Source of the DNA: Pseudomonadota bacterium | GTDB taxonomy: Bacteria > Pseudomonadota > Gammaproteobacteria > Steroidobacterales > GCA-2729495 | Assembly: GCA_963205295.1 (NCBI GenBank) | Contig: CAUJIY010000165.1 | Location: 1-64,000, forward strand | Direction: 5' to 3' | DNA: 64,000 nucleotides | Shown here: positions 1 to 64,000 of the stretch, piece after piece | How positions within the stretch are numbered: the stretch's first letter is position 1 | Layout: each line of letters begins with the position of its first letter | Made by a program: the position numbers and the translations under genes | Notes under the pieces: generated by a model | Seen by the model: only the letters and a program-made list of their open reading frames with translations | Database searches by the model: none | Told to the model about the DNA's origin: nothing

Positions 1-237
1 CGTAACCAGCCGATTCACTTCCTTTCTCGTCAGCCCGGTCAGGATCGCGATGCGGCCCTGAGTCATGTTCTTGTCGGGCAGGCGGAAGTCGTCGGCTGCG
101 ACCTCCACGTATACGTCCTTGGCTACCTCGCTGAACTCACCGAACGAGACGCCATTTCTGATCAGGATCCGAATCAGAGGTCGCAGTAGCCGCTTGTAGG
201 CAGCCAGGATTGCGAGCTTCAGGTCGGGTTCTGGCAT
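1..237 (-). CDS. DUF6502-like conserved protein (N-terminal part, truncated by the window edge)
   Basis: Reverse strand translates MPEPDLKLAILAAYKRLLRPLIRILIRNGVSFGEFSEVAKDVYVEVAADDFRLPDKNMTQGRIAILTGLTRKEVNRLVT with no stop to the window edge; resembles the DUF6502 family, with an HTH-like segment. Confidence 0.75.
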   Translation of the reverse strand, partial: MPEPDLKLAILAAYKRLLRPLIRILIRNGVSFGEFSEVAKDVYVEVAADDFRLPDKNMTQGRIAILTGLTRKEVNRLVT

Positions 238-258
238 TAAACATAAATTCTTTGATTC

Positions 259-272
259 GGGAAAATATTCCC
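259..272. promoter_or_regulatory. Short inverted repeat GGGAA-AATA-TTCCC just upstream of the DUF6502 gene
   Basis: Perfect 5-bp arms with a 4-bp spacer, 22 bp upstream of the start codon at 237. Confidence 0.35.
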
Positions 273-345
273 AAATGCGGCCGCCGTCAAGAAGATTACA
301 TTCGTAGAAACCGGGACTTATAGGGCTCTGCTAAGTCTTGTTTCT

Positions 346-404
346 TAACAGAAATTCTAGATTACAGAAGATAACATTCTGTAAAAACAGGCAATTAAAC
401 AGAA
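346..404. promoter_or_regulatory. Cluster of ACAGAA motifs including an 8-bp inverted repeat TTACAGAA-N7-TTCTGTAA
   Basis: ACAGAA at 348-353, 364-369 and 399-404, and inverted (TTCTGT) at 377-382, in an AT-rich intergenic region between DUF6502 and pspC. Confidence 0.45.
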
Positions 405-502
405 GACGCTGAGACTTTACTCAAGCGATGACTGCCAGCGGAGGCTGGAACCGGGTAGTTTGCCCGCCGGGCGGCTAGCAGGCGGAGTCGGCGTCGGCGT
501 CT

Positions 503-712
503 CTAGCCGGCACCACTACCGGCCTTGGGCATTACGAACCACAGCACCAGGTAGGCGAGGATCCCTGGGAATGCTGCCGAGAGAATCGAGATGCCGATGT
601 AGAGCAGGCGTACCAGTGTCGGATCCCAGCCGAGCCACTCGGCGATCCCGCCACAAACACCCGCGATCATCCGGTCGTGCGAGCGTTTCAGGCGCGGCTT
701 GTCGCTGGTCAT
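503..712 (-). CDS. PspC domain protein
   Basis: MTSDKPRLKRSHDRMIAGVCGGIAEWLGWDPTLVRLLYIGISILSAAFPGILAYLVLWFVMPK is a canonical PspC domain; AAGGAG ribosome binding site upstream. Confidence 0.9.
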   Translation of the reverse strand: MTSDKPRLKRSHDRMIAGVCGGIAEWLGWDPTLVRLLYIGISILSAAFPGILAYLVLWFVMPKAGSGAG

Positions 713-732
713 GGCGATCTCCTTCGTGGCGA

Positions 733-2133
733 TCAGGCGGGTCCATCCAGGTAATCCTCGAGGCGGATGGACTCGAACCCGGGTGTGCAGGGGCGCGCGA
801 GGGCGTCGCGGTCGCGGATACGCATGGTCGCGTCGATACCGACGCGCAGTGAGCCCTCGCCAGGGCGCGAGACGCGATCGAGTTCCCAGCTCTCGACGCC
901 GGGGATCAGGACCATCTGCTCGGGCGTTGCCAGCCGGCTCCAGATAGCCCATTCCACATCCTCGATGCTGTCGACGTCGACATCTTCGTCGACAATGATC
1001 ACCCGGCGGGCGATGCGACTCACCGGGAAGATGTTGCCTGGCGTCGAGAATACCCGGCGGATAAGTTCGGCCGGTTGTCCGTCGGCCTGCTTGGCGATGG
1101 CAATGGCGACGTGCACCATCGGGCCAAGGCGCGGATCGGAGAAAATGTTGACGCGACGCACGCAGGGATCGATCTGCAGCAGACGGGCGGCGAGGTCACG
1201 CTTGATGCCGTAGGTCGCGATCTTGCCGAGGGTGTTGTGCTCCGGGTTGCGCCCGGCCAGGATCGAACAGAAGAGCGGCTCGCGGCGGTGGGTGATAGCT
1301 GTGACGCGGGTCACCGGAGCGCTCTCGGGGCCATACTGGCCGGCGTACTCACCGAGCACATTGGTGCAGCGTCGCGAGAGATCGACCGTACCTTCGACGA
1401 CGAACTCGGCATTGGCAGGCACCAGCAGGTCACTCGTCAAGGCGCGCGTCACCTCGATTGGCGCTCCCTTCAAACCGCCGGCAATGTCGATCTCGGAAAT
1501 CGTCGGCGGCAGCTTGGAGGCCGCGGCGAACAGCAGCGCGGGTTCCACGCCGATGGCCAGCGCGATGGGCATTTCGCCGCCGTGCGCTGCGGCGTGCCCG
1601 TAGATGCGGCGCAGGTCGGAAAGCGAACTCGCATTGATCGCGCAAGAGTCGCGGCCGAGGATCAACGTGCGGTAGAAGCCGACGTTGATCACGCCTGAAT
1701 GCGGATGACGCGCGAAACCGACGCCCGCCGTGATGAACGGCCCGCTGTCGCGCTCGAAGAACCACGGTACCGGCAGGTGGCGCAGATCGAGGCTGTCGCC
1801 AGTGTGGATGACTTCATGGCAGGCACCGGTAGCGACCTCCACCGGCGCGATTGGCTGCGCTTTGGCCTGCTCGAGCGCCGCCTCCATATCTTTGTGGGTG
1901 AACCCGTCCGGCCCGCGTCCGAGCGCCGCGCCGAAACGCTCGACGCGACTGAAGAGTCCGCCGACCAATGGATATCGTGCTCCCCGGACCTGCTCGAAGA
2001 CGAATGCCTTGCCGGCAGCTTCGAGGCGCGTCATCACCGCAGCGAGTTCGAACCGGCTGTCGACCGGGCGGCGGATGCGCACCAGCTCACCACGCTGTTC
2101 CAGCGAAGTTACAAATGAGCGCATGTCCTGCAT
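733..2133 (-). CDS. ubiD: UbiD family decarboxylase
   Basis: From MQDMRSFVTSLEQRGELVRIRRPVD; UbiD-like core (ITAGVGFARHPHSGVINVGFYR, EFVVEGTVDL, GEYAGQYGPESAPV, RVIIVDEDVDVDSIEDVEWAIWSR). Confidence 0.85.
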   Translation of the reverse strand: MQDMRSFVTSLEQRGELVRIRRPVDSRFELAAVMTRLEAAGKAFVFEQVRGARYPLVGGLFSRVERFGAALGRGPDGFTHKDMEAALEQAKAQPIAPVEVATGACHEVIHTGDSLDLRHLPVPWFFERDSGPFITAGVGFARHPHSGVINVGFYRTLILGRDSCAINASSLSDLRRIYGHAAAHGGEMPIALAIGVEPALLFAAASKLPPTISEIDIAGGLKGAPIEVTRALTSDLLVPANAEFVVEGTVDLSRRCTNVLGEYAGQYGPESAPVTRVTAITHRREPLFCSILAGRNPEHNTLGKIATYGIKRDLAARLLQIDPCVRRVNIFSDPRLGPMVHVAIAIAKQADGQPAELIRRVFSTPGNIFPVSRIARRVIIVDEDVDVDSIEDVEWAIWSRLATPEQMVLIPGVESWELDRVSRPGEGSLRVGIDATMRIRDRDALARPCTPGFESIRLEDYLDGPA

Positions 2134-2243
2134 CAGGGACTCCGGTCGGGTCGATAGGGGTGAGGGCTGTCCTGGGGCCAGCGGAATTCTACGGGGATTC
2201 CATCGGGTGCCTGCAACCTGTCGATCGCCGACCGCCGTGCGGC

Positions 2244-3044
2244 TCAGCTGCCGCGCTCGTCGAGCGGGGTGACGAAGGGTGCCATGGCCTGCAGGAACGC
2301 ATCGGTGGCATCGAGCAGGATTGCCTGCTGGTCCTCGTGCCGAACGGCGGCGGCGAAGGCACCGAAACTCCACCGATCGGCATCCGGGATCGATGCCTCG
2401 ACCGTCCGCACCGGCAGCTGCAATCGAGCGGCGGCGACCGCCTCGGGCAATGCATCCGGATCGCGCCCGCCGTAGGCGAGAAGCACGGGGATATCCTGCG
2501 CCGCCAGATCCGTATACCAGGCCGGCATGGCTGCCCAGAGCACCAGGCCTGCGGCATTCCCAGGGTGGCGCGCGACGAACTCAGCGGCCATCGTGCCACC
2601 GAGGCCGTGTCCGCCGACGACCCAGTGGCGGATCTCGCGAAACCGCGGCATGACGCGCGCTGCGCAGTCGGCGGCGAACAGCGCGAGATTGAGCGGCATC
2701 GGGCACAGGACGACCAGGTGGCCGCGTGCCGCGAGGGCATGCAGGAGCGGAGCATAGGCCACGGGTGCGGCCCGGGCCGCAGGATAGAAGACGAGCCCGG
2801 TCACCGGATCGCCGTCGCGTGGCCGGAAGACGAGCCAGTCCGTGATCGAGACGATCACTGCCTCGTCCGAGTCGAGCGCAATCCGTGCCGAATTCGCCAC
2901 CGGTACGGTCTGGCGCGCCCAGGCGAGCACCGCGATTGCGCCGACCATGGTGACGGCGAAGACCCCGAGCAGGACGCGTCCGAGCCGCCGCCCGCTGGCA
3001 TTCAGCCAGGCGCCCGGAGAGAACCGCGGGCGGTACCTGCTCAT
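2244..3044 (-). CDS. Alpha/beta hydrolase with N-terminal membrane anchor
   Basis: MSRYRPRF... TM segment; GGHGLGGTMAAEF nucleophile elbow-like motif; ends next to the ubiD start. An upstream in-frame start at 3101 is possible. Confidence 0.7.
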   Translation of the reverse strand: MSRYRPRFSPGAWLNASGRRLGRVLLGVFAVTMVGAIAVLAWARQTVPVANSARIALDSDEAVIVSITDWLVFRPRDGDPVTGLVFYPAARAAPVAYAPLLHALAARGHLVVLCPMPLNLALFAADCAARVMPRFREIRHWVVGGHGLGGTMAAEFVARHPGNAAGLVLWAAMPAWYTDLAAQDIPVLLAYGGRDPDALPEAVAAARLQLPVRTVEASIPDADRWSFGAFAAAVRHEDQQAILLDATDAFLQAMAPFVTPLDERGS

Positions 3045-3193
3045 GACGGTCACGGCGATGATTTCATTTCTGCCGCCTGGCATCCACGTCCTGCCGTGCA
3101 TGATAGCCCCGGCCAGCCCGCGCGTTCACGGCTCGCCCGGCATGCCCGAAATCATGCTCCGTTCCGACGCACTGCCGGCGGTAAGATGGTGGC

Positions 3194-4750
3194 ATGAGCA
3201 AGGACCGGTCAGTCGCGGCACGCGGCGTGCGGAGCTTCTTCGCCTACCAGGCGCCGACCGGCAATCACGTCGCGGTGTGTCGCGGACTGTCCTGCGAGTT
3301 GAACGGCGCGCCCGAGCTTGCCGCCAGGCTCGCAGCGCAGGGAACGACCTCACCGGTCTTCTGCCTCGGCATGTGCGACCGTTCCCCCGCAATCCTCACC
3401 GCCGGCGAGCAGGTCCTGACCGGGGCTGACGCGCTGCAATGGACGTGTGCGGGAGGCCCGCGCCTGCCGGCAGCGCCGCTGGACGTTCGCCACATATCGT
3501 CGCGGGCCATCATCACGGAACGCATCGGCCGCGGTTCACATGCGGTGCTCGATCGCGCCCGCGCCGCCGGAGTCTACGACGCGCTTGCGGCCGTGGTGGC
3601 CGGCCGGCCGGGCGACGTGCTCGCGCAGATCGAGGCCAGCGGGGAGCAGGGCCGTGGCGGTGCCGGCTATCCGACCGGCGCGAAGTGGCGCGCCTGCGCC
3701 AGCGCCCCGGGCGCGCGCCGGTTCGTGGTCGCCAACGGCGACGAAGGCGATCCCGGATCGTTCATCGACCGGGTGCTGCTCGAAGACGACCCACACGCGG
3801 TGCTCGAGGGGCTGCTCCTCTGTGCATTTGCGGTCGGCGCGAACGAGGCGATCGTCTATGTCCGGGCAGAGTATCCGCGGGCCCGGGAACGCATGCGCCA
3901 GGCCATCACGGAGGCGCGTGCAGCGGGGCTCCTGGGTGCAGCGGTGCTCGGTGGGAGCTTTGCCTGCGACGTACGCCTTGTCACCGGCCATGGCAGCTAT
4001 GTCTGCGGCGAGGAGACCGCCCTGCTGAATGCGATCGAGGGCAAGCGTGGTGAGGCACGTGTGCGGCCGCCTTACCCGGCCGTCGCCGGGCTCCACGGCT
4101 GTCCGACCGTGGTCAACAACATCGAAACGCTCGTCAACGTGCCGTGGATCGTCCGCGAGGGTGCCGCAGCCTTCCGCAAGCTCGGGACGCGGGCTTCACC
4201 GGGCACCAAAGCCTTCTGTTTCAACCGCGGCTTCGCCCGATCCGGCATCGTCGAAGCGGAGTTCGGCGTGACCCTCGCCGAACTCGTCCACGGGCAGGCG
4301 GGTGGCTCGCGCGATGGGCGACCGCTGCAGGCAATCGTGCTCGGCGGCCCGATGGGCAGCGTGCTGCGACCGGATGTGCTCGACGTCGCCGTCGATTTCC
4401 CGGCGCTGGCGGCACGCGGTATCCGGCTGGGCCATGGTGGCCTGGTGGCCATTCAGTCGGGAACGGACCTGAATGCGGTGCTGCGCAGCTGGGCCTGGTT
4501 CATGGTCGCCGAGTCCTGCGGCCGCTGCGCACCCTGCGCCCTCGGCTCGCATCGCCTGGCCGAACTCGTCGGTCGCCTGCGCGGTGGTCGGGAAGACAGC
4601 GAGCGGGCTGGTGCCGAACTCGCACCGCTGCTCGACATGATCGAAGCCGGCAGCCTCTGCGGGTTTGGCCAGGGCATCCCCGGCCCGATTCGCGAGCTGC
4701 TCGAACTCCGGCGACAGGCGGCAGCGGCTGGACCTGACGGTCATGACTGA
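3194..4750 (+). CDS. fdsB: NuoF-like beta subunit of NAD-dependent formate dehydrogenase, with N-terminal thioredoxin-like [2Fe-2S] domain
   Basis: N-terminal CX4C/CX3C pattern (CRGLSC, CLGMC), then GRGGAGYPTGAKW, NGDEGDPGSFIDR and ESCGRCAPC motifs. Confidence 0.85.
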   Translation: MSKDRSVAARGVRSFFAYQAPTGNHVAVCRGLSCELNGAPELAARLAAQGTTSPVFCLGMCDRSPAILTAGEQVLTGADALQWTCAGGPRLPAAPLDVRHISSRAIITERIGRGSHAVLDRARAAGVYDALAAVVAGRPGDVLAQIEASGEQGRGGAGYPTGAKWRACASAPGARRFVVANGDEGDPGSFIDRVLLEDDPHAVLEGLLLCAFAVGANEAIVYVRAEYPRARERMRQAITEARAAGLLGAAVLGGSFACDVRLVTGHGSYVCGEETALLNAIEGKRGEARVRPPYPAVAGLHGCPTVVNNIETLVNVPWIVREGAAAFRKLGTRASPGTKAFCFNRGFARSGIVEAEFGVTLAELVHGQAGGSRDGRPLQAIVLGGPMGSVLRPDVLDVAVDFPALAARGIRLGHGGLVAIQSGTDLNAVLRSWAWFMVAESCGRCAPCALGSHRLAELVGRLRGGREDSERAGAELAPLLDMIEAGSLCGFGQGIPGPIRELLELRRQAAAAGPDGHD

Positions 4751-7442
4751 ACTCCGGCTGGTCATCGACGATGTCGCGGTGTCGGTTGCGCCCGGCACGA
4801 CACTGCTCGACGCGGCACGGCAGGCAGGCCGTGGTCCGGCTATTCCAACGCTCTGCCACCGGGGCGGATCGGCGCCGCAGGGAGGCTGCCGACTCTGCCA
4901 GGTCGAGGTGGAAGGAGCCGCGCGACCGCTGGCTGCCTGCACCGCACCCGCCGCCGACGGCATGCGGGTGCACACGGCCACGACACGGCTCGAGGACTCA
5001 CGGCGACAGATCCTTGAACTCATGGTCAACCAGTATCCGCATGCCGGTGGCGCGCCAGGTCACCCCGGGCGCAACGCCGGAGAGTTCGCGGCCTTGCTGG
5101 AACGCTACGGCGTAGTGCCGGACCGTGGCGCTGGCGAACAGCCCTTTCCCGTGCAACCACATCCGTACCTGCGCTTCGACCCGGGCGCGTGCATCGTCTG
5201 TCGCCGCTGCCTTCTCGCCTGCGAGGATCTGCAGGGGCAGTTCGTGTTTGCCGTCGGCGAGCGTGGCGGTGCAACGCGGTTGCTGTTCGGCACGCAGGAG
5301 ACCTTCGCCGACTCGCCCTGCGTGAGCTGCGGGGCCTGCGTCGATGAATGCCCCACCGGAGCCCTGCACGACGTCGATCGCCGGCCGGGCGCCGTCAGAT
5401 CGACCGGGGCGCCGGTGCGCACGGTGTGTGGCTACTGCGGCGTTGGCTGCAATGTCGACGTGGAGAGTCACGATGGCGGGATCGTCCGCATTGAGGGCAC
5501 GGCGGCTGCCGTGGTCAATCGCGGACACCTGTGCGCGAAGGGTCGCTACGCCCACGCGTGGCAACGCTCCGCCGACCGGCTCACGCAACCCCTCCTGCGC
5601 CGGAACGGGCAGCTGCAACCCGTGAGTTGGGGGGAGGCGATGGACTGGGTGGTGACGCAGATCGACGCCATCCGCGACCGGCACGGTCCCGATGCCCTCG
5701 GCGTGGTCACATCCTCGCGCTCGACCAACGAGGCTGCGTACCTGCTGCAGAAGGTGTTCAGGGCCATCATCGGCACGAACAACGTCGATTGCTGTGCACG
5801 CGTCTGCCACTCCTCGACGGCGCTGGCCCTGGGGCTTGCGACCGGAACCGGCGCTGCTTCGGCGTCCTACGCCGACATCGAGCAGGCACGCACGATCGTG
5901 CTGGCCGGCGCCAATCCCACCGAGGCACACCCGGTCATCGGTGCGCGCATCAAGCAGGCCGCCCGCCGCGGTGCCAGGCTGGTCGTGGTCGATCCGCGCG
6001 ATATCGAGCTCTGTCGCTGGGCGACGCTGCACCTGCAGCTGCGCCCCGGTACCAACGTGGCCCTGTTCAATGCGCTCGCCCGCGAACTGATCGGACAGGG
6101 GCTGGTGGATGAGGATTACGTGGCAGGCCGCACCGAGGGGTTCGCAGCCCTGCAGGAACACCTGCGGGACCGTTCACTCGAGGAGCTGGTGCGGCCGACC
6201 GGGCTCGCCCCGGAGATCGTCCGCGAGGCAGCGCGTGTCATCGGCAGGGACGGGCCGGTGCTGTTCGTGAGCGGACTCGGGTTGTCGGAACTCACCCAGG
6301 GGACCGACAGCGTGCGGGCGCTGGCAAACCTCGCCCTGCTGACCGGCAGTATCGGCCGCGCCGGGGCGGGCGTTCTGCCACTGCGCGGGCAGAACAACGT
6401 CCAGGGCAACGCCGACATGGGCTGTGCGCCGAATTACGTCGCCGGTTACCAGCCGGTCGCCGACCCGGCCGTTCGCGAGCGGCTGGAGCGCGTCTGGGGA
6501 CGCCCGCCACCGGCGGCACCGGGCTGGACGATCCCGCAGATGCTGGCTGCGGCGCGCGACGGACACCTGAAGGCGCTCTGGATCCAGGGCGAGGACATCG
6601 TGCAGAGCGATCCCGACGAGGCGGGCGTCATTCGTGCTCTGGCAAATCTCGACCTGGTCGTGGTGCAGGAATTGTTCCTGTCGGAAACCAGCCGCTACGC
6701 CCATCTGGTGCTGCCGGCAGCCGGCGTGTTCGAGCACGACGGCACGTTCACGAACGGCGAGCGGCGGATCCAGCGCGTGCGCACCGTCGTGCCGCCGCCC
6801 GGCGAAGCGCGCGCGGACTGGCAGGTCGCCGCCGATCTGGGTCGCCGGCTCGGTGCGGACTGGCGCTACCAGGATCCGGCCGCTGTCATGGAGGAGATCG
6901 CCACCGTCGCTCCGGCCATGTTCGGCGGCGTGCGCTACGACCGGCTGGACGACGACGGCCTGCAGTGGCCGTGCCCGGACCTGCACCACCCCGGCACGGC
7001 GCGCGTCCATGAGCACGGCTTCCTGCGCGGTCGCGGGCTGTTCGCCGCGATCGATTTCGTGCCGACGCCGGAGACCACCACCACGCGCTGGCCATACCTG
7101 CTCATCACCGGGCGCGTGCTGCAGCACTACAACGTCGGCACCATGACCCGGCGCACAGGCAACCTCGCCTTCGCCGCACAGGACTGGCTGGTCATGAACC
7201 CGGCCGACGCAGCCCGGGAGGGCGTCGCAGACGGGGAGCGCATCGTCGTCGAGAGCCGTACCGGCCGGATCGAGGCGCCACTGCGACTCGGCACCGACGT
7301 CCCGTCCGGTACGCTGTTCCTCTCGTTTCATTTTCCGGAAACGCACGCCAACGCGCTGGTCGGTGGCAACCGCGATCCCCTGTCGCACTGCCCGGAGTAC
7401 AAGGTCACGGCGGTCGGTGTCAGCCGCGCACCGTCACCCTGA
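4743..7442 (+). CDS. fdsA: Formate dehydrogenase alpha subunit (molybdopterin oxidoreductase, Cys form)
   Basis: MTELRLVIDDVAVSVAPGTTLLDAARQAG ferredoxin-like N terminus, CIVCRRCLLACED and CVSCGACVDECPTGA clusters, CGYCGVGCNVDV, NNVDCCARVCHSSTALAL active-site segment, RGQNNVQGNADMG. Confidence 0.9.
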   Translation: MTELRLVIDDVAVSVAPGTTLLDAARQAGRGPAIPTLCHRGGSAPQGGCRLCQVEVEGAARPLAACTAPAADGMRVHTATTRLEDSRRQILELMVNQYPHAGGAPGHPGRNAGEFAALLERYGVVPDRGAGEQPFPVQPHPYLRFDPGACIVCRRCLLACEDLQGQFVFAVGERGGATRLLFGTQETFADSPCVSCGACVDECPTGALHDVDRRPGAVRSTGAPVRTVCGYCGVGCNVDVESHDGGIVRIEGTAAAVVNRGHLCAKGRYAHAWQRSADRLTQPLLRRNGQLQPVSWGEAMDWVVTQIDAIRDRHGPDALGVVTSSRSTNEAAYLLQKVFRAIIGTNNVDCCARVCHSSTALALGLATGTGAASASYADIEQARTIVLAGANPTEAHPVIGARIKQAARRGARLVVVDPRDIELCRWATLHLQLRPGTNVALFNALARELIGQGLVDEDYVAGRTEGFAALQEHLRDRSLEELVRPTGLAPEIVREAARVIGRDGPVLFVSGLGLSELTQGTDSVRALANLALLTGSIGRAGAGVLPLRGQNNVQGNADMGCAPNYVAGYQPVADPAVRERLERVWGRPPPAAPGWTIPQMLAAARDGHLKALWIQGEDIVQSDPDEAGVIRALANLDLVVVQELFLSETSRYAHLVLPAAGVFEHDGTFTNGERRIQRVRTVVPPPGEARADWQVAADLGRRLGADWRYQDPAAVMEEIATVAPAMFGGVRYDRLDDDGLQWPCPDLHHPGTARVHEHGFLRGRGLFAAIDFVPTPETTTTRWPYLLITGRVLQHYNVGTMTRRTGNLAFAAQDWLVMNPADAAREGVADGERIVVESRTGRIEAPLRLGTDVPSGTLFLSFHFPETHANALVGGNRDPLSHCPEYKVTAVGVSRAPSP

Positions 7443-7444
7443 CG

Positions 7445-9238
7445 ATGGAACACTGGCCCGCGATCTCGCGCCTCGTCTGGCAGTCCCGCTATCGACACGA
7501 CGGCGAACCGGACATCGAAGCCACCTGGTCGCGTGTCGCCACGGCGGTCGCCGCGGCTGAGGTGACGGACCAGGCGGGGTGGGCGGCCCGTTTCCGCGCC
7601 CTGCTGCAGGACTTCGTATTCCTGCCGGGTGGCCGGATCATGGCCGGTGCCGGTACCGGCCGGCGCGTCACGCTGTGCAACTGCTTCGTGATGGGGATCA
7701 TCGAGGACCGCCTGCCCGCCATCTTCGACAGCCTCACCCAGGGCGCGCTGACGATGCAGCAGGGCGGCGGGGTTGGCTACGACTTTTCGACGCTGCGGCC
7801 GCAGGGCAGCGTGGCCCGCGCGAGCGGTTCGATCGCCTCCGGACCCGTTTCCTTCATGCGAATCTGGGATGCGACCTGCGCGACCATGCTGTCCACCGGC
7901 GCGCGCCGCGGCGCCATGATGGGGACCCTGCGCTGCGATCACCCGGACATCGAGACGTTCATCGATGCCAAGCGCGACCCAGCGGCGTTGCGCCATTTCA
8001 ATCTCTCGGTGCAGGTGAGCGATGAATTCGTCCAGGCCGTGCGCCAGCGTGCCGAGTGGCCACTCGTATTTCCGGTCGGGCCGGGTGAGGCGCAGATCGC
8101 GGCCACTGTACGCCGCTGGACGGGCACGGCCGGACCGGTGCCCTGTCGTGTGTATCGGGTGGTGCCGGCGGCGGCCTTGTGGCAGCGGCTGGTGGCTGCA
8201 GCCTACGACACCGCGGAGCCGGGTGTCCTGTTCGTCGATGCCATCAATCGCGACAACAACCTGCACTGGCGTGAGCACCTGACGGCGACGAATCCCTGCG
8301 GTGAGATTCCGCTGCCGCCGTTCGGGGCCTGCACGCTTGGCTCGCTGAACGTGACGGCATTCGTCCTCGAGCCGTTCACGCCCGGCGCACACCTCGATTT
8401 GGAGCGGCTGCGTCTCACCACTCGACTGGCAGTGAGGTTTCTCGACAATATTATTGATATAACAGGGTTTCCACTGCCAGAACAGGGCGTGTTGGCACGC
8501 GCGACGCGCCGCGTCGGGCTCGGCATCACCGGCCTCGCCGATGCCCTGGCGATGCTCGGCCAGCGCTACGACAGCTGGACCGCCCGTGGGGTCGCCGAGG
8601 AGATCATGCGTACCGTGTGCCTGGCTGCCTACGGCGCTTCGGTCGACCTGGCCCGCGAGCGCGGCAGTTTCCCGGCCCTCGATCGTGAGGCCTATCTCGC
8701 CAGCGGCTTCGTGCAGCGGTTGCCGGCGGAACTGCGCCGCGCGATCGGGGAACACGGCACCCGCAACAGCCACCTGCTGGCCATAGCGCCGACGGGGACG
8801 ATCAGCCTGCTGGCCGGCAACCTGTCGAGTGGCATCGAACCGGTCTTTGCCCTGGAGGCACAGCGGCGCATCCTCGGTGCGGACGGGGTCTTCGAGACGC
8901 ACCACGCCAGCGATTTCGCCTGGGCCACATGGCAGCGGTGCTTTCCGGCGCAAGCCGCGCCGCAGGTCCTGCTCGAGGCTGCCCGGGTCGAGCCCGCAGC
9001 CCACCTGGCCATGCAGGCAGCCCTGCAGCCCTGGGTCGACAATGCCATCTCCAAGACGATCAACGTCGATCCGGACATCGGCCGCGACAGTTTCGGCGAG
9101 ATCTACCTGGCCGCACACGACTTGGGACTGAAGGGGTGCACGGTGTTCCGGCCGAACCCCATCCGGGGGCAGGTCCTCTCGGCCGACGAGGCGACGGTAA
9201 GCGGGCCTTGTTGCGGCATCGGGCGTGAGCCCGACTGA
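7445..9238 (+). CDS. nrdJ: Adenosylcobalamin-dependent (class II) ribonucleotide reductase
   Basis: FLPGGRIMAGAGTGRRVTLCNCFVM, GGVGYDFSTLRP, NPCGEIPLPPFGACTLGSLN, APTGTISLLAGNLSSGIEP, GCTVFRPNPIRGQVLS, C-terminal CC. Confidence 0.9.
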   Translation: MEHWPAISRLVWQSRYRHDGEPDIEATWSRVATAVAAAEVTDQAGWAARFRALLQDFVFLPGGRIMAGAGTGRRVTLCNCFVMGIIEDRLPAIFDSLTQGALTMQQGGGVGYDFSTLRPQGSVARASGSIASGPVSFMRIWDATCATMLSTGARRGAMMGTLRCDHPDIETFIDAKRDPAALRHFNLSVQVSDEFVQAVRQRAEWPLVFPVGPGEAQIAATVRRWTGTAGPVPCRVYRVVPAAALWQRLVAAAYDTAEPGVLFVDAINRDNNLHWREHLTATNPCGEIPLPPFGACTLGSLNVTAFVLEPFTPGAHLDLERLRLTTRLAVRFLDNIIDITGFPLPEQGVLARATRRVGLGITGLADALAMLGQRYDSWTARGVAEEIMRTVCLAAYGASVDLARERGSFPALDREAYLASGFVQRLPAELRRAIGEHGTRNSHLLAIAPTGTISLLAGNLSSGIEPVFALEAQRRILGADGVFETHHASDFAWATWQRCFPAQAAPQVLLEAARVEPAAHLAMQAALQPWVDNAISKTINVDPDIGRDSFGEIYLAAHDLGLKGCTVFRPNPIRGQVLSADEATVSGPCCGIGREPD

Positions 9239-9329
9239 CGAAGTGCCGGATGGCCGATGGCAGCCCGTTCGCCGTCCGGTCCGTGAGGCGTCTACAATCG
9301 GGGTTCATCCGACCCGCCGGGAATCGACC

Positions 9330-9635
9330 ATGACCGAGAACGTCTCGACCGACAAGCTGATCGAGGACCTGCAACTGGTGATCCGTGACGCGGAGGCGTT
9401 GTTGCAGGCGACGGCAGGGCAGGCGGGCGATCGGCTGCACGAACTGCGGCAGCGGGCGCAGGCCTCACTTGCCCAGGCGCGCGCGCGGCTGGCGGAGGCC
9501 GAGCAAGCAGCCGTGCGCGAGATCAAGGCAGCCGCGGCAGGGGCCGATGAGTTTGTCCACGAAAATCCCTGGCAGGCGGTCGGCATCGCCGCCGGACTGG
9601 GACTGTTGCTCGGCCTGCTCATCGCTCGGCGCTGA
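9330..9635 (+). CDS. DUF883 / ElaB-YqjD family protein
   Basis: MTENVSTDKLIEDLQLVIRDAEALLQATAGQ...VHENPWQAVGIAAGLGLLLGLLIARR. Confidence 0.9.
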   Translation: MTENVSTDKLIEDLQLVIRDAEALLQATAGQAGDRLHELRQRAQASLAQARARLAEAEQAAVREIKAAAAGADEFVHENPWQAVGIAAGLGLLLGLLIARR

Positions 9636-9655
9636 ACCGGTAACCGGCTCGTGCC

Positions 9656-10051
9656 ATGACAGTTCCGCCCGGCGCCGGACCGATCGGCCGCCTCCTTGCC
9701 TCGGGAGCCAACCTGCTGGCGACGGTGCTGGCGCTGGTGCGCACACGACTCGAACTGCTGTCGGTCGAGGCGCAGCTGGAGTTGCACCGGGCCGCCGTCA
9801 TGCTCGGCTGGCTGCTGCTCGCCATCCAGGCCGCGATGATCGGCCTGATCGTCGCGGCGCTCTGGATCGTCATCTATTTCTGGGACACACACCGGTTGCT
9901 GGCGACCGGGCTGGTGGCGTTCGCTTTCCTCGCGCTCGCAGGCGCCGCCGCGTGGCGTCTGGCGCAGCTGTGGCGCACGCGCCCGCAGCCGTTCGCCGGC
10001 ACTCTCGCGGAGCTCGCGCGCGACAGTGAGCGGTGGCGGGATCGCGGATAA
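9656..10051 (+). CDS. YqjE-type phage holin family membrane protein
   Basis: Two TM segments after RTRLELLSVEAQLEL; follows the DUF883 gene in the usual YqjD-YqjE-YqjK order. Confidence 0.8.
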   Translation: MTVPPGAGPIGRLLASGANLLATVLALVRTRLELLSVEAQLELHRAAVMLGWLLLAIQAAMIGLIVAALWIVIYFWDTHRLLATGLVAFAFLALAGAAAWRLAQLWRTRPQPFAGTLAELARDSERWRDRG

Positions 10052-10056
10052 CGCGG

Positions 10057-10398
10057 ATGTCGCAGGTGCTGCAGGAACGACGCCGGGCGCTGCTGCACCA
10101 GTGCGGGGAACAGCGGGCGGCCATGCGGACGCTGTACGGCGAGGTCTCGACACCGCTGCACTCGGCCGACCGGATCCTGGCGGGGCTCGGCCGCGTGCTC
10201 AGTCATCCCGTGGCCGTCGGCGCCGGGATCCTGGTCGTGGCCACTCTCGGCCGGCGACGCACGCTGAGCTGGCTGGCCGCCGGGGCGGGGCTCGTTGGGT
10301 CGGCGATCCGCCTCGGGCGCTGGCTGGGACCCGGACCTGTCTCCGGGCACCGGACCGCGGCGCCTGGCACCCGGCCGGCGTCCGGCGACTCCGCCTGA
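10057..10398 (+). CDS. YqjK-like protein
   Basis: MSQVLQERRRALLHQCGEQRAAM...; third gene of the yqjD-yqjE-yqjK-like cluster. Confidence 0.65.
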   Translation: MSQVLQERRRALLHQCGEQRAAMRTLYGEVSTPLHSADRILAGLGRVLSHPVAVGAGILVVATLGRRRTLSWLAAGAGLVGSAIRLGRWLGPGPVSGHRTAAPGTRPASGDSA

Positions 10399-10433
10399 CG
10401 CGCCGGGGCGACGCGCGGGCGGCGCACCACCAC

Positions 10434-11489
10434 ATGCACGAACCCTGGAAACTGACCGGCCGTGTGAGCAGCGGTCTCGGCCGCGGCGCGAGCTTCGTCG
10501 ACCTGCCCTGGGTGCGGCTGGCGCTGCGGGAGCAGTTCGGGATCGAGCCGTTTCCCGGCACGTTGAACCTGCAACTCGTGGGGGAGGGTGCTGCAACCGG
10601 GCTGCGCTCGATCCTGGACCGTGACGCGCAGTTGCTGCCGCCGCCGGATGCCGCGAGCTGTGCGGCCGATCTGCTGCCGGTACGCATCGCCGACGCCGTG
10701 CCTGGCGTGGCGGTGGTGCCACGAGTGTCGGTGTATCCCACCGCGCAGATCGAGGTGATCGCGGCGCTCGCCCTGCGCACGCACGGCGCCTGGCGCGACG
10801 GAGATCTGGTCACGCTGTCCAGCGGCCGGATCGGTCGGCTCGATACCGTGATATTCGACGTCGATGGCACCCTGGTGGATTCGATCGAGGGCATGCACCT
10901 GGCGGCGGCGCGGGCCGCGGCGCCGTTCGGGCTCGACGTGCCCCTGGCAGCCGTACGGCGCGCGCTGAACGGTGGCGAGTCGCTCTGGCAGCTGATCATG
11001 CCGGCCGCCATGCGGGAGGACCGTGAAGTGGCGGCCATCCTGCGACAGGAGACCCTGCGTCACTGGCCGGCGGTGCTCGAGGAGAGCGTTACAGTCGTCC
11101 CCGGCCTGGGCGTCACGCTCGACTGCCTGCGCGGGGCCGGTCTGCGGCTCGCCATCTATACCGGTTCCCGCGGCGAATCGCTTCGCCCACTGGAACGCGC
11201 CGGTTTGATGGACCACTTCGAAGTCGTCGTCACCGCTGCCGATGTGAGCCGCGGGAAACCCGACCCCGAGGGGCTGCTGCAGTGCCTGGCGCGGCTCGAC
11301 TGTCGGCCGGAGACTGCAGCCTATGTCGGCGACACGCGCCACGACGTCGAAGCCGCGCGGGCTGCAGGCATGTGCGCCATCGGCGTTCTGACCGGCGCCG
11401 CGGACTCCGCGATGCTGTCGGCGGCGGGTGCCGACCGGCTTGCGGCCAGCCACCGTACGCTCCCGGCACTGCTTCAGATCACGCCCTGA
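10434..11489 (+). CDS. Fusion of DUF120 (CTP-dependent riboflavin kinase-like) domain and HAD-family phosphatase
   Basis: N-terminal domain GRVSSGLGRGASFVDLPWVRLALREQFGIEPFPGTLNLQL...QIEVIAALALRTHGAWRDGDLVTL matches archaeal RibK motifs. C-terminal domain VIFDVDGTLVDSIEG...IYTGSRGE...GKPDPEGL...YVGDTRHDVEAARAAGM is a HAD phosphatase. Confidence 0.85.
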   Translation: MHEPWKLTGRVSSGLGRGASFVDLPWVRLALREQFGIEPFPGTLNLQLVGEGAATGLRSILDRDAQLLPPPDAASCAADLLPVRIADAVPGVAVVPRVSVYPTAQIEVIAALALRTHGAWRDGDLVTLSSGRIGRLDTVIFDVDGTLVDSIEGMHLAAARAAAPFGLDVPLAAVRRALNGGESLWQLIMPAAMREDREVAAILRQETLRHWPAVLEESVTVVPGLGVTLDCLRGAGLRLAIYTGSRGESLRPLERAGLMDHFEVVVTAADVSRGKPDPEGLLQCLARLDCRPETAAYVGDTRHDVEAARAAGMCAIGVLTGAADSAMLSAAGADRLAASHRTLPALLQITP

Positions 11490-12682
11490 TCCTGCAGGCG
11501 GCGCAGGTCGGCCGCGGTGTAACCGAGCAAGCCGCCGAAGACTTCCTGGTTGTGGGCGCCGATGGCGGGCCCCGGCCATACCGTGCGCCCTGGCGTGTCG
11601 CTGAGGAAGGGCACCATGGCCGGAATGGTCAGTTCACCGCCGTCGACTTCGACCTTTTCGAACAGGCCGCGGGCGCGGAAATGCTCGTCCTTCATCATGT
11701 CGCCGACGCTGTAGATCGGGCCTGCCGGGACGTCCACTTTTTCGAGTGCCGCCAGGACCTCGGCACTGGTCAGCGTACCGGTCCAGGTGGTGATGGCCGC
11801 GTCGAGTTCCTTCTCGTGCTGCACGCGGCCGGCATTGCTGGCCATGCGCGGGTCGTCGGCGAGGTCCTGGCGCCCGATCGCGCCCATGAGGCGCTTGTAG
11901 ATCGAGTCGCCGTTGCCACCGATGATCACGAAGCGGCCGTCGCGGCAGCGATAGGTGTTGGTCGGGACGATGCCGGTCAGCGTCGAGCCCGACGGTTCGC
12001 GGACCACGCCGGCGCCGGAATACTCCGGCACCACGCCTTCCATCATGTTGAAGACGGCCTCGTAGAGCGCCGTATCGACGACCTGGCCCTGGTGGCCCGC
12101 GCCCTTGAGGCGATGCACGCAGGCGAGCAGGATGCCGATCACACTGTGCACGGCGGCCAGGGTATCGCCGAGGCTGAGGTTCGGCCTGACCGGCGCCTCG
12201 CCCGGAAAACCGTTGACGTAACGGAACCCGCCGACGCCTTCACAGACCGAGGCGAATCCGGTGCGGGAGGCATAGGGACCGGTCTGCCCGTAGCCCGAGA
12301 TGCGCGCGTAGATGAGTTCGGGGTGGGTGCGGCGCAGATCGTCCGGACCAAGTCCCCATTTTTCCATGGTGCCGGGGCGGAAGTTCTCCACGAGGATGTC
12401 GGACTTCGCGGCCAGCTGACGCACGAGTTCACGGCCCTCCGGGGTGCGCATGTTGACGGTGACGCACTTCTTGTTGCGTCCCAGGCTGTGCCACCACAGT
12501 GAAACACCGTCTTTCATGACGCGCCAGGTGCGGATCGGATCACCCGTGCCGGGCGGCTCGACCTTGATGACCTCGGCACCGTAGTAGCCAAGCATGCTGG
12601 TGGCGAAGGGGCCGGCGAGAAGCTGGCCCAGCTCGAGGACGCGAAAGCCGTCGAGCGGACGGGGGCGTTCGTTGATGCTCAT
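11474..12682 (-). CDS. CaiB/BaiF family (class III) CoA-transferase
   Basis: LDGFRVLELGQLLAGPFATSMLGYYGAEVIKVEPPGTGDPIRTW; SLGRNKKCVTVNMRTPEGRELVRQL; VENFRPGTMEKWGLG. Confidence 0.93.
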   Translation of the reverse strand: MSINERPRPLDGFRVLELGQLLAGPFATSMLGYYGAEVIKVEPPGTGDPIRTWRVMKDGVSLWWHSLGRNKKCVTVNMRTPEGRELVRQLAAKSDILVENFRPGTMEKWGLGPDDLRRTHPELIYARISGYGQTGPYASRTGFASVCEGVGGFRYVNGFPGEAPVRPNLSLGDTLAAVHSVIGILLACVHRLKGAGHQGQVVDTALYEAVFNMMEGVVPEYSGAGVVREPSGSTLTGIVPTNTYRCRDGRFVIIGGNGDSIYKRLMGAIGRQDLADDPRMASNAGRVQHEKELDAAITTWTGTLTSAEVLAALEKVDVPAGPIYSVGDMMKDEHFRARGLFEKVEVDGGELTIPAMVPFLSDTPGRTVWPGPAIGAHNQEVFGGLLGYTAADLRRLQDQGVI

Positions 12683-12870
12683 GGATCGGATTCATCCGGC
12701 CGGTTTCGGCCGGCCTTGTCTGCGGTGGCTCCGGGGACTGGCCCGCGGGGCCGCCCGCAACACCTCGTCTGGCGCTGCCGGGGCAGTCTAGCCGACTCAT
12801 GCGCGTCTCCCAACTTCAGATTGAGCAGGGTAATTGACGCCCTTGCCGCGCATCGGCCGCGCTGGCACCT

Positions 12871-13482
12871 TCAGTGCGGCCGCGCTACGCCGATGTAGTG
12901 AAAGGACAGGAAGCGGGGGCCGTCGAGGTACGTGCGTTCGATCTGCTCGAAACCGAATCCGGCCGCCGCGACGAGCTGGTCGATGGGGCGGTTGGGGTTG
13001 CAGCCAGCCAGCCCGCGAAAAGCCGGCGCGAGCCGGTCCTGCAGGCGCGCCACGTCGGCGTCAGGCGCACGACCGTGCTCCATGAACAGGAGCCGCCCGC
13101 CAGGCTTGAGGACACGCCGTATTTCGCCGAGGGCGGCTTCGATCCCGGGGATGGAACACAGGGTCCAGGTGCTCACGACGGTGTCGATCGAGCCGGTCTC
13201 CAGGGGGATGGTCTCCGCCCCGCAGTCGAGCAGAGTCACCGGAAACCGGACAGTGTCGGCCACGGCGGCAGCGGCATCGCGCAGGGCCGTCGTCGGCTCG
13301 ATGCCGAAGAGGTGGGTAACCGCGGCCCCGTAATACGGCAGGTTCATGCCGGCGCCGAGACCGACCTCGAGCACGCGGTCGCTGGCGAGTGGCGGAACCC
13401 GTGGCCGGTACTGCGCCATGACGGAGTTGCGCATGCCACGGTCGATGACCCAGGGCAGGATGCGGCGCTGATAGAGACCCAC
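12871..13482 (-). CDS. Class I SAM-dependent methyltransferase
   Basis: VLEVGLGAGMNLPYYG motif I, TVVSTWTLCSIP, LKPGGRLLFMEHGRAPD. Confidence 0.88.
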   Translation of the reverse strand: MGLYQRRILPWVIDRGMRNSVMAQYRPRVPPLASDRVLEVGLGAGMNLPYYGAAVTHLFGIEPTTALRDAAAAVADTVRFPVTLLDCGAETIPLETGSIDTVVSTWTLCSIPGIEAALGEIRRVLKPGGRLLFMEHGRAPDADVARLQDRLAPAFRGLAGCNPNRPIDQLVAAAGFGFEQIERTYLDGPRFLSFHYIGVARPH

Positions 13483-13512
13483 CGCGATGCAATCCCGCCG
13501 GCGTTGCCCGCG

Positions 13513-14367
13513 TCAGCCGTTGCGGCTGCGGCGATCGATCGCCGTCGCCACGAGTTCGAGAAAACCCGCCTCGTCGCGTACCGCAGCGATGTCCCTGGTG
13601 TCGACGGTATAGCCGTAGCGGGCGGCAAGGGCCTCGTAGCGCGGGCGGCGGTGCTGCAGGAGTTCCGGGAAGATCCATTGGACGAACCGGTCGGGATCGA
13701 TCTCCTCCGGTGAAGAGAGCCCTTCGCGCTGCAGGTAGGTGACCAGGCGACTGTCGAGGAAGTCCTCGCGGTAGTACAGCGGCTTCGGGTTACTGGTGGC
13801 GCGACGGATCAGTTCCTGCTCCATGTCGGGTCCGGCACGCAGGTAGAGGATCAACGTTCGTTCCGAGAGTACCCGCAGCATCTCCGGGTCGTCGATCTCG
13901 CAGATGCTGCCGCCGGCGTCGTTCAGGAAGTGGTCGTAGCCGTAGATCTCCTTCGCCTTGTCGATGAACACCTGCACGTCCTTCATCGCCGATGCTTCCG
14001 CATCGCGGTGCAGCTGCTGGCGCTTCTTGAACTCGGCGAGAGTGAGCCCGCCCCGTGACGGGGAGCCCAGCTTGCCGAGAAAGGTCGAGACCGGTTCGAG
14101 GTTGTCGATCGTGACGTTGTTGCCGATGAAGATCGAATCGCTGCGCAGGAGATCGCGCAGGAAAGGGACTCCCATCGCCTGGCGCTTGACGTTGTCGAGA
14201 ATTGGCTCGCCGAGGTACTTCGTGCCGATGCGGTAGTCTCCGGAGTAGTGAAACCAGAAGCGCTTCGGCAGCCTGCCGGCCAGCATGGTCTTGCCGACCC
14301 CCGACATGCCGAGCAGGGTGATTGCCTTGCGGGGCCAGGCGAGGAATTTTTCACGGGTCATGAACAT
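13513..14367 (-). CDS. P-loop ATPase-like conserved protein
   Basis: MFMTREKFLAWPRKAITLLGMSGVGKTMLAGRLP contains Walker A GMSGVGKT. Confidence 0.7.
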   Translation of the reverse strand: MFMTREKFLAWPRKAITLLGMSGVGKTMLAGRLPKRFWFHYSGDYRIGTKYLGEPILDNVKRQAMGVPFLRDLLRSDSIFIGNNVTIDNLEPVSTFLGKLGSPSRGGLTLAEFKKRQQLHRDAEASAMKDVQVFIDKAKEIYGYDHFLNDAGGSICEIDDPEMLRVLSERTLILYLRAGPDMEQELIRRATSNPKPLYYREDFLDSRLVTYLQREGLSSPEEIDPDRFVQWIFPELLQHRRPRYEALAARYGYTVDTRDIAAVRDEAGFLELVATAIDRRSRNG

Positions 14368-14524
14368 GGCGGGGCATCTTGCGTTGGGGTCGGGTGAGCT
14401 GCAAGGGTCGGAACCCGCAGTCCCTGGAGCCGGCAGCATGACCGTATCTGAACACTATCTATCGAAATATCAATCATTAGCGAGTCATTTTAAATAAATC
14501 AGTTACCGAGCAACCGCGCCTGCG

Positions 14525-15532
14525 TCAGAGTCCGGCGAGACGCCGGTGCAGGTCGAGCGCCTCCGTGTTCGGTCGCTGCTCCTGGTCACCCGGAAAACGC
14601 AGGGGTCGGCCGGCGAGAATGCGGTAGCTGCTCTCCGTGATGTCGTCGGCAAGAACGACCGTCATCGTGCGGGTATCGATGGCGAGCTTGCCGAGGTCGA
14701 ACAGCGTGTGCAGGTCGGCGCGCAGCAGCAGCCCGTTGGACGGGTGGTGCGTCGCCTTGCCGCGGTACGGGACGATGTAAGCGGCTTCCAGGGCATCGAT
14801 GGCATTGCAGCCGGTGATGGCGCAGCGATATTCGTACGCGGCCAGCAGCTGCTGGCGGAATGCCGGCTGTCCACGTCGGCGGATGATGCCCTCGATGACC
14901 TGGTTGCGCCCGGACTTGCCATCGTCCGGGTCGAAGGCCCGCAGGCGCGCGAGTTCGCGCTCGGAGATCTGGATGAGTCCGCTCATGTCGAGCATCGGCC
15001 CACCCGCAGAACTGGTCAGCAGGCGCCGGCGCACGAAGCGCTCGATGGAGCCGAATTCGTTCTCGATGCGCCGGACGGTATCGTCCGGCATGCGTTCGAA
15101 CTCGGCGAATTGCTCCGGCAGGAAATCGGCCAGCGCGGAGTAGGGCTGCCCGAGGGCGATGGGCTCGCTCAGAAAGAACAGGTACTGGCGCAGCTCCTGT
15201 TCGTCGACGTCGTTGCCCCAGATGGCGCGCGCCGCACGTTCGTTCTGATAGCGACCGAGCACGCGCGCGTAATAGCGATAGGCTCCCTTGTAGCCGAGCA
15301 GGACGAAGTCGCCCTTGCCCATCAGAAACCAGTTTTCGACGTGACTGTCGCGCGGCGGCAGGCCCCAGGCAAAGAAACCGTGGCCGTAGCGCTCGATCTC
15401 GATCAGTTCCGGGTAGGTCGAATCGCTGAAACTGCGGATGACGAGCTGCCGGTCCACCGGGTGGGCGAGCGACCTGTCCGCATCGGTGCGATCGCGGGCC
15501 TGCTCGGCCCCGGCAACGAATATCCTGGCCAT
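14525..15532 (-). CDS. HNH endonuclease with N-terminal possible PUA/EVE-like domain
   Basis: C-terminal YRCAITGCNAIDALEAAYIVPYRGKATHHPSNGLLLRADLHTLFDLGKLAID is an HNH core; the N-terminal segment WFLMGKGDFVLLGYKGAYRYYARVLGRYQNERAARAIWG is suggestive of a base-reader fold. Confidence 0.8.
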   Translation of the reverse strand: MARIFVAGAEQARDRTDADRSLAHPVDRQLVIRSFSDSTYPELIEIERYGHGFFAWGLPPRDSHVENWFLMGKGDFVLLGYKGAYRYYARVLGRYQNERAARAIWGNDVDEQELRQYLFFLSEPIALGQPYSALADFLPEQFAEFERMPDDTVRRIENEFGSIERFVRRRLLTSSAGGPMLDMSGLIQISERELARLRAFDPDDGKSGRNQVIEGIIRRRGQPAFRQQLLAAYEYRCAITGCNAIDALEAAYIVPYRGKATHHPSNGLLLRADLHTLFDLGKLAIDTRTMTVVLADDITESSYRILAGRPLRFPGDQEQRPNTEALDLHRRLAGL

Positions 15533-15701
15533 GGGTTCGCTCGTCCGCACCGGATCCGGCGCATAGTCTGGCAGGAAATCGATGTCGTGTAACGTCCGGC
15601 AGGCTGCGCCTGGCAGGGTGAAGCGGGTATTATTAGCCGCTTTGCGCGCTGGCGGGACGCCGACTTCTGCGCCGCGCCGAGCTGCAGGCAGGAAATCGAG
15701 C

Positions 15702-18194
15702 ATGGCAAACGAAAACTGGCTGGTCCACAAGTTCGGCGGCACGAGCGTGGCCGACGCTGACTGCTTCCGTCGCGTCGCCGACATCCTGCTCGCGGAAAAA
15801 GCCGCCCGACAGGCTGTCGTCGTCTCGGCCATGTCGAAGATGACCGACGCACTGCTCTCGCTCGTGGCCGGTGCCGAGAAGTCATCGGCCAGCATCGGCC
15901 CGGCGCTGGAAACCCTCGCCACCCGCTACCGGAGCACGGCGGCGACGCTGCTGTCACCGACCGCTGCTGCGGGCGTGCTGAGCGCATTCGACACGGATCT
16001 CGGCGATGCCCGCGACGTGCTGCATGCGATTTCGCTGGTGCGCTCGGCGGCCGACCGCAGCCGTGACCTGATCGCGGGCTACGGCGAGTTGTGGTCGTCG
16101 CGACTGCTGGCGGCGTACCTCGGCGAGCGCTGCCGGCAGGCCGGGGTCGACCGCCCGGTGCGCTGGGTCGATGCCAGGCAGATCATCGTCATCGAGCACG
16201 GTGAACTCGGACCTGCCGTGCAGTGGACCGAATCGCGCGAGCGCGCCAGCCGCATCCTCGGCGACATGACGTGCGGCATAGCCGTCATCACCGGCTTCAT
16301 CGCCTCGGAGCGCAATGGCCTGTACACCACGCTCGGGCGTAACGGCAGCGATTTCTCCGCATCCATCTTCGGTGCGTTGCTCGACGCCGGTGAGATCATC
16401 ATCTGGACCGACGTCGATGGTGTGCTGAGCGCCGATCCGAACCGGGTTCCTGAAGCGGCGATCATCCGCGAGCTGTCCTACAACGAGGCGATGGAACTCG
16501 CCTATTTCGGTGCCAAGGTGATCCATCCGCAGACGATGGCGCCGGCTGTCATGCGTTCGATCCCGATCTTCATCAAGAACACCTTCAATCCGACCGCGCC
16601 GGGTTCACGCGTCGGACCAGGCGGTGGCGCGAGCGTCGACCAGATCAAGGGCGTGACCTCGGTCGACAATGTGGCGCTCGTCAACCTGGAAGGCACCGGC
16701 ATGATCGGCGTGCCAGGCACCGCCGACCGGCTGTTTGGCGCATTGCGCAGCGCCGGAATCTCCGTGATCCTGATTTCGCAGGCGAGCTCCGAGCACTCGA
16801 TCTGCTTCGCGGTGCCAGCGCGCCATGCCGCGCAGGTCGAGCAGGTCGTGCGCCAGGCCTTCGTGCTCGAGTTGCAGCAGGGACAGATCCAGAGTGTCGA
16901 TGTGCAGGACGACTGCAGCATCATTGCGGTGGTCGGCGACGGCATGGCCGGCCTGCCGGGCGTAGCGGCCAAGTTCTTCGGCACCCTCGGCAACGCCGGC
17001 ATCAACGTGCGCGCCATTGCGCAGGGCTCCTCGGAGCGCAACATCTCGGCAGTCATCGACAAGCGTGACGCCACGCGGGCACTGCGCGCGACCCACTCCG
17101 GGTTCTACCTCTCGGCCAAGACCATCTCGATCGGCCTGGTCGGTCCCGGCAACGTCGGCGCGAATCTGCTCGACCAGATCGGGGCCGAGGCCGACCGGCT
17201 GCGCCGCGAGTTCGGCGTCGACCTGCGGGTGCGCGCCATCGTCACCTCCCGCGAGATGCATCTGGCCGAGCGCGCCATCGACCTCGCGGACTGGCGCAAG
17301 CTGCTCGGCGAGCGCATGCAGCCACTCGACTGGGCGGCGTTCGCCCGCCATGTCAAAGCCGATCACCTGCCACACGCCTGCGTCGTCGACTGCTCGGCGA
17401 GCCAGGACGTCGCCAACCGATATCTCGGCTGGCTCAGCGCCGGCATCCACGTCGTTACGCCGAACAAGAAGGCGCACAGCGGTCCTCTGGCTGCCTATGA
17501 CCAGCTGCAGGCCGCGTGCCGCCACCACCACACCTGCTTCCTCTACGAAACCACGGTCGGTGCCGCGCTGCCGGTGATCGGCACCCTGCGTGACCTGACC
17601 CAGACCGGCGACGAGATCGTCAGCATCGAGGGAATCCTTTCGGGCACGCTGGCCTATCTCTTCAACGTCTTCGATGGCGAGCGGCCGTTTTCGACGATCG
17701 TGCGGGAGGCCCGCGAGAAGGGTTATACCGAACCCGATCCCCGCGATGACCTGTCCGGGCTCGACTTTGCCCGCAAGCTGATCATCCTCGGGCGCGAGAT
17801 GGGCATGCGCCTGGAACTGGGCGACGTGCGGGTGGAGAGCCTCGTCCCCGCCGGTCTCGAGGAACTGCCGGTCGACCGGTTTCTCGAGCGCCTGTCCGGA
17901 TTCGATGCAGCCATGCTCGAACGCTGGCGGGCGGCGCACGATGCCGGCAAGGTGCTGCGCTACGTCGGCCGGCTGAACCGGCACGACGGTGCCACCGTGC
18001 GGCTCGAGGCGCTCGGGCGCGACCATCCTTTCGCACACATGAACCTGACCGACAACATCGTGCGCTACGAGTCGGCCCGCTATAGCGCCAATCCGCTCGT
18101 GATCCAGGGTCCGGGCGCCGGCCCGGCCGTGACGGCCGCCGGCGTATTCGCCGACCTGTTGCGGCTCGCCTCGTATCTGGGACCATCGCGCTAG
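15702..18194 (+). CDS. thrA: Bifunctional aspartate kinase / homoserine dehydrogenase I
   Basis: VHKFGGTSVADADCFRRVADIL N terminus, LGRNGSDFSASIFGALLDAGEIIIWTDVDGV, ACT region, GLVGPGNVGANLLDQI, TPNKKAHSG, EGILSGTLAYLFN. Confidence 0.95.
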   Translation: MANENWLVHKFGGTSVADADCFRRVADILLAEKAARQAVVVSAMSKMTDALLSLVAGAEKSSASIGPALETLATRYRSTAATLLSPTAAAGVLSAFDTDLGDARDVLHAISLVRSAADRSRDLIAGYGELWSSRLLAAYLGERCRQAGVDRPVRWVDARQIIVIEHGELGPAVQWTESRERASRILGDMTCGIAVITGFIASERNGLYTTLGRNGSDFSASIFGALLDAGEIIIWTDVDGVLSADPNRVPEAAIIRELSYNEAMELAYFGAKVIHPQTMAPAVMRSIPIFIKNTFNPTAPGSRVGPGGGASVDQIKGVTSVDNVALVNLEGTGMIGVPGTADRLFGALRSAGISVILISQASSEHSICFAVPARHAAQVEQVVRQAFVLELQQGQIQSVDVQDDCSIIAVVGDGMAGLPGVAAKFFGTLGNAGINVRAIAQGSSERNISAVIDKRDATRALRATHSGFYLSAKTISIGLVGPGNVGANLLDQIGAEADRLRREFGVDLRVRAIVTSREMHLAERAIDLADWRKLLGERMQPLDWAAFARHVKADHLPHACVVDCSASQDVANRYLGWLSAGIHVVTPNKKAHSGPLAAYDQLQAACRHHHTCFLYETTVGAALPVIGTLRDLTQTGDEIVSIEGILSGTLAYLFNVFDGERPFSTIVREAREKGYTEPDPRDDLSGLDFARKLIILGREMGMRLELGDVRVESLVPAGLEELPVDRFLERLSGFDAAMLERWRAAHDAGKVLRYVGRLNRHDGATVRLEALGRDHPFAHMNLTDNIVRYESARYSANPLVIQGPGAGPAVTAAGVFADLLRLASYLGPSR

Positions 18195-18195
18195 C

Positions 18196-19506
18196 GTGAC
18201 AGCCATGCAATACCGCAGTACGCGCGGCGGACAGCTCGTCGGCCTCGAACAGGCGATCATGAGCGGCACGGCTCCCGATGGCGGCCTGTACGTTCCGGTC
18301 GGACTCCCGCAGCTGTCGTTGGCAGCCTTCGCCGGTGCCACGCAGCTGGCCGAAGTCGCTGCGCGGTTGCTGCAGCCATTCGTGGCTGGTTCGACGCTCG
18401 AGTCCGGGGTGGCGCAGCTGTGCGCCGAGGCCTTCGACTTCCCGGTCCCGGTGCGCCCGCTGGAGGAGGGACTCTCCGTCCTCGAACTGTTCCACGGCCC
18501 GACGGCAGCCTTCAAGGACGTCGGTGCGCGCTTCCTCGCCGCGGCAATGGCACGCATCGCGGGCGCCGATACCGCGCGGCACGAGCCGGTGACGATCCTC
18601 GTGGCCACCTCCGGGGATACCGGCGGTGCCGTGGCAGCGGCCTTTCATCGCCGCCCCGGCTTCCGCGTCGTCGTGCTCTTCCCCGAAGGCCGGGTCTCGC
18701 CACGCCAGCAGCACCAGCTCACCTGCTGGGGCGATAACGTGCTGTCGCTGGCGGTGCGGGGTGAATTCGACGATTGCCAGCGGCTCGTCAAGCAGGCTTT
18801 TGCCGATGCGGACCTGCGCACCAGGCACCACCTGTGCTCGGCCAACAGCATCAATGTCGGCCGGCTGCTGCCGCAGGCGGCCTATTACGCCCAGGCCAGC
18901 CTCGCGTATTTCAGGCAGCATGGCCGGCCGGCGAGCTTCATCGTGCCGACGGGAAATCTCGGCAATGCCTTCGCCTGCGTGTGGGCCCGCCGCATCGGTC
19001 TGCCGATCGAGCGCATCCTGCTCGCAACCAACGCCAATACCACCGTCACTGACTTCCTCGCCACGGGCCAGTGGCTGCCACGGCCGACCGTACCGACCCT
19101 CGCCTCGGCGATGGACGTCGGCAATCCAAGCAACATGGAACGTCTGCGCGACCTGTGCGGCACCGTGGCGGAGCTGCGCGAGGAAGTCGCCGCCGTTTCG
19201 GTGACGGATGCGGAGATCCGCGCCGCCATTCGCGACGAGTTCGCACGTCACGCCATCCCTTGGTGCCCGCACACGGCAACTGCCCTGCACGCGTACCGGC
19301 AGTTGCCCGCCAGCGAGTGCCGTGGCCGCCACTGGATCGCCGTGGCGACCGCGCACCCGGCCAAGTTCGACACCATCGTCGAGCCGCTGCTGGGTCAGTC
19401 GGTGGTGCCGCCGCCGGAACTTGCGCGTCTGCTGAGCCTGCCCGCCAGGTACGAGACGGTCGCCGCCGAGCTTCCCGAGCTCGCCGCGCGGCTCGGCGGG
19501 CGCTGA
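18196..19506 (+). CDS. thrC: Threonine synthase
   Basis: MQYRSTRGG...PDGGLYVP, LELFHGPTAAFKDVGARFLA, VATSGDTGGAVAAAF, PTGNLGNAFA. Start is GTG 18196 or ATG 18205. Confidence 0.95.
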   Translation: MTAMQYRSTRGGQLVGLEQAIMSGTAPDGGLYVPVGLPQLSLAAFAGATQLAEVAARLLQPFVAGSTLESGVAQLCAEAFDFPVPVRPLEEGLSVLELFHGPTAAFKDVGARFLAAAMARIAGADTARHEPVTILVATSGDTGGAVAAAFHRRPGFRVVVLFPEGRVSPRQQHQLTCWGDNVLSLAVRGEFDDCQRLVKQAFADADLRTRHHLCSANSINVGRLLPQAAYYAQASLAYFRQHGRPASFIVPTGNLGNAFACVWARRIGLPIERILLATNANTTVTDFLATGQWLPRPTVPTLASAMDVGNPSNMERLRDLCGTVAELREEVAAVSVTDAEIRAAIRDEFARHAIPWCPHTATALHAYRQLPASECRGRHWIAVATAHPAKFDTIVEPLLGQSVVPPPELARLLSLPARYETVAAELPELAARLGGR

Positions 19507-19513
19507 AGCGCAC

Positions 19514-20110
19514 ATGGCGCCCGGCGCCAGCAGCTGGCCCGGTCCGGCCGCATCGGCTGCGGGCATCGCCGTCGCGGTGCTGGTGCTTGGTGGCGCCGTC
19601 TGGTGGCTACGGCGCCGACGGGCGGCGCGCAGCATCGGCGCGCGCTTCGCGCGCGCCTGCGACGGCGTCCTCGCCGACAGGCTGGTGCCGGATGCCGACG
19701 GTGGCGAGCTGCACGTGGAGTATCTGCTGCTGACCGGGCCGGCCATCCTGGTCGTAGCCGTGCGCGATGTCGCCGGTCATGTCTTCGGCAGCGAAGCGAT
19801 GCAGGAGTGGACGGTGCTCGGTCCGCGACACCGCTTCACCTTCGCCAATCCATTGCCTGCGCTCTACGACCGCATTGCCGCCGTGAAGCGCCTGCTGCCG
19901 GACGTACCGGTCCGTGGCGTGGTGGCATTCACGGCGCGGGCACAGTTCACCAAAGGTGTGCCGCCCAACGTGGTCACGCTGGAGGCGTTCCTCGCCGGAC
20001 TGCCTGCCGAGCGGGCGGGCGCCGAGCCAACAGCGCTGGCGGCGCTGCGCGCGGCGTGGACCGAACTGGGCGCAGCGACGAAACCACGCCCCAGCGGCGA
20101 TCCACGCTAG
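19514..20110 (+). CDS. Membrane-anchored NERD-domain-like protein
   Basis: N-terminal TM then VEYLLLTGPAILVVAVRDVAGHVFGSEAMQEWTVLGPRHRFTFANPLPALYDRIAAVKRLLP. Confidence 0.65.
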   Translation: MAPGASSWPGPAASAAGIAVAVLVLGGAVWWLRRRRAARSIGARFARACDGVLADRLVPDADGGELHVEYLLLTGPAILVVAVRDVAGHVFGSEAMQEWTVLGPRHRFTFANPLPALYDRIAAVKRLLPDVPVRGVVAFTARAQFTKGVPPNVVTLEAFLAGLPAERAGAEPTALAALRAAWTELGAATKPRPSGDPR

Positions 20111-20904
20111 GCCGGGGGAAGGCCGAAGAGACGCTCGGCATTGGCCGTGGAGGCGGCCGCCAGCGTCGCGGCGGCAACGTTCATGCAACGCGCCGTCATG
20201 TCGAGAACGGCCGGCAGGAATGCCGGCTCGTTACGCCTGCTCACGACGCTGGCATTCAGGGTGCGCGGCAACAGGTAAGGGGCATCGGTTTCGAGCAGCA
20301 CCCGATCGAGCGGGAGCGACGCCGCTGCAGCCCGCAGGTCACCACCCCGCCGTTCGTCGCAGATCCAGCCGGTGACGCCGATGTAGAGGCCGAGGGCGAG
20401 GTAGTCCTCCATCTGGGCGGGCGTGCCGGTGAAACAGTGGGCCACCCCACCGGCGAGATCGCCGATCTGCTCGCGCAGCATCGCCAGGAAATCGTCGTGG
20501 GCGTCGCGTTGGTGGAGAAACACGGGCTTGCCGACGACCGTGGCCAGGCCGAGCTGGCGTTCGAAGGCGAACCGCTGGTCGGGCCGTGGCGACAGGTCGC
20601 GGAAGTAGTCGAGCCCGCACTCACCGACGGCGACCACTTCGGGGTGCGCGGCCAGCACCACCAGTTCCTGTGCTGTATCAGGGCCAAACTCCAGCGCGTG
20701 GTGCGGATGGATGCCCGCGGTGGCGAACAGCCGCGAGGGGAAGCGACGTGCCAGGCCGAGCGCTGCGTGACTCGACGCCGCCGTGCTGCCCGTGACGATC
20801 AGGCGGGAAACACCCGCGGCAGCGGCCCGCGCGATGACTTCCTCGCGATCGTGATCGAAGCTGTCGTGGGCGAGGTTGGCGCCAATGTCGATCAGGTCTG
20901 GCAC
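20107..20904 (-). CDS. tatD: TatD family hydrolase
   Basis: MPDLIDIGANLAHDSF...VTGSTAASSHAALGLA, TAGIHPHHA, GECGLDYFRDLSP, HCFTGT, LLETDAPYLLPR. Confidence 0.93.
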   Translation of the reverse strand: MPDLIDIGANLAHDSFDHDREEVIARAAAAGVSRLIVTGSTAASSHAALGLARRFPSRLFATAGIHPHHALEFGPDTAQELVVLAAHPEVVAVGECGLDYFRDLSPRPDQRFAFERQLGLATVVGKPVFLHQRDAHDDFLAMLREQIGDLAGGVAHCFTGTPAQMEDYLALGLYIGVTGWICDERRGGDLRAAAASLPLDRVLLETDAPYLLPRTLNASVVSRRNEPAFLPAVLDMTARCMNVAAATLAAASTANAERLFGLPPA

Positions 20905-20919
20905 GAGCCGGCGGGCCGG

Positions 20920-21678
20920 TCAGCAGAGGGCCGATGCCAGCGCCGGCAGGACCAGGCCGGCCGACCCCTGCAGGCGGAAGTCGGCACGCACCGTCAGCGG
21001 CGTCTCGGCCGGATTGATTTCCACGAGCATCGCGCCCGCCTCCTGGGCCAGCATGGCGAGGCTCGCCGCCGGCTCGACCAGCGCAGATGTGCCCGCCGAG
21101 ACGAACAAATCGCAATCGGACGCCGCGGTGCGGGCGAGGGCCAGTGCGGTCACGGGTATCGGCTCGCCGAACCAGACCACGTCCGGGCGCAGGAGTCCGC
21201 CGCAGCGCGGGCAGCGGGGCGGGCGGCGCGAACCGCTCACATCCATCTCCACCAGTTCGCGGTCCACGGCACAGCGATTGCGGTGCAGGTTGCCGTGGAA
21301 CTCGATCACCTGCCGGCTGCCGGCCTGCTGGTGCAGGCCATCCACGTTCTGGGTGATCAGCGTGAGCCGGGGCACCAGCCGTTCCATGGCGGCGAGCGCG
21401 ACGTGCGCGGGATTGGGCCGGGCCGCCGCGACGAGATCGCGCCGCCACTGGTACCACTGCCACACGAGGTCCGGATCCCGGGCGAACGCTTCGGCGGTGG
21501 CAAGATCCTCGGGGTTGAAACGCGCCCACATCCCTGTCAGCGCTTCGCGGAACGTGGGCACGCCGCTCTCGGCCGACACGCCAGCCCCCGTGAGAACGGT
21601 GACGTGCCGTGCCCGGCGCAATGCTGCCAGGAGCGCTGCCGGCAGCGGTTGTCCGGCGTCAGCTGGCGGGCCTGGCAT
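20920..21678 (-). CDS. SIR2 family NAD-dependent protein deacylase
   Basis: [58 protein letters not shown]. Confidence 0.92.
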
Positions 21679-24337
21679 CGACCAGCTGGCGCAGGACGTA
21701 GTGCAGGATGCCGCCGTGTGCGTAGTAGTCGCGTTCCTTCGGGGTGTCTATGCGGACGCGCGCCTGGAACTTCACGCTGCTGCCATCGTCGCGCCGTGCC
21801 GTGACCGTGACGTGGTGGGCGGCAGCGCCTTCGAGTCCGGCGATGTCGAATACCTCGCGTCCACTGAGGCCCAGGCTCTGCGCATTCTGGCCCGCCTCGA
21901 ACTGCAGCGGCAGGATACCCATGCCGATCAGGTTCGAGCGGTGGATGCGCTCGTAGCTCTCGGCGATCACCGCCCTGACCCCGAGCAGCATCGTGCCCTT
22001 GGCTGCCCAGTCACGCGACGAACCGCTGCCATATTCCTTGCCGGCCAGGATGACCAGCGGGATGCCATCGCGCTGGTAGCGCATGGCGGCGTCGTAGATG
22101 CTCATCTGCTCGTTGCCGGGCAGGTGCATGGTGACTCCACCTTCGACCCCGGGCACGAGCTGGTTGCGCAGGCGGATGTTGGCGAAGGTACCGCGCATCA
22201 TCACCTCGTGGTTGCCGCGGCGGGCGCCGTAGGAATTGAAATCGCGCGGTTTGACGCCGTGCTCGACCAGGTAGCGCCCTGCCGGGCTGTCCTGCGCGAT
22301 CGAGCCCGCCGGGGAGATGTGGTCGGTTGTCACGGAGTCGCCGAGCACCGCCAGAACGCGCGCACCGGCGATGTCGCGTACCGGCGCCGGTTTGCGGGTC
22401 ATGCCGGTGAAGTATGGGGGATTGCGGACGTAGGTCGAATCAGCGTCCCAGGCGTAGACCTGCCCGGTCGGCGTCGGCACCTTCTGCCAGTTGCTGTCGC
22501 CGGCAAAGACACCGGCGTAGCTTTCCCTGAACATGTGTGAGTCGACGTTGCCGGCCACCAGCCCCTGGATCTCGTCGTGGCCGGGCCAGACGTCCTTCAG
22601 GAACACCGGACGCCCGTCGCTACCGGTACCGAGCGGTTCGGTTGCGAGATCGACATTCATCGAGCCAGCCAGTGCGTAGGCAACCACCAGCGGTGGCGAA
22701 GCGAGGTAGTTCATGCGCGCGAGCGGATGGATGCGGCCCTCGAAGTTGCGGTTTCCGGACAGGACCGCGCAGGCGACGAGCTTGTTTTCCCTGATCGCTG
22801 CACCGATCGCCTCATCGACCGGGCCGGAGTTGCCGATGCAGGTCGTACAGCCATAGCCGACCACGTTGAAGCCGAGCGCCTCGAGATCGGGCAGCAGGCC
22901 GGACTTCTGCAGGTAGTTCGTCACCACGCGCGAGCCGGGAGCGAGGCTGGTCTTGACCCATGGCTTGACCTTCAGGCCACGGCGGTGCGCATTGCGCGCC
23001 AGCAGGGCGGCACCGATCATCACGCTGGGGTTGGACGTGTTGGTGCAACTGGTGATGGCGGCGATGATCACGGCGCCGTCGGCGATCTCGAACCGGTCGC
23101 TGCCTCGCGTTACCGTGGCGCGTCCGCTGCCGCTGCGCCCGGTGGTCGCTTCCGCCACCAGCTTGCGATAGCCCGACGTGACTGCCCGCAGCGGAACGCG
23201 ATCGTGCGGCCGGCGCGGCCCGGCCAGTGTCGGCTCGATGCGGCCGAGGTCGAGTTCGACCACGTCGCTGTACAGCGGTTGCGCCTGGCCGTCTTCGCGC
23301 CACAGCCCCTGGGCACGGGCGTAGGACTCCACCAGCGCCACCTGGTCGGCGTCGCGGCCGGTGAGTTGCAGGTAGCGGATGGTTTCGCGGTCCACCGGGA
23401 AGATGGCGCAGGTGCTGCCGAACTCCGGGGCCATGTTGGCGAGCGTCGCACGATCCGACAGCGGCAGGTTCGACAGGCCGTCGCCGAAGAACTCCACGAA
23501 CTTGTTGACGACACCCTTCTTGCGCAACAGTTCGGTGAGGGTCAGGACGAGGTCGGTCGCCGTGGCTCCGGCTGGCAGGCTGCCGGTCAGGCGCACGCCG
23601 AGCACCTGCGGTATCAACATGGTCACGGGCTGGCCAAGCATCGCAGCTTCCGCTTCGATGCCGCCGACGCCCCAGCCGAGAACGCCGAGGCCATTGACCA
23701 TGGTGGTGTGCGAGTCGGTGCCGACGAGGGTATCCGGATAAGCGACGCGCGCACCGCCGGGCCCTGCCGCGAACACGACGCGGGCCAGGTGCTCGACATT
23801 GACCTGGTGGACGATGCCGGTGTTGGGCGGCACGACCCGGAAATTGCGGAAGGCGTTCTGTCCCCAGCGCAGGAACGAATAGCGCTCCATGTTGCGCTCG
23901 AACTCGATGGCGATGTTCCCGGCGAGCGCATCGGCGGTGCCGTAGCGGTCGACCTGCACGCTGTGGTCGATGACGAGTTCGGCCGGTGACAGCGGATTGA
24001 TGCTTTCGGCCTTGCCGCCAAGGGTCACAACCGCCTCGCGCATCGCCGCCAGATCGACCACCGCCGGCACCCCGGTGAAGTCCTGGAGGATCACGCGTGC
24101 CGGCGTGAAGGCTATTTCGTGGTCCGGTTCGGCCTGCGGGTCCCAGCTGGCAAGGGCACGGATGTCCCCGGGTCGCACGTCACCGCCATCGGCATGGCGC
24201 AGGAGGTTCTCGAGCAGGATCTTCAGCGAGTACGGCAGGCGCGCCACATGTCCATCGGTGACGGCGTCGAGGCGGTAGAACTGGTACGCGTGCTTGCCGA
24301 CGGTCAGGACAGACTTGGCATCGATGGCACCGGCCAT
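21659..24337 (-). CDS. acnA: Aconitate hydratase A
   Basis: [26 protein letters not shown]...; [66 protein letters not shown]. Confidence 0.95.
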
Positions 24338-24462
24338 TGGGAACTCTCCATGCTGCTGTTGGGTGCGCGCCAGCGGCGGCCACCGCCGGTGCGGGCCCGG
24401 GGGATCCGGCAACCCTGCGGGGGAAGGCTCGGGACTGGCTGTTCCTGCGGAACAGCGCGGCA

Positions 24463-25563
24463 TTATAGCGGATGGGCCGTTGCGATGACCGCTCCACCGA
24501 GGCATTGCCCGCCGCGGTAGAGCACGGCGTACTGGCCGGGCGCCGGGGCCCACAGGGCGGCGTCGGACCGGATGACGAGCGTGCCGTCAGCGCGGGTTTC
24601 GACCAGGGCCGGTACCGGTGCCTGGCGATGCCGGATGCGCACATCGAGCGGTAATGGCCCGGACGCAAGCGCGCTCCCGATCTCCGGGTCGAGCCAGTGT
24701 GCCGGTCCGGTCGTCAGATAGCGCGCCCACAGCCGCGGATGTTCACGGCCCTGCACGACGATGAGGGCGTTGCGCTCCGGATCCCGGGCGGCGACGTACC
24801 AGGGCGCCTCGGCGCTGCCGGCGACGCCACCGATGCCGAGTCCGGTGCGTTGCCCGGGCGTATAGAACATGAGGCCCCCGTGCTCGCCGAGCCGGCGGCC
24901 TTCGGGCGTGAGAATGGGTCCGGGGACGCCCTGCAGGTAGCGGCCGAGGAACTCGCGAAACGGTCGTTCGCCGATGAAGCAGATGCCGGTGCTGTCCGGA
25001 CGGTCGTGGCTGGCGAGACCGGCCGCATTGGCGCGGGCGCGGACTGCCTGCTTGGTGAGCGTGCCGAGCGGAAACTCGACCGCGGCGAAGGCGGTGGGAG
25101 CCACGGCGTGGAGGAAATAGGTCTGGTCCTTGGCAGCGTCCACCGCCTGCAGCAGCCGGGTAACCCCGCCGGCATGGTCGAGCCGGGCGTAGTGACCGGT
25201 GGCGATCCGCGTGGCGCCGAGCCGGCGGGCGTACTCGAGGAATACGCCGAACTTGATGTGACGGTTGCACAGCACGTCGGGATTCGGGGTGTGTCCCGCG
25301 CGGTAGCCGTCAAGGAAGCCGGCGAATACCTGCTCGCGGTACTCGCGGGAGAAGTTGGCGCGATGCAGGGGGATGCCGAGATCCGTGCAGACGCGTTGCG
25401 CCGCCTGGAAGTCCGCCGCAGCGCTGCAATAGGTGTCGTCTTCCTCCCAGTTCGTCATGTGCAGGCCGTGCACGTCGTAACCGGCCTCGAGCAGGCACAG
25501 TGCGGCGACGGCGGAGTCGACACCACCGGAAATGCCTACGACGATACGTGCACCGGACGCCAT
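24463..25563 (-). CDS. mnmA: tRNA-specific 2-thiouridylase
   Basis: [67 protein letters not shown]. Confidence 0.95.
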
Positions 25564-25639
25564 GGTGCGATTCTAGCAATTGCGGGTGTCGGTCCCGGGC
25601 GCGCGCGGTCGCCCGAGGCGGCATGCCGGCCCGCGGCCC

Positions 25640-26137
25640 TCAGGTCCTGATGTCGCGGAACTCCTGGCCCGGCTCGGAGACGTTCCAGATGCTGTCGAAC
25701 AGCTCGAGATAGCGCTGCGTGACCAGCGGGTCGTAGCTGTCGGCGATGCCTTCCCAGCGGGCAGCGTCGATGCGGTAGAGCAGGGCATGCTCGTCGGCGA
25801 TGAGCAGCGCCTCGCGGTGGCCCTGGTAGTCGGGATGTGCGTTGCGCAGCTCGATGACGCTGTTCAGCCGACGCGCGACGCCGACGAAGCGATTGCCGTT
25901 GCGGATGGCGCGCGCCGGGTCGGTGATGAGGACGCGGATCCGGGCATAGCGCTTGGACAGGACCAGGCGCTTGGCGACGTCGAGGAACTCTTCATGGTCG
26001 TAGATGCCTGGCTCGATGTCTGAGGTGAGGATGGCGAGCGAGCGCTTGGCGCTCGCCGCGATGGCCACGGCGGCAGCTCTCGTTTCCTCCTTCGAGGAGA
26101 GGATCCAGCGGCGGTTCTGGATGCGTTCGGCCCGCAT
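25640..26137 (-). CDS. DUF7931-like conserved hypothetical protein
   Basis: MRAERIQNRRWILSSKEETRAAAVAIAASAKRSLAILTSDIEPGIYDHEEFLDVAKRLVLSKRYARIRVLITDPARAIRNGNRFVGVARRLNS; family assignment is from memory. Confidence 0.6.
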   Translation of the reverse strand: MRAERIQNRRWILSSKEETRAAAVAIAASAKRSLAILTSDIEPGIYDHEEFLDVAKRLVLSKRYARIRVLITDPARAIRNGNRFVGVARRLNSVIELRNAHPDYQGHREALLIADEHALLYRIDAARWEGIADSYDPLVTQRYLELFDSIWNVSEPGQEFRDIRT

Positions 26138-26317
26138 GTCGTGCTGCGCTCCCGGTACGCGGCGCGCCGGCAACAGGACCCGCGCGGACAGGGCGCGCTA
26201 CGGGCCTGAGGGAAACGGCGCAAACTGCAGGATGGCAGTCTACGAAGGCTGTCGTGGCCTGGGTGTGGATTGCGTCACGTTTTGCCCGGCAGGCACGCCG
26301 GTCGCGCCGCAGGGCGC

Positions 26318-27709
26318 TCAGGTCGGAGGCGGCGATTTCTCGAGGCTGGCCGCGAGCTGCTCCGCCAGACCGGTGTAACCGGCCGGCGTCAGCTGCAACA
26401 GCGCTTCCTTCGTGGTGCGCGGCAGGTCGAGGCCGGCGATGAAGCTGTGCAGGTCGTCGGGCCGCAGCTGGCGACCGCGGGTGAGCGCCTTGAGCCGTTC
26501 GTAGGCGTCGGCGTGGCCAAAGCGGCGCAGCACGGTCTGCACGGCCTCGCCGAGCACCTCCCAGTTGGCCTCGAGGTCGGCGGCCATGCGCACGGGATCG
26601 GCGTCGAGTTTTTCCAGTCCCGCGAGGAACGACCGGCAGGCGAGCAGGCCATGCGCCACGGCCACGCCGATGTTGCGCTGGACCGTCGAATCCGACAGGT
26701 CGCGCTGCCAGCGGGACACCGGCAGCTTGGCCGCGAAGTGGGCGAGCAGGGCATTCGCCACGCCGAGGTTGCCTTCGGCATTCTCGAAGTCGATCGGGTT
26801 CACCTTGTGCGGCATGGTCGAAGAACCCACCTCGCCGGCGCGTTGCCGCTGGCGGAAGTAGCCGATCGAGATGTAACCCCACAGGTCCCGCGCCGCATCG
26901 ATGAGCACGGTATTGAGCCGCGACAGCGCATCGAAATACTCGGCCATCCAGTCATGGGGCTCGATCTGCGTGGTGAACGGGTTCGCCTGCAGTCCCAGTG
27001 ACTCGATGAAGCGTTGCGACAGCGTGGGCCAGTCGATGCCGGGATAGGCGGCCACGTGCGCGTTGAAATTGCCGACAGCACCGTTCAGCTTGGCCAGTAT
27101 CACCACCGAGCTGAGGGTCGCCAGCTGGCGCTCCAGCCGCCACGCCACGTTGGCCAGTTCCTTGCCGAGCGTGGTCGGGCTCGCCGGCTGGCCGTGGGTG
27201 CGCGACAGCATGGGCACCCCTGCGCTCTGGCGGGCCATGGCGCGCAGGCGCGCGAGCAAGGCCCGAACCGCCGGCACGATGTGCTCGTCGCGCGCGGCGC
27301 GCAGGATGAGCGCATAGGCGATGTTGTTGATGTCCTCCGACGTGCAGGCGAAGTGCACGAAAGGCCGCAGCCGCGCGAGCTCGGACCCCTCGGCGAGGCG
27401 CTCGGCGATGAAATACTCGACAGCCTTCACGTCGTGGTTGGTGACGCGCTCGAGCGCCTTGACCCTCACGGCGTCCTGGTAGCCGAAGTTGTCGGCCAGC
27501 CGGTCGAGCCAGTCGTGGACCACGGGGGATACCGCCGGAAAGTCGGGCAGTCCCACGTGCTTGGCGAGGTACTGCAGCCAGCGGACCTCGACCAGCACGC
27601 GCCGGCGGATGAGTCCCTGCTCGCTGAACAGTTCGCGGCACCCGTCACACTTCGACGCGTAGCGCCCGTCGAGCGGGGAAATTGCCGTCAGTGCGAACTG
27701 TTCGTCCAT
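26318..27709 (-). CDS. purB: Adenylosuccinate lyase
   Basis: MDEQFALTAISPLDGRYASKCDGCRELFSEQGLIRRRVLVEVRWLQYLA; SSTMPHKVNPIDFENAEGN signature. Confidence 0.97.
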   Translation of the reverse strand: MDEQFALTAISPLDGRYASKCDGCRELFSEQGLIRRRVLVEVRWLQYLAKHVGLPDFPAVSPVVHDWLDRLADNFGYQDAVRVKALERVTNHDVKAVEYFIAERLAEGSELARLRPFVHFACTSEDINNIAYALILRAARDEHIVPAVRALLARLRAMARQSAGVPMLSRTHGQPASPTTLGKELANVAWRLERQLATLSSVVILAKLNGAVGNFNAHVAAYPGIDWPTLSQRFIESLGLQANPFTTQIEPHDWMAEYFDALSRLNTVLIDAARDLWGYISIGYFRQRQRAGEVGSSTMPHKVNPIDFENAEGNLGVANALLAHFAAKLPVSRWQRDLSDSTVQRNIGVAVAHGLLACRSFLAGLEKLDADPVRMAADLEANWEVLGEAVQTVLRRFGHADAYERLKALTRGRQLRPDDLHSFIAGLDLPRTTKEALLQLTPAGYTGLAEQLAASLEKSPPPT

Positions 27710-27811
27710 GTCCGGCCGCAGGAAAGTCCCTATACTTTGCGGTCCGCATCATACACCAACCGTTTCCGCGACCCGGCGCCGGGCCGGGCGACGCCAGGGC
27801 TGGAGCCGGCG

Positions 27812-29200
27812 ATGGCACAACAGGAATTCCGTACCGAACGCGACAGTCTGGGCGAGCTGCAGGTACCGCAGCGCGCCCTCTGGGGCGCACAGACGCAGCG
27901 CGCCATCGAGAACTTCCCGCTGAGCGGGCTCACCATGCCGCGCGCCTTCATCCGCGCCCTGGGCCTGATCAAGTGGGCGGCAGCCGGCGCCAATGGCGAG
28001 CTCGGCCTGCTGCCGTCGGCCACGGCGCGGGCGATCCAGGCTGCCGCGCTCGAGGTGGCCGCCGGCCGGCACGATGCGCACTTCCCGGTCGACGTGTTCC
28101 AGACCGGTTCGGGCACCAGTTCGAACATGAATGCCAACGAGGTGATCGCACGGCTCGCCAGCCGGCGCAGCAGCACCCCGGTACACCCGAACGACCACGT
28201 CAACATGGGCCAGAGCAGCAACGACGTGATCCCGACCGCGATCCACGTCGCCGCGGCCATGCTGCTCATGGAAGAGCTCCTGCCGGCCCTCGGGCGGTTG
28301 CGCGAAGTACTCGAGGCGAAGGCCACGGAAACCGACGGTATCGTCAAGACCGGCCGTACACACCTCATGGACGCGATGCCGATCCGCCTCGGCCAGGAAA
28401 TCTCGGGTTGGGCGGCGCAGGTTACGCAGGCGCAGGAGCGCCTCGGCGAGTGTCTCGGCCGGCTCGCGCGCCTCGCCCAGGGCGGCACCGCCGTCGGCAC
28501 GGGCATCAACACCCATCCGCGCTTCGGCGCCAAGGTTGCGGTGCTGCTCGGCGAGCACACCGGCGTGGCTTTCGCACCGGCCGACAACCCGTTTGCTGCG
28601 CTGAGCAGCCCGGACACGGCGGTGGAGTTGTCCGGCCAGCTGCGGGGACTCGCCGTGTCACTGCTGAAGATTGCCAACGACCTGCGCTGGATGAACAGCG
28701 GACCGCTGGCCGGCCTGGGTGAAATCCGCCTGCCGGCCCTGCAGCCGGGCAGCAGCATCATGCCGGGCAAGGTCAATCCCGTGATACCCGAGGCCGTGGC
28801 CATGCTGGCCGCGCAGGTCATCGGCAACGACGCCGCCATCACGGTGGCCGGCCAGTCGGGAAATTTCCAGCTCAACGTCATGTTGCCGTTGATCGCCTAC
28901 GACCTGCTGCAGAGCCTGACCTTGCTCGCCAACGGCGCCCGCGTGCTGGCGGACAAGGCCGTCGCCGGCATGGAGGTCGAGCATGAGCGCCTCGCTGCGG
29001 TGCTCGACCGTAATCCGATGCTGGTCACGGCCATGACGCCCGTGATCGGCTACGAGAAAGGTGCGGCGATAGCGCGCAAGGCTTACCAGCAGGGCAGGCC
29101 GATCCGTGAGGTTGCACGCGAGGAGACGGATCTCACGGAGGCGGAACTCGACCGCCTGCTCGATGCACTCGACCTGACCCGCGGCGGCATCAAGGGTTGA
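27812..29200 (+). CDS. fumC: Class II fumarate hydratase
   Basis: FRTERDSLGELQVPQRALWGAQTQRAIENFPLSG; GSGTSSNMNANEVIA; GSSIMPGKVNPVIPEAV. Confidence 0.97.
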   Translation: MAQQEFRTERDSLGELQVPQRALWGAQTQRAIENFPLSGLTMPRAFIRALGLIKWAAAGANGELGLLPSATARAIQAAALEVAAGRHDAHFPVDVFQTGSGTSSNMNANEVIARLASRRSSTPVHPNDHVNMGQSSNDVIPTAIHVAAAMLLMEELLPALGRLREVLEAKATETDGIVKTGRTHLMDAMPIRLGQEISGWAAQVTQAQERLGECLGRLARLAQGGTAVGTGINTHPRFGAKVAVLLGEHTGVAFAPADNPFAALSSPDTAVELSGQLRGLAVSLLKIANDLRWMNSGPLAGLGEIRLPALQPGSSIMPGKVNPVIPEAVAMLAAQVIGNDAAITVAGQSGNFQLNVMLPLIAYDLLQSLTLLANGARVLADKAVAGMEVEHERLAAVLDRNPMLVTAMTPVIGYEKGAAIARKAYQQGRPIREVAREETDLTEAELDRLLDALDLTRGGIKG

Positions 29201-29207
29201 AGGCGGC

Positions 29208-29807
29208 GTGCGCCGGCAGATCATCGCCCGTTTGCGCGGTACGAGCCCGGCGCGTGATCCGGAAGGCGTGGTGCGAGCGGCGCTGCCGCCTGGCGCGGAC
29301 GCACTGTTCGCCGGGCCACTGACGCCGGCGGCGGTGCTGGTCCCCCTGGTGGCGCGGTCGGGCGGCGACACCGTGGTCCTCACGCGGCGGGCCGATCACC
29401 TCACCGATCACCCCGGCCAGATCAGCCTGCCCGGCGGACGCCTCGACCCGCAGGACGCGGGGCCCCTGGCGGCAGCCCTGCGTGAGTTCCGGGAAGAACT
29501 CGGGGCCCAGCCGCCGCATGTCGACGTGGCCGGTTTCCTGCCGCCGCAGGCAGTCGTCACCGGCTTCATCGTGACACCGGTGGTGGGGTTCATCAGCGCC
29601 GAGGCGAGTTTCCGCCCGGATCCGGTCGAGGTAGCCGAGGTCTTCGAGGTGCCGCTCGCTTTCCTGCTCGATCCTGCCCAGGCGCGCACCAGCACACGCG
29701 AGATTCGCGGTATCCGCCTGCCGATGGTGGAGTTCCACTTCGGCGAACGGCGCATCTGGGGTGCTACGGCCCAGATATTATTATCATTAGTTAAAACAAT
29801 ATCATAG
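29208..29807 (+). CDS. NUDIX hydrolase (CoA pyrophosphatase-like)
   Basis: NUDIX box-like segment GGRLDPQDAGPLAAALREFREELG after RADHLTDHPGQISLPGG. Confidence 0.88.
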   Translation: MRRQIIARLRGTSPARDPEGVVRAALPPGADALFAGPLTPAAVLVPLVARSGGDTVVLTRRADHLTDHPGQISLPGGRLDPQDAGPLAAALREFREELGAQPPHVDVAGFLPPQAVVTGFIVTPVVGFISAEASFRPDPVEVAEVFEVPLAFLLDPAQARTSTREIRGIRLPMVEFHFGERRIWGATAQILLSLVKTIS

Positions 29808-29819
29808 AAGATTTATTTC

Positions 29820-30611
29820 ATGCATGAAGTCAATAGGCTGCTGGAGATCATGGCGGCACTGCGCGATCCGCGCACGGGCTGTCCCTGGGACCGCGAACAG
29901 GATTTTGCGTCGATCGCGCCGTACACCATCGAGGAAGCCTACGAAGTAGCCGACGCCATCGACCGTCATGACCTCGACGCGCTGCGCGAGGAACTCGGCG
30001 ACCTGCTGCTGCAGGTGGTCTTCCATGCACGGATGGCCGAGGAGGCCGGGCAGTTCGCCTTCCGCGATGTCGCCACCGCAATCACCGACAAACTCGTGCG
30101 CCGCCATCCGCATGTCTTCGGCACGGCGCGGGTCGCGACCGCCACCGAGCAGCGCGCGGCCTGGGAGACGCTCAAGGCCGCCGAGCAGGGTCGCGAGCCG
30201 GGCGGAGAACAGCGGGTTCTCGCCGGTGTGGCCCATGCGCTGCCGGCTCTTTCCCGGGCCGCCAAGCTTGGCCGTCGCGCGGCGGCGGTCGGCTTCGACT
30301 GGACCAGCTTCGCCGGCGTCCTCGCCAAGGTTCGCGAGGAACTGACCGAGGTCGAAAGCGCCGAGGAGCAAGGATCCGCTACACTCGCCGAGGAGATCGG
30401 CGATCTCCTGTTCAGCGTCGTCAATCTCGCGCGACGGGCCAACGTCGACCCCGAAGAAGCGCTGCGCCTCGGCAACGCGAAGTTCGAGCGCCGCTTCGAC
30501 GCGGTCGAGCGCAGCGTCCGTTCGAGCGGCAGGCGCTGGGAGAGTTTCAGTGCCGAGGAACTCGACGCGTTCTGGCAGCAGGCGAAGGCCGCCGCGCGCC
30601 GGGGCGCCTGA
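29820..30611 (+). CDS. mazG: Nucleoside triphosphate pyrophosphohydrolase MazG
   Basis: DPRTGCPWDREQDFASIAPYTIEEAYEVADAI...LREELGDLLLQVVFHARMAEE; second MazG repeat EEIGDLLFSVVNLARR. Confidence 0.96.
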   Translation: MHEVNRLLEIMAALRDPRTGCPWDREQDFASIAPYTIEEAYEVADAIDRHDLDALREELGDLLLQVVFHARMAEEAGQFAFRDVATAITDKLVRRHPHVFGTARVATATEQRAAWETLKAAEQGREPGGEQRVLAGVAHALPALSRAAKLGRRAAAVGFDWTSFAGVLAKVREELTEVESAEEQGSATLAEEIGDLLFSVVNLARRANVDPEEALRLGNAKFERRFDAVERSVRSSGRRWESFSAEELDAFWQQAKAAARRGA

Positions 30612-30634
30612 ACACGCCGGCAGGCACCTGGTGC

Positions 30635-31396
30635 CTACGGGCCGGTACGCACGCCGCCCGTTTGCCCCAGGAGGCCCTGCAACAGGTCGAGTGGCACCGG
30701 GAACACGATCGTATTCGTGCGGTCCTTGGCGATCTCGGTCAGCGTCTGCAGATAGCGCAGCTGCAATGCCTGCGGCTGTGAGGCCAGCATCTGCGCGGCC
30801 TGTGCCAGCATCTCCGAGGCCTGCTTCTCGCCCTCGGCGTGGATGATCTTGGCGCGGCGTGCGCGCTCGGCCTCTGCCTGGGCGGCGATGGCCCGCACCA
30901 TCGTTTCGTTGAGATCGATGTGCTTGATCTCGACGTTGGACACCTTGATACCCCAGGCGTCGGTCTGCCGGTCGAGGATCTTCTGGATGTCGGCATTCAT
31001 CTTGTCGCGCTCGGCGAGCATTTCGTCGAGTTCGTGCTGGCCGAGCACGGAACGCAGGGTCGTCTGCGCCAGCTGGCTGGTGGCTTCGAACACGTTGACC
31101 ACCTGGATCACGGCTTTCTCCGGGTCGACGATGCGGAAGTAGACCACCGCGTTCACCTTGACCGAGACGTTGTCGCGCGAGATGACGTCCTGGCTCGGCA
31201 CGTCGAGCACGATCACGCGCAGGTCGACCCGCACGATCTGCTGCACGGCCGGGATCACGATGATCAGGCCCGGACCCTTGACGCCGGTGAAGCGGCCAAG
31301 CGTGAACGTCACGGCGCGTTCGTATTCCTTGAGCACCTTGATGCTGCTCGCGAGCAGCATCAGCAGGAGGACGGCGGGTACGATCAGGAACGGCAT
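30635..31396 (-). CDS. Slipin family protein (SPFH/band 7)
   Basis: [43 protein letters not shown]...[26 protein letters not shown]. Confidence 0.95.
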
Positions 31397-31429
31397 CGGC
31401 GCATCTCCGTGTGGGGACAGGGCGGCGGG

Positions 31430-32833
31430 CTACCGGGGCCCGCCGAGGGGCGACACGTCGAGGACGAGGCCTTCGATCCGGTGGATGCGCAGCCGCTCGC
31501 CCTTGTGCACCGGGCTGCGCGCGGTCGCATTCCAGATCTCGCCGCGTACCATCACTGTGCCATCGTGTTCGAAGTCGTCGTTGGCGATGGCGATCTCATC
31601 GAGCATCGCCTCGCGGCCGCTCACGACCGGGCGGCGATGCGCCCGCATCGCCACGCCCATCAGCACCAGCAGGCCGACGCCTGCGAGTGCGCCGATGCCG
31701 CCGATCAGCGGACGGGAAACCACCATGCCCGGTACGTCGGTGTCGAGCAGCATGATCGACCCGAACGCGAAGGCGACGATGCCACCGATGCCGAGCGCAC
31801 CGAAGCTCGGGACGAACACCTCGGCGATCAGCAGCATGACGCCTAGCAGGATCAGGCCGAGCCCGGCGTAATTCACCGGCAGCACCTGAAACGCGAACAG
31901 CGCCAGCAGCAGGCAGATGGCACCTACCACGCCGGGCAGTACGGCGCCCGGGTTGTAACCCTCGAAGATCAGCCCGTAGATGCCGATCAGCAGCAGGAAA
32001 TACGCCACGCTGGGATCGGTGACCGTCGCCAGCAGCCGCGTGCGCCAGTCCGGCTCGTAGCGCTCGATGACCAGCGCGGGGATGTCGAGGGTCAGCGTCT
32101 CGTCCTGCAGACGCACGCTGCGGCCCTGCGCCTGGCGCAGCAGGTCGGCGACGTCGACCGCGATGAAATCGACGACGCCCTCGGCTACCGCCTGTTCGGC
32201 AGTCAGGCTGACCGCCTCACGCACGGCCCGCTCGGCCCAGTCCGCATTACGCCCGCGCAGGGCAGCCAGGCCCCGGATGTAGGCGACGGCATCGTTGACC
32301 GCCTTGCGTTCCATGGCCGTGCCGGCCGCCGGTGGGCGGGAGTCCGGCCCGGCCGGCGGTTGCGGCGTGTCGGCGGGCCGCGGTTGTTCCGGAGCCTCGC
32401 CGCCGCCGATCTGCACCGGCGTCGCCGCCCCGAGGTTGGTCGCCGGGGACATGACCGCGAGATGGCTCGCGTAGAGGATGTAGGTGCCGGCGCTCGCCGC
32501 CCGCGATCCTTTCGGTGTTACGTAGGTCGCCACCGGCACGGGCGAGGCGAGGATGGCCTTGTTGATATCGCGCATGGCGGCATCGAGCCCGCCCGGCGTA
32601 TCCATTTCGATGATCACGAGGCGGGCACCCTGGTCAGCCGCCTGTTGCAGCCCGCGCACGACATAGTCACTGGTGGCCGGACCGATGGCGCCACGGATCT
32701 CCAGCAGGAGCGCGGCCGCCTGAGCGCCTTCTTTCCCGGGCGTGGCGGGGGATCCGGCGGTCGCCAGGGCCCAGAAACCCAGCAGTGCCACGCAGCACCA
32801 GCGCGTCGGGAAAGCTGCCAACCGGGCGTGCAT
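31430..32833 (-). CDS. NfeD family protein with ClpP-class serine protease domain
   Basis: IEMDTPGGLDAAMRDINKAILASPVPVATYVTPKGSRAASAGTYILYASHLAVMSPATNLGAATPV; C-terminal NfeD membrane and OB regions; adjacent to slipin. Confidence 0.93.
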   Translation of the reverse strand: MHARLAAFPTRWCCVALLGFWALATAGSPATPGKEGAQAAALLLEIRGAIGPATSDYVVRGLQQAADQGARLVIIEMDTPGGLDAAMRDINKAILASPVPVATYVTPKGSRAASAGTYILYASHLAVMSPATNLGAATPVQIGGGEAPEQPRPADTPQPPAGPDSRPPAAGTAMERKAVNDAVAYIRGLAALRGRNADWAERAVREAVSLTAEQAVAEGVVDFIAVDVADLLRQAQGRSVRLQDETLTLDIPALVIERYEPDWRTRLLATVTDPSVAYFLLLIGIYGLIFEGYNPGAVLPGVVGAICLLLALFAFQVLPVNYAGLGLILLGVMLLIAEVFVPSFGALGIGGIVAFAFGSIMLLDTDVPGMVVSRPLIGGIGALAGVGLLVLMGVAMRAHRRPVVSGREAMLDEIAIANDDFEHDGTVMVRGEIWNATARSPVHKGERLRIHRIEGLVLDVSPLGGPR

Positions 32834-32899
32834 GACGATGGATCATAGCAGGGGCATGACCGGACCGCGGTGCGCCGCCCGAGCCGCTAGAATGACAGC

Positions 32900-34261
32900 A
32901 TGGACACCGCACGAGACCATCCCGAACCCTGGCAGCCGGAGAGCTGGCAGTCGCGGATCGCAACGCAGATCCCGGCCTATGGCGACGCGGCACGCCTGCG
33001 GGCCGTGCTGCAGGATCTCGCGCGCCTGCCGCCGCTGGTCACCAGCTGGGAGATCGAAGCGCTGAAGGAACAGATCGCCGCCGCCCAGCAGGGGCGGGCC
33101 TTCGTCCTGCAGGGCGGCGACTGTGCCGAGACCTTCGACGACTGCACCTCCGACAGCATCGTCCAGAAGCTGAAGATCCTGCTGCAGATGAGCGTCGTGA
33201 TCATCGCCGGCCTGAAGCGGCCGGTGGTGCGCGTCGGGCGCATGGCCGGGCAGTACGCCAAGCCGCGTTCGGAGGATCGCGAGAGCCGTGACGGCCAGGA
33301 GCTGCCGAGCTACCGGGGCGACCTCGTCAACCGCAGCCCCTTCACGCCGGCAGACCGGGAACCGGATCCGACGCTGATGCTGCGGGGCTACGAACGCGCG
33401 GCGCTGACGCTGAACTTCGTGCGTTCGCTGATCGACGGTGGCTTTGCCGATCTGCACCATCCGGAGAACTGGGACCTCGCCTGGGTGTCCCATTCGCCGC
33501 TCGCCGACCGCTACCGCGACGTGGTACGCAAGGTGGCCGACGGACTCGACTTCTTCGAATCGCTCACCGGCTCGAAGATCCACGAGGCGCGACGCGTCGA
33601 TTTCTTCGCCTCGCACGAAGGTCTCAATCTCTACTACGAACAGGCCCAGGCACGTTTCCTGAAGCATCGTTCGCGCTGGTACGACCTGACCACCCACTAT
33701 CCCTGGATCGGCGCCCGCACCTGCACCCCGGACAGCGCCCACGTCGAGTTCTTCCGCGGAGTCGCCAATCCCATCGGCATCAAGATCGGGCCGGGGACCA
33801 CGCCGGCCGCCTTGCGCGCCTTGCTGGCGCGGCTCAATCCGCGCAACGAGCCAGGTCGTCTCACGCTCATCCACCGGCTCGGTTCGACAAGGATCGAGGA
33901 GAAGCTGCCCGAGTTCATCGAGACCGTACGCCAGGCCGGATCACTGGTTCTGTGGATGTGCGACCCGATGCACGGCAACACCGAAGTGACCCAGTCCGGG
34001 TTGAAGACGCGACGCTTCGACCGCATCCTCGCCGAACTCGAAGCAGCCACGCGAATCCACGCCGCACAGGGTACCCACCTCGGCGGCGTCCACCTCGAAC
34101 TCACCGGCGAGCACGTGACCGAATGTGTCGGCGGTGCCCGTGGCCTCACCGAGAATGACCTGCACTCGGCCTATCGCACCCAGGTCGATCCGCGCCTGAA
34201 CTACGAGCAGGCGATGGAGATCGCCATGCGCATCGCCGACCGGGGCAGTCATGGTGCCTGA
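32900..34261 (+). CDS. Class II 3-deoxy-7-phosphoheptulonate synthase
   Basis: FVLQGGDCAETFDDCTSDSIVQKLKILLQMSVV; GRMAGQYAKPRS; CDPMHGNTEVTQSGLKTRRFDRI. Confidence 0.96.
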   Translation: MDTARDHPEPWQPESWQSRIATQIPAYGDAARLRAVLQDLARLPPLVTSWEIEALKEQIAAAQQGRAFVLQGGDCAETFDDCTSDSIVQKLKILLQMSVVIIAGLKRPVVRVGRMAGQYAKPRSEDRESRDGQELPSYRGDLVNRSPFTPADREPDPTLMLRGYERAALTLNFVRSLIDGGFADLHHPENWDLAWVSHSPLADRYRDVVRKVADGLDFFESLTGSKIHEARRVDFFASHEGLNLYYEQAQARFLKHRSRWYDLTTHYPWIGARTCTPDSAHVEFFRGVANPIGIKIGPGTTPAALRALLARLNPRNEPGRLTLIHRLGSTRIEEKLPEFIETVRQAGSLVLWMCDPMHGNTEVTQSGLKTRRFDRILAELEAATRIHAAQGTHLGGVHLELTGEHVTECVGGARGLTENDLHSAYRTQVDPRLNYEQAMEIAMRIADRGSHGA

Positions 34262-34925
34262 CGGCGGCGTTGCTGCCGCCACCGGCACCTTCTCGAGCGA
34301 CTGCCGGCGCTGCCCGCGCCTCGCCGCATTCCTCGCCGCGCATCGTCGCGAGTATCCGCAGCACTATGGCCGCCCGGTGCCGTCCTTCGGCCCGTCGCAA
34401 CAGCGCCTGCTGCTGGTGGGACTGGCGCCCGGGCTGCACGGCGCCAACGCCACGGGGCGGCCGTTCACCGGCGACTTCGCCGGCCGGCTGCTCTACGCCA
34501 CGCTGCACCGCTACGGCTTCGCGAGCCGGCCGCAGAGCGTTGCCGTCGACGATGGGCTCGAGCTGTTCGACTGCCGCATCACCAATGCCGTGCGCTGCGT
34601 GCCGCCGCAGAATCGGCCCACACCCGCCGAGGTACGCAGCTGCAACGCCTACCTGTGTGAAGAACTCGCGGCCGTACCGGCGGGCGGCGTGGTACTGGCC
34701 CTGGGCGCCATCGCCCACGCGGCGGTCCTGCGTGCCCTCGGGCTGCGCCAGGCTGCGTACCGCTTCGCCCATGGCGCCGTGCATGCCGCCACTCCCACGC
34801 TGACGCTCGTCGACAGCTATCACTGCAGCCGCTACAACACCCAGACCGGGCGGCTCACGGCAGGGATGTTCGCCGAGGTATTCGCCCGCATCCGTGAACT
34901 CCCGGGCCTGCGCGACGCACCGTGA
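34251..34925 (+). CDS. Type 5 uracil-DNA glycosylase (UdgB-like)
   Basis: CRRCPRL, LLLVGLAPGLHGANATGRPFTGDFAG, ITNAVRCVPPQNRPTPAE, HCSRYNTQTGRLT. Confidence 0.88.
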   Translation: MVPDGGVAAATGTFSSDCRRCPRLAAFLAAHRREYPQHYGRPVPSFGPSQQRLLLVGLAPGLHGANATGRPFTGDFAGRLLYATLHRYGFASRPQSVAVDDGLELFDCRITNAVRCVPPQNRPTPAEVRSCNAYLCEELAAVPAGGVVLALGAIAHAAVLRALGLRQAAYRFAHGAVHAATPTLTLVDSYHCSRYNTQTGRLTAGMFAEVFARIRELPGLRDAP

Positions 34926-36754
34926 GCGCGGCCTTCGATCCGCAGGAACTGGTCCGCGGCCTGGCGCGGCGACCCGGCGTCTACCGCATGCTCGACCGCG
35001 AAGGGCGTGTCCTCTATGTCGGCAAGGCGCGCAACCTGCAACGGCGCGTCGGCAGCTACTTCGGCCGTCGCCCGCACGACGCGAAGACCGGCGCGCTGCT
35101 GCGCGTGGTCGCCGGCATCGAGGTGACGGTCACCCGCACCGAGCAGGAGGCGCTGCTCCTCGAGTACACCCTGATCAAGGAGCACAAGCCACGCTTCAAT
35201 GTCGTCCTGCGCGACGACAAGAGCTATCCCTACATCCGGGTCGGCACGCACCAGGACTTCCCGCGCTTCGAGTTCCACCGCGGTTCCCGCCGCGTTCAGG
35301 GACGCTTCTTCGGACCCTTTCCGAACGCCGGCGCTGTCCGCCACATGTTGCAGCAGCTGCAGAAGCTGTTCCGGATCAGGCCCTGCAGCGACTCGTTCTT
35401 CGCCAACCGCAGCCGGCCGTGTCTGCAGTACCAGATCCGCCGCTGCTCGGCTCCCTGCACCGGGCTCATCAGCCAGGCTGACTATCGCCGTGATGTCGAG
35501 GATGCCATGCGTTTCATCGCCGGCGGTGGCGACGACCTGCTCGCCAGCCTCGTGGAACGCATGGAGCGCTGTTCAGCCACCCTCGAATACGAGAAGGCTG
35601 CTGGATTCCGGGACCAGATCGCCGAGATCAGACGCATCCAGGAGCAGCAGGTCATGGCGGGGGCGGGCACGGCCGATCTCGACGCACTGGCCGTGGCCTT
35701 CGCGCACGGCCAGTGTTGCGTGGCGGTGCTCATGGTCCGTGGCGGTCGCGTCCTCGGCAGCCGGGCGTTCTCGCCACGCGTCGTCGCGGGAACCTCGCCA
35801 GGTGAGGTGCTCGGCGCATTCCTGAGCCAGCACTACCTCGGTACGACCACGCCGCCGGAGATCCTCGTCGCGGCAGCGGTCGAGGACGCCGACCTGATCG
35901 CCGAGCTGCTCGCGACACGTGCAGGACACGCAGTCGCGGTGCGCCACAAGGTCCGCGGCACGCGCCGGCGCTGGCTCGAACTTGCTGCCACCAATGCCAC
36001 CCAGGAAGCCACAGCACGCGCTGCGACGTCCCAGACCGTCAGCGAACAGCTGCAGGATCTGGCCCAGGCCATCTGCCTGCCGGCGCTGCCCGCCCGCATC
36101 GAGTGTTTCGACATCAGCCACACCCAGGGCGGGGAAACGGTGGCCGCGTGCGTCGTCATGGGTCCGGCCGGACCGGTGAAGTCCGACTACCGCCGCTTCA
36201 ACATCCACACCGTCGCCACCGGCGACGACTACGGTGCGCTGGCGGAGGCCGTCGCACGGCGCTACCGCGCCGGTCGCGGCGCCGACCGCCCGGTGCCGGA
36301 CCTGGTCCTCGTCGACGGCGGCCGTGGCCAGCTCGGCCGCGTCGCCGACGTCATGCAGGAACTCGGTCTCGGCGACGTCGCGCTGCTCGCCGTCGCCAAG
36401 GGAGAGGGGCGGCGCCCGGGGCACGAGCAACTGTGGGTCCCCGGCCAGCAGGCACCTCTCGCGCTGCCGCCCGACGGGGCGGCCTTCCGCCTCATTCAGC
36501 AGGTCCGCGACGAGGCCCACCGCTTCGCCATCACCGGACACCGGCAACGGCGCGCCCGGCGGCAGTCGCAGTCGGTGCTGGAGTCGATTGCCGGCCTGGG
36601 GCCACGGCGCCGCCGGGCCCTGCTGCAGCGTTTCGGCGGCCTGCAGGGCGTCACGCGCGCCGGGGTCGATGACCTCGCCCGCACCGAAGGGGTGAGCCGC
36701 GCACTCGCCGAACGCATTTACGGCCACCTGCACGACGCGCCGGACGGCGGCTGA
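34922..36754 (+). CDS. uvrC: Excinuclease ABC subunit C
   Basis: ARRPGVYRMLDREGRVLYVGKARNLQRRVGSYF GIY-YIG domain; ECFDISHTQGGETVAACVV; C-terminal HhH. GTG start overlaps the UDG stop. Confidence 0.96.
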   Translation: MSAAFDPQELVRGLARRPGVYRMLDREGRVLYVGKARNLQRRVGSYFGRRPHDAKTGALLRVVAGIEVTVTRTEQEALLLEYTLIKEHKPRFNVVLRDDKSYPYIRVGTHQDFPRFEFHRGSRRVQGRFFGPFPNAGAVRHMLQQLQKLFRIRPCSDSFFANRSRPCLQYQIRRCSAPCTGLISQADYRRDVEDAMRFIAGGGDDLLASLVERMERCSATLEYEKAAGFRDQIAEIRRIQEQQVMAGAGTADLDALAVAFAHGQCCVAVLMVRGGRVLGSRAFSPRVVAGTSPGEVLGAFLSQHYLGTTTPPEILVAAAVEDADLIAELLATRAGHAVAVRHKVRGTRRRWLELAATNATQEATARAATSQTVSEQLQDLAQAICLPALPARIECFDISHTQGGETVAACVVMGPAGPVKSDYRRFNIHTVATGDDYGALAEAVARRYRAGRGADRPVPDLVLVDGGRGQLGRVADVMQELGLGDVALLAVAKGEGRRPGHEQLWVPGQQAPLALPPDGAAFRLIQQVRDEAHRFAITGHRQRRARRQSQSVLESIAGLGPRRRRALLQRFGGLQGVTRAGVDDLARTEGVSRALAERIYGHLHDAPDGG

Positions 36755-36801
36755 CCGGCCTGCGCACGCTCGCGCTAAAATGCCGGTCAGGCCCGCTCCC
36801 C

Positions 36802-37377
36802 ATGTATCCGCAATTCAACATCGCTACCTCGCTCACCTGGCTGCGCATCGCGGCGATCCCGGCCGTGGGCGTGGCGTTCTATTGGCCGGGCGAGTGGTCG
36901 AGGCCCGTGTCCTGCCTGATCTTTACCCTCGCCGGTATCACCGACCTGCTCGACGGCTACCTCGCGCGACGCCTGCAGCAGACCTCCCAGTTCGGCGCCT
37001 TCCTCGATCCCGTCGCCGACAAGCTCATGGTCGCCGTCGCGCTGGTGCTGATCCTGCAGGCCGACCCGCGCATCGTGATCGCCCTGGTGGCCGTGATCAT
37101 CATCGGCCGCGAGATCGCCGTCTCGGCCTTGCGGGAATGGATGGCGGAACTCGGTGCGCGCAGCCGGGTCGCGGTATCCGGCATCGGCAAGGCCAAGACC
37201 ACGCTGCAGATGATCGGTCTCGGTGCCATGCTGTTCACCCACGACCTGGCGGGCGTGCCGGTATACGAGATCGGGCTCGCGCTGCTGATCGTGGCTGCCG
37301 GCATCACGCTCTGGTCCATGGCCGGCTACATCCGTGCCGCCTGGCCGAGCACGCGCGAGCGCGAACAGGTTTCTTGA
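36802..37377 (+). CDS. pgsA: CDP-diacylglycerol--glycerol-3-phosphate 3-phosphatidyltransferase
   Basis: NIATSLTWLRIAAIP; CDP-alcohol phosphotransferase motif DLLDGYLARRLQQTSQFGAFLDPVADKLMVA. Confidence 0.96.
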   Translation: MYPQFNIATSLTWLRIAAIPAVGVAFYWPGEWSRPVSCLIFTLAGITDLLDGYLARRLQQTSQFGAFLDPVADKLMVAVALVLILQADPRIVIALVAVIIIGREIAVSALREWMAELGARSRVAVSGIGKAKTTLQMIGLGAMLFTHDLAGVPVYEIGLALLIVAAGITLWSMAGYIRAAWPSTREREQVS

Positions 37378-37417
37378 CAGGAAACCGCGCGCCGATACCA
37401 TATGGCGCTCTCGTGAG

Positions 37418-37493
37418 GCGGGAATAGCTCAGTTGGTAGAGCGATACCTTGCCAAGGTATAGGTCGCCGGTTCGAGCCCGGTTTCCCGCTCCA
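37418..37493 (+). tRNA. tRNA-Gly (GCC), CCA encoded
   Basis: GCGGGAATAGCTCAGTTGGTAGAGCGATACCTTGCCAAGGTATAGGTCGCCGGTTCGAGCCCGGTTTCCCGCTCCA folds as a cloverleaf with GCC anticodon. Confidence 0.97.
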
Positions 37494-37611
37494 TCGATTC
37501 TCCGGCACCGGTTGTGTCGGCGCCCGACCCCGACCGGGTGCTGAGGCGATCTGGCGCGCGGCCCCGCGCGCAGCACCGTGGTACAGTCCCGCGGCGATCG
37601 GCGCCTCCCGA

Positions 37612-37685
37612 GGCTAGGTGGCAGAGTGGTCATGCAGCGGCCTGCAAAGCCGTGTACGCCGGTTCGATTCCGACCCTAGCCTCCA
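37612..37685 (+). tRNA. tRNA-Cys (GCA), CCA encoded
   Basis: GGCTAGGTGGCAGAGTGGTCATGCAGCGGCCTGCAAAGCCGTGTACGCCGGTTCGATTCCGACCCTAGCCTCCA; GCA anticodon. Confidence 0.97.
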
Positions 37686-37753
37686 CAACTTCCGGTGCTG
37701 CCTGCGTGCAGGTACCGCGTCTCCGGGACGCGTAGCGGCTGGCGATCGCGCGG

Positions 37754-37839
37754 GCCCGGGTGGCGGAACTGGTAGACGCTGCGGACTTAAAATCCGCTGA
37801 CCCGCAAGGATCGTGCCGGTTCGAGTCCGGCCCCGGGCA
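37754..37839 (+). tRNA. tRNA-Leu (TAA), CCA not encoded
   Basis: GCCCGGGTGGCGGAACTGGTAGACGCTGCGGACTTAAAATCCGCTGACCCGCAAGGATCGTGCCGGTTCGAGTCCGGCCCCGGGCA with class II variable arm; followed by CGT rather than CCA. Confidence 0.97.
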
Positions 37840-37841
37840 CG

Positions 37842-40709
37842 TCAGACCAGCCGACGCCGCCGGCAGGCGCACGCGACGGCGAGCAGCAGCAGCTGCCAGG
37901 CGTCGAGCGCCGAACCTCCCGAGTCGTTTTCCTGCGCCGGATAGACGGCCACGGTCACCGTGGCCGTGTCGGTGGCGCCATCGGCATCGGTGATCCGGTA
38001 GGTAAAGCTGGCGAGTCCGATGAAATCCTCGCTGGCCGTGAAGGTCACGGTGTTGTCGGCATTGGCGCGGGCACTGCCACCGGTCGGCCCCGGCTCGATA
38101 GTGAGCGTGATCGGTCCGCGCAGCAGTCCGCCGTCGTTGACGAGCACGTCGAAACGCGAGGTAGCGCCCGATGCGGTGCGGAAATCGCGTTCGACGGTGA
38201 CCGAGTTGTCCGGGTCGTCGTTCGCCGTGAGGACGTTGCGCGGCACGATGGTCACGGTCGCTTCGCCGCTCGCATCACCGTCGGCATCCGTGACGCGGTA
38301 GCGGAACGTGTCGACTGCCGGATACCCGGCTGCATCGTCGTATCGATAGACGACCAGGGGAGTGTCGCCGACCTCGACCCCGGGGCAGTCGGCGGATGGC
38401 TCGCTGCAGACGCGCGCCGTGCCGTGCGCGGGCGGTGCGGTGATGGCGAGCGTGAGGGGCCGGTCCGCCAGGCCACTGTCGTTGGCGAGCACCGGGATGA
38501 GGACGGTCTGCCCGAAGTTCAGCGCGTCGACGCGGTTGTCGGTGGCAGCGGGCTGGTCGTCGATGCTCACCGTGAGCACACACACGACCGGATTGTTGAG
38601 GGCCTCGCGTGCGCGATACTCCACCCGGATCGCGCCACCGTGCCCGGCCGCCGGCGTGAGGGTAATGCGGTTGTCGGCTTCGACGACCGCGGAACCCGCT
38701 GCGGATGGCAACACGCCGGTGACCTCGACGACCACCGGCGGTGCATTCAGGCCGCTGTCGTTGGCGAGCACGTCTGCCGTGACCGGCACCCCGGGATCGG
38801 TCGTCGCCGTGTCGGCGGTGCACTGTGGTGGGTCGGTCTGTGGTGCGCCGAAGACGGTGACGGCAACGCTGGCCGGGGCGCTGGTATCGGCATCGGCGTC
38901 GGTGATCGTGTACGTGAACGTATCGCTGCCAAGATAGCCGGCCGCCGGCGCGTAGCGGATGCGGGGGAGGGTCTCCGAGGTGTCCACCACTGCCATGCCA
39001 TGCTGCGGTGCTGTGACCACGGTTAGCGTCAGGGGCGTGTCGCTGATCTCGAGGTCGTTCGCGAGCACATCGATCGGCGTGGCCGTGTCGACGGCGATGC
39101 CCGCCGAGTCGTCGAGCGCCTGCGGCAGCCCCGGCACGCGGATTTCTGCGTTGCAGGTGGCGCTGCGACCGGAGCCGTCCGCGAGCCGGTAGCCGATGGT
39201 GAAACGACCACCGGTATCGGCGGGTGGTGTGTAGCTGATGCTGCGGTCGGGGTTCACGGTGGTGGTGCCGGCATCCGGGAAGTTGCGCAGCGTCACGGTG
39301 ACCGGTGGCAAGTCGAAACCGGCGTCGTTGGCGAGCACGTTGACCGTGGTCGTGGTATTGCGCGCGCCATCGGCGACGTCGTTCGTGCAGGTGAGCGGAT
39401 CGGTGACGAGGATGTGCAGCTCCGCCGTGGCCGTACGGTCAGCGTCGTCCGTGATGCGGTAGGCGATGACCTGTTCGCCCTCCGGCGCCGAATTGCGCAG
39501 GTACTGGATGCGGTTGGGCGGGGTCGTCGTGACCGTGGCCGTGCCCGCCGCGGGTGGTGTGACGATCTCCACCGTCACCGGCGCGGTACCCGGCACGTCG
39601 TTGGCGAGGACGTCGGTGGTGACCGACTCGGAGCCGGGAAAGTCCGTGCTGATGACCAGGACGTTGCGGTCGTCGAATGCCGCCGGTGCGCTCGTCGCCG
39701 GACCGGCGAAGTCGAGCGTCATCGCACTCCAGCTGTCCAGGCCAGCCACCGCCACCGACAGGTCGGCTTCGTTGACGAGAAAAGCCTCCGCCGCGACGAT
39801 GTCGCCATCGCCATCGGTGGAGATGCGCAGCAGCACATTGCCGAAGGCGGCGCGGCTGTCCCCGTCCCAGTTCAGGCCGCCGGTGAGACAACCGGCAGGG
39901 CCCGGTGCACCGTCGCCGTCGTCGCAGCTGTAGCCCCAGACGGTGGCCGAGGAGCGCGTGCCGATCGCTGCGCTGTCGCCGTCAAAGGTTGCGAAACCGT
40001 ACGCGCCTGGAGCGGCCCAGTACGGTTGATCCCCGGCGTCGGCCGAAGACTGCGAGGCCACCTCGCTCGGGAACTGATCGGCGAAGCCACCTCCGGCGCT
40101 GGTCGTCCCGGCGAGGCGGGCCGGGAACGCAGCGCCGCCATCGGCCTGCGCGACGACGTAGTCGATGCCGCCACTGGCGTTCGGGGTGGCACTGCTGACC
40201 CGCGCCGGCGCCAGGCGGTGGATGACGCGCCCGAACGACTCGATGTGGCGGCTGGTGGGGCCGATGCCGACGTTGCGCTCGAAGGCACCGAACTCGATCG
40301 TCCCACCGATCACGTCGTCGATGACCGCCGGTGAATCTCGATCGTCGATGCTGATGAAGCCCCGGGTGACCGGAATGCCGGTCTTGCCACCAGTGGGCAG
40401 GACCGCTGCCGGTGCGGTCACCGGACCGGGATCAGGCAGGGAAGTCACGTAGATGGGCGGAGCCAGGCCCGGGGCATAATGCCCGGCACCGAACACCGGC
40501 CCGACCCACTGCGTCGTACCGAGGCTCGATGGTGCACCGGCGTGATACGAGCAATCATCGTGATTACCCTCCAGCACCCAGGCGGGGCAGGCGTTGGCCG
40601 CACCAGCGCTGCTGCCGGTGATCTCCGCATAACGTACCGCCGCGGGCGTTGCTGCCGACCAGGACACCAACAGCAGGCTGGCAATGGCGAGGCGGGCAGG
40701 ATGGGTCAT
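37842..40709 (-). CDS. Large exported surface protein with six VLANDxG-type Ig/cadherin-like repeats and a C-terminal GGS/TM/RRRR tail
   Basis: Signal peptide MTHPARLAIASLLLVSWSAATPAA; repeats containing VLANDVPG, VLANDAGF, VLANDLEI, VLANDSGL (twice), VLVNDGGL; C terminus GGSALDAWQLLLLAVACACRRRRLV. Confidence 0.85.
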   Translation of the reverse strand: MTHPARLAIASLLLVSWSAATPAAVRYAEITGSSAGAANACPAWVLEGNHDDCSYHAGAPSSLGTTQWVGPVFGAGHYAPGLAPPIYVTSLPDPGPVTAPAAVLPTGGKTGIPVTRGFISIDDRDSPAVIDDVIGGTIEFGAFERNVGIGPTSRHIESFGRVIHRLAPARVSSATPNASGGIDYVVAQADGGAAFPARLAGTTSAGGGFADQFPSEVASQSSADAGDQPYWAAPGAYGFATFDGDSAAIGTRSSATVWGYSCDDGDGAPGPAGCLTGGLNWDGDSRAAFGNVLLRISTDGDGDIVAAEAFLVNEADLSVAVAGLDSWSAMTLDFAGPATSAPAAFDDRNVLVISTDFPGSESVTTDVLANDVPGTAPVTVEIVTPPAAGTATVTTTPPNRIQYLRNSAPEGEQVIAYRITDDADRTATAELHILVTDPLTCTNDVADGARNTTTTVNVLANDAGFDLPPVTVTLRNFPDAGTTTVNPDRSISYTPPADTGGRFTIGYRLADGSGRSATCNAEIRVPGLPQALDDSAGIAVDTATPIDVLANDLEISDTPLTLTVVTAPQHGMAVVDTSETLPRIRYAPAAGYLGSDTFTYTITDADADTSAPASVAVTVFGAPQTDPPQCTADTATTDPGVPVTADVLANDSGLNAPPVVVEVTGVLPSAAGSAVVEADNRITLTPAAGHGGAIRVEYRAREALNNPVVCVLTVSIDDQPAATDNRVDALNFGQTVLIPVLANDSGLADRPLTLAITAPPAHGTARVCSEPSADCPGVEVGDTPLVVYRYDDAAGYPAVDTFRYRVTDADGDASGEATVTIVPRNVLTANDDPDNSVTVERDFRTASGATSRFDVLVNDGGLLRGPITLTIEPGPTGGSARANADNTVTFTASEDFIGLASFTYRITDADGATDTATVTVAVYPAQENDSGGSALDAWQLLLLAVACACRRRRLV

Positions 40710-41001
40710 GGGTGCTCCAGGCATCTCTTGTTGTTCTTCCAGCTGCGACCAGGACGTTGTCGCCGTCACGGGCCAGCCAGCTGCAGGGTCATTCTACGCA
40801 ACGCGGCCGCACCGATGCCCCGCCGCCTTGACTTAACGGCGACCGCCACGCGCGATGCGGTTCACGGAACCGGCAACATCAGGCCATGCTGGCCCGGCGT
40901 GGCAGCGTCGCAGCATCGGGATGTGGCTCAGCGAAAGACCGGACGGCAGCTGGCGCCGACGGCGCGACAGCGGTTCACCGCACCGGGTGTGAGCGCGCTG
41001 G

Positions 41002-42018
41002 TCAGGCGACTGAGGTGGAGGACCCCGGCTTCGCCACCGAAGCCTCGGGCGCGGACATCGCCAGCAGCGAACGCATGACCACGGTCTCGCTGAGCTGGTC
41101 GCCGGCCGGCACGCCTTCCCGCTGCGGCCACCGGCCGGCCGGGTTGAGGTACTGCAGGCGATGATTGCCGATGCTGATGACGTCGCCGTGGCGCAGGCGT
41201 CGCCGGGACATGGTTCTGGAGTTGATGCTGGTGCCGTTGGTGCTCTTCAGGTCGAGCAGCCAGTCGCCATCGTTGTTGCGGATGAGCAGGGCATGCTGGC
41301 GACTGACGAAGCGGCTGCGGATGCACAGGTCGCAATGCGGACCGCGACCGATCAGGACGCGCCCCTGGCCGAGCGGGAAGCGCTGCACCACATCCTGCCC
41401 CAGGGACAGCACCAGTTCGGGCGTTGCCGGCGGCACTTCCGGCGCTACGGCGGGCGGCGCAGTGACCGCAGCGAGTTCGAAACGCTGTCGCGTCAGCACG
41501 GCAACGGCTGCCATCCCTCGCGAATCGAGGACGCGAAGAAGCGCCGCGTTGCCGGTCAGCAGGAGCAGGGGCGGGCGTGCCAGGTCGGCAACATTGCGGG
41601 CGAGTTCGCACAGCGTTTCGAAAACCCTTGGACCGTACTCCTGCGCCTGATCGATGACGATGCAGACAGGGTCCTGCTGTTCCGACCCCTGGCGCAGCAC
41701 CACGGTCAGGAGCCGCAACAGGTCGTCCGAGGTCGATTCGAATGGCTCGAAGCCGAGATCCACGAGGATGGCCTCGAGGAATACGTGACTGCTGTCCGAT
41801 GGTGCCGGCGGCCGCGCCACGCGCAGGGCCGGTACTGTCCGCTCGAGGAAGCGGTCTGCTGCCAGCCGGACCTCGCCACGCGCCTCGCCCGTGACGACGG
41901 CGAATAGTCGTGAGGTCCGGCGACACTGTTCCAGGTAGCGGACGGCCTCTAGAATCCGCCAGGACAGCGTGGCGGGTTCTGCCATTTCGGTATCGCGGGT
42001 GGGAATGTCGGTGGTCAT
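41002..42018 (-). CDS. FHA domain protein with N-terminal degenerate ExeA-like AAA domain
   Basis: FHA core VLIGRGPHCDLCIRSRFVSRQHALLIRNNDGDWLLDLKSTNGTSINSRTM; N-terminal LFAVVTGEARGEVRLAADRFL and CIVIDQAQEYGPRVFETLCELARN look like altered Walker A/B of ExeA/GspA-type ATPases. Confidence 0.82.
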   Translation of the reverse strand: MTTDIPTRDTEMAEPATLSWRILEAVRYLEQCRRTSRLFAVVTGEARGEVRLAADRFLERTVPALRVARPPAPSDSSHVFLEAILVDLGFEPFESTSDDLLRLLTVVLRQGSEQQDPVCIVIDQAQEYGPRVFETLCELARNVADLARPPLLLLTGNAALLRVLDSRGMAAVAVLTRQRFELAAVTAPPAVAPEVPPATPELVLSLGQDVVQRFPLGQGRVLIGRGPHCDLCIRSRFVSRQHALLIRNNDGDWLLDLKSTNGTSINSRTMSRRRLRHGDVISIGNHRLQYLNPAGRWPQREGVPAGDQLSETVVMRSLLAMSAPEASVAKPGSSTSVA

Positions 42019-42233
42019 GTCGTGACGGCCCTGTCTTGTCGCGGGTTCCATGGCACGGCGCCAACGCACAGCGTGCAGACGCTGTGGTTTCCTGCGCAGT
42101 CTAGGAGCAGGCGATGCTTATGTAAACGCTGTTGTGACAGCGGCATTCAGGCACCAGGCACGTCGCGGCATGGAGATGCGAAGGTTTCGACAAACGTATT
42201 GTTACTTACTGTTTTTATTGTTGTTATAGACCA

Positions 42234-42836
42234 ATGCTCGCCATCGAAGAGCTGACCGCCCGGCGTGGCGACCACTGGCTGTTCACGGACCTGCATTTCA
42301 GCGTGGGTGCCGGAGAGGCGTTGCTGTTGCGTGGCCCGAACGGCACGGGCAAGACCACGCTGCTGCGCATCCTGGCGGGTCTGACCCAACCTGAATCGGG
42401 CCGCGTTCGCTGGCAGGGAACCTCGCGCCAGGAAGCGCTGCGGGGACTGGCCGCCTATGCCGGGCACCAGCCCGGCCTCAGCGGCGACCTTACCGTCGGG
42501 CAGAACCTGCAGTTCTACGCAAGGCTCGACGGTTGGCAGGAGGACTGGTCGGCGCTCATCGACGCCCTCGCACTCGGCCGTTGCCGTGACCTGGAGGTCA
42601 GGCTGCTCTCGGCGGGGCAGAAGCGCCGCGCTGCCCTGGTGCGGGTACTTGCCAGCCGGCAGCCGGTCTGGTTGCTCGACGAACCATTCACGAATATCGA
42701 TGCCGACGGCCGCAGCCTCGTCGAAACCCGCATCGGCGACCATCTGGCTGCTGGCGGACTGGCCGTGATCGCCGTCCACGGCGAACTCGCACCGTCACGC
42801 GGGCTGGTCCGCTCCCTGGCGCTGGGAGGCAGCTGA
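42234..42836 (+). CDS. ccmA: Heme exporter ATP-binding protein CcmA
   Basis: LLLRGPNGTGKTTLLRILAGLTQPESG; LSAGQKRRAALVRVL; first gene of the ccm cluster. Confidence 0.95.
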   Translation: MLAIEELTARRGDHWLFTDLHFSVGAGEALLLRGPNGTGKTTLLRILAGLTQPESGRVRWQGTSRQEALRGLAAYAGHQPGLSGDLTVGQNLQFYARLDGWQEDWSALIDALALGRCRDLEVRLLSAGQKRRAALVRVLASRQPVWLLDEPFTNIDADGRSLVETRIGDHLAAGGLAVIAVHGELAPSRGLVRSLALGGS

Positions 42837-42839
42837 GCG

Positions 42840-43508
42840 ATGCGCCGGCTGATCCACGCCATCGTGCAACGGGAACTGCGCCTGGCCTGGCGGCGCTGGG
42901 GCGATGCGGCGACGCCGCTGCTGTTCTTCGCGCTGGTCGGCATCCTGTTTCCGCTCGCCCTGAGCCCGACGCCGCAGACGCTGCAGCTGCTCGGGCCGGC
43001 GGTACTCTGGGTGGCAGCGCTGCTCAGCACCCTGTTGTCGCTCAATGGCCTTTATCGGGCCGACGTCGACGACGGCACCATGGAGCAATTGCTGATCCGT
43101 CCCGAGCCGCTCACCATCGTGATGCTCGCGCGCAGCGTGAGTCACTGGCTCATCACCGGCGCACCACTGGTCGTGCTGGCCCCACTGGTCGGAATGGCCT
43201 ACTATCTGCCCGGTCAGGCGATCGTCGTGTTGTGCGTCACGCTGCTGCTCGGCACCCCAACGTTGTGTCTGCTCGGTGCCATTGGCGCTGCACTGACTGC
43301 TGGCCTGCGGCAGGCCTCGGGGCTGCTCGCCCTGCTCGTGTTGCCGATGATGTTGCCGGTGTTGATCTTCGGCGCGCGCGCCACCGACCTGGCGGTGGCG
43401 GGGCACGATCCGACAGGCATATTCTTCCTGCTGGGTGCGCTGTTGCTGCTCGCTCTCAGCCTGGCGCCGGTGGCGGCGGCTGCGGCCATCCGCATCGCAC
43501 TCGACTGA
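42840..43508 (+). CDS. ccmB: Heme exporter permease CcmB
   Basis: Hydrophobic protein with FFALVGILFPLALSP, GTMEQLLIRPEPL; position in ccm operon. Confidence 0.95.
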   Translation: MRRLIHAIVQRELRLAWRRWGDAATPLLFFALVGILFPLALSPTPQTLQLLGPAVLWVAALLSTLLSLNGLYRADVDDGTMEQLLIRPEPLTIVMLARSVSHWLITGAPLVVLAPLVGMAYYLPGQAIVVLCVTLLLGTPTLCLLGAIGAALTAGLRQASGLLALLVLPMMLPVLIFGARATDLAVAGHDPTGIFFLLGALLLLALSLAPVAAAAAIRIALD

Positions 43509-43559
43509 GCGGCGGCAGCAGCGTCCGCAGCACTGCATTTGACGGAGCACGTCCAAGGT

Positions 43560-44324
43560 ATGGCCTCCTGGATGCCCGCCTGGTTGCACAGGCTCGCTTC
43601 ACCGCCGCATTTCTTCGGAGTCGCGGGCCGGCTGCGCCGCTGGCTCATGTGGCCGGCGCTCGTCTGCCTCGCGCTGGGCGCCTGGGGTGGGCTGGTGGTG
43701 GCGCCCGCTGACTACCAGCAGGGCGATGCCTTTCGCATCATCTATGTGCACGTACCTAGTGCGTACCTGTCGATGATGGTGTACATGGTGATGGCGACCG
43801 GGGCGGCCATCGGCCTGGTCTGGCGCATGAAACTTGCCCACGCGGTTGCAGCGGCGGCAGCGCCCGTCGGCGCCTCGTTCACGTTCCTGGCCCTGGTCAC
43901 CGGCGCGGTGTGGGGCCAGCCGATGTGGGGCACGTGGTGGGTCTGGGACGCGCGGCTGACCTCGGAGCTGATCCTGCTGTTCATCTACTTCGGTTACATG
44001 CTCCTGCGCGATGCATTCGACGATGTCGCCAGGGCGGATCGTGCGAGTGCCGTATTCGCGATCGTCGGTGTGATCAACGTACCGATCATCCACTACTCGG
44101 TGATCTGGTGGAACACACTGCACCAGGGCCCGACGATCTCCAAGTTCGACAACCCCTCGATCACCGCCGACATGCTCTGGCCGCTGCTGCTGATGATCCT
44201 CGGCTTCACGCTGTTCGCCTTCGCCGTTCTGACCGAACGGGTGCAGGCCGAAGTGCTGGAGCGCGAGCAGCAGGCACGCTGGGCCCAGGAACTTGTCGGC
44301 GGGGTCGCCGGTCCGGGATCATGA
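43560..44324 (+). CDS. ccmC: Heme exporter protein CcmC
   Basis: IIYVHVPSAYLSMMVYM, WGQPMWGTWWVWDARLTSELILLFIY tryptophan-rich motif. Confidence 0.96.
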   Translation: MASWMPAWLHRLASPPHFFGVAGRLRRWLMWPALVCLALGAWGGLVVAPADYQQGDAFRIIYVHVPSAYLSMMVYMVMATGAAIGLVWRMKLAHAVAAAAAPVGASFTFLALVTGAVWGQPMWGTWWVWDARLTSELILLFIYFGYMLLRDAFDDVARADRASAVFAIVGVINVPIIHYSVIWWNTLHQGPTISKFDNPSITADMLWPLLLMILGFTLFAFAVLTERVQAEVLEREQQARWAQELVGGVAGPGS

Positions 44325-44497
44325 CGATGACCGATTTTCTCGACATGGGTGGCTATGCGCTCTGGGTCTGGAGCGCCTATGGCCTGACGGTGCTGGTGAT
44401 GCTCGCCAACGTGATCCTCGCCCGCAGCCGCCTGCGCCGATCGACGGCACGGCTGCGCGCCCGGGCAGGCCGACTGGCAAGGAGTGCGACGCGATGA
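44321..44497 (+). CDS. ccmD: Heme exporter protein CcmD
   Basis: 58-aa MTMTDFLDMGGYALWVWSAYGLTVLVMLANVILARSRLRR; overlaps both ccmC and ccmE by ATGA. Confidence 0.92.
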   Translation: MTMTDFLDMGGYALWVWSAYGLTVLVMLANVILARSRLRRSTARLRARAGRLARSATR

Positions 44498-44949
44498 CAG
44501 CGCGACAGCAACGGATGATGGTCGTCGGCCTGGTGCTCGCCGGGGTTGCTGCGGCAGCGATCCTCGGGCTGCGGGCCTTCGACGAGAACATGCTCTATTT
44601 CTACAGCCCGAGCCAGATCGCTGCGGGCGAAGCGCCGACAGGACGCAAGATCCGCCTCGGCGGACTCGTCACCCACGGCAGCGTTACCCGGACCCCCGGT
44701 GAACTGGCCGTGCATTTCACGGTGACCGACAACCGGGAGAGCATGGCCGTCACCTATGCGGGTGTACTGCCGGACCTGTTCCGCGAAGGGCAGGGGGTCA
44801 TCGCGCACGGTATCGTCGGGCCGGACAGAACCTTTGTCGCCGACGAGGTGCTCGCCAAGCACGACGAGAATTACATGCCGCCCGAGGTCGCCGACTCGCT
44901 CCAGGCCCAGGGCCATCCGGGCGGCGCGGCGCCGGCGGGCATGCCCTGA
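44494..44949 (+). CDS. ccmE: Cytochrome c maturation chaperone CcmE
   Basis: FDENMLYFYSPSQI, RKIRLGGLV, VLAKHDENYMPPE with heme-binding His. Confidence 0.96.
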   Translation: MTARQQRMMVVGLVLAGVAAAAILGLRAFDENMLYFYSPSQIAAGEAPTGRKIRLGGLVTHGSVTRTPGELAVHFTVTDNRESMAVTYAGVLPDLFREGQGVIAHGIVGPDRTFVADEVLAKHDENYMPPEVADSLQAQGHPGGAAPAGMP

Positions 44950-44959
44950 GGGCTGCACC

Positions 44960-46915
44960 ATGACCCCTGAATTCGGCCAGTTGTGCCTGGTCCTGGCGCT
45001 GTGCCTGGCAGTCGTGCAGGCGGTGTTCCCGCTCGCCGGTGCCCAGACAGGGCGCAACGCGTGGATGGCGGTGGCCGTGCCCGCGGCCGCCGGCCAGGCG
45101 GTGTTTGCCCTCGGGGCGTTCGCCGCGCTCGCCTGGTCGTTCCTCACCAGCGATTTCACGGTCGCCTACGTAGCCACGCACTCGAACACGGCGCTGCCGG
45201 CGTTCTATCGCTTTGCCGCCGTATGGGGCGGGCACGAAGGCTCGCTGCTGCTCTGGATCGTGCTGCTGTCGCTGTGGACGGCCGCAGTCGCGGCCTTCAG
45301 CCGCGGCCTGCCGCGTGAGTTCTCGGCGCGGGTGATCGGCGTCATCGGCTGCGTCAGTGCGGGTTTCATCCTCTTCGTGCTGCTGACTTCCAATCCGTTC
45401 CTGCGCCTGTGGCCGGCTCCGCTCGATGGCAACGACCTCAATCCGCTGCTGCAGGATCCGGCGATGGCCTTGCATCCGCCGCTACTCTACACCGGCTACG
45501 TCGGCTTCTCGGTGGCCTTCGCTTTCGCGGTCGCCGCCATGCTTGCCGGGCGCATCGACCAGCAATGGGCCCGCTGGGCACGCCCGTGGACGACCGCAGC
45601 CTGGGCGTTCCTGACACTGGGAATCGCGCTCGGCAGCTGGTGGGCCTATTACGAGCTCGGCTGGGGCGGCTGGTGGTTCTGGGATCCGGTGGAAAACGCG
45701 TCGTTCATGCCGTGGCTGGTCGGCACCGCCCTCATCCATTCGCTCGCGGTGACGGAGAAGCGCGGCCTGTTCAAGAGCTCGACGCTGCTGCTGGCGATCG
45801 GCGCGTTCTCGCTGAGCCTGCTCGGCACCTTCCTGGTGCGCTCGGGCGTGCTGGTCTCGGTGCACGCCTTTGCCTCCGATCCGGCGCGCGGCCTGTTCAT
45901 CCTCGGTTACCTGGCGACGGTGATCGGGGCAGCGCTCGTGCTCTACGCCTGGCGCGCGCCGCGGCTCGATCGTGCCATCGGTTTCAAGGCATTTTCGCGC
46001 GAGACTTTCCTGCTGGTGAACAACCTGCTCCTGTGCATCGCCGCCGGGCTGATCCTGCTCGGTACGCTTTACCCGTTGTTACTCGACGCGTTGAACAAGG
46101 GCAAGATCTCGGTCGGTCCGCCGTACTTCGAATCCGTGTTCCTGATCCCGATGCTGCCGCTGCTATTGGCCGTCGGCGTCGGCATGCATACGGCCTGGCG
46201 TGCTGCCGACGCCGGCGTCGTTGCCCGGCGTCTGCGCTGGCCTGCGCTGGTGGCCGTGCTCGCCGGCATCGGCGTGCCGTGGCTCGTGTACGGCGGCGGT
46301 TCGGTCCTGACGGCGGTCGGCGTGGCGGCGGGTACCTGGCTCGTGCTGACGTCATTGCTCGATCCGGCGCTGCGCCTGGCTGGTGCCGGTGCCCGCCTGA
46401 CGCGGGGAGCAGTCGGCATGCAGGTCGCCCATCTCGGCCTCGGCCTGAGCGTGCTCGGCATCGTCATCACCTCGAGCCACAGCATCGTGACCGACCAGCG
46501 CATCGCCCCCGGCGAGACGCTGCGCCTCGGTGAGTATGCGCTGACGTTTCGCGGCACGACCCACGTCGAGGGCCCGAACTACGTCGCCGAGCGCGGTGAG
46601 ATGGCACTGACGCGGGCCGGCCAGACCGTGGCGGTCGTCTACCCCGAGAAACGCACCTACCACGTGCGCCAGTCGCCCATGACCGAAGCGGGCATCGACG
46701 CGCGCTGGCACCGCGACCTGTTCGTTGCGCTCGGCGACGAGCTCGGCGAGGGCGCATGGAGCGTGCGCCTGCAGTACAAGCCGATGGTGCGCTTCATCTG
46801 GTTCGGCGCGCTGGTCATGGCCTGCGGCGGCCTGCTGGCCATCTCGGACAAGCGCTACCGGGCGGCGGTGCGCCAGGGTGCGACCGAACCCGCCGCCACG
46901 CGCGCACGGGCCTGA
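44960..46915 (+). CDS. ccmF: Heme lyase subunit CcmF
   Basis: WGGHEGSLLLWIVLLSLW, WWAYYELGWGGWWFWDPVENASFMPWLVGTALIHSL. Confidence 0.96.
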   Translation: MTPEFGQLCLVLALCLAVVQAVFPLAGAQTGRNAWMAVAVPAAAGQAVFALGAFAALAWSFLTSDFTVAYVATHSNTALPAFYRFAAVWGGHEGSLLLWIVLLSLWTAAVAAFSRGLPREFSARVIGVIGCVSAGFILFVLLTSNPFLRLWPAPLDGNDLNPLLQDPAMALHPPLLYTGYVGFSVAFAFAVAAMLAGRIDQQWARWARPWTTAAWAFLTLGIALGSWWAYYELGWGGWWFWDPVENASFMPWLVGTALIHSLAVTEKRGLFKSSTLLLAIGAFSLSLLGTFLVRSGVLVSVHAFASDPARGLFILGYLATVIGAALVLYAWRAPRLDRAIGFKAFSRETFLLVNNLLLCIAAGLILLGTLYPLLLDALNKGKISVGPPYFESVFLIPMLPLLLAVGVGMHTAWRAADAGVVARRLRWPALVAVLAGIGVPWLVYGGGSVLTAVGVAAGTWLVLTSLLDPALRLAGAGARLTRGAVGMQVAHLGLGLSVLGIVITSSHSIVTDQRIAPGETLRLGEYALTFRGTTHVEGPNYVAERGEMALTRAGQTVAVVYPEKRTYHVRQSPMTEAGIDARWHRDLFVALGDELGEGAWSVRLQYKPMVRFIWFGALVMACGGLLAISDKRYRAAVRQGATEPAATRARA

Positions 46916-46949
46916 GCGGCCCGCCCGACACCGTCCGGAATCCCCAGGC

Positions 46950-47486
46950 ATGCTGCGATATCTCCTGCCGATCGTCGCGCTCGCGGCACTCGTCGTGCTG
47001 CTTGCCGTCGGTCTGCGCCGCGACCCCGGTTTTGTGCCATCGCCGCTGATCGGCCGCCAGGCGCCGGCGTTCTCGCTGCCGCGCCTCGACGACCCTTCCC
47101 GCCAGCTCGACCTCACCGACCTGGCCGGCGACGTGGCGCTGCTCAACGTCTGGGCCACCTGGTGCGGGGGCTGTCGCCAGGAGCATCCTTTCCTGATGCA
47201 ACTCGCCGCCGGGCGCCAGATCCGGATCTTCGGTCTGAACTGGAAGGACGACCCGGTCCTCGCCACCCGCTGGCTCGCCGATCTCGGCAATCCCTACGTG
47301 GCCGTTGGCGTCGACCAGGACGGTCGTGCGGCGATCGACTGGGGCGTATACGGCGCACCCGAGACCTTCCTCGTCGATGCCACCGGGCGCGTGCTGTACA
47401 AGCACATCGCCCCGCTGACAGCCGAGGTCTGGGCGGCAGAGTTCGTGCCGCGCATCGCCGCCAGCCGTGCCGGACGCGTGCCATGA
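46950..47486 (+). CDS. ccmG: CcmG/DsbE thiol:disulfide interchange protein
   Basis: Thioredoxin-like LNVWATWCGGCRQEHPFLMQLA; WGVYGAPETFLVDATG. Confidence 0.94.
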   Translation: MLRYLLPIVALAALVVLLAVGLRRDPGFVPSPLIGRQAPAFSLPRLDDPSRQLDLTDLAGDVALLNVWATWCGGCRQEHPFLMQLAAGRQIRIFGLNWKDDPVLATRWLADLGNPYVAVGVDQDGRAAIDWGVYGAPETFLVDATGRVLYKHIAPLTAEVWAAEFVPRIAASRAGRVP

Positions 47487-47926
47487 CCCTGCGCCCGCTC
47501 CTGCTGGCGTGCCTGCTCGCCTGCGCGTGGCCTGCCGCCGCCATCGACACCGAACCGCCGTTCGCGGACCAGCAGCGCGAGGCGTTGTATCAGCGGCTCA
47601 TCCACGAGGTGCGCTGCCTGGTATGCCAGAACCAGACGGTGGGCGATTCGACGGCACCGCTCGCCGCCGACCTGCGCCGCGAAATCCGCCGCCTGGTCGA
47701 GGAGGGCAGGAGCGAGGCCGAAATCGAGGATTTCCTGCTCACCCGCTACGGCGATTTCGTGCTGTACCGCCCGCGCTTCCGGGCCGGAACGGCCGTGCTG
47801 TGGCTGGCGCCTGTCCTGCTGCTGGCGCTCGCCGGCACGACGCTGGCCGTGGTCATCCGCCGCCGCCGGCGCCTGCCGAGCGACGTCGATGCCGACGAGG
47901 GCGCTTCACCCGAGGTGCGTGGGTGA
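47483..47926 (+). CDS. ccmH: Cytochrome c-type biogenesis protein CcmH
   Basis: RLIHEVRCLVCQNQTVGDSTAPLAADLRREIRRLV motif. Confidence 0.95.
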   Translation: MTLRPLLLACLLACAWPAAAIDTEPPFADQQREALYQRLIHEVRCLVCQNQTVGDSTAPLAADLRREIRRLVEEGRSEAEIEDFLLTRYGDFVLYRPRFRAGTAVLWLAPVLLLALAGTTLAVVIRRRRRLPSDVDADEGASPEVRG

Positions 47927-48930
47927 CACTGGCTGTATTCATCGGCCTCGCCGTCGGCATGACGCTCGCAGCGGTCGCGATTGCCGTCGTGCCACTGCTA
48001 CGCGGGCGCGGCACCGCGGCGCCGGTTGCTGCGCTGACCTGCGCGCTCGCCATCCCCGCGGCGGCGGTGCTCCTCTACGTCGCGGCCAGCAATTTTCCGT
48101 GGCGTGCCGCCGCAGCGGTCATCGGCCCGCCCGGGACCGCCGCGGGCACCGAGAACCCGGCGATCCTTGCTCTACGACAACAGGCCGAGGCCGCCACCCC
48201 CGGCGACGCCGCGCCCTGGGCCGCGCTTGCCGACGCCTACCTTGCCGAGGAACGATTCACCGACGCCGTTGCGGCGTATCGTCGCGCGCTGGCAGCGAAC
48301 GGCAGTGACGATGGGCTGCGCCTCGCCCTGGCCGAAGCGCTCATCCTCGAGGACGGCAGCGTGGTGCCCGAGGAGGCCAGCCGCCTGCTGGACGACGTGC
48401 TGATCAGGGATCCGGCCAATCCGAAGGCCCTCTGGTACGGGGCCCTGGCGGCGCTGGCCCACGGCGATACCGCGAGTGCGCGCATGCGTTTTTCGCAACT
48501 GCTCGCACTGTCGCCACCGCCCGAGGTCCGCAGCGTCATCGAACGCCAGCTGTCGACGCTCGGCGACGGTCCGCCCGTGCCCGCGCGTAGCGCCGCCATT
48601 GCGGTGCGCGTCAGCATCAGCACTGCTCTGGCAAACCGCGTGCCGCCCGGTGCCGTGCTGTTTCTCATCGCCCGCACGACCGATGCGCGCGGCCCGCCCG
48701 TGGCGGTCATCCGACGCGCCGCGCCGGTCCTGCCACTCGATCTCGAACTGAGCGACAGCGACCGCATGGCCGCGGGGCCCGGACTGGCCGATCACCAGAG
48801 CCTGCAGCTGACTGCGCGCCTCGACAGCGACGGCGATGCCAGCGCGGCACCCGGCGATGTGTTCGGCGAAGCTACCTGGCAGCCGGCAGCCGGGCGGATC
48901 GACCTCGTCATCGACCAGGTCACGCCGTGA
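47923..48930 (+). CDS. ccmI: CcmI-like TPR protein
   Basis: GTG start overlapping the ccmH stop; two TM segments; TPR-like region AAPWAALADAYLAEERFTDAVAAYRRALAAN. Confidence 0.85.
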   Translation: MTLAVFIGLAVGMTLAAVAIAVVPLLRGRGTAAPVAALTCALAIPAAAVLLYVAASNFPWRAAAAVIGPPGTAAGTENPAILALRQQAEAATPGDAAPWAALADAYLAEERFTDAVAAYRRALAANGSDDGLRLALAEALILEDGSVVPEEASRLLDDVLIRDPANPKALWYGALAALAHGDTASARMRFSQLLALSPPPEVRSVIERQLSTLGDGPPVPARSAAIAVRVSISTALANRVPPGAVLFLIARTTDARGPPVAVIRRAAPVLPLDLELSDSDRMAAGPGLADHQSLQLTARLDSDGDASAAPGDVFGEATWQPAAGRIDLVIDQVTP

Positions 48931-48991
48931 AGCGTGGACCCGGCGATCGACCACGGATTTTTTCGTGCGCCACGGACCAGCGACGGAGACC

Positions 48992-50665
48992 ATGCAGATG
49001 ACAGGAACGCGACGCAGAATCGGCGAACGTGGCCACGACCTCATCCGCGAACCGCTCCTCAACAAGGGAGCCGCGTTCTCGCCGGAAGAGCGCCATGCGT
49101 TCGGTCTGGAAGGGCTGCTGCCCTGGCGCTCGATACCGATCGAACTGCAGCGCCGGCGCGTGCTCGCCAACCTCGACGTCATCACTGATCCCCTGCAGAA
49201 GTATGTCTCGCTGGCAGCGCTGCAGGATCGCAACGAGTACCTGTATTTCGATGTGTTGATGCACCGCCTCGAGGAACTGCTGCCGATCGTGTACACGCCG
49301 ACGGTGGGGCTCGCCACACAGCGCTTCAGCCACGTCTTCCAGCGTGGCCGCGGCGTGTGGATCACGCCCGACATGCAGGGCCGGGTGGCAACTGTGCTGC
49401 GCCAGGCGGCCGGCGGACGCCAGGTCCGGCTGATCGTCGCCACGGACAACGAGTCCATCCTCGGCATCGGCGACCAGGGCGCCGGTGGCATCGCCATTGC
49501 AATCGGCAAGCTGTCGATCTACACGGCCGCGGCAGGAATCGACCCTGCCATGGTGCTGCCGGTGAGTCTTGACGTCGGTACCGACAACGAGGAACTGCGC
49601 ACCGATCCGCTGTATCTCGGCTGGCCGGAACGTCGCCTGCGCGGCGCGGCGTATCAGCAACTGCTCGACGAATTCGTCACCGCGGTCACCGCGGTGTTCC
49701 CCGGGGCGCTCGTGCAGTGGGAAGACCTGCGCAAGGACAACGCCCTGCAGGTCCTCGACCGTTATCGCGAACGGCTGCCGTCGTTCAACGACGACATCCA
49801 GGGCACCGGCGCCGTGGCGCTGGCCGGCATGCTCACCGCCGGACGGATCACCGGCCGTCGTCTCGTCGACGAGCGCGTGGTGATCCTCGGCGGCGGCGCC
49901 GCAGGCCTAGGCATCGCGCGCCAGATCCGTGCCGGCCTGCAGGCCGAAGGCGGTGCCGATGCCGGCGACGTACCGCGTATCGCGGTTCTCGACAGCAAGG
50001 GGCTGATCGTCGCCGATGCAGACATGGACGCCTACAAACGCGAATTGGCCTGGGATCCGCGCACTGCTGCGCGGATCGGCCTCGAGCGCGGCCGGCGCAC
50101 GCTCGCCGACGTGGTGGCGGCGTTCCGGCCGACGGTGTTGATCGGGACGTCCGGGCAGCCCGGGGCCTTTTCGCGCGAGATCGTCATGCGCATGGCCGCC
50201 GAGGTCCCGCGTCCGGTGATCCTGCCGCTCTCGAATCCGACTGCGAACTGCGAAGCCTTGCCGGCCGACCTTTACGCCTGGACGGACGGGCGTGCGCTGG
50301 TGGCCACCGGCAGCCCGTTTCCCGACGTCGAGGTCGCCGGCGTTCGCCGCCGGGTCGGGCAGGGCAACAACGCGTTCATATTCCCCGGAGTCGGTCTGGC
50401 GGCCCTGGCCGGCAATCTCGAGCGGATCGACGATCGGGCCTTCACCACGGCCGCCCGCGCGCTGGCCGCGAGCGTCACCGAGGCGGACCTCGCCAGCGGG
50501 CTCCTGTACCCACAGGCGAACCGGTTGCGCCTGGCGGCACGCGAGGTCGCCACCGCGGTGCTGCGCGACCTGCTGGGTGACAAGGATGCCGAGGGGATGC
50601 CGGTGGCTGAGCGGGTCGCGGCGACGATGTGGGCGCCTGTGTACCCGACGTTCGAGAGCCGATAA
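48992..50665 (+). CDS. maeA: NAD-dependent malic enzyme
   Basis: LPIVYTPTVGLATQRFSHVFQRGRGVWIT, GGIAIAIGKLSIYTAAAGI, FNDDIQGTGAVALAG, PLSNPTANCEALPADLYAWTDGRALVATGSPF. ATG 48992 or 48998. Confidence 0.96.
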   Translation: MQMTGTRRRIGERGHDLIREPLLNKGAAFSPEERHAFGLEGLLPWRSIPIELQRRRVLANLDVITDPLQKYVSLAALQDRNEYLYFDVLMHRLEELLPIVYTPTVGLATQRFSHVFQRGRGVWITPDMQGRVATVLRQAAGGRQVRLIVATDNESILGIGDQGAGGIAIAIGKLSIYTAAAGIDPAMVLPVSLDVGTDNEELRTDPLYLGWPERRLRGAAYQQLLDEFVTAVTAVFPGALVQWEDLRKDNALQVLDRYRERLPSFNDDIQGTGAVALAGMLTAGRITGRRLVDERVVILGGGAAGLGIARQIRAGLQAEGGADAGDVPRIAVLDSKGLIVADADMDAYKRELAWDPRTAARIGLERGRRTLADVVAAFRPTVLIGTSGQPGAFSREIVMRMAAEVPRPVILPLSNPTANCEALPADLYAWTDGRALVATGSPFPDVEVAGVRRRVGQGNNAFIFPGVGLAALAGNLERIDDRAFTTAARALAASVTEADLASGLLYPQANRLRLAAREVATAVLRDLLGDKDAEGMPVAERVAATMWAPVYPTFESR

Positions 50666-50712
50666 AGGGCCTTGGGGACAGCGACCGAACGGTATCCAAA
50701 CATGTGATTTAC

Positions 50713-50728
50713 CATAATATACATTATG
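50713..50728. promoter_or_regulatory. Isolated AT-rich palindrome CATAAT-ATAC-ATTATG between convergent genes
   Basis: Perfect 6-bp arms with 4-bp spacer in the 109-bp gap between maeA and the convergent glpQ-like gene. Confidence 0.35.
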
Positions 50729-50774
50729 CGCTATTTGGACTGATCAGGCTGACGGGTTGGCAGCGGCTACCGGC

Positions 50775-51716
50775 TCAGCCCGGGATGTAACGCCCGACCC
50801 ACCCGGCCACCAGGTCGGGAAAGTCCGTGAACAGGCCGTCCGCCCGCAGCTGGCCGAGCACGAGGTCGAGCACTTCATCCACGCTATCGCAACCAGCGGG
50901 CAGTTCCTCGCGCCGCAAGGTGTACGGGTGCACGACGAGGCCAGCGGCGTGCGCATCGGCGACGAGCCCCGTGGCAATCGGCCCGCCTGCGCCGCGTCCT
51001 GCGCAGATCAGCCGCAACGACGGGCCGATGCCCTGCGCGTAGCTGGCAATACCCGCCAGCGCCGCCGCCGACGGCGGTCCACCGGCGCTGTCGAGCAACT
51101 GCACCAGCGGCAGCCGGCAGCCGAGATCGGTACGCAGTCGCTGCAGCTCGGCCGCCTCGAAGCACTGGACGAATACGCGGCCATCGGCCGCGTCATAGCC
51201 TGCGTCCGCCAGCGCCTCGAGCACGCGCGCGCCGAGATCGATGCCATGCCGACGATGCCAGGCCGGATCTTTGACCTCGGGGTACAGGCCGAGCGGCCTG
51301 CCCATGGCATCCCCGAGCCCGCGGATGAATGCCATTTCCTCGGCGAACGTCGGGATGGCAAAGCGGCCTGCACCGTCCGGGAAACGCCCCGGGAAACGTG
51401 CGCTGCAGCTGCCCGCCGCGCGCCGCTCGCCGATGGTGAGCTCACGGATCTCGGCCAGGGTGAAGTCGATGCAGTAGAAACAACCGTCCGCCCGCTGGCG
51501 TCCCGGGAACCGGGTCGCCACATCGGTCATGGCGTCGAGGACGAGATCGTGGAAAACGATGAGTTCGCCATCGCGCGTAGCGACGACGTCCTGCTCGAGG
51601 TAGTCGGCGCCCATGCCGGCGGCGAGCGCCTTGGCGACCAGCGTGTGTTCGGGCAGATAGCCGCTGGCGCCGCGATGCGCGATGACGACTGGGCGGCCGG
51701 GGAGCGTCGCTCGCAT
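50775..51716 (-). CDS. glpQ: Glycerophosphodiester phosphodiesterase
   Basis: MRATLPGRPVVIAHRGASGYLPEHTLVAKALAAGMGADYLEQDVVATRDGELIVFHD. Confidence 0.94.
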   Translation of the reverse strand: MRATLPGRPVVIAHRGASGYLPEHTLVAKALAAGMGADYLEQDVVATRDGELIVFHDLVLDAMTDVATRFPGRQRADGCFYCIDFTLAEIRELTIGERRAAGSCSARFPGRFPDGAGRFAIPTFAEEMAFIRGLGDAMGRPLGLYPEVKDPAWHRRHGIDLGARVLEALADAGYDAADGRVFVQCFEAAELQRLRTDLGCRLPLVQLLDSAGGPPSAAALAGIASYAQGIGPSLRLICAGRGAGGPIATGLVADAHAAGLVVHPYTLRREELPAGCDSVDEVLDLVLGQLRADGLFTDFPDLVAGWVGRYIPG

Positions 51717-51732
51717 GCCGCCCGTTTCCGGC

Positions 51733-52764
51733 TCAGGCGTCCCCGGCCACACCCAGGCGCTGCTGCATGATCGGGCTGGTCGTGGTGTACTGCAGGTGCA
51801 CCTTGCGGCCAGGTTCGATCAGCGCCTTCGCCGCGAACGCGGCGAGCGCCGCCTCGTGGAAGCCGCTCAGGATGAGCTTCTTCTTGCCGGGATAATCGCA
51901 GATGTCCCCGATCGCGAACACGCCGGGGATGTTGCTCTGGAAGGTGGCGGTGTCGACCTTGATCGCCTTGCGCTCCATCTCCAGGCCCCACTCGAGAATC
52001 GGGCCGAGCTTGGGCGACATGCCGAAGAAGGCAAAAAGATGATCGGCCGCGAGCACGTGGTTGGTGCCGTCGTCCTGGCGGATCTCCACCCCGGTCAGCC
52101 GGGTACCGTCGGCCTGGTAACTGGTGGCGTTGCCGAACTCGATCAGCCTGGCGCGACCGGCCGTGACCAGTTCGCGGAACGCCGCCAGCGAGGCCGGTGC
52201 CGCCCGGAACTGGTCGGAACGGTGTACCAGCGTCAGGTTGCGTGCCCCGGGCGCGAGCGCCAGCGCCCAGTCGAGAGCGCTGTCGCCGCCGCCGAGGATC
52301 ACCAGGTCCTGGCCCTCGAATCGGCCCGGCTCGCGCACGCGGTAGTGCACCGTGACCTCCTCGAGCGCCTCGAGACCCGGCAGCTTCAGCTTGCGCGGCT
52401 GGAACGAGCCCACACCGCCGGCGACGAAAACCGTCTTGGCGAGGAACTCGCTGCCGCGCGAGGTGCGTACGAGGAACCTGCCGTTCTCGCCCTTGAGTTC
52501 GGTCACCTCCTCGCCGAGGTGCATGCCGGGCTTGAACGGAGCGATCTGATGCATGAGCGCATCGACCAGTCCCTGCCCGGTGCACACGGGCACCGCGGGA
52601 ATGTCGTAGATGGGCTTGTCCGGGTAGAGCCAGGTGCACTGCCCGCCGACGGCAGGCAGGGAATCGACGATGTCGCTGTGGATGCCGAGCAGACCCAGCT
52701 CGAACACCTGGAACAGGCCGCAGGGGCCGGCACCGACGATGAGGGCATCAGTTTCAGTGGTCAT
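51733..52764 (-). CDS. TrxR-like ferredoxin/flavodoxin--NADP+ reductase
   Basis: MTTETDALIVGAGPCGLFQVFELGLLGIHSDIVDSLPAVGGQCTWLYPDKPIYDIPAVP; GGGDSALDWAL; AIGDICDYPGKKKLILSGFHEAALAAF. Confidence 0.92.
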   Translation of the reverse strand: MTTETDALIVGAGPCGLFQVFELGLLGIHSDIVDSLPAVGGQCTWLYPDKPIYDIPAVPVCTGQGLVDALMHQIAPFKPGMHLGEEVTELKGENGRFLVRTSRGSEFLAKTVFVAGGVGSFQPRKLKLPGLEALEEVTVHYRVREPGRFEGQDLVILGGGDSALDWALALAPGARNLTLVHRSDQFRAAPASLAAFRELVTAGRARLIEFGNATSYQADGTRLTGVEIRQDDGTNHVLAADHLFAFFGMSPKLGPILEWGLEMERKAIKVDTATFQSNIPGVFAIGDICDYPGKKKLILSGFHEAALAAFAAKALIEPGRKVHLQYTTTSPIMQQRLGVAGDA

Positions 52765-52882
52765 GGACGTAGGGCGTGATATCGCGGCCGGCACGGCACC
52801 CCGCGGGAGGCGGCGAATATACTGCACCGCCCCGTCGTCAACAAGCGCGGCGCTTTGTCGCAACGACCGCGTGGCCGCCGGC

Positions 52883-53338
52883 TCAGTCGAGCTTGAACTC
52901 GATCACTTCCCATTCCCCGGAGCTGTCGTTGCGGGCGAGCCGCTTGATCGCCTCCGAGATGGTGCGGGCGTTCCAGTCGACGACGTCGTCGGCCTTGTCG
53001 AGCAGCGCCTTCTTGATCACCACGGTTTCGCCGAATGACTTGATCGCCAGCACCGGTTTCTTCAGCCCCTTGGCCGCGTCGACCTGGAACGTGACGAGCA
53101 CGGGATTGCCGGCGAACAGCGTAACCGGCAGGATCACGATCTCGGCAAGCTGGATCTGCCGGCGCAATTCTTCGTGGACGGCCTCGGTCGACCCGCCGGC
53201 CGGGCTGGCCGCCGGATTGCTGCAGTTGTGATAGTAGAAATTCGGCCGGCTCTCGAGGTACTCGAAAACCCGCAGGTAGTCGGGGTGTTCGCTGAACGTG
53301 TGCACGACGAACACCCGGATGGGATTTGCTTCCGACAT
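52883..53338 (-). CDS. MTH538/ThsB-type TIR-like domain protein
   Basis: IRVFVVHTFSEHPDYLRVFEYLESRPNFYYHNCSNP...ELRRQIQLAEIVILPVTLFAGNPVLVTFQVDAAKGLKKPVLAIKSFG. Confidence 0.75.
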   Translation of the reverse strand: MSEANPIRVFVVHTFSEHPDYLRVFEYLESRPNFYYHNCSNPAASPAGGSTEAVHEELRRQIQLAEIVILPVTLFAGNPVLVTFQVDAAKGLKKPVLAIKSFGETVVIKKALLDKADDVVDWNARTISEAIKRLARNDSSGEWEVIEFKLD

Positions 53339-53453
53339 CGTTCCACTCCCCTGCGGCACCCTGTACCGCAGACACGCACCCGTGGTCCCGGCAGGGATCT
53401 GCCGGTCATGCAGGTTCCAACCATCGTCGAGCAGCAATTACACTGTCAAGGAC

Positions 53454-54194
53454 ATGCGTCTCCTCGTTTACAACATCCGCTACGCCGTCGGCGCCGGGGC
53501 CCCGTCCCACGTGCCGGTCCCCGGGGCCGGGTACCTGTTCGGCAACCCCGGCAACCTCGAGAACATCATCGGCTTCCTCAAGGGCGAGCGCCCGGACATC
53601 GTCGGCCTGATCGAGGTCGACATCGGCTCCGTGCGCAGTGCCCGGGTGAACCAGGCCGAGACCATCGCCACGGCGCTGGGCCACTATTCGTCGTACGAGT
53701 GCAAGTACGGCGAGGAGTCGGTCAACCAGTACCTGCCCATCCTGCGCAAGCAGGCCAATGCCTTCCTGGCCGGGCCGGGCGTGACCGGCGAACGATTCCA
53801 CTATTTCGATACTGGCATCAAGCGCCTCGTCATCGAGCTCGAACTCGAGCAGGTGGCGATCTTCCTGGTGCACCTGTCGCTGAAGTACCGTCACCGGCAT
53901 TTCCAGCTCCGTCACCTCTACGAACTGGTGAAGCGCTGCCGCAAGCCGGTCATCATCGCCGGCGACTTCAATACCTTCTGGGGTGAGAACGAGATCTTCC
54001 TGTTCAAGGAGGCGCTCGGCCTGCGTAGCGCCAATGCCCATGGACTGCCGTCTTTTCCGAGCCGGGCACCACGGCTGGAGCTCGATTTCATCCTCTACGG
54101 GCCTGGCATAGAAGTGACCGACTTCCGGGTGCCCAGGGTCGGTTATTCCGACCATCTGCCGCTGGTCTGCGACTTCGAGGTGAACGGTTCGTGA
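53454..54194 (+). CDS. Endonuclease/exonuclease/phosphatase (EEP) family protein
   Basis: MRLLVYNIRYAVGAG, RPDIVGLIEVDIGS, VIIAGDFNTFWGENE, LDFILYGPG, YSDHLPLVCDF. Confidence 0.9.
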   Translation: MRLLVYNIRYAVGAGAPSHVPVPGAGYLFGNPGNLENIIGFLKGERPDIVGLIEVDIGSVRSARVNQAETIATALGHYSSYECKYGEESVNQYLPILRKQANAFLAGPGVTGERFHYFDTGIKRLVIELELEQVAIFLVHLSLKYRHRHFQLRHLYELVKRCRKPVIIAGDFNTFWGENEIFLFKEALGLRSANAHGLPSFPSRAPRLELDFILYGPGIEVTDFRVPRVGYSDHLPLVCDFEVNGS

Positions 54195-56245
54195 CCACGA
54201 CGGACGCGACCCTGCCGCAATTCTCCTGCTGGCGGCTCGAACGCGATCCCGCTGGCATTTGCTGGCTCGGTCTCGACCGGCCGGATACCAGCACCAACAC
54301 GCTGTCGCGCGCGGTGATGCAGGAACTCGACCAGGCTCTCGCGCACCTCGAGCGGGCCGGCGCGACGGGGCTCGTCCTCTGGTCGGGCAAGGCGGATGGC
54401 TTCGTCGCCGGCGCCGACATCCACGAGTTTCCGGCCATCCGCACGGCAGACGAAGCGCACGAACTCGTGACCCAGGGGCAGCGCATCCTGCAGCGGCTCG
54501 AGTCCCTCCCCTGTCCCAGCGTCGCGGTGATCAACGGCAATGCCCTCGGCGGTGGCCTCGAACTGGCACTCGCGGCGACCTGGCGGCTCGGCCTGGACAC
54601 GGTGCGCGGTCCCTGCCTCGGCCTGCCCGAAGTCCAGCTTGGGCTACACCCCGGCTTCGGTGGCACCGTGCGTACCGTACGCCTGGCTGGCGTGCGCCAC
54701 GCGTTGGAGCTCATGCTGGCCGGACGCACGATCGGCATGGCCGATGGGGTGAAATGGGGGCTCATCGACCGCCTGTCGAGTCCCGATCGCTGGCGCGAAG
54801 ACGCTTCGCGGCTGTTGCGCATGCCGCGACCGCGGCGTCGCGTGCCATGGCCCGATACCCTGCTGGCCCTGGGGCCGGCGCGCCGCTGGTTGAGCAGCAG
54901 GCTGGTGCAGCAGGCCCGGCGCAAGGCCGATCCGCGCCACTACCCGGCCCCGTTTGCCATGATCGACCTGTGGCGTGAGCATGCAGCCACCGGCCCGGCG
55001 GCCTACGCGGCCGAAGCCCGCTCGTTCGCGCGTCTCGCCGTCACGCCGACCTCGCGCAACCTCGTCCGGGTGTTCTTTCTGCAGGATCGCCTGAAGCGCC
55101 TGGCCGGACGTGCAGCGCAACCGGCGACGCGGGTCCATGTCGTCGGCGCGGGTGTCATGGGTGGCGACATCGCCGCCTGGTGCGCGGCCCGCGGACTCGA
55201 GGTGACCCTGCAGGATCGCGCGATGAAGTACGTCGAGCCCGCGCTGGCACGTGCGGAAAAACTGTTCACGCGCCGCTTTCGCGACGACGCCGGGGGGCTC
55301 GCCGCCGCCCGACAGCGGCTGCAGCCCGACACTGCCGGCGTGGGCGTCGCCACCGCTGATGTCGTGATCGAAGCCATCTACGAGGACCTGGCAGCGAAGC
55401 AGGCGCTGTGGCGCGACGTCGAGAGCCGGGCACGTCCGGACTGCGTGCTGGCGACGAACACCAGCAGCATTCCGCTGCAGGACCTGGGCACCTGCCTGGC
55501 GCGTCCGGACCGTCTCATCGGCCTGCACTTCTTCAATCCCGTCGCCAGGCTGCCACTGGTGGAAGTCGTGCGCACGCCGACGACCGCCGGCACCGCCCTC
55601 CAGGCGGGCCTGGAGTTCACGCGCCAGATCGGCAAGCTGCCGATACCGTGCCGCAGCCACCCGGGCTTTCTCGTCAATCGCATCCTCGCTCCCTACCTCG
55701 CCGAGGCGATAGCTCTGGCGCAGGAAGGCGTGCCCCTGGCGGAAATCGATGCGGCGGCGACTGCCTTCGGCATGCCGATGGGTCCGGTCGAACTCGCCGA
55801 TGCGGTCGGGCTCGACGTCGCCCTGCACGTCGCACGGATCCTCGCCCCGCTGTCGGGTCGCAGCATCGACCCCACGCTCGAAAAGATGGTGGCGGCCGGA
55901 CAACTCGGCCAGAAGACGGGGCGCGGCTTCTACGCCTACCGGGACGGTCGCGCCGTCAAGCCGCGCGGTACCGGCGCCGTGTCGGCCGAGGTGCAGGACC
56001 GCCTGATGCTCGCGCTGCTGAACGAGGCCGCACAGTGCCTGGCCGAGGACATCGTCGACGATGCCGACCTCGTCGACGCCGGCGTGATCTTCGGCACGGG
56101 CTTTGCGCCTTTCCGCGGCGGCCCGCTCCACCACGCACGCCAGACCGGCATCGATGCCGTGGTCCACCGTCTCACGGAACTTGCCGCCCGCCATGGGCCA
56201 CGCTTCACCCCATCGGGTGGCTGGCAGAAGCTGCGCGCGATGTGA
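54191..56245 (+). CDS. fadJ: FadJ-like multifunctional enoyl-CoA hydratase / 3-hydroxyacyl-CoA dehydrogenase
   Basis: WSGKADGFVAGADIHEF, VINGNALGGGLELALAATWR, VHVVGAGVMGGDIAAWCA, LATNTSSIPLQDL, IGLHFFNPVARLPLVEVV, GPVELADAVGLDVA. Confidence 0.92.
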   Translation: MTTTDATLPQFSCWRLERDPAGICWLGLDRPDTSTNTLSRAVMQELDQALAHLERAGATGLVLWSGKADGFVAGADIHEFPAIRTADEAHELVTQGQRILQRLESLPCPSVAVINGNALGGGLELALAATWRLGLDTVRGPCLGLPEVQLGLHPGFGGTVRTVRLAGVRHALELMLAGRTIGMADGVKWGLIDRLSSPDRWREDASRLLRMPRPRRRVPWPDTLLALGPARRWLSSRLVQQARRKADPRHYPAPFAMIDLWREHAATGPAAYAAEARSFARLAVTPTSRNLVRVFFLQDRLKRLAGRAAQPATRVHVVGAGVMGGDIAAWCAARGLEVTLQDRAMKYVEPALARAEKLFTRRFRDDAGGLAAARQRLQPDTAGVGVATADVVIEAIYEDLAAKQALWRDVESRARPDCVLATNTSSIPLQDLGTCLARPDRLIGLHFFNPVARLPLVEVVRTPTTAGTALQAGLEFTRQIGKLPIPCRSHPGFLVNRILAPYLAEAIALAQEGVPLAEIDAAATAFGMPMGPVELADAVGLDVALHVARILAPLSGRSIDPTLEKMVAAGQLGQKTGRGFYAYRDGRAVKPRGTGAVSAEVQDRLMLALLNEAAQCLAEDIVDDADLVDAGVIFGTGFAPFRGGPLHHARQTGIDAVVHRLTELAARHGPRFTPSGGWQKLRAM

Positions 56246-56352
56246 ACAGGTTCCCGTATCTCCCTAATCCCGTTATGGTTAAAATACGGCGCCCAACACC
56301 GGATCGGCTCGGTCCGGGACAGGTGGCGATTGTTTAACCGGCACTAACAGGC

Positions 56353-57417
56353 ATGACGGGATCTCCTCTCACCATCGAGAGCCTGCGGCGGTTTACTCCG
56401 CTCGACAGTCTCAAGCGCGAGAACATCGCGGCTCTGGCCAAGAAGATCCAGAGTCACCACCTTGATGGCGGCAAGACCCTGTTCAAGGAAGGGGACAGCG
56501 AGCGGCGCACTTTCTACCTGCTCAGCGGCACCCTGCAGCTTACCAACCAGGACGGTGGGCTGAAGACGGTACGGGCCGGCAGCGACGAAGCCCGCAACCC
56601 GATCGCTTCGATGCTGCCACGCCGCTGGACCGCCAAAGCTGTCGATCGGGTGGAGTACGTTTCGATCGACACCGACCTGCTCGATGTCATGCTGACCTGG
56701 GACCAGACCGGCAGCTACGAGGTCCACGATCTCAACACCACACAGACCGCCCCGGCACCCGACGACTGGATGACGACGCTGCTGCAGACCAAGGCGTTCC
56801 ACCGCGTACCGCCGGCGAATATCCAGGCGGTGTTCATGCGCATGCAGAAGGTCAACTGCAGCGCTGGCGAAATGGTCATCAAGCAGGGCGACGAAGGCGA
56901 CTACTTCTACGCCATCACCCGTGGCCGCTGCAGCGTCACGCGCGAGACGCCGCTCAACAAGGAAGGCATCAAGCTTGCCGAACTCGGCGTTGGCGACACC
57001 TTCGGCGAGGAAGCGCTGATCTCCGAGACGCGCCGCAACGCTTCCGTGACGATGCTCACGGACGGCTCCCTCATGCGCCTCGGCAAGGACGATTTCCGCA
57101 CCCTGCTGAACGAGCCGATGCTCGACTGGGTGACCCAGCAGGAAGCGCGCCAGATCGTCGCCCGCGGCGGCAAGTGGCTGGACGTGCGCCTGCCGAGCGA
57201 GTTCGAGAGCAACCACGAGACGGGCGCGATCAACATCCCGCTGTATTTCATCCGCCTGAAGCTCGGCACGCTCGATCCGTCGCTCACCTACGTGGTCTGC
57301 TGCGACACGGGCCGACGCAGTTCCGCAGGCGCTTTCATCCTGAACGAGCGCGGCTTCGACACCCGCGTCCTCAAGGGCGGGCTGAATACCGCCGACAAGC
57401 GCGCCGGCACCTACTGA
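56353..57417 (+). CDS. Tandem cyclic-nucleotide-binding domain protein with C-terminal rhodanese domain
   Basis: Two CNB-like modules (GGKTLFKEGDSERRTFYLLSGTLQL; AGEMVIKQGDEGDYFYAITRGRCSVTRE...GVGDTFGEEALISETRRNASVTMLTDGSLMRL) and rhodanese KWLDVRLPSEFESNHETGAINIPLYFIR...YVVCCDTGRRSSAGAFILNERGFDTRVLKGG. Confidence 0.88.
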   Translation: MTGSPLTIESLRRFTPLDSLKRENIAALAKKIQSHHLDGGKTLFKEGDSERRTFYLLSGTLQLTNQDGGLKTVRAGSDEARNPIASMLPRRWTAKAVDRVEYVSIDTDLLDVMLTWDQTGSYEVHDLNTTQTAPAPDDWMTTLLQTKAFHRVPPANIQAVFMRMQKVNCSAGEMVIKQGDEGDYFYAITRGRCSVTRETPLNKEGIKLAELGVGDTFGEEALISETRRNASVTMLTDGSLMRLGKDDFRTLLNEPMLDWVTQQEARQIVARGGKWLDVRLPSEFESNHETGAINIPLYFIRLKLGTLDPSLTYVVCCDTGRRSSAGAFILNERGFDTRVLKGGLNTADKRAGTY

Positions 57418-57443
57418 GACTGATCCGCCGCGCGACGGTGCGT

Positions 57444-57782
57444 CTACATGGTGTGCGTGGGCTTGTCGCCGCCGAGCGCGCCGGCAAGATAGTTCTCGAT
57501 CTTCTTCTGCGTCGCGCCGCCATCCTGGTCGCTGAACTGCACGCCGATACCGGCGGTGCGTTTGCCCTGCGCACCCTTGGGCGTCATCCAGATGACCTTG
57601 CCGGCCACCGGGATCTTCTCGTCCTCACCCATGAGGTTCAGCAGCATGAATACCTCGTCGCCGAGTTTGTAGCTGCTGTTGGTCGGGATGAACAACCCGC
57701 CATTGCGGATGAACGGCATGTACGCGAGGTACAACGCGCTCTTGTCCTTGATCGTGAGCGTCAGCAGGCCTGGCTTCGACAT
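57444..57782 (-). CDS. pilZ: PilZ domain protein
   Basis: MSKPGLLTLTIKDKSALYLAYMPFIRNGGLFIPTNSSYKLGDEVFMLLNLMGEDEKIPVAGKVIWMTPKGAQGKRTAGIGVQF; next to holB as in many gammaproteobacteria. Confidence 0.95.
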   Translation of the reverse strand: MSKPGLLTLTIKDKSALYLAYMPFIRNGGLFIPTNSSYKLGDEVFMLLNLMGEDEKIPVAGKVIWMTPKGAQGKRTAGIGVQFSDQDGGATQKKIENYLAGALGGDKPTHTM

Positions 57783-58780
57783 CAATGCTTCCCGTCACCC
57801 GTCGGGCTATCGCCGTACCAGCGCTGCAGTACCGCCGCGAGCTGCACCTCGGTGGCCAGACCGCGAACTTCGTGCCGGTGCAGCTCCTCCGCATCCCGCA
57901 GGCGCTGCAGTGGCATGTTTGTTGGTTTCGCGGGGTTTTGCAAGCGTCCGGCGCCACTGCCGCGGCCAGCATCTGCCAGGGCAGCGGTCAGTCCCGCCGC
58001 CGCGTGCAGGTATAGCCAGCGCAGCGCCAGCGTGGCATCGCCCCCGATCCAGCGGCGCGCCACCGCAACTGGTGTCGTGTGCCGGCGGCGCAGCTGCTCG
58101 AGATCCGAGGCGTAGTCGGCCAGCTGGCGTTCGAGTCCCGCACGCGACCAGTCGAGCGCCGCGAGCGGTGCGCCTCCCGCGAAGTCGAGCACGGCGCCCC
58201 AGTCCCCTGCCCCGCCCGCGGCTGCCAGCCAGGCGAGCGCTAGCGCCCGCTCCGGTAACGGCACCCGTAGCCGCTGGCAGCGGCTGAGTATGGTCGGCGG
58301 CAGCCGCGCGGGCAGTGCAGTCACCAGCACGATGCTGCCGGCGGCCGGTGGTTCCTCGAGCGTTTTCAGCAGCGCATTGGCAGCCGCCGGCGTCATCGCC
58401 TCGGCAGGCCACAACAGGGCCACGCGCCGGCCGCCCTGATGACTCGTGAGCTGCAGGAAGGCAATCAGCTCGCGGACCGACTCGACGTGGATCGCCGCTT
58501 TGTCCGGTGGCGGCCGCACCTGCATCAGGTCCGGGTGCCCGAGGCCAGGTTCTCCTGACTCGTCGTCGCCACCGGCATCGCTCGCGAACCGTACCAGCGC
58601 CTCCTCCGGCAGCCGGAGCAGGCGTGCCGCCAGCCAGAGCGCCAGGCGGCGGCGTCCCGTGCCCGGTACGCCGTGAATCAGCAGTGCCTGCGGCAGATGT
58701 CCACGCCCCAGCAAGTCATCGAGGTGCTGGCGTGGCCCCTGCAGCCACGACGGCCAGGCGTCCGTGCCGCTGCGGCTCAC
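57782..58780 (-). CDS. holB: DNA polymerase III delta' subunit
   Basis: LPQALLIHGVPGTGRRRLALWLAARLL; ALLWPAEAMTPAAANALLKTLEEPPAAGSIVLVT; LPPTILSRCQRL. Probable GTG start at 58780. Confidence 0.9.
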   Translation of the reverse strand: MSRSGTDAWPSWLQGPRQHLDDLLGRGHLPQALLIHGVPGTGRRRLALWLAARLLRLPEEALVRFASDAGGDDESGEPGLGHPDLMQVRPPPDKAAIHVESVRELIAFLQLTSHQGGRRVALLWPAEAMTPAAANALLKTLEEPPAAGSIVLVTALPARLPPTILSRCQRLRVPLPERALALAWLAAAGGAGDWGAVLDFAGGAPLAALDWSRAGLERQLADYASDLEQLRRRHTTPVAVARRWIGGDATLALRWLYLHAAAGLTAALADAGRGSGAGRLQNPAKPTNMPLQRLRDAEELHRHEVRGLATEVQLAAVLQRWYGDSPTGDGKH

Positions 58781-58787
58781 GGACCCG

Positions 58788-59447
58788 CTAGCCCTCGCCA
58801 CAATGACGCTCGAGGAATTGTGCGACGGCGAGGCGCAGGGACTCCCGTACCCGGTCGAGGTCGAGCACAGCGTCGATGATGCAGACGCGTTGCGGCTCAA
58901 CCCGCGCACGGGCGAGATATCCCGCGCGCACGCGGGTGAAGAAGGCGACATCCTCCTGCTCGAAGCGATCGCCGGCGCCGCGTCCGGCGCGCCGCGCACG
59001 GGTCGCTTCCCAGTCCGCATCGAGGAGCAGGGTCAGGTGCGGGCGCAGGTTTCCCTGCACGGCGTTTTCCAGCTGCGCGATGAGTGCCTCCGGCAGACCA
59101 CGCCCGGCGCCCTGGTAAGCGTAGGTGGCATCGGTAAAGCGGTCACAGACCACCCAGCTGCCAGCGGCCAGGGCCGGCTCGACGAGATCGCGCAGGTGCG
59201 CAGCGCGGGCCGCAAACATCAGCAGCAGTTCCGCGACCGGCGGCAGTGGCGGTTCACCGGGCGCGAGCAGCAGTTCGCGGATACGCTCCGCCGCCGGCAC
59301 GCCCCCGGGCTCGCGCGTCACCACCACGGAGAGACCTGCCGTGCGCAGCAGACCAGCCACGAACTGCAGATTCGCCGATTTGCCGACACCCTCGATGCCC
59401 TCGAGGGTGATGAAGCAGCCACGTCGCGGATTTGCCGCCGGCGTCAT
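58788..59447 (-). CDS. tmk: Thymidylate kinase
   Basis: RGCFITLEGIEGVGKSANLQFVAGLLRTAG; VVCDRFTDATYAYQGAGRGL. Confidence 0.96.
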   Translation of the reverse strand: MTPAANPRRGCFITLEGIEGVGKSANLQFVAGLLRTAGLSVVVTREPGGVPAAERIRELLLAPGEPPLPPVAELLLMFAARAAHLRDLVEPALAAGSWVVCDRFTDATYAYQGAGRGLPEALIAQLENAVQGNLRPHLTLLLDADWEATRARRAGRGAGDRFEQEDVAFFTRVRAGYLARARVEPQRVCIIDAVLDLDRVRESLRLAVAQFLERHCGEG

Positions 59448-60454
59448 TCGCTGACCTTCGCTGCCGCCAGAAAGCGCTTCACCGCCGCGTTGTGCTCCCG
59501 CAGGGTCGCCGAAAACACGTGGCTGCCATCATCCTCGCCGCTGGCGACGAAATACAGGGTGTCTGCATCGTCCGGGTGCAGCACGGCGAGGATCGAACTC
59601 TCCCCGGGAAGCGAGATCGGCGTCGGCGGCAGGCCCGTGCGGCTGTAGGTGTTGTAGGGACCGTCCTGGGTGAGTTGACGACGGGTGAGATTGCCGTCGA
59701 ACGCAGGACCGAGGCCATAGATCACCGTCGGATCCGCCTGCAGGCGCATGCCAGCCCGCAGGCGGCGGACGAAGACCCCCGCGATGCGGGTGCGCTCACG
59801 GTCGAGACCCGTTTCCTTTTCGACGATGGAGGCGAGGATCAGAGCCTCGTAGGGCGAGCGCAGCGGCAGGCCAGCGCTGCGCCCGCTCCACGCACGCTCG
59901 AGCACGGTCTTCATGCGTTCGTTCGCCATGCGCAGCAGCGCCTCGTCCGTGGTGCCCCGCGGGAACCGGTAGGTATCGGGAAAGAACCACCCTTCCGGGT
60001 GCTCCGCGCCACCGGCGGCAGCTTCCATGACCTCGCCGGCAGCCGCCAGCGGTGCCGAGCGGATCGCCGGATGACGGCGAATGGCCTGCATCAGGTCGTC
60101 CGTGGTCCAGCCTTCCACGATGGTCAGGGAATGCAGCCGCACCTTGCCTTCCACGAGCTGGTACAGCAGCCCGGTCGGTGTCGTCCCCGGCACGACCTGG
60201 TACTCACCGGCCTTGATCGCCCCGGCCATGCCGGAAATCCGGCCATAGGTCAGGACGATGCGGGGGTGTGCCAGGATGCCTTCCTCGCCCAGACGCGTCG
60301 TCACCGAGCGCAGCGACGCGCCGGCGGGCACCTCGAGGACGTAGCCCGCTTCGGGCAGGTGCAGTGGTTCACGCAGGGCCGTTCGCCCCAGCCAGCCGGC
60401 ACCGGCGGCGAGACCGAGGCCGACGGCGCCCAGAAGCAGCAGGCCCCGCCTCAC
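59444..60454 (-). CDS. mltG: Endolytic transglycosylase MltG
   Basis: N-terminal TM; EGWTTDDLMQAI, EGWFFPDTYRFPRGTTDEALL, ALILASIVEKETGL, GPYNTYSRTGLPPTPISLPG. Confidence 0.95.
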   Translation of the reverse strand: MRRGLLLLGAVGLGLAAGAGWLGRTALREPLHLPEAGYVLEVPAGASLRSVTTRLGEEGILAHPRIVLTYGRISGMAGAIKAGEYQVVPGTTPTGLLYQLVEGKVRLHSLTIVEGWTTDDLMQAIRRHPAIRSAPLAAAGEVMEAAAGGAEHPEGWFFPDTYRFPRGTTDEALLRMANERMKTVLERAWSGRSAGLPLRSPYEALILASIVEKETGLDRERTRIAGVFVRRLRAGMRLQADPTVIYGLGPAFDGNLTRRQLTQDGPYNTYSRTGLPPTPISLPGESSILAVLHPDDADTLYFVASGEDDGSHVFSATLREHNAAVKRFLAAAKVSE

Positions 60455-61278
60455 GAGGCCGGCTCCACGACACCGCCTGCCGCAAGCGCCGCAATGAGAC
60501 GCTGCGTCAGCGGTCCGACAGCGAGTTCGCGCCCGTCCATGAACTGTACCGCACGGATGCCGACAAGACTGCTGGTCAGAAATATCTCCTCGGCCTGCAC
60601 GAGATCCTGCGGGCTGCCACGCCCGACCTGCACCGGTATGTCGTGGTGCGCAGCGATTTCCAGGACCAGCCCGCGCATGACACCGGCAACACCGGCAGCA
60701 TCGACGGCGGGCGTGAACAGCACGCGGTCGCGGACCAGGAACAGGTTCGCGCGTGTGCCACCCACCAGCCTGCCATCGTGTCCCAGCATGATGCCCTCCC
60801 CGGCGCCGCGCCGCGCGACCTCGGCCTGAGCCAGCACATTATCGAGCCGGTTCAGCGTCTTGATACCACCTAGCGCCCGGTTTTCGCTGGCAGGAACCGA
60901 CGAGGTCAGCGCCCTGGCGCCACGCCCGACCGCGTGTGTCCCGATCGCGGTGCTGAAACCAACCGCCAGGCGCGGTGCGGCCGACGGTGGCGGTGCGTAA
61001 CCGCGTGGCCCCGAGCCGCGCGTGACGATGATCTTCACCGTACCGCAGGCGACGCCGCGGCCCAGCCCGGTGATCTGCGCCGCCAACACCCGCGGCTCGG
61101 GCGGGGGCAGCGCCAGGCGACGGCAGCCGTCGGCAAGCCTGGCGAGATGGCGTTCGAACAGGCGTGGCGCCCCATCGCGCCAGGCGATGGTCTCGAACAG
61201 GCCGTCGCCGTAGGCGAGTCCACGATCATCAAGATCGATCGCGCCCGCTTCCTCGCCATCGAGCAGCCAGCGCGTCAC
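60451..61278 (-). CDS. pabC: Aminodeoxychorismate lyase
   Basis: DRGLAYGDGLFETIAWRDGAPRLFERHLARL; GIKTLNRLDNVLAQAEVARRGAGEGIMLG. Probable GTG start at 61278. Confidence 0.92.
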   Translation of the reverse strand: MTRWLLDGEEAGAIDLDDRGLAYGDGLFETIAWRDGAPRLFERHLARLADGCRRLALPPPEPRVLAAQITGLGRGVACGTVKIIVTRGSGPRGYAPPPSAAPRLAVGFSTAIGTHAVGRGARALTSSVPASENRALGGIKTLNRLDNVLAQAEVARRGAGEGIMLGHDGRLVGGTRANLFLVRDRVLFTPAVDAAGVAGVMRGLVLEIAAHHDIPVQVGRGSPQDLVQAEEIFLTSSLVGIRAVQFMDGRELAVGPLTQRLIAALAAGGVVEPAS

Positions 61279-61279
61279 T

Positions 61280-62698
61280 TCAGCTCTCTCCCGATTGCAG
61301 CGCAAGCAGCATGCCGCGGGCCTTGGCGCGCGTCTCATCGAGTTCCCGCGCCGGAATCGAATCGGCGACGATGCCGCTGCCGGCGCAGGCCCGCCAGGAA
61401 CTTCCCTGCAGCGCGATGGTGCGGATGAGGATGTTGAAATCGCAGCTCCCATCACGATTCACGTAACCCATAGAACCCGTGTACGGACCTCGCGGCCGAC
61501 CCTCCAGCTCGCGGATGATTTCCAGGGAACGGACCTTCGGGCAGCCGGTGATGGTGCCACCCGGGAAGACCGCCCGCAGCACTGCGCCCGGGCCGGTTCC
61601 GGGGAGCAACACGCCGCCGATGCCGGACACGATGTGATGCACGTGCGCGTAGCTTTCAATCGTCATGAAATCCTCGACCTGGACGCTGCCGGCCCGGCAG
61701 ATGCGGCCGAGATCGTTGCGCTCGAGATCGATCAGCATCACGTGCTCGGCCCGTTCCTTGTCACTGGCAGCCAGCTCGACGCGATGTGCGACGTCGACGG
61801 CACCGGTCCCGCGTGGGCGCGTGCCGGCAATCGGCCGGGTCCTGACCCGCGTGCCGCGCACCTCCACCAGGCGTTCCGGCGAGGATGACAGGATCCAGGC
61901 GTCGCCGAAGCGCGCGAGCCCGGCAAAGGGCGACGGATTCGTGCGCCGCAACCGCGAGTAGACCTGCCAGGCCGGGCAATCGGCGGCCAGCACACCGCGC
62001 CACTGCCGGCTGAGATTCACCTGGTAGACGTCGCCGCGGGCAATGTACTCCGCGGCGCGCCCGACTGCCTGCAGGAACGGTGCTGGATCATCCTCGATGC
62101 AGCTCCCGGCAGGTGCCGGCAGCTCGTCACCGGCCACTGGCGCGAGGTCGGCAACGCGGGCGGCATCCGCGACGATCTCCGCGAGCAGCGACTCGTGGCC
62201 CGCTTCGGCGACGGCTGTCGTCGCCCCGGTGAGGTGGTCGTGAATGACGGCGGCCGGGATCCGTACCGCCTGCGCCACCGGGAGCATCGGCTCCGTTGGC
62301 AACGCCACGCCCGGCTCCACCTGCTGTGCCAGTTCGTAGCCCAGCACGACGAACCAGCCGCCCGTGAACGGCAGGTCACCGCCTGGTCCGGCACTGCGTT
62401 CGGCGAGCCACCAGTGGTCGAAGGCAGCGAGAAAGTCGCTGCCGGCTGCGGCGGGCGCTCCCTGCAGGCGCAGTGCGGCGTTGAGGCTCAGTACCGCTCC
62501 GGGAAACGCAAACAGGATGTCGAAGCGACCCAGGGCCGCGGCGCCACCAAGGCTCTGCAGCAGGAACGGATAGCGTGCCGGCGCCAGGGCGTGCAGCCCG
62601 ATGAGGTCGATCGACCCGGGAAGCCGCACGGTGCTGGCGGGCGCGCCGGCCACGGTCGACGGCCTCGGGATTGCGCCGCCTGCCTGGGATGGGGTCAC
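61280..62698 (-). CDS. pabB: Aminodeoxychorismate synthase component I
   Basis: GDVYQVNLSRQWRG, NPSPFAGLARFGDAWILSSSPERLVEVRG, IAGTRPRGTG, MLIDLERNDLGRIC, GGTITGCPKVRSLEIIRELEGRPRGPYTGSMGYV. Confidence 0.95.
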   Translation of the reverse strand: MTPSQAGGAIPRPSTVAGAPASTVRLPGSIDLIGLHALAPARYPFLLQSLGGAAALGRFDILFAFPGAVLSLNAALRLQGAPAAAGSDFLAAFDHWWLAERSAGPGGDLPFTGGWFVVLGYELAQQVEPGVALPTEPMLPVAQAVRIPAAVIHDHLTGATTAVAEAGHESLLAEIVADAARVADLAPVAGDELPAPAGSCIEDDPAPFLQAVGRAAEYIARGDVYQVNLSRQWRGVLAADCPAWQVYSRLRRTNPSPFAGLARFGDAWILSSSPERLVEVRGTRVRTRPIAGTRPRGTGAVDVAHRVELAASDKERAEHVMLIDLERNDLGRICRAGSVQVEDFMTIESYAHVHHIVSGIGGVLLPGTGPGAVLRAVFPGGTITGCPKVRSLEIIRELEGRPRGPYTGSMGYVNRDGSCDFNILIRTIALQGSSWRACAGSGIVADSIPARELDETRAKARGMLLALQSGES

Positions 62699-62744
62699 GT
62701 GCCAGCGCCTGCCTTCCGCCCGTGCCGGCCCGCCGCGCAGCGGC

Positions 62745-63986
62745 TCAGATGCGCCGGAAGATCACGCTGCCGTTCGTGCCGCCGAAACCGAAGGAATTGG
62801 AGATGGCAGCGTCGATCGGCATCCGCCGGGCGACGTTGGGGGCATAGTCGAGATCGCACTCGGGATCGGGGTTGTCGAGATTGACCGTGGGTGGCACCAC
62901 CTGGTCGCGGATGGCGAGTACCGAGAACACCGCCTCGACCGCACCGGCAGCGCCGAGCAGGTGTCCGGTGGTCGACTTGGTCGAACTCACCACGAGCTTC
63001 CGTGCGTGATCACCGAAGGCGCGCTTGATGGCCAGCGTCTCGGCCACGTCGCCGAGCGGTGTGGAGGTCCCATGCGCGTTGACGTACTGCACCGCGGACG
63101 GATCGAGTTGTGCATCCCGCAGGGCAGCGGCCATGCAGGCGCGTGCCCCCTCGCCGTCGTCGGATGGTGCCGTGATGTGGTGGGCATCGCCACTCATGCC
63201 GAAGCCGACCAGTTCGGCCAGAATCGGCGCCCCGCGGCGTCGCGCGCAATCGTATTCCTCGAGCACCAGCGCCGCGCCACCGTTGCTGAGCACGAAACCG
63301 TCGCGGTCGCGGTCCCAGGGCCGGCTGGCGCGCTGCGGGTCATCGTTGCGCTGGGAGAGCGCCCGTGCTGCGCAGAAGCCGCCGAGTCCGAGCGTGGTGG
63401 TGGCGTGCTCGGCCCCGCCGGCCACGATGGCGTCGGCGTCACCGGCGGCGATGAGCCGCCCGGCGATGCCGATACAGTGGGTCGAGGTCGTGCAGGCCGT
63501 CACCAGGGCGAGATTCGGCCCGCGAAAACCGAATTCGATGGAGACATGGCCCGAGATCATGTTGATGATGCTGGCCGGCACGAAAAACGGCGAAATGCGC
63601 CGCGGCGAGCCGGATTCGGCATACTTGCGGTAATTGGCCTCGATCGTGCCAATGCCGCCGATGCCCGAGCCCATGGCGATGCCGACGCGGTCCGGGGCAT
63701 AGCCGGCCGCATCGAGGCCGGCGTCGCGGATCGCCTGGCGCGCGGCCACGATCCCGTAATGGATGAAGGTATCCATCTTCCGGGCTTCCTTGGCCGGAAT
63801 ATGGTCCTCGACGTTGAAATCCCGAATGCAGCCGCCGAAACGGGTGGAATAATCGCTGACGTCGAACTCGGTGATCGGCCCGATGCCGCTCACGCCCTCG
63901 ACGACATTGCGCCAGGCGGTCGGGATGTCGTTACCGACCGGTGCGAGAATCCCCATGCCGGTGACGACCACCCGACGCTTCGACAT
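62745..63986 (-). CDS. fabF: Beta-ketoacyl-ACP synthase II
   Basis: MSKRRVVVTGMGILAPVGNDIPTAWRNVVEGVSGIGPITEFD; active-site NLALVTACTTSTHCIG; VNAHGTSTPLGD; STKSTTGHLLGAAGAVEA. Confidence 0.97.
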   Translation of the reverse strand: MSKRRVVVTGMGILAPVGNDIPTAWRNVVEGVSGIGPITEFDVSDYSTRFGGCIRDFNVEDHIPAKEARKMDTFIHYGIVAARQAIRDAGLDAAGYAPDRVGIAMGSGIGGIGTIEANYRKYAESGSPRRISPFFVPASIINMISGHVSIEFGFRGPNLALVTACTTSTHCIGIAGRLIAAGDADAIVAGGAEHATTTLGLGGFCAARALSQRNDDPQRASRPWDRDRDGFVLSNGGAALVLEEYDCARRRGAPILAELVGFGMSGDAHHITAPSDDGEGARACMAAALRDAQLDPSAVQYVNAHGTSTPLGDVAETLAIKRAFGDHARKLVVSSTKSTTGHLLGAAGAVEAVFSVLAIRDQVVPPTVNLDNPDPECDLDYAPNVARRMPIDAAISNSFGFGGTNGSVIFRRI

Positions 63987-64000
63987 CTGGCTGTACTCTG

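What the first reader, a model, noticed from the sequence alone, without database searches (positions are those of the whole stretch)
10434..11489. Archaeal-type CTP-dependent riboflavin kinase (DUF120) domain fused to a HAD phosphatase
The N-terminal ~135 aa carry the diagnostic motifs of the archaeal RibK/DUF120 family: the SGLGRGASFVDLP loop, EPFPGTLNLQL, and a distal EVIAALALRTHGAWRDGDLVTL segment. The rest is an intact HAD phosphatase with DVDGT, TGS, GKPDP and GDTRHD motifs. Plants have a bifunctional riboflavin kinase/FMN hydrolase that joins a HAD domain to an unrelated RibF-type kinase. This bacterial protein would combine the same two opposing activities from a non-homologous kinase in the reverse domain order. 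It could be a flavin salvage or FMN homeostasis enzyme, or the kinase domain may act on another substrate. The gene sits alone between a yqjDEK-like cluster and a convergent CoA-transferase gene, so its function is not given by context.
Basis: partly seen in the sequence, partly recalled or inferred. Interest (0 to 1): 0.75.

Follow-up and report, generated by a model that had tools for sequence, protein, structure and literature searches.

The report
Fused flavin kinase–phosphatase linked to UbiD
This bacterial gene joins an archaeal-type vitamin B2 kinase to a phosphatase; across many microbes the kinase domain sits beside the genes that make or use prenylated FMN (UbiX and UbiD), so it is probably an unrecognised accessory enzyme for supplying that cofactor.

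Summary
Window 10434-11489 (+) encodes 351 aa: a CTP-dependent riboflavin kinase domain (DUF120, PF01982, 74.5 bits, residues 11-128) followed by a HAD phosphatase (residues 139-318) with all catalytic motifs. The predicted model is confident (pLDDT 92.5, pTM 0.90).

Relatives show otherwise. In 80 DUF120 loci ranked only by similarity, 31 of 63 bacterial ones have UbiX or UbiD within 8 kb, and UbiX is within 300 bp in 22. The ordinary riboflavin kinase RibF has neither nearby in 20 matched loci. In the window's own family the fusion abuts a UbiD gene in 8 of 16 relatives, with a UbiD remnant in two more. Six carry, upstream, the orthologue of the window's own UbiD (733-2373). In a 339-genome class sample, all five genomes with five or more UbiD copies carry DUF120.

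27 of 28 bacterial carriers also have RibF, so this is not housekeeping FMN synthesis. Best reading: an accessory flavin kinase-phosphatase serving the prenylated-FMN (UbiX/UbiD) cofactor. The kinase substrate and the HAD's job are inferred. No paper in the searched library describes this link. I rate it a new variant of a known kind, interest 0.66.

The parts
10434..11489 (+). DUF120-HAD fusion gene, 351 aa
   Evidence: intact ORF; Pfam; AlphaFold mean pLDDT 92.5, pTM 0.90; orthologues in the same genus and family
10434..10817 (+). CTP-dependent riboflavin kinase (DUF120, RibK-type) domain, residues 1-128: loop G14-L-G-R-G18, P41-G-T43-L-N45, C76, E107, R115
   Evidence: PF01982 74.5 bits; MJ0056 E 1e-10; residue counts in bacteria and archaea
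10848..11489 (+). HAD phosphatase domain: D142-x-D144-G-T, T243-G-S, K275-P-D-P, G299-D300-x-x-x-D304
   Evidence: HAD_2 E 2e-31; motif positions; conservation in 14 fusions; nearest solved structures are phosphoglycolate phosphatase, beta-phosphoglucomutase and BT2121 pyrophosphatase types
733..2373 (-). UbiD-family (prenylated-FMN-dependent) decarboxylase
   Evidence: PF01977 180 bits plus PF20695 and PF20696; its orthologue (51-60% identity) lies upstream of the DUF120-HAD gene in six relatives
11474..12682 (-). CaiB/BaiF-type CoA-transferase gene (name from sequence, not profiled), convergent with the fusion; in eight relatives an intact UbiD gene lies between the two
   Evidence: ORF; synteny

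Best explanation
The gene encodes a bifunctional accessory enzyme of the UbiX/UbiD prenylated-FMN (prFMN) system. The N-terminal DUF120 domain most likely transfers phosphate from CTP to riboflavin, making FMN outside the RibF route, which runs on to FAD; UbiX prenylates FMNH2 to prFMNH2 for UbiD decarboxylases. The C-terminal HAD domain most likely removes a phosphate within the same small pathway, as a flavin 5'-phosphate hydrolase acting on FMN or on damaged prFMN so that the flavin can be recycled. Shown here: the domains, conserved catalytic residues, genomic linkage to UbiX/UbiD, and a bacterial-type subfamily distinct from housekeeping archaeal RibK. Inferred: riboflavin as the substrate (about 0.6), the direction of the link (cofactor supply), and the HAD substrate (about 0.3 for a flavin phosphate).
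For: UbiX or UbiD lies within 8 kb of DUF120 in 31/63 bacterial loci, UbiX within 300 bp in 22. In 20 RibF loci from carrier genomes there is none (Fisher p 2.6e-5). Directly adjacent UbiX occurs in Rhodocyclales, Syntrophaceae, Binatia, Nitrospinota, Anaerolineae and the archaeon Geoglobus; UbiD or UbiX also flanks fusions in Bacillota and Gammaproteobacteria. In the window's own family, 8 of 16 relatives have an intact UbiD gene between DUF120-HAD and the CaiB gene, two have a UbiD remnant, L031 has two UbiD genes directly upstream, and six have the window's UbiD orthologue upstream. In the class sample all five genomes with >=5 UbiD copies have DUF120; the rest have 3 or fewer. RibF is present in 27/28 bacterial carriers. 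Geoglobus and two Bathyarchaeota carry a canonical RibK besides this type. Catalytic residues P41-G-T43-N45 and E107 are kept in all 67 bacterial rows; HAD catalytic residues are kept in the fusions. Other linked genes suit prFMN: type 1 IPP isomerase (makes DMAPP) and a PNPOx-like gene directly upstream in L061, with the same arrangement in L053; Nudix genes in L044 and L055; fusion to a PNPOx-like domain in Chloroflexi.
Against: About half of bacterial DUF120 loci have no UbiD or UbiX within 8 kb. L093 (Aliiruegeria) has DUF120 fused to a glyoxalase domain and no UbiD match in its genome. In the window itself UbiD is 8 kb away with unrelated genes between, and the own UbiX is on another contig. 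Bacterial DUF120 differs from archaeal RibK near the presumed substrate site (V98 for K/R, mixed residues at T99, invariant C76), so the substrate may have changed. UbiD and UbiX also mark aromatic-degradation islands, so the link could be to a pathway rather than to the cofactor. Nothing here tests activity.
Confidence: 0.58

Rival explanations
1. General FMN homeostasis: a riboflavin kinase and an FMN hydrolase in one protein, as in the plant enzyme AtFHy/RFK, with no special tie to prenylated FMN.
For: Same pair of presumed activities as the plant enzyme, whose HAD module hydrolyses FMN and whose other module is a riboflavin kinase (PMC2972280). Both catalytic sites are conserved. Fusions occur in both domain orders.
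Against: Carriers already have RibF. Strong non-random neighbourhood with UbiX/UbiD and with UbiD copy number.
Confidence: 0.17
2. The protein supplies the other UbiX substrate, or both: the HAD domain cuts DMAPP to DMAP (or DUF120 phosphorylates prenol), because many UbiX enzymes need dimethylallyl monophosphate, whose source is not established.
For: UbiX enzymes differ in using DMAP or DMAPP (PMC6541611). Type 1 IPP isomerase lies upstream of the fusion in L061, with the same gene order in L053. A Nudix gene adjoins DUF120 or UbiX in L018, L040, L043, L044, L047, L052, L055 and L092. HAD relatives include the pyrophosphatases PpaX and BT2121. DUF120 substrate-side residues differ from archaeal RibK.
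Against: DUF120 enzymes with solved structures are riboflavin kinases. HAD and Nudix are both present in L055 and L092, so the HAD is not simply a Nudix substitute. HAD relatives that act on allylic diphosphates are not known to me.
Confidence: 0.13
3. DUF120 of this type is a non-catalytic or barely catalytic flavin carrier, a prFMN or FMN chaperone in the manner of LpdD, with the HAD as a passenger.
For: UbiD partner proteins such as the chaperone LpdD and the maturase PhdC exist (PMC10865409, PMC13040415), and other UbiD-linked genes are described there as diverse with many of unknown function.
Against: The presumed metal- and phosphate-site residues P41-G-T43-N45 and E107 are invariant in 67 bacterial rows, which suggests catalysis is kept.
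Confidence: 0.07
4. The association with UbiD reflects shared residence in catabolic gene islands; the fusion acts on some other metabolite.
For: Half of the loci lack UbiD/UbiX. Chloroflexi fusions lie near molybdenum-hydroxylase-like genes (names from sequence only).
Against: Adjacency recurs in unrelated lineages with different pathways, often overlapping or within 5-70 bp of UbiX.
Confidence: 0.05

Closest known systems
Archaeal CTP-dependent riboflavin kinase RibK (MJ0056, TA1064/RbkR; PF01982)
   Same: Homologous domain, GLGxG loop, PGTLN motif, conserved Glu107 and Arg115.
   Different: Bacterial type has C76 (66/67), W26 (65/67) and V98 (60/67) where archaeal rows mostly do not; RibF is also present; linked to UbiX/UbiD; fused to HAD.
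Plant bifunctional FMN hydrolase/riboflavin kinase (AtFHy/RFK)
   Same: A HAD domain fused to a riboflavin kinase; in the HAD-DUF120 proteins (L004-L006, L048, L098) even the same order.
   Different: The plant kinase is of the RibF/flavokinase type (PF01687), unrelated to DUF120; order reversed in the window protein; no UbiD context.
UbiD accessory proteins LpdD (prFMNH2 chaperone) and PhdC (prFMN maturase)
   Same: Small genes travelling with ubiX/ubiD that help make active UbiD.
   Different: Different folds and chemistry: LpdD is like Pba3/4, PhdC like HpaC flavin reductase; neither is a kinase or phosphatase.
HAD subfamily IA phosphatases (phosphoglycolate phosphatase, beta-PGM, BT2121 pyrophosphatase, AlnB)
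   Same: All four HAD motifs, capped fold.
   Different: Below every equivalog cut-off shown, e.g. 119 of 180 bits for PGP_bact; substrate not assignable; fused to a kinase.

Membership tests
CTP-dependent riboflavin kinase, PF01982 | Profile match above the gathering score | tested here: met
   74.5 bits vs 25; 76.9 bits in the genome search
CTP-dependent riboflavin kinase, PF01982 | PGTLN motif and conserved Glu/Arg of the presumed active site | tested here: met
   T43, N45, E107 and R115 present; alignment with MJ0056
CTP-dependent riboflavin kinase, PF01982 | Match to the NCBI equivalog ribK_Meth above its cut-off | tested here: not met
   46.9 bits vs 168: a homologue, not an equivalog by that model
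CTP-dependent riboflavin kinase, PF01982 | CTP as phosphate donor and riboflavin as acceptor | not testable with these tools
   needs an enzyme assay; substrate-side residues 98 and 99 differ from archaeal RibK
HAD phosphatase | DxDGT, S/T, K and GDxxxD motifs | tested here: met
   D142, D144, T243, K275, D300, D304
HAD phosphatase | Substrate identity (FMN or other) | not testable with these tools
   no equivalog model passes
Plant FMN hydrolase/riboflavin kinase | Kinase half of flavokinase type PF01687 | tested here: not met
   Pfam scan of the protein shows no PF01687; the genome's PF01687 gene is elsewhere
UbiX/UbiD accessory gene | Conserved neighbourhood with ubiX or ubiD beyond matched controls | tested here: met
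   31/63 vs 0/20; family synteny
UbiX/UbiD accessory gene | Required for holo-UbiD or prFMN formation | not testable with these tools
   needs genetics and flavin analysis

The most novel reading that the evidence does not exclude
A previously unrecognised branch of prenylated-FMN metabolism: a DUF120 subfamily (signature C76/W26/V98) dedicated to UbiX/UbiD, acting on a substrate other than plain riboflavin (reduced or prenylated riboflavin, or prenol), with the fused HAD making DMAP or clearing dead prFMN, so that one protein supplies or repairs both halves of the cofactor.
Probability: 0.25. Interest if true: 0.85.

Novelty: new variant of a known kind. Interest (0 to 1): 0.66.

Why it matters
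UbiD decarboxylases drive ubiquinone synthesis and anaerobic breakdown of phenol and other aromatics, and are wanted as biocatalysts, but many cannot be made active with UbiX alone (PMC10865409). A kinase that recurs beside ubiX in widely separated lineages is a ready candidate for a missing accessory factor and can be tested by co-expression. It also shows bacteria using the archaeal type of riboflavin kinase in addition to RibF, and several separate fusions of a riboflavin-kinase-type domain with HAD domains, parallel to the plant enzyme.

Tried and rejected
Chance motif match: rejected. DUF120 as the cell's only riboflavin kinase: rejected, RibF is present. Recent acquisition by composition: no sign, GC3 0.83 equals the neighbours', though presence in the genus and family is patchy. 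Spread on plasmids: no match. A five-sequence alignment was too divergent for the genome-contig scan; a three-sequence one worked. The whole-protein phylum search returned mainly HAD paralogues and was not useful. Foldseek on the whole model listed only HAD matches in its top 50, so the DUF120 fold rests on sequence similarity to MJ0056. The tree cannot place the window row: long branch, few columns. The original papers on MJ0056 and RbkR were not held, so no structure-based residue roles are claimed. Paper searches for UbiX/UbiD with riboflavin kinase, and for DUF120 or PF01982, gave nothing on this link; subscription journals are mostly not covered.

Full report
What is there. Window 10434-11489 (+) is one intact ORF of 351 aa. 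Its first 128 residues match PF01982, the CTP-dependent riboflavin kinase family formerly called DUF120, at 74.5 bits, and the rest is a HAD phosphatase, HAD_2 E 2e-31. The kinase half aligns over its length with the solved riboflavin kinases MJ0056 (E 1e-10) and TA1064. The HAD half keeps D142, D144, T243, K275, D300 and D304 and is closest to phosphoglycolate phosphatase, beta-phosphoglucomutase and BT2121 pyrophosphatase structures, but passes no equivalog cut-off. AlphaFold2 gives mean pLDDT 92.5 and pTM 0.90, with both domains well defined.

How rare it is. In a sample of 369 genomes of the same class, only seven match PF01982 above the cut-off. Within the window's family the gene is patchy but the fusion is stable: 17 of 118 relatives carry it, all from the same genus or family, with open frames of about 350-590 aa except one of 225 aa cut off by its contig. 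A scan of one genome per species found DUF120 in many bacterial phyla. Architectures are DUF120-HAD (Gammaproteobacteria, Acidobacteria, Thermodesulfobacteriota, Bacillota), HAD-DUF120 (L004-L006, L048, L098), DUF120 fused to a PNPOx-like domain (Chloroflexi), a glyoxalase-DUF120 fusion (L093) and standalone DUF120. HAD domains of at least three distinct groups are joined to DUF120, so the partnership arose more than once.

Not housekeeping. This genome has RibF, and 27 of 28 other bacterial carriers searched have it too. The archaeon Geoglobus (L086) has an operon UbiX-DUF120-UbiD and, elsewhere, a second canonical DUF120 protein; two Bathyarchaeota also have two copies. In an alignment of 86 domains, PGTxN and E107 are invariant in the 67 bacterial rows, while C76 (66/67), W26 (65/67) and V98 (60/67) mark the bacterial type; the Geoglobus operon copy shares C76 and W26 and falls outside the canonical archaeal clade in the tree, though on a long branch.

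The neighbourhood. I built profiles of UbiD and UbiX from the loci (Pfam and NCBIfam confirm examples) and searched all 80 loci, which had been chosen only by similarity to the window's DUF120 domain. Of 63 bacterial loci, 22 have UbiX within 300 bp, 28 have UbiX or UbiD within 1.5 kb and 31 within 8 kb; of 17 archaeal loci, one. As a matched control I took RibF loci from 20 carrier genomes: none has UbiX or UbiD within 8 kb (Fisher p 2.6e-5; loci within a clade are not independent). Adjacent pairs occur in Rhodocyclales clusters with several UbiD genes, Syntrophaceae, Binatia, Nitrospinota, Anaerolineae and Geoglobus. Among fusions, L031 has two UbiD genes directly upstream, L026 and L045 have UbiD next door, and L055 and L092 run DUF120-HAD, an unknown 187-aa ORF, UbiX, Nudix.

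The window's own family settles the local question. Twelve further family loci plus L026, L027, L031 and L045 were compared gene by gene with the window. The order DUF120-HAD, CaiB-like, (methyltransferase), kinase-like, HNH-like, aspartokinase-homoserine dehydrogenase is shared. In eight of the 16 an intact UbiD gene of about 500 codons lies between DUF120-HAD and the CaiB-like gene. In L156 and L157, same genus as the window, a 73-87 aa UbiD remnant is left there; in the window, L158, L162, L163, L167 and L027 it is absent. The window's own UbiD (733-2373, -) has orthologues at 51-60% identity upstream of DUF120-HAD in six relatives. The genome holds six UbiD genes, one of which (L108, on another contig) is of the same type as those flanking the fusion in relatives (39-42% identity). 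In a 339-genome class sample all five genomes with five or more UbiD copies carry DUF120, while the others have three or fewer.

Mechanism. Established knowledge: UbiX joins FMNH2 with DMAP or DMAPP to give prFMNH2, which UbiD oxidises and uses (PMC6541611). UbiX alone often does not give active UbiD, and other UbiD-linked genes are diverse with many of unknown function (PMC10865409); PhdC and LpdD are two accessory proteins now understood. Inference: DUF120 makes FMN from riboflavin and CTP next to UbiX, outside the RibF route that runs on to FAD. The HAD half probably removes a phosphate from a flavin (FMN or damaged prFMN), in parallel with the plant FMN hydrolase/riboflavin kinase (PMC2972280). 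A rival is that the HAD makes DMAP from DMAPP: type 1 IPP isomerase lies two genes upstream of the fusion in L061 and Nudix genes adjoin DUF120 or UbiX in others, but L055 and L092 have both HAD and Nudix, which weakens a simple replacement. The changed residues 98 and 99 leave open that the kinase substrate is not plain riboflavin.

Novelty and limits. The domain family, the HAD fold and the idea of a kinase-phosphatase flavin enzyme are known. No paper in the held library links DUF120 to UbiX or UbiD, but subscription journals are mostly missing. The loci are mostly metagenome-assembled genomes; genes were called as open frames; neighbour names without a cited profile are read from sequence only. 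I rate it a new variant of a known kind, interest 0.66.

Noticed in passing
L033, L036, L037, L041 (Chloroflexi/Anaerolineae): DUF120 fused to a C-terminal PNPOx-like flavin-binding domain; a free homologue of that domain lies beside DUF120-HAD in L061 (9191-9664, -). Possibly a flavin reductase or prFMN maturase.
   Followed up: partly
L061:4777-9035 and L053:314-4517: Butyrate-kinase-like and phosphotransbutyrylase-like genes, type 1 IPP isomerase, PNPOx-like gene and DUF120-HAD run on one strand, suggesting an operon; why the kinase pair is there is unexplained.
   Followed up: partly
L055:1164-1727 and L092:6272-6835: A 187-aa ORF between DUF120-HAD and UbiX with no Pfam or NCBIfam match; candidate for another prFMN accessory protein.
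   Followed up: no
L093:45-1052 (Aliiruegeria sabulilitoris): Glyoxalase/VOC domain fused in front of DUF120; the genome has RibF but no UbiD match, an exception to the linkage.
   Followed up: partly
L050, L058 (9057-9725), L078 (9243-9890): A second HAD type with DWEGT or DFEGT in place of DxDGT lies beside DUF120-HAD, and in L050 is itself fused to DUF120.
   Followed up: partly
L069, L072, L076, L100: Small DUF120 proteins in Bathyarchaeota (and L069, labelled Deltaproteobacteria) share neighbours that read like an F420 ligase (CofE) and an ADP-forming acyl-CoA synthetase; perhaps another specialised branch. Two of these genomes (L072, L076) also hold a second, stronger DUF120 match.
   Followed up: no
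L007 (G180): A weak partial DUF120 match (31 bits) at the start of a glycosyltransferase-like ORF in a small genome without a listed UbiD match.
   Followed up: no
L108:324-1958 (own genome, contig C110): The UbiD of the type that flanks DUF120-HAD in relatives begins with a twin-arginine-like signal (SRRELLTAG), suggesting export of a UbiD enzyme.
   Followed up: no
L062, L063, L067, L085, L097 and genome G767 (L063): Binatia-type loci with DUF120 directly before UbiX; the L063 genome holds 38 UbiD matches, an unusually large set.
   Followed up: no
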